The translations under genes and the position numbers were made by a program. The notes below the pieces were generated by a model, which was not told the DNA's origin, searched no databases, and saw only the letters and a list, made by a program, of their open reading frames with translations. Below, piece after piece: positions 1-13,208 of a stretch of DNA of 13,208 nt; the first letter of the stretch is position 1, and every line of letters starts with the position of its first letter. The DNA lies in assembly GCA_022566435.1 (NCBI GenBank), contig JADFIX010000021.1, forward strand, positions 1 to 13,208, written 5' to 3'. The DNA comes from Planctomycetota bacterium. Its GTDB lineage: Bacteria > Planctomycetota > Phycisphaerae > UBA1845.

Positions 1-194
1 CGCTTAGCGATCGAGACCACGTCGGCAACGTGGTCGGAATGTCCGTGCGAGACAAGAATGTAATCCGCTGAAACGTCGTCGGCCTTGACGGGGGCCGTGG
101 GCGAATCGTTCAAAAAGGGATCCAGCAAAATCGTGTTTTCTTTCGCCGTGATCGACCAACTGCCGTGTCCAAGCCACGTAAGTTCTGTTGCCAT
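1..194 (-). CDS. UPF0173-type metal-dependent hydrolase (MBL fold), N-terminal part
   Basis: Only the first 64 codons are inside the window; the gene runs off the left edge. The start is ATG at 194, preceded by a GAGGAG ribosome binding site. The protein opens with a short beta-strand segment containing WLGHGSW, then LLDPFLND, and the metal-binding motif HGHSDHVAD (HxHxDH) at about residues 50-58. This order is typical of the UPF0173 / YtkL-like branch of the metallo-beta-lactamase superfamily, cytoplasmic hydrolases of about 225-240 aa whose natural substrate is not established. It lies 14 nt downstream of the glucose-6-phosphate isomerase stop on the same strand, so the two were probably co-transcribed. 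The family call is firm; the substrate is unknown. Confidence 0.87.
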   Translation of the reverse strand, partial: MATELTWLGHGSWSITAKENTILLDPFLNDSPTAPVKADDVSADYILVSHGHSDHVADVVSIAK

Positions 195-208
195 GGTTTT
201 GCTCCTCG

Positions 209-1300
209 CTAGGAACCGCGTAAAATTGCGTTCATCTTCTCTTTGTAGGCGTTGACGCCTGGCTGTCCGTAGGGATTGGTTCCGACGAGGCGCCCTTCAA
301 CGACCGTGGCGAGCATAAGCATCTGGAAAAGTTGTCCCATGGACGCCTCGTCCAATCGTGGTAAATGCAAGTTGGCTGTGGGCCTTCGGGCTTGGGTGTA
401 TGCCTCGTTGGTTCCTCGGAGCGCTGCTTGCATGATGTCGGGCAGTGCCTTGCCGGCCAACGCGTTGAGCTGATCCTGGTCGAATTGCGAATGTCCCACC
501 GTGACACGGTCGCATCTCGGATTATCGACGATGAGGTTCGTGATCAGTTTGTCGCGGCGGCCTTCCTGATGCTGCTGACCGCGAGAGTGTAGGTCGCGGG
601 TGTTGACGCTGGTGAGCGGTGTGGCGCCGCGCTGGTCTTTGCCAAGGCTTTCGGCCAACAGTTGATCGTACCACAGGCCGGTCGCTTCCAGTCCTTTTCC
701 CCATGTCGACAAGACACGAATCGTGGCGCCTCTATTTCGTTCCATCAAGTGGCACGCGGCGACGAAATCCAGCACGGTGTTGCTTCCGGGCTCGGCGGAG
801 ATGAAGTGTGCGTTCATTGCTTCGGCACCTTCCAAGAGCCTCACAACGTCGAGGCCCAAAATGGCAGCCGGCAACAATCCCACGGCAGAAAAAATCGAAA
901 ATCGCCCCCCTACCCCGTTGGGAATCGTGAAAATATCCTGGCAACCTAATGCGTTGGCAAGAGTCCGCAATCGACCGTCGGGTCCGGTGACCGGCACAAC
1001 GAGTTGTGCGCGTTGACTTGGATCGTCAGAGCACGTTTCGTCCAGCGCAGAGAGAAACGTCCGAAAAGCTACGGCCGTCTCCAACGTACCACCGCTTTTG
1101 CTGATCACCACGATCGCCCAGCGCTGCTCCATTGTTTTAGGTGATCCCGAGAGTTTCACAAGGTCCAAGAGTCCCTGCACGGCGTCATTGTCGACGTTGT
1201 TGCCTTCGAAATAGACTCGGGGTCTGCCTCCCCGCTCCGCACGATCCAGCTCATTGTGGTAGGGGTGGCAGCAACTTTCCATCAGGGCTCGGGCACCCAT
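209..1300 (-). CDS. pgi: Glucose-6-phosphate isomerase, 5'-truncated
   Basis: Phosphoglucose isomerase interconverts glucose-6-phosphate and fructose-6-phosphate in the cytoplasm. The visible 363 residues cover the second SIS domain and much of the first: VYFEGNNVDND near residue 29, the sugar-phosphate loop SKSGGTLET at 67-75, the glycine-rich GVGGRFSIFSAVGLLP near 130, the catalytic-region segment HSRGQQHQEGRRDK near 237-250, and the C-terminal QPGVNAYK with the active-site Lys. Full-length family members have roughly 150-200 more N-terminal residues, including a GIGGS loop just before MGARAL. Here homology stops exactly at MGARAL: upstream codons read unrelated residues and reach an in-frame TAG near 1361, and ATG 1300 has no ribosome binding site. 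The gene is therefore broken by rearrangement or by a misassembly and is unlikely to be functional as it stands. Confidence 0.85.
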   Translation of the reverse strand: MGARALMESCCHPYHNELDRAERGGRPRVYFEGNNVDNDAVQGLLDLVKLSGSPKTMEQRWAIVVISKSGGTLETAVAFRTFLSALDETCSDDPSQRAQLVVPVTGPDGRLRTLANALGCQDIFTIPNGVGGRFSIFSAVGLLPAAILGLDVVRLLEGAEAMNAHFISAEPGSNTVLDFVAACHLMERNRGATIRVLSTWGKGLEATGLWYDQLLAESLGKDQRGATPLTSVNTRDLHSRGQQHQEGRRDKLITNLIVDNPRCDRVTVGHSQFDQDQLNALAGKALPDIMQAALRGTNEAYTQARRPTANLHLPRLDEASMGQLFQMLMLATVVEGRLVGTNPYGQPGVNAYKEKMNAILRGS

Positions 1301-1421
1301 TATGGGGGGGGCTTTCCCCGTCCATGCGGATTGCCGAGAATCGGGAAGCCCCGGGCCACCGCGCTAATAGTCGACGATTTTTGGGGGTCGAAACATGGAC
1401 TGAGAGGCCAAAAAAGGGGGG

Positions 1422-1449
1422 TTGACTTCGCTCTGGATCATGGTAAGAT
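1422..1449 (+). promoter_or_regulatory. Sigma-70-like promoter of the seven-gene operon
   Basis: A near-consensus -35 box TTGACT (1422-1427) is followed after 16 nt by TAAGAT (1444-1449) as a -10 candidate. It lies 32 nt upstream of the ATG at 1481, and it is the only good promoter-like pair seen between the pgi break and the operon. The -10 is a 4/6 match, so the exact element is tentative. Confidence 0.5.
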
Positions 1450-1457
1450 ATTCTTAC
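1443..1457. promoter_or_regulatory. Palindromic operator candidate overlapping the -10 box
   Basis: GTAAGA-TAT-TCTTAC is a perfect 6-bp inverted repeat with a 3-nt centre. It overlaps the proposed -10 element and the likely transcription start. Short palindromes of this size are typical sites for dimeric XRE/Cro-cI-type repressors, and an XRE protein is the second gene of this operon. Autoregulation, relieved by the adjacent ImmA/IrrE peptidase, is inferred and not shown. Confidence 0.45.
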
Positions 1458-1480
1458 TGGTCCGTAAGGAGGAGTCTCCA

Positions 1481-1783
1481 ATGACTCGACAAGAAGTGGA
1501 AGCCGCCGTGATTACCGCAATTACTGAAATCCAAGGGATTAGCGGAAGGGAGTGTCCCAAGATTACCGCCAAGACCATTCCGATTGGGGGCGTTCCAGGA
1601 TTCGACAGTCTCAACGGTCTCGAAGCGACGATTCTTATCGACAAGCGTCTTGGAATCGAAACGCCCGATGATGCGCGACTGTTCACGAATGAGACCGGCG
1701 AACGGGCAATTCCCATTGCCGAAATAGCGCAGCGCATCGTCGAGTTTATCGAAAGCCGCGAAGGGAAAGCGCATGTCAAGTGA
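1481..1783 (+). CDS. Acyl-carrier-protein-like protein (phosphopantetheine attachment DSL motif)
   Basis: A 100-aa protein with the size and order of an acyl carrier protein: helix 1 (residues about 3-17), a loop, then PGFDSLNGLEATILIDKRLGIE, in which Ser43 of DSL is the expected 4'-phosphopantetheine site at the start of helix 2, followed by TPDD and a final helix with IAEIAQRIVEFIE. The pattern DSL, L, LE, LGIE, PDD matches ACPs, although the helix-1 region is divergent and a 5-8 residue insertion (TNETGERAIP) precedes the last helix. The start ATG 1481 is chosen because AAGGAGGAG lies at 1466-1474; an upstream open frame exists but would cross the promoter. The 3' end overlaps the XRE gene by 11 nt. 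No fatty-acid or polyketide gene lies nearby, so its acyl partner is unknown. The family assignment rests on motif reading only. Confidence 0.7.
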   Translation: MTRQEVEAAVITAITEIQGISGRECPKITAKTIPIGGVPGFDSLNGLEATILIDKRLGIETPDDARLFTNETGERAIPIAEIAQRIVEFIESREGKAHVK

Positions 1784-2120
1784 ACCCAAGAAAGTGCGGA
1801 TGGCGATCGCCGCTCGATTGCGCATGGCGCGCGAATCCGCTGGGCTGTCCCAAGGGCAGGCCTCCAAGCTGATGGAAATGCACCGACCGACTGTGTCGGA
1901 AATCGCAGCCGGACGACGGCGGCTGGCGGCGGATGAGTTGGCACGGTTTGCTGACACTTACGGAGTAAGTGCCGCGTGGCTCATCGGGGAACACGACGCT
2001 GATGCGGATGATGTGAGTGACCGAATCAAGCTCGCAGCAAGGCAGCTAAGCAGCCTTAAGGATGAAGATCTCGACAAACTGATGCGTCTACTCCAGTCCA
2101 TGCGCGGAGCCAACAGATGA
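1773..2120 (+). CDS. XRE-family transcriptional regulator
   Basis: A 115-aa DNA-binding protein. Residues about 11-73 form a classical Cro/cI helix-turn-helix domain: RLRMARESAGLSQGQASKL, then MHRPTVSEIAAGRRRL as the recognition helix region, then LARFADTYGVSAAWLIGE. The C-terminal tail (about 74-115) is charged and helical, a plausible contact for the partner peptidase. It starts inside the ACP-like gene and overlaps the next gene by 4 nt (ATGA), so translation is coupled. XRE regulators encoded next to ImmA/IrrE peptidases are usually repressors cleaved or inactivated by the peptidase (as ImmR/ImmA of ICEBs1 or DdrO/IrrE of Deinococcus). I infer it represses the 1422 promoter through the palindrome at 1443-1457. 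Confidence 0.9.
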   Translation: MSSEPKKVRMAIAARLRMARESAGLSQGQASKLMEMHRPTVSEIAAGRRRLAADELARFADTYGVSAAWLIGEHDADADDVSDRIKLAARQLSSLKDEDLDKLMRLLQSMRGANR

Positions 2121-2992
2121 TCGCAACCTCTCGCATCGAGCTTGTGCGAAGTGCGATTACCCGGGCGCTGCGCGTTCGACGAGCGGCGAAAATCGAGTTG
2201 CAGGATGCCGTCTGTCCGTTTGATCTCGCGGAGAAGCGCGGAGTCGAAGTTCGCTTCCAATCGCTTGCGAGTTTCGATGGCATGCGAAGCGTCGACTCCG
2301 GCGCCTCCACGATCGTAGTTTCATCGCTTCGGCCGCCCGGTCGCAAAGCGTTCACATGCGCACACGAGCTTGGCCATGATGTTTTCGACCATGGCGTTCA
2401 GATTGACGAACTTGTGGAGAGTCGAGATACGCCACGGGAAGATGAGCCGGAGGAGATTCTCGCTCACGCGTTCGCGGGAATCCTCCTGATGCCGAAGTCG
2501 ACCGTCGAGCGTGGAATGGCGGTTCGTGGATGGCATCTGCGGTCATGTGGACCGCAAGAGATCTACTCGCTGGCGAGTTGGCTTGGGGTCGGGTACACCA
2601 CCCTGATATCGCATCTTCAATACGGATTGCGGTTGCTCGAAGTCAGTCGTGCCGACAAGTTGCGGAAAGTCCGGCTGCCACGGCTTCGCAAGGAGATTCT
2701 GGGCGAGGACTGCCCCAGTGAGCTTGTAATCGTGGACTCGCAGTGGTGTGGACGTCCAGTCGACATCCAAGTGGATGACATCGCGCTCATGCCTGCGGGC
2801 GGTCGCGCTGAGGGAAGCTGCATCGAGGCTGTTCCAGACGCAGCGGGCCGGGTTTTGGTCAGAGGTGTCACGCCCGGCATTGGTCGCTTGATCCTGCAAG
2901 AATCAGCCTGGGCCAGTTTCGTCCGGGTGTCTCGCCGCGAATATGTCGGTCGGAACAAGTACCGGCACCTTGAGGAAATGGATGATGACTAG
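2117..2992 (+). CDS. ImmA/IrrE-family metallopeptidase with C-terminal extension
   Basis: A 291-aa zinc peptidase-like protein. The zinc motif HELGH is at residues 83-87, and the third ligand is probably Glu113 in EEILAHAFAGILLMP, the usual E-x-x-A-x-x-F-A helix. These features define the ImmA/IrrE (COG2856) family, which cleaves or inactivates a cognate XRE repressor. The peptidase part ends near residue 185. The remaining ~105 residues look beta-rich, with a VDIQVDDIALMPAGG segment and PGIGRLILQESAWASFVRVSRREYVG; they do not match the minimal family and may sense or bind a ligand. The start ATG 2117 overlaps the XRE stop (ATGA) and has GGAG upstream. Its 3' end overlaps the next gene by 11 nt. 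Confidence 0.9.
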   Translation: MIATSRIELVRSAITRALRVRRAAKIELQDAVCPFDLAEKRGVEVRFQSLASFDGMRSVDSGASTIVVSSLRPPGRKAFTCAHELGHDVFDHGVQIDELVESRDTPREDEPEEILAHAFAGILLMPKSTVERGMAVRGWHLRSCGPQEIYSLASWLGVGYTTLISHLQYGLRLLEVSRADKLRKVRLPRLRKEILGEDCPSELVIVDSQWCGRPVDIQVDDIALMPAGGRAEGSCIEAVPDAAGRVLVRGVTPGIGRLILQESAWASFVRVSRREYVGRNKYRHLEEMDDD

Positions 2993-3818
2993 GCAGTTTG
3001 TGGTAACGGGGCATGACCTCTCCCATGTTTGGGCGGTTGCTTTTCTTGAGGCTTGGCGACCGCGTAAGATCGACATGGCTCCGTTGGTTGTCACGGTTAC
3101 AGGGCTCGGTGAGGAAGATGACCCAAGCGAGAACGGTACAATTCGAAAAGCCGTGGACGATTCACTCCTATCGCTCGGAACGGGGCTTAGCGTCAACAGG
3201 GTCGCCGGTACGATCTTCCCGGCAAGCCTGTGGAACCCGCATCGCCCGCGTCGAGAATTATTTGACCGGTTCGACCGGATTTGGCGCAAGGTAAAGAAGT
3301 GTCCGGCCAACCGGCGCGGCCACTACTTCAGACGTCTGACGCAATTCGGCGATGGGCGCCACCCGAATCAACTCGAGTACATCATCAAGACCTATCGCGG
3401 AAAGAACCACCGCCGGAGTGCGCTCCAGGCCGCCCTCCTTGACCCGGCACTCGACCACACCGATAGTCGCCAGCAGGGGTTTCCGTGCCTGCAACAGGTC
3501 GCGTTCACTCCACTTGGCGGCGGCGAGATGTGCGTCACAGGCTTCTATGGCATGCAGTACTTGTTCGAGCGCGCTTACGGCAACTACCTGGGGCTGTGCA
3601 GGCTTGGCCGATTCATGGCGCACGAGATGGGACTCAAGCTCACGCGGATGACTTGCATCGCTTCCGCGGGTACGCTTTGCGGTGGTAAGGTCCGGATGCG
3701 AGACCTCGCGCCGATGGCGGGCGTCGTGGAAGACGCCCTGCCAAATGGTGTCACGGTCGCGCCAAGCGGTGTTGGCTGCTCGCCGGGTCCTCGCGTGCAG
3801 ACGATGTGGATGTCTTGA
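2982..3818 (+). CDS. Divergent thymidylate-synthase-fold protein (A)
   Basis: A 278-aa protein that can be aligned by eye with ThyA. HRRSALQAALLDP (R144, R145) matches the SRRIIVSAWN arginine pair, FPCLQQVAFTP (P168-C169) matches the catalytic PCHAFFQFYV cysteine loop, and about 32 residues later YGNYLGL supplies an Asn (N201) at the place of the pyrimidine-binding Asn177. LGRFMAHEMGLKLTRM corresponds to the helix and strand that follow. The QRSxD motif carrying the phosphate-binding Arg166 is missing (it reads GFYGMQY). The C-terminal Val tail and much of the N-terminal cofactor region are not recognisable. I therefore expect a modified substrate or reaction rather than ordinary dTMP synthesis. 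Two tandem ATGs (2982, 2985) follow GAGGAA; either may be used. It overlaps the peptidase gene by 8-11 nt. The fold call is moderately secure; function is not known. Confidence 0.72.
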   Translation: MMTRQFVVTGHDLSHVWAVAFLEAWRPRKIDMAPLVVTVTGLGEEDDPSENGTIRKAVDDSLLSLGTGLSVNRVAGTIFPASLWNPHRPRRELFDRFDRIWRKVKKCPANRRGHYFRRLTQFGDGRHPNQLEYIIKTYRGKNHRRSALQAALLDPALDHTDSRQQGFPCLQQVAFTPLGGGEMCVTGFYGMQYLFERAYGNYLGLCRLGRFMAHEMGLKLTRMTCIASAGTLCGGKVRMRDLAPMAGVVEDALPNGVTVAPSGVGCSPGPRVQTMWMS

Positions 3819-3908
3819 CTCACGGGACGACCACGTTGGCTAAGGCAACGGGGGCGCGGGTTCCGAACCTTGCCCGCACACGACACATGGTACACGGAGG
3901 TAAACACT

Positions 3909-4550
3909 ATGGCATTCTGGAGCGCCCAAACACTCAGAGAGAAGCTCAAGCCCGATTCAATTATTCCAGGATATCAACCTGACCGCATCAAGTACGGAGC
4001 CTATGAATTGGGCCTAGGCGGAGAGACAGTCATTACTCCCGCCAGGCGGTGGCGCGCCACAAAGTTCTTGAAAGCGAAGGAGAAGATCGTCATACCGTCT
4101 GGACAAATGGCGATGTTGATCACAGAGGAGCAGGTCAACATTCCGTTGGCTGCCATGGCTTTCATTTCGATGAAGGCAGGCAAGAAGCTCGGGGGACTCA
4201 TCAATATCTCGGGCTTTCATGTCGATCCGGGCTTCAAAGGCAAACTCAAGTTTTCAGTCTACAACGCCGGAAGCAGGGATGCGGTCCTGGAGGTGGGAGA
4301 GCCGACTTTCCCGATCTGGTTTTGCAACCTCGATGACGAGACGGACACGCCATATAAAGGGGACCACCAGGGCCAGATGGGGCTGGGCCCAGAAGACGCG
4401 TCCCGTCTGCGTGGTGAAGTAGCGTCCCCTCAAGCATTGAGCGGCAAGATCAAGTCTCTCCAGCTTCAGCTGATGGGCATATACAGTTTGCTGGCCGCGA
4501 TAGTCATAGCGGTCGCGACTGAACTGTTCAAGAAATTCTTCGGGCAATGA
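3909..4550 (+). CDS. dCTP deaminase/dUTPase-fold protein, predicted non-catalytic, with C-terminal membrane helix
   Basis: A 213-aa protein. Residues about 25-142 follow the Dcd trimeric beta-fold: AYELGLGGE (for SVDLRLG), IPSGQMAMLITEEQVNIP, then GFHVDPGFKGKLKFSVYNAG (for HxIDPGWxGxxxLEFYNSG). In E. coli Dcd the catalytic Glu138 lies in LEFYN; the aligned residue here is Ser116, and the Ser111/Arg115 positions read as Ala and Lys. Deaminase activity is thus unlikely. After a polar linker (150-185), residues about 186-206 (LMGIYSLLAAIVIAVATEL) form one hydrophobic helix followed by KK, so the protein is probably tail-anchored in the inner membrane. ATG 3909 is chosen because GGAGG ends 8 nt upstream; an in-frame TTG at 3870 has no such support. 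A 90-nt gap with a small GC hairpin (3856-3877) precedes it. The stop overlaps the next start (ATGA). Confidence 0.8.
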   Translation: MAFWSAQTLREKLKPDSIIPGYQPDRIKYGAYELGLGGETVITPARRWRATKFLKAKEKIVIPSGQMAMLITEEQVNIPLAAMAFISMKAGKKLGGLINISGFHVDPGFKGKLKFSVYNAGSRDAVLEVGEPTFPIWFCNLDDETDTPYKGDHQGQMGLGPEDASRLRGEVASPQALSGKIKSLQLQLMGIYSLLAAIVIAVATELFKKFFGQ

Positions 4551-6274
4551 ACGTGCACGTTAGCGATTCGATAGAGCATCCGAACCCTAGGGCAAATGGC
4601 AGCGGAAGTCTCCTGGTGTTTGAAGGTCCGGACGGCGCGGGCAAGAGCGAGCTGGCGCGACGCCTTGTCAAGTCGCTCCGGGGCCGTGGCGTGGATTGCG
4701 AGCTGATCGCTTTTCCCGGAAACGAACCTCGGTCGCTCGGTCGGCATATCTACCGAATACATCATGATCCGACTTCGGTCGGGATCGACAAACTCCATGC
4801 CGCGAGTCTCCAGACCCTACACATCGCCGCCCACATTGACGAAATCGAAGGCCGAATTCTTCCGGCACTTCGGAAGGGGCGAATCGTTATCCTTGATCGG
4901 TTCTGGTGGTCTACTTGGGTGTACGGTCTCGCCGCCGGCATCAAACCGAGAGCTCTGCGCCATATGGTTCAACTTGAAGGCACATTCTGGGGTCGCATTC
5001 GTCCGGCGGCGGTGTTTCTAATTCATCGCGGAAGCGCTGATTGTTGCCCGAATACCGAAGAACGGCTACGGCTAGCGCGCGAGTACCACACTTTAGCCGA
5101 GCGGGAGCATGGAAAATATCCCATACACGTGCTCGACAATGACGGCACACTGTCAGCAGCGGTCAAGAAAATTATCAAGTGGGTTGACAAGCACGCGCCT
5201 ATCAACCGACCTCACGATAGCGGAGCAATGGACTCGCAGGCTCTTCTCGCGTTCAGCCGGCCACCGCCGCCCCGCAAGTCATGCACGGTCGTTTCTCGCC
5301 TGTCCCCCGCAAAGCCAACCGAGGTGTTCGACACGTATTGGCGTTTCGCCACCGAGCGACAAGCCGTCTTCTTCCGCCGTATTCATGGGGACGCGCCGCC
5401 GTGGACGGAGGACCCCGTGCTTTCCGAGTTCAAATTCACGAATGCGTATCGGGCTTCGGATCGTGTCAGCCAATATCTCATCCAAAATGTGATCTACGCC
5501 GGAGATCCAGCGGCCGAGGAGGTATTCTTCCGCACCATTCTGTTCAAGATTTTCAACAGGATCGACACATGGGAGCTGCTTATCGAGAAGTTGGGCGCAG
5601 TCACCTGGGAGGACTTCTCGTTCAAACGGTACGATCGTGTGCTGTCCAATGCGATTGACCGGGGAAGTCGAATCTACTCCGCAGCGTACATCATGCCTTC
5701 CGGTCGATCTGTTTTCGGCTATGCCCGGAAACACAAGACACACTTGAAGATCATCGAGCGAATGATGGAAGACGAGGTCGCGCGTCGGATCGAGGACGCC
5801 TCGTCGATGCAGGATGTGTTCGAGCTGCTCCTGTCATACCCGACCATCGGACCGTTCCTCGCGTACCAGTACGCGACTGACATTAACTACAGCGAAATGA
5901 CCAGCTTCGACGAGATGCATTTCGTTGTGCCTGGGCCCGGAGCCCTCGACGGCATTCGCAAGTGCTTCAGCGATTTGGGCGGTTTGAACGAGGTGGAGAT
6001 TATCAAGTTCGTTGCGGACCAGCAGGAGGACCATTTTGCTCGCCTAGGCCTCAGCTTTCAATCGTTATGGGGTCGCCGTCTACAGCTCATCGACTGCCAG
6101 AACCTCTTCTGTGAGGTGGGCAAGTACGCCCGTGTGGCCCATCCGGAAGTCGCGGGGCTCTCGGGTCGCACCCGAATCAAACAGAAGTACCGCCGTACGC
6201 CGAAGCCGATCGAGTTTTTCTATCCCCCCAAGTGGAACATCGATGTGGGGAGCATGGTGGGGGCGTCGCCGTGA
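4547..6274 (+). CDS. Thymidylate-kinase-like P-loop domain fused to 5-hmdU-DNA-kinase-type helical domain
   Basis: A 575-aa two-domain protein. Residues about 20-215 are a nucleoside-monophosphate-kinase-type P-loop domain of the thymidylate kinase sort: Walker A GPDGAGKS at 27-34, a DR-type motif ILDRFWWST at 115-123, and a helical lid segment NTEERLRLAREYHTLAE at 169-185. After a Pro-rich linker (235-258), residues about 259-565 match my recollection of the all-helical domain called HMUDK_hel, earlier alpha-glutamyl/putrescinyl-thymine pyrophosphorylase: FDTYWRFATERQAVFFRR, FKFTNAYRASDRVSQYL, GPFLAYQYATDINYS and VVPGPGALDGIRKCF. In phages this family phosphorylates or pyrophosphorylates 5-hydroxymethyl-dU in DNA, as a step to hypermodified thymines. 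The start overlaps the Dcd-like stop by 4 nt; the end overlaps the next gene by 4 nt. Family membership is fairly sure; whether DNA or a nucleotide is the substrate is not. Confidence 0.83.
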   Translation: MNVHVSDSIEHPNPRANGSGSLLVFEGPDGAGKSELARRLVKSLRGRGVDCELIAFPGNEPRSLGRHIYRIHHDPTSVGIDKLHAASLQTLHIAAHIDEIEGRILPALRKGRIVILDRFWWSTWVYGLAAGIKPRALRHMVQLEGTFWGRIRPAAVFLIHRGSADCCPNTEERLRLAREYHTLAEREHGKYPIHVLDNDGTLSAAVKKIIKWVDKHAPINRPHDSGAMDSQALLAFSRPPPPRKSCTVVSRLSPAKPTEVFDTYWRFATERQAVFFRRIHGDAPPWTEDPVLSEFKFTNAYRASDRVSQYLIQNVIYAGDPAAEEVFFRTILFKIFNRIDTWELLIEKLGAVTWEDFSFKRYDRVLSNAIDRGSRIYSAAYIMPSGRSVFGYARKHKTHLKIIERMMEDEVARRIEDASSMQDVFELLLSYPTIGPFLAYQYATDINYSEMTSFDEMHFVVPGPGALDGIRKCFSDLGGLNEVEIIKFVADQQEDHFARLGLSFQSLWGRRLQLIDCQNLFCEVGKYARVAHPEVAGLSGRTRIKQKYRRTPKPIEFFYPPKWNIDVGSMVGASP

Positions 6275-7311
6275 TCGAGCGATTCACGAGCGAGACGGCC
6301 AACGAGGTTTGGGAGCAAATCGCCACATCTTTTCGGCAAGGCGATGGCTGGCAGCTCCAGAACGGCCGGGGTGGCCGGACGAGCGAGCTGCTGCATGTAG
6401 CGTTGTCCATCGAGCGCCCGACCGAGCGCTGGGTCGTTTCGCGCAGCCCTGCGATTAATCCGGGTTTCGCACTGGCGGAAGTCGTTTGGATCGTGGCAGG
6501 ACGCGAAGATTCGAGTTTCGTCAACGCGTTCTATCCCGATCTGGCGAAATGGCAAGGGACCGGTCAGACCTATCACGGTGCGTATGGCCATCGGCTGAGG
6601 CGCAGATTTGGAATCGACCAGCTGGAGCGGGCTTATCTATCGCTGAAAGAGAACCCGGATTCGCGTCAGATAATTCTCCAACTGTGGGACGTAAGAGCCG
6701 ACCTGCCGGACGAGCACGGAAAAGAACGATCGCCGGACGTGCCATGCAATGTCATGTCTCTACTCAAGATCCGCGACGAGCATTTGGAATGGATGCAGAT
6801 CATGCGCAGTAACGATGTTTGGCGGGGGCTGCCGCACAACATCGTGCAGTTTACGTCATTGCAGGAAATCATGGCCGGATGGCTTGGCTGCAAGGTCGGC
6901 ACGTACAACCAAATCAGCGACAGTCTTCATGTCTACCTCGACAAGGAAGATGCGGCCAACATCCGGTCCTTCGCGCCTCTCGAAGCCGCGGCGAACACCG
7001 ACTCGATCGCGCTTCCGAAAGCCGACTCCGACTCCGCTTTTCAGGAACTCGCCTCGCGGGTTGATCGGATTATCGAAGTGGGATCGAATCCGCGAAACAT
7101 CTCAGATTTGGCCCGGTACCCGAGCGCTCCTGAGGCGATCCAAAACGTTCTCCGCGTCATGGCCGCTGAACTCGCGCGGCGCAAGCAATTGTTGGACCTT
7201 TCACAGGACCTCATGGCCGACTGCAGCAACCCGGCGCTGTCTCAACTGTGGGATCGCTGGTTCGAACGCTGTCACTCGAAAAACCGCGTTCAAAGTAGCC
7301 GGTCAGGCTGA
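6271..7311 (+). CDS. Thymidylate synthase / dUMP hydroxymethylase family protein (B)
   Basis: A 346-aa protein with clear ThyA-family signatures: RTSE at 36-39 (phosphate loop), AEVVWIVAG with Glu70 equivalent to E. coli Glu58, AYGHRLR at 104-110, NPDSRQIILQLWD at 128-140, the nucleophile in DVPCNVMSL (Cys159), MRSNDVWRGLPHNIVQF at 178-194 with the phosphate Arg179, Asp182 and the base-recognising Asn190, and DSLHVYLDK (His220, Tyr222). Asn at position 190 favours a uracil over a cytosine substrate. The second Arg of the RR pair is Gln. The family's usual C-terminal tail is replaced by a helical extension of about 110 residues (238-346). It could make dTMP or 5-hydroxymethyl-dUMP; phage base-modification clusters use the latter. 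GTG 6271 is chosen as start because GTGA overlaps the previous stop, as elsewhere in this operon. Last gene of the operon; no intrinsic terminator is obvious after it. Confidence 0.87.
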   Translation: MIERFTSETANEVWEQIATSFRQGDGWQLQNGRGGRTSELLHVALSIERPTERWVVSRSPAINPGFALAEVVWIVAGREDSSFVNAFYPDLAKWQGTGQTYHGAYGHRLRRRFGIDQLERAYLSLKENPDSRQIILQLWDVRADLPDEHGKERSPDVPCNVMSLLKIRDEHLEWMQIMRSNDVWRGLPHNIVQFTSLQEIMAGWLGCKVGTYNQISDSLHVYLDKEDAANIRSFAPLEAAANTDSIALPKADSDSAFQELASRVDRIIEVGSNPRNISDLARYPSAPEAIQNVLRVMAAELARRKQLLDLSQDLMADCSNPALSQLWDRWFERCHSKNRVQSSRSG

Positions 7312-7591
7312 TCGGCAACGATTGGGACCGTCCGGGTGCCACGCATGCTACCCGTTCTCCGCGCGGCACGCCGTATTTGTTTGCATCACGGAGCGATGAA
7401 ACGCATAGGCTTCTCCAACGAACGCGACATCGTATACGCCGATTTGCCCCACGTTCTCTATCGATTGACGGCCGTGACGTAGCAATCGAGTATCAATTTA
7501 CGCCCGACCACTCTTATTTCTTGGTAGCAATTGTCTCGAAATCGGTTACGATGCGCCCAAAGAGGATTTGGCCCAGGTAAGGAGACCTATC

Positions 7592-9031
7592 ATGTCCGCA
7601 CGACGACTCGTTTCGTTTGTCGCAATCCTATTCGTCTGTTTCGGCGGTTGTGCCCCGCGAACCACCGGCCCCGGAGACGGGGACGGAACTTGTGATCCCG
7701 ACGCACCCGAATGCGGCGCTGGGCTCGTTTGCGCCGCGGTTTTTGGGGCGGATGCGCGATGCCTGGCACCAGTCATCATTCGCGGCCACGTGTTGGCCCT
7801 TGTAGACGACAGTCCGATCGAGGGGGCACTGGTGCAGGCCGTGGATGTGAACGGCGCGGCCGTGGGGACGACGGCGGCGACGGATGCGGACGGCGCCTAC
7901 GAGCTGACCGTCCCGGCGGTGCGGGGCGACGAGGGTGAGCCGTTGGAAGGCGTCTACACCCTGCGCGTGCAGGCGGCGGGATCCCAGGAGTTTCCCACGG
8001 CCATTCGACCGGCGTTGCCGCTGGATGCGACCACCGCCGTCACTTCGGAAGATGAAGACCCATGGGTCATTGAAAATGCCCTCACGACGGTCAAGCTCAT
8101 CGCACTTCTCGGTGACACGAGCGCGCTCGGCTCCATTTCCGGTTCGATCGATGCCGAGAAGAACGCCGGAATTCTCGTCGTGGCGGAGACGACGGACGGT
8201 GCATTAACCGGTTTCAGCAACGGCGAGGGCGGGTACACGATTTTCAATGTACCGGCGGGCAGCTACACCGTGCGTGGGTTCGCGGCCGGCGTCCAAATTA
8301 CTGCCACGAATGTGTCTCTCGAAGCCGGCGAGGATGCGACCGGAATCGACTTGTCCGAGTCAGACAATCCGCTGAACACCGTGTCCGGCAACGTGCAGAT
8401 CGTCAACGCGCCCGGCGGATCGGCGACCAGTGTCGTGCTGGCCGTGGAGAGCACTTTTGTCGACGCCTCCGCCCGCGGTGCGGTCCCGCCCGGCCTGCGC
8501 GTGGGCGACATTGCCGGTGCGTTCACCCTGGAGGAGGTGCCGGACGGGCGGTATGTGGTTCTTGCGGCATTTGAAAACGACGGGTTGGTACGGGACCCTG
8601 ATCAGACCATCGGCGGGACGGCCATCGTGCGAATCGAGCTGCCGGACCCGGACGCCGGTAACGTCTTGGCGATATCCGAGGGCTTCAAAGTCACTGGAGC
8701 TTCGGCCACGGTCAGCCCGGGTTCGGACGGACCGGAAGAAATCTCGACTGCCACACCGCTCTTTGAGTGGGAAGACGATTCGAGCGAAGATGGCTACGAC
8801 ATCCGCGTATTGGACGCGTTCGGCAACGAGGTTTGGACGGAGCGAATCGACTCCGTCAGCGGATCCGAGACGGTGACCCTCTTGTACGCCGGCCCGCCGT
8901 TGGAGCCGGGAATCTTCTATCAGTTCCGCGTCACCTCCTTCCGCGACAAGAACGACGTGGAAACCGCGATCAGCATCACCGAAGATCTGAAAGGTGTTTT
9001 CTTCCTGGCGAGTGGTTCCTCAGTAGAATAA
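7592..9031 (+). CDS. Secreted lipoprotein with carboxypeptidase-regulatory-like and Fn3-like domains
   Basis: A 479-aa protein starting at ATG 7592 after TAAGGAGA. Residues 1-20 are a lipoprotein signal peptide: RR, a hydrophobic core, then CFGGC with the lipidated Cys at 20. A short Cys-rich linker follows (CDPDAPECGAGLVC). Three beta-sandwich repeats of the CarboxypepD_reg / SdrD-B type come next: one beginning IIRGHVLALVDDSPIEGALV, one with GSISGSIDAEKNAGILVVAE and GGYTIFNVPAGSYTVRGF, and one with NTVSGNVQIVNAPGG and GAFTLEEVPDGRYVVLAAF. The C-terminal ~110 residues (ATPLFEWEDDSSEDGYDIRVLD, then FYQFRVTSFRD) look like a fibronectin-III-like fold. The protein is acidic, extracytoplasmic and of structural or ligand-binding type; no enzyme motif was seen. 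A 280-nt spacer separates it from the operon upstream, so it is probably an independent unit. Confidence 0.85.
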   Translation: MSARRLVSFVAILFVCFGGCAPRTTGPGDGDGTCDPDAPECGAGLVCAAVFGADARCLAPVIIRGHVLALVDDSPIEGALVQAVDVNGAAVGTTAATDADGAYELTVPAVRGDEGEPLEGVYTLRVQAAGSQEFPTAIRPALPLDATTAVTSEDEDPWVIENALTTVKLIALLGDTSALGSISGSIDAEKNAGILVVAETTDGALTGFSNGEGGYTIFNVPAGSYTVRGFAAGVQITATNVSLEAGEDATGIDLSESDNPLNTVSGNVQIVNAPGGSATSVVLAVESTFVDASARGAVPPGLRVGDIAGAFTLEEVPDGRYVVLAAFENDGLVRDPDQTIGGTAIVRIELPDPDAGNVLAISEGFKVTGASATVSPGSDGPEEISTATPLFEWEDDSSEDGYDIRVLDAFGNEVWTERIDSVSGSETVTLLYAGPPLEPGIFYQFRVTSFRDKNDVETAISITEDLKGVFFLASGSSVE

Positions 9032-9855
9032 AGCGCCGAACATGCGTCACTCCGGGTCATCTGGTTGTCGGAACGGTGGAGGCCAAGGGCGACGCGGCAC
9101 ACCGTCTTGCGACCGGGGTTCGTGCGGCTGTCGCATGAATTGACGGGACTGATCACCAGTTGGCCCTTCGGCTTTTGACCTAGTTCGGACGCCCTTTCGA
9201 GTCGCTCGCACCGTCCGTGACTGCGCAGGTGCCTCGCACGCTTCCCATTCCGTGCACGGACGCGCTAATGGTCTGCGTCTTTGGCTGATGAAGCGCAGCG
9301 GGGCCTTCAGCACCACATATTGACCTATTCTCGGCACGAAGCGCCAAACGCCGCTTGGAATAACGGGAGATTTGCCGGAATTCCGGATACGATTGCGGGA
9401 AAGCACCTGTTCCGCGACGAATCGGGCATGCCAAACGATATTTCGCAAGCTAATTGACACGGGCATCGGTCTGCCGACAATACCGGCGAACCGAGGGCGT
9501 GGTACGTGCGAGTTGTCGTGCGACGGAGGCCCCTGAGATCAGGATTCGTGCGGTTGCAACAGCAGTCCGCTTGGCGGGCGGATGGTTTCGCCTTTCGTGA
9601 TAAGAATAGGTGAGACGTCGCGCGGCGTCCTTTTCTATCCCCTCATGCGGCTGGCGTGGCGCGCGCCGCTGAGCGTTTGAACTCGAGATTTACGTGGTCG
9701 CGATCGGCCTCCGGTCGAATGTGTCTACGTACCGAATCAAAGATGAACTAAGCGAAGTTTGCGGGGCGCGGCTGCGGCGTCTTGTGCCGTTGAGAATCCG
9801 CGATTACCGCAAACAAAGTCACTGGGAAATTTCATGCGAATGGAAGGAGTTTTGA
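9032..9855. other. Long intergenic region without a convincing gene
   Basis: Across 824 nt I see no reading frame with a ribosome binding site, a recognisable motif or protein-like composition. Open frames on the minus strand (for example 9047-9466) are Arg/Pro-rich and look like chance frames in GC-rich DNA. A small GC inverted repeat followed by CTTTTCT lies near 9613-9634 and could be a weak terminator. The region could be decayed sequence or could hold an unrecognised RNA; nothing specific supports either. Confidence 0.5.
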
Positions 9856-10539
9856 ATGCGTAACGTAGCGATGTTTCTACTTGGGGTCGCAGTCTTGATG
9901 GGCACAACCGGTTGTCCGCCGCCCGCGCCACCTGCCGCCGCCATCTTGGCGGGAGACTGGACGGGAACGGATGCTAACGGTGTGGTCGTCACCGTGACAT
10001 TCAACGCCGACGGCATCGTCGTATCCATTACAAGTGAGGACGGGGCCAGCGCCGAAGTCTCCAACTCTACAACCGACTTGGACGGCAGCGATGTCACGAT
10101 CGTTATCGGGGGGCGTACCTTCTCCGGGACGCTCAGCGACGATGAGAACACGATTACCGGCACGATTGAGCAAGAGATCACCGCGGGCGGTGGCGATGTC
10201 GTGATCACGATTCCGGCCGGCGACTTCGCAATCGATCGGGTCGACCTCTGCACCGGCAATACTTGCGACGACGGTGATGCTTGCAACGGCGTCGAGACCT
10301 GCGATGCCGAAACCGGCGATTGCGTCGATGGCGACCCTGTAGTATGCGACGTAGAGGGTGAGACCTGTGTCGACGGCGTATGTGGCCCCCCGGATCTGTG
10401 CGAAGGCAACACCTGCGACGACGGTGATGCCTGCAACGGCGTGGAGACGTGCGATGGAGAGACCGGCGATTGCGTCGCCGGCGATCCTGTTGTCTGCGAC
10501 GTAGAAGGCGAAACCTGTGTAGACGGAGAATGTGTCTAG
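9856..10539 (+). CDS. Lipoprotein with tandem cysteine-rich repeats
   Basis: A 227-aa protein starting at ATG 9856 after AAGGAG. The signal peptide ends in GTTGC with the lipidated Cys at 20, followed by a Pro-rich stretch. Residues about 30-125 are a beta-rich domain (AILAGDWTGTDANGVVVTVTF, GGRTFSGTLSDDENTITGTI) resembling lipocalin-like META or DUF-type beta-barrels of secreted planctomycete proteins. Residues about 130-226 are two 47-residue repeats, each with eight Cys at the same spacing (C-x4-C-x5-C-x5-C-x6-C-x7-C-x6-C-x4-C), very acidic and presumably disulfide-bonded. Such GNTCDDGDACNG units recur in planctomycete and myxobacterial surface proteins. The stop TAG at 10537 falls at the junction to a third, decayed repeat. 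An intrinsic terminator lies 57 nt downstream. Function unknown. Confidence 0.85.
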   Translation: MRNVAMFLLGVAVLMGTTGCPPPAPPAAAILAGDWTGTDANGVVVTVTFNADGIVVSITSEDGASAEVSNSTTDLDGSDVTIVIGGRTFSGTLSDDENTITGTIEQEITAGGGDVVITIPAGDFAIDRVDLCTGNTCDDGDACNGVETCDAETGDCVDGDPVVCDVEGETCVDGVCGPPDLCEGNTCDDGDACNGVETCDGETGDCVAGDPVVCDVEGETCVDGECV

Positions 10540-10582
10540 ACCGATCCGCGCGCAGGCATCACCTGCGCACGACAGTGCTGGT
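10243..10582 (+). repeat. 150-bp-period tandem repeat: two intact copies and one decayed copy
   Basis: Copy 1 spans 10243-10383 and copy 2 spans 10393-10533, each 141 nt coding plus a 9-nt linker. The copies are nearly identical at DNA level, with mostly synonymous differences. A third partial copy begins at 10543, exactly 150 nt after copy 2: GATCcgcGCGcAGGCAtCACCTGCG aligns with GATCtgtGCGaAGGCAaCACCTGCG, and the likeness fades near 10582. The linker between copies 2 and 3 contains the TAG stop. Confidence 0.85.
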
Positions 10583-10596
10583 AGAATGTCAATGGA

Positions 10597-10637
10597 CACG
10601 GCGTGCGCCTCTCGCCAGGCGCGCGCCGTGTTTTTTT
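10597..10637 (+). terminator. Rho-independent terminator
   Basis: The arm CACGGCGTGCGC (10597-10608) pairs with GCGCGCGCCGTG (10619-10630), 12 pairs including one G-T, across a 10-nt loop. Seven T follow directly (10631-10637). It sits 57 nt after the repeat lipoprotein stop and should end that transcript. Confidence 0.92.
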
Positions 10638-10685
10638 ATTTGCTGGAATATCGTCAATTGCAAAATGCCGGCCGTCAGGAAAGCC

Positions 10686-10720
10686 TCGGTGATTCGTGGC
10701 ATCTTGCCAGGAATCACCGA
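10686..10720. repeat. Long perfect inverted repeat (hairpin) upstream of the DinB-fold gene
   Basis: TCGGTGATTC (10686-10695) and GAATCACCGA (10711-10720) are perfect 10-bp complements. Inside, after one G/G mismatch, TGGC and GCCA pair across an ATCTT loop. No T-run follows on either strand, so it is not a standard terminator. It lies 50 nt before the next start and could be an mRNA leader hairpin, a protein site or a small dispersed repeat. Confidence 0.6.
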
Positions 10721-10769
10721 ACGGACTACGCTCGAGTTGTGACGTCACCATGATGTAAGCGAGGAAACC

Positions 10770-11285
10770 ATGGCGAAGTGGCCCTGGATCGATCGCAAGT
10801 TCAGCTTCGACTATCCGGCGTCGAAGTTTCCCGATTTGCTTGAGCGCTGGCGCGGCACGCCCGCCCGACTGGAGGAGCGTGTAGCTGGCCTGTCACGAGA
10901 CGTGCTAACTCGTCGCCCGGGAGACGGCTGGTCGATTCAGGAAAACGTCGGTCATCTTCTCGATCTCGAATACCTGCCCGCGGAGAGAATCGAACAGATC
11001 CTGAACGGTGAAGCGGAACTCATCGCGGCCGACATGACCAACCGCAAGACCCACGAAGCGAGTCACAACGACGCCAAAATAGAAGACCTTCTGAGTGCGT
11101 TTCGTGCCGCACGGCTCGAGACGGTGCGTCGTTTGGAATCATTGGAGGAGGCCGACTGGGCGCGCTCCGCGCTTCATCCGCGTCTGAAACAACCGATGCG
11201 CATCGTGGACATCATTTATTTTGACAGCGAACACGACGACTACCACCTCGGCCGAATCGGCGAGCTAGTTCGCGCGCTGACGTGA
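10770..11285 (+). CDS. DinB-family (DinB_2-like) protein
   Basis: A 171-aa protein starting at ATG 10770 after GAGGAAACC. It has the four-helix DinB/YfiT-like layout: an N-terminal helix with LLERWRGTPARLEERVAGL, then DGWSIQENVGHLLDLE with His62, a middle helix with DLLSAFRAARLETVRRLESL, and the C-terminal EHDDYHLGRIGEL. His62, His155 and His159 are the usual triad for a divalent metal. Family members include bacillithiol- or mycothiol-dependent transferases and many uncharacterised stress-related hydrolases; nothing here picks one. It appears to be a single-gene unit and is convergent with the membrane protein gene beyond it. Confidence 0.87.
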   Translation: MAKWPWIDRKFSFDYPASKFPDLLERWRGTPARLEERVAGLSRDVLTRRPGDGWSIQENVGHLLDLEYLPAERIEQILNGEAELIAADMTNRKTHEASHNDAKIEDLLSAFRAARLETVRRLESLEEADWARSALHPRLKQPMRIVDIIYFDSEHDDYHLGRIGELVRALT

Positions 11286-11335
11286 TCCAATTCCGCCGTT
11301 CGGATTCTAGAAAGTAGTACAAAATTTCGGCCTTC

Positions 11336-12187
11336 TTACTGAACCAAAGAGTTACGGCGCCGTAAGTTTGTGTAAGCGCGCGTCTTGAGATCATAGAGAC
11401 CAATGCCGACAAGGACCGCCAGATTTGCGAACAACAGCGGCGCGAAGACGGGCGGTCCGAAGAGGATGTTTTCACGCAGTAGCGAACTGACGCCGCCGGA
11501 GATGCCGTGCAGATGCAGCAAGAAACCCAGCGCACCGACGACAGCTTGGGCGAGCGCGAGATACAGGCACACACCAAGGAAGGATCCATTGAGCGGCATG
11601 AAAACCGCCAAAGCAAAAAACGATACGGCATAAGCGCTACTGACGACGGGAATCCACTCCGTAAGCAGAAAGAATCCGTTTTGTGCGTGATCACACAGCG
11701 AAAGAATGAAGTTGCCGACAAATCCGCCAAGGCCGAACAGCACGACCCATCGGCCCCAAGCCGTGTCGTTCGCGTCGACCATACGATTCATAAGAATCAG
11801 GAACCCCAACCCCGCATAGGCGAGCGGGGCAGCGAACGGCGCCGTGTACACCAGGCTATGGATCGTTTGGGCTGCGAAGAATTGGCTTTTCAGATGCAGT
11901 ATCATCCCGCCTATGCCGACCGCGATTGCTACCCAACCCGTGAGGAGCCCGAGCCGGCGACCCGCCCCGCGGCCGAATTTCCATTCGGCGACGATGGCCA
12001 GCCCGAGTATGGGCGTTGCGGCCACCGAGAAAACAAACGGTACCCATTCGAGAGGATGTGCGAAGTTGTTGACGCTGTGGGCGATGTAGATGTCGAGCGC
12101 CAAGAAGGCTATGTTGGCGAGCACGAAGAGATCGACGACCAGCCGTCGCCGGCGAGACCAAGTTTGCAAGGAAAGATCCCAGCTCAT
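11336..12187 (-). CDS. Integral membrane protein, about eight transmembrane helices
   Basis: A 283-aa protein. Hydrophobic helices are visible at about residues 16-37, 48-69, 79-99, 109-133, 147-167, 175-197, 203-225 and 247-267, with Arg-rich cytoplasmic ends (SRRRR at 11-15, LRRRN near the C-terminus) that suggest both termini face the cytoplasm. Several His lie in or near helices (His37, His44, His98, His110, His167, His225, His227), which could serve as haem or quinone-site ligands, but no family signature was recognised. The start ATG overlaps the cytochrome stop by 4 nt (ATGA), with GAGG upstream, so the two are translationally coupled. I infer a membrane partner that links the periplasmic multihaem cytochrome to the quinone pool; this role is not demonstrated. 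Confidence 0.8.
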   Translation of the reverse strand: MSWDLSLQTWSRRRRLVVDLFVLANIAFLALDIYIAHSVNNFAHPLEWVPFVFSVAATPILGLAIVAEWKFGRGAGRRLGLLTGWVAIAVGIGGMILHLKSQFFAAQTIHSLVYTAPFAAPLAYAGLGFLILMNRMVDANDTAWGRWVVLFGLGGFVGNFILSLCDHAQNGFFLLTEWIPVVSSAYAVSFFALAVFMPLNGSFLGVCLYLALAQAVVGALGFLLHLHGISGGVSSLLRENILFGPPVFAPLLFANLAVLVGIGLYDLKTRAYTNLRRRNSLVQ

Positions 12188-13208
12188 TTCTCGCCTCGAA
12201 GTTCGGCTGCCATCTCCTCCAGTTCCGTCATCTTTAGCAACAGCTCATAGTTTCCGTGCCATTGCACGAAGTCCGCGCCGCCCATGAATGCGCCATGCTT
12301 GGCGGTGCGGCCGTAATAGTGCCAGAGATCGAAGATCAAGAAGTCGATCGGTTCGTCGAACGGCTCAGGGGTAAGGTGCCCCTCGTCGCGAAGCGCTTTC
12401 ACCAAATCGAGGGCAGCCTGTACTTTTTGGTTCGTGGAATGCACCACGATTTCCGCGTCTTCATAGAATTCATCAACTTGCGAGGATGCGTGACAGGTCA
12501 TGCAAATGTCCTGCATGTTTGTTTGGCCGGTGTCGTATGTGGGGCGTTTCTTGGAAACAGGTGCAAAAAGCCACCAAGAAAGTCGTTCCGTGACGTCGTG
12601 CGTAACGCGTTGCTCTTCCAACCCGCTCATGTGGCACGTGGAACAGCTTGGTACCGGTATGTCTCGTGTGGTCAGCGACTTCGCCGGCGCATTCAGATTC
12701 ATCCGGCTCTTATAATGGGCCCATAGAATTCCGTGTTTCGATTCGTTGAAGATTTCTAGCTGGGAGTGATCCGGACCCATGTGGCACTGCCCGCAAGTCT
12801 CCGGTTGCCTGGCAAGCGCGACCGACGCCGCGTGCCGGGAATGGCATTGCGTACACGAGCCGATGCTGCCATCCGAGTTCGGCTGACCGATGTTGTGGCA
12901 GGCGAGGCAACCGAGATCAAGCACGCCTTCGCCCTCGCGAATGGCAAGCGCGTTCGCAGGTCGACGAACTGCGCCCGGGTGGTACTTCTCCGCCGCTACG
13001 ATTTGCGCTTCGGTGAAGTCCTTCGCGCCCGCGACGGCCGCGAACGCCGGCGCGGCGTGACGGCTTCGCAAGAACTCCTCGTACTCCGTCTGGTGGCATT
13101 GGCGACAGTTTAGCGCGGTCATCTCAGCGGCCAGCGTAAATCCCGAATGAGCTATGGGCTCCTGCCCGTCGACCGGTTGATGGCAATCCAAGCACGTCAC
13201 GCCTTTGC
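12184..13208 (-). CDS. Multihaem cytochrome c, hydroxylamine-oxidoreductase-like (5' end outside window)
   Basis: The open frame runs off the right edge; the GTG at 13200 sits inside a KGVTCLDCH haem motif and is not the real start. The 338+ visible residues carry seven CxxCH motifs (CLDCH, CRQCH, CLACH, CTQCH, CGQCH, CSTCH, CMTCH; Cys at about 3, 32, 98, 116, 136, 186 and 233). The Cys-rich part is followed by a haem-free C-terminal helical region with LWHYYGRTAKHGAFMGGADFVQWHGNYELL. This order fits octahaem HAO-like cytochromes, with the first haem and the signal peptide probably beyond the window. Family members oxidise hydroxylamine or hydrazine, or reduce NO or nitrite; which one depends on a cross-linking Tyr near the C-terminus that I cannot place with certainty. 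Expected location is the periplasm. Coupled downstream to a membrane protein. Confidence 0.9.
   Translation of the reverse strand, partial: KGVTCLDCHQPVDGQEPIAHSGFTLAAEMTALNCRQCHQTEYEEFLRSRHAAPAFAAVAGAKDFTEAQIVAAEKYHPGAVRRPANALAIREGEGVLDLGCLACHNIGQPNSDGSIGSCTQCHSRHAASVALARQPETCGQCHMGPDHSQLEIFNESKHGILWAHYKSRMNLNAPAKSLTTRDIPVPSCSTCHMSGLEEQRVTHDVTERLSWWLFAPVSKKRPTYDTGQTNMQDICMTCHASSQVDEFYEDAEIVVHSTNQKVQAALDLVKALRDEGHLTPEPFDEPIDFLIFDLWHYYGRTAKHGAFMGGADFVQWHGNYELLLKMTELEEMAAELRGEK

Follow-up and report, generated by a model that had tools for sequence, protein, structure and literature searches.

A recurrent seven-gene operon combining a putative carrier protein, a repressor–protease pair and thymidylate-synthase homologues

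Layout and promoter of the operon

The window, by which we mean the whole stretch of 13,208 nt that was analysed, comprises positions 1 to 13,208 of the forward strand of contig JADFIX010000021.1 (GCA_022566435.1) from a Planctomycetota bacterium (Phycisphaerae; UBA1845). At 1422..7311 it contains seven coupled genes, all on the plus strand, in the order ACP, XRE, IrrE, TSA, DCD, TMK-PF18723 and TSB, with the following features:

1422..1427, plus strand: operon promoter, −35-like TTGACT, read directly
1443..1457, plus strand: putative XRE operator GTAAG-N5-CTTAC, exact match
1464..1468, plus strand: GTAAG as a third half-site that overlaps the ribosome-binding site
1481..1783, plus strand: ACP, an ACP-like carrier protein of 100 aa with putative attachment Ser43 (invariant Ser, model, AcpS/PPTase neighbours)
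1773..2120, plus strand: XRE/Cro-C1 HTH protein, putative repressor (HTH_31, 3e-13; PADLOC capH, 1e-13)
2117..2992, plus strand: ImmA/IrrE metalloprotease with HELGH at residues 83-87 and an extra C-terminal region (Peptidase_M78, 8e-14)
2985..3818, plus strand: TSA, divergent thymidylate-synthase (TS) homologue with Cys168 and Asn200 (TIGR03283, 3e-8)
3909..4550, plus strand: DCD-fold protein whose C-terminus forms a hydrophobic helix, starting near residue 191 (PF22769, 7e-10)
4547..6274, plus strand: thymidylate-kinase domain (TMK, P-loop GPDGAGKS; Thymidylate_kin, 9e-14) fused to PF18723 (HMUDK_hel, 2e-113)
6271..7311, plus strand: TSB, TS-type pyrimidine hydroxymethylase-like protein with Cys159, RSND at 179-182, Asn190 and His220 (PF00303, 6.5e-20)

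Neighbouring genes overlap by 11 nt (ACP/XRE), 4 nt (XRE/IrrE), 8 or 11 nt (IrrE/TSA, depending on whether the TSA ATG is taken at 2985 or 2982), 4 nt (DCD/TMK-PF18723) and 4 nt (TMK-PF18723/TSB), and a gap of 90 nt separates TSA from DCD. The ORF coordinates thus bear out a preliminary description of seven one-strand genes with these overlaps and a single gap. Its list of domains needs two corrections: PF18723 is not the kinase part of the fusion, and the deaminase residues are missing from the 'Dcd'. Because the same gene order was found in other phyla, the arrangement is not due to chance.

The putative operator overlaps a −10-like TAAGAT (1444-1449) and is the sole match to GTAAG-N5-CTTAC in the window at up to 1 mismatch, where 0.07 were expected; a background of 446,017 b held 1 exact and 2 one-mismatch sites. 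Among the 43 core loci described below, 30 carry it close to the ACP start, across phyla, with TTGAC at most 30 b upstream of it in 21/31 loci and GTAA at a spacing similar to that of the third half-site in 25/31. The core loci without the operator (n = 13) are 8 C1-peptidase variants together with L026, L041, L007, L043 and L069. A 26-base operator pattern matched 85 viral stretches, and those of them taken as loci had no ACP, IrrE, TSA or PF18723 by profile. The operator-like site is conserved between phyla, and XRE is its putative ligand.

XRE-ImmA/IrrE and CapH-CapP pairs act as regulatory switches. In the window, the genes for an HTH protein and an HExxH protease are adjacent, which is the composition of a repressor–protease switch, and the best PADLOC matches are capH for XRE (1e-13) and capP for IrrE (1e-17). 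The HExxH motif is present in 22/22 IrrE family members of at least 230 aa, and the C-terminus of the window-type IrrE gave a weak profile match to that of the chagasin-fused type (probability 16%). We infer that IrrE inactivates XRE on a trigger. The likeness to XRE-ImmA/IrrE switches and to CapH-CapP of CBASS lies in the HTH and HExxH protease pair; the operator and the carrier protein, by contrast with CapH-CapP, are particular to the present operon, and searches of Pfam and PADLOC, with E allowed up to 1, matched none of the seven proteins to a CD-NTase (the CBASS cyclase).

Carrier protein and nucleotide-enzyme families

Sequence and model together identify the first gene product as a carrier protein, with a putative phosphopantetheine attachment at Ser43. 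This Ser is invariant in 16/16 rows of one alignment and 22/22 of another, and the DS motif is present in 7/8 divergent ACP variants, the Asp being lost in L090. The window ACP had no match in Pfam, and its relative in L041 passes the Pfam PP-binding cut-off (1.2e-7). In the predicted model (pLDDT 89.6), the conserved Ser starts a long helix, which covers 39-53 of the piece that was modelled. Foldseek listed 50 PDB matches, almost every one of which is by title a carrier protein or a complex known to contain one; the best E is 0.015 (prob 1.0), and none of the matches listed reaches E 0.001. An AcpS-like gene lies at most 9 kb away in 10/43 core loci, and L100 has an annotated PPTase.

For TSA, the sole domain match was a remote one, to the NCBIfam TS model TIGR03283, with 33 bits against a cut-off of 175; it had no Pfam match, and a sequence search of the PDB with it found no TS. 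The FPC Cys and the GNY Asn are kept in 22/22 rows, and the RSxD motif is absent. TSB matched PHROG 5131 at 8e-60, retains its Cys in 14/14 rows (one row a duplicate) and has as its closest solved relative the CMP 5-hydroxymethylase MilA (8e-24), against 3e-10 for the best TS. By homology and retained residues, TSB is a TS-type, hydroxymethylase-like protein that may act as a hydroxymethylase or as a methylase.

MilA belongs to the mildiomycin pathway, and an ACP with a PPTase is usual in secondary-metabolite clusters, so that the kinship of TSB with MilA could point to a small nucleoside-antibiotic or secondary-metabolite cluster in which a TS-type hydroxymethylase and a carrier protein make a pyrimidine compound. 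We consider this very unlikely, as the cluster analysis, which was not exhaustive, brought no recurring adenylation, export or self-resistance gene to notice, and the set is spread broadly and sporadically, with an XRE-IrrE pair, over plasmids and viral contigs.

In the fusion protein, the P-loop kinase domain is N-terminal and the helical predicted model of PF18723 has as its best fold matches a phage 5-PmdU glycinyltransferase and DNA glycosylases; a kinase role for PF18723 was therefore rejected, and the model is suggestive of a transferase- or glycosylase-like fold despite the kinase-derived name. The A2 profile, compared with the PDB by sequence, retrieved essentially kinases and other P-loop proteins.

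Phages M6 and ViI hypermodify DNA thymines, and the operon might likewise hypermodify DNA thymines (or cytosines), protecting its element or marking self. Such marking would agree with the DNA-acting glycinyltransferase and DNA glycosylases among the best PF18723 fold matches, and with two of the three phages inspected (L104 and L105), in which a PF18723 relative lies at most three genes from a TS/hydroxymethylase gene and at most about 4 kb from DNA polymerase I, which is not so in L106. A condition-dependent switch, however, suits a marker poorly, no restriction partner was seen recurring with the core, and the TSA relative of L024 had matches in 0/50,697 phage records at E 1e-5. We regard DNA marking as unlikely.

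DCD resembles the dCTP deaminase family in fold (PF22769) and differs from it in lacking equivalents of Ser111, Arg115 and Glu138, the catalytic residues of E. coli Dcd, and in having an added hydrophobic C-terminal helix. At these three positions the window protein aligns Gly, Leu and Ser, the last being Ser116 at Dcd position 138, where the aligned chain 1xs4 has Ala. Glu occupies this column in 0/15 rows with a residue there (one row duplicating the window), and a hydrophobic C-terminal stretch (KD19 >2) is present in 12/13 long DCD rows, one of which also duplicates the window. An active deaminase was rejected on the lost catalytic positions, with the caution that chain 9ln0, called a dCTP deaminase, is also without Glu there. 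From its sequence, DCD looks catalytically dead and membrane-anchored.

Recurrence, distribution and neighbours

XRE, IrrE and TSA genes lie close together on one strand in 43 core loci, a count that includes the window, excludes the duplicate short loci L029-L034 and L063-L066, and is inflated by the near-identical L082-L084; PF18723 is present in 39/43. These loci cover at least nine bacterial phyla, plasmids (12/43, from plasmid searches), two viral contigs and one archaeon. The set recurs across phyla, a point that the preliminary description had suggested checking, and on plasmids, and it sometimes lies near integrases and beside defence genes. Genome surveys that each include an already known genome found PF18723 in 7/343 genomes of the host phylum, 14/292 of the phylum of a cyanobacterium, 7/297 of the phylum of a Chloracidobacterium and 4/201 (one under the cut-off) of the phylum of a Dehalococcoidia MAG; the survey match G1107, below the cut-off, was left out. 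E. coli DNA searched with one Acinetobacter relative returned nothing. The tree mixes phyla, core presence requires 11 changes on it, and its 31-row clade is weakly supported.

An XRE-IrrE pair could serve merely to control a prophage or integrative element of which the operon is a fragment, a reading to which the earlier account would have turned had the set failed to recur or been flanked elsewhere by phage structural genes. Integrases are found in L004, L010 and L044, and 13 loci share a sequence cluster of which the longest member, that of L072, is an integrase. Phage tail genes share a contig with two copies, at a distance of 0.55 kb in L043 and of about 5.8 kb in L044 (plus the integrase). 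Against this, 41/43 core loci lie outside viral contigs, the enzyme genes are co-conserved, and the operator sits at the operon's own promoter and accompanies the operon on chromosomes and plasmids. As a full account the fragment reading is largely refuted by the recurrence, and we hold it to be extremely improbable. The two viral-contig copies look like cargo, not phage replication genes, and the original view of a host-borne module that joins a repressor–protease pair to pyrimidine-nucleotide enzyme families stands.

The neighbours include a ThsB-like TIR, SLATT and HsdM/HsdS at L009, TIR and Nmad2 at L006, HsdM/HsdS adjoining L011, SIR2 adjoining L025, ABC-three-component at L023, a caspase at L037 and Shedu at L099. 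The flank test, in which one of L082-L084 was used, scanned 119/141 flank and 109/144 control proteins.

Across loci, TMK, a MazG_C NTP pyrophosphohydrolase and a uracil-DNA glycosylase are alternative members, and TSB, MazG and radical SAM mostly stand in for one another. The former three would fit a poisoning of nucleotide pools, in which the operon makes an abnormal dNTP for the phage polymerase or strips thymidine nucleotides from infected cells, with MazG tuning the pool. Such poisoning would leave the carrier protein and the adjoining TIR and SLATT genes unexplained, and the deaminase residues of DCD are lost; we rate it, too, as unlikely.

Proposed mechanism and related systems

Our preferred reading, which we give an even chance, is that the seven genes form an inducible conflict module, self-contained, mobile and most likely anti-phage, which acts through a modified pyrimidine nucleotide. 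For its reactions, trigger, signal and effector role we infer the following course. At rest, XRE on its operator would hold the operon low, until a trigger (phage or DNA stress) leads the HExxH protease IrrE to remove XRE and so release the operon. TSB would then attach a one-carbon group to (d)UMP at C5 and the TMK domain would phosphorylate the TSB product; the PF18723 domain, given its predicted-fold likeness to a 5-phosphomethyl-dU glycine-transferring enzyme, may act on the methylene so introduced. ACP may hold or supply the added group on its phosphopantetheine arm, with TSA as the dedicated partner enzyme of ACP. The product would be an alarm or a poison, for which the membrane-anchored, dead DCD of the window copy could be both receptor and effector; elsewhere, this role may fall to TIR, SLATT or further neighbours.

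A bolder form of this proposal, which we think decidedly unlikely, is a bacterial immune chemistry in which a pyrimidine nucleotide would be made or completed on a phosphopantetheine carrier protein: the two TS homologues and the glycinyltransferase-fold enzyme would join an ACP-held group to dUMP at its C5 methylene, and the dead, membrane-anchored DCD, or TIR/SLATT, would read the product. A carrier-tethered nucleotide alarm would, if true, be a previously unknown kind of signal. If a modified pyrimidine nucleotide is made, prokaryotic immunity would gain a signal or antimetabolite of a new class, from a compact module with its own operator, found in bacteria and an archaeon, that unites a carrier protein, thymidylate-type enzymes and a protease switch.

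Phage thymidine hypermodification (M6, ViI, PaMx11) resembles the present operon in its TS-type hydroxymethylase and PF18723/aGPT-Pplase-like domain, the predicted PF18723 fold being close to the PaMx11 PUGT 8z2n. The operon differs in being mostly chromosomal or plasmid-borne, with 2/43 core loci in viral contigs, and not part of phage replication, and in its additional components, namely the switch, the carrier protein and TSA. Burroughs et al. in 2015 reportedly set out nucleotide-centric conflict systems, which couple enzymes that modify nucleotides with effectors such as TIR and SLATT; the likeness is one of concept, and we know of none among them that has an ACP-XRE-IrrE-TSA core under an operator of its own.

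Closest in domain families are the DefensePredictor systems (2026), in which TS and 5-hydroxymethyluracil kinase domains were validated by plating as parts of phage-blocking E. coli systems, and aGPT-Pplase, MazG, MazG-C and dUTPase defence systems were also predicted (PMC13092281). Compared by domain family, not gene order, they share TS, nucleotide kinase, 5-hmdU DNA kinase, MazG and dUTPase families with the present loci, whereas the carrier protein and IrrE are absent from the main text of that report ('acyl carrier' 0, 'irre' 0 occurrences; PMC13092281). The initial remark that no described system with this exact gene set was known therefore holds for the ACP core but not for the TS and 5-hydroxymethyluracil kinase domains, already part of E. 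coli defence (PMC13092281); the literature searched, which took in few subscription papers and no bioRxiv preprints, contained no described system with this ACP core. By analogy with its neighbours and with related validated domains, the present operon probably serves phage defence.

A modified pyrimidine nucleotide, if made, would also assign a function to a large protein group that now goes under the names thymidylate kinase and 'nucleotide kinase domain-containing protein'. Of the 7,999 scored candidates, 7,954 are relatives of the TMK-PF18723 protein, and both domains are present in 120/120 of the relatives listed.

The operon and its putative operator

The window corresponds to contig C875 in a 5.0-Mb source genome that is 64% complete and split into 939 contigs. 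Its closest matched loci in the genome scan came from Phycisphaerae MAGs, with 79–80% identity in the protein that fuses a thymidylate kinase (TMK) domain to PF18723 (HMUDK_hel). Domain scans recognised XRE, ImmA/IrrE, a dCTP-deaminase (DCD) fold, TMK plus PF18723, and thymidylate synthase (TS) among the operon proteins, with the divergent TS homologue TSA recognised by one remote TS model only and the first protein (ACP) of the window copy giving no Pfam match; together with the ORF calls, these scans bore out the gene list of the preliminary description. The features of the operon are as follows.

1422–1427, TTGACT, promoter region
1443–1457, exact GTAAGATATTCTTAC, putative operator, lying over TAAGAT
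1444–1449, TAAGAT, promoter region, overlapped by the putative operator
1464–1468, third GTAAG half-site
1481–7311, forward strand, seven ORFs whose neighbours overlap or almost abut

The operator motif lay close to the ACP gene start, with at most one mismatch, in 30 of the 43 core loci (XRE, IrrE and TSA close together on one strand) and was exact in 20, against a background of one exact and two one-mismatch sites in the 446,017 b making up the remainder of the first 24 loci. The third half-site was found in 25 and TTGAC in 21 of the 31 loci listed. Such conservation of a regulatory site across phyla speaks for a cassette that travels whole, together with its own control, and we infer XRE as the binder. 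The 13 operator-less core loci comprised eight C1-peptidase variants, some with other repeats upstream as judged by eye, two Streptomyces plasmids, L007, L043 and L069.

Elsewhere in the window, an ORF at 9856–10539 with a repeated Cys-rich CDDGDACNGVETCD motif and no relation to the operon probably encodes a surface protein.

A predicted carrier protein as first gene product

Alignment and modelling identify the first protein as a predicted carrier protein. A serine, Ser43 in the full ORF, was the sole invariant column across 16 aligned relatives, mostly within an (F)DS motif, and was kept in 22/22 rows of a second alignment. AlphaFold2 gave a confident helical bundle. Judged by title, the 50 PDB matches listed were almost all carrier proteins or complexes that contain one, although their E-values were weak (best 0.015). 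The relative in L041 scored above the Pfam PP-binding cut-off. A holo-ACP-synthase-like gene lay within 9 kb in 10 of the 43 core loci, in cyanobacteria and on rhizobial plasmids, and a PPTase was annotated at an archaeal copy of the core.

Recurrence and variants of the module

The operon represents a genuine module with a wide distribution. In surveys that counted the starting genome, PF18723 was present in 7/343 genomes from the host phylum. For the phylum that includes a cyanobacterium the count was 14/292, for that of an acidobacterium 7/297, and for that of a Dehalococcoidia MAG 4/201, where one hit fell below the cut-off. XRE, IrrE and TSA stood beside PF18723 in 14 of 30 fetched survey loci. 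L005 (G346), a MAG titled Tatlockia (Legionellaceae), fell in the same survey phylum as a cyanobacterium, and its record name looks wrong.

The genome scan supplied 20 loci and plasmid searches added further ones; the total of 43 core loci includes the C1 variants, where a peptidase gene stands between IrrE and TSA. These loci carried ACP by profile (35), PF18723 (39), TMK (22), the hydroxymethylase-like TS homologue TSB (17), MazG_C (20), radical SAM (6), AcpS (10) and a DCD profile (21, some being short dUTPase-like proteins). The 39 with PF18723 had TSB only (14), MazG only (14), radical SAM only (6), TSB and MazG (3) or none of these (2), TSB and MazG avoiding each other (Fisher p 0.008, relatedness uncorrected).

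The variant core (L037, L044, L090, L098, L099, L100 on an archaeal plasmid, L101 and L102) encodes an ACP-like protein, XRE, IrrE, a C1 peptidase and TSA, often with UDG, MazG or DCD. IrrE of L099 is fused to chagasin (I42, 5e-9), an inhibitor of C1 peptidases, which places a protease and its probable inhibitor in one operon. A radical SAM gene followed PF18723 in the TSB/MazG place in L010, L036, L043, L072 and L082–L084. PF18723 and MazG_C occurred without the ACP core in L076–L079, L081, L092 and L093 of the cyanobacterial survey, with a DUF1643 gene between them in L077. System genes appeared interrupted or decayed in L016 (PF18723 in separate pieces), L074 (TSA split by ~3 kb) and L013 (in-frame stop).

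History, phage relatives and defence context

On a tree of 77 PF18723 domains (38 rows with the core, several rows long), the core label required 11 changes versus a shuffled mean of 26; the core is thus clustered, yet often gained or lost. The clade that contains the window (31 rows, 28 of them with the core) has weak support (82/79) and spans Planctomycetota, Myxococcota, Bacteroidota, Chloroflexota, Armatimonadota, Acidobacteriota and Verrucomicrobiota as well as cyanobacteria and rhizobial plasmids. A well-supported 48-row clade (98/87) excluded the three named phage sequences and included several viral contigs. This pattern fits horizontal transfer.

A TSA relative had no match among 50,697 phage records. 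The TMK-PF18723 protein matched at least 500, the 40 listed doing so through the PF18723 part. Of three phages inspected, two had a TS/hydroxymethylase gene no more than three genes from the PF18723 relative. Two core copies came from viral contigs that also carry tail genes and, in one case, an integrase, placed as cargo would be.

Neighbours of the core included TIR-SLATT and HsdM/HsdS (L009), HsdM/HsdS (L011), TIR-Nmad2 (L006), ABC-three-component (L023), SIR2 (L025), a caspase (L037), Shedu (L099) and CRISPR-Cas I-E (L026); a controlled comparison of neighbours was only mildly positive. In L040, which lacks the core, PF18723 and MazG have a CapV phospholipase and TIR as neighbours.

The strongest outside support is DefensePredictor (PMC13092281), which places thymidylate synthase and 5-hydroxymethyluracil kinase among newly validated E. 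coli phage-defence domains and names aGPT-Pplase, MazG, MazG-C and dUTPase as predicted domains. Its validation of related domains limits the operon's claim to novelty; 'acyl carrier' and 'irre' have no occurrences in its main text. We infer both the chemistry and the defence function of the operon. Its most likely place is among the nucleotide-centred conflict systems, where it would form a new variant distinguished by the carrier protein, the divergent TS and the conserved operator.

On the E. coli IncHI1B plasmid L097 (6834–9765), genes for a metallophosphoesterase, a hypothetical protein, MazG and a TSB-like thymidylate synthase follow one another without the ACP core; the set may represent a further member of the wider class. 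On a Leptospira interrogans plasmid (L103), an ImmA/IrrE gene lies near a TSB-like gene.
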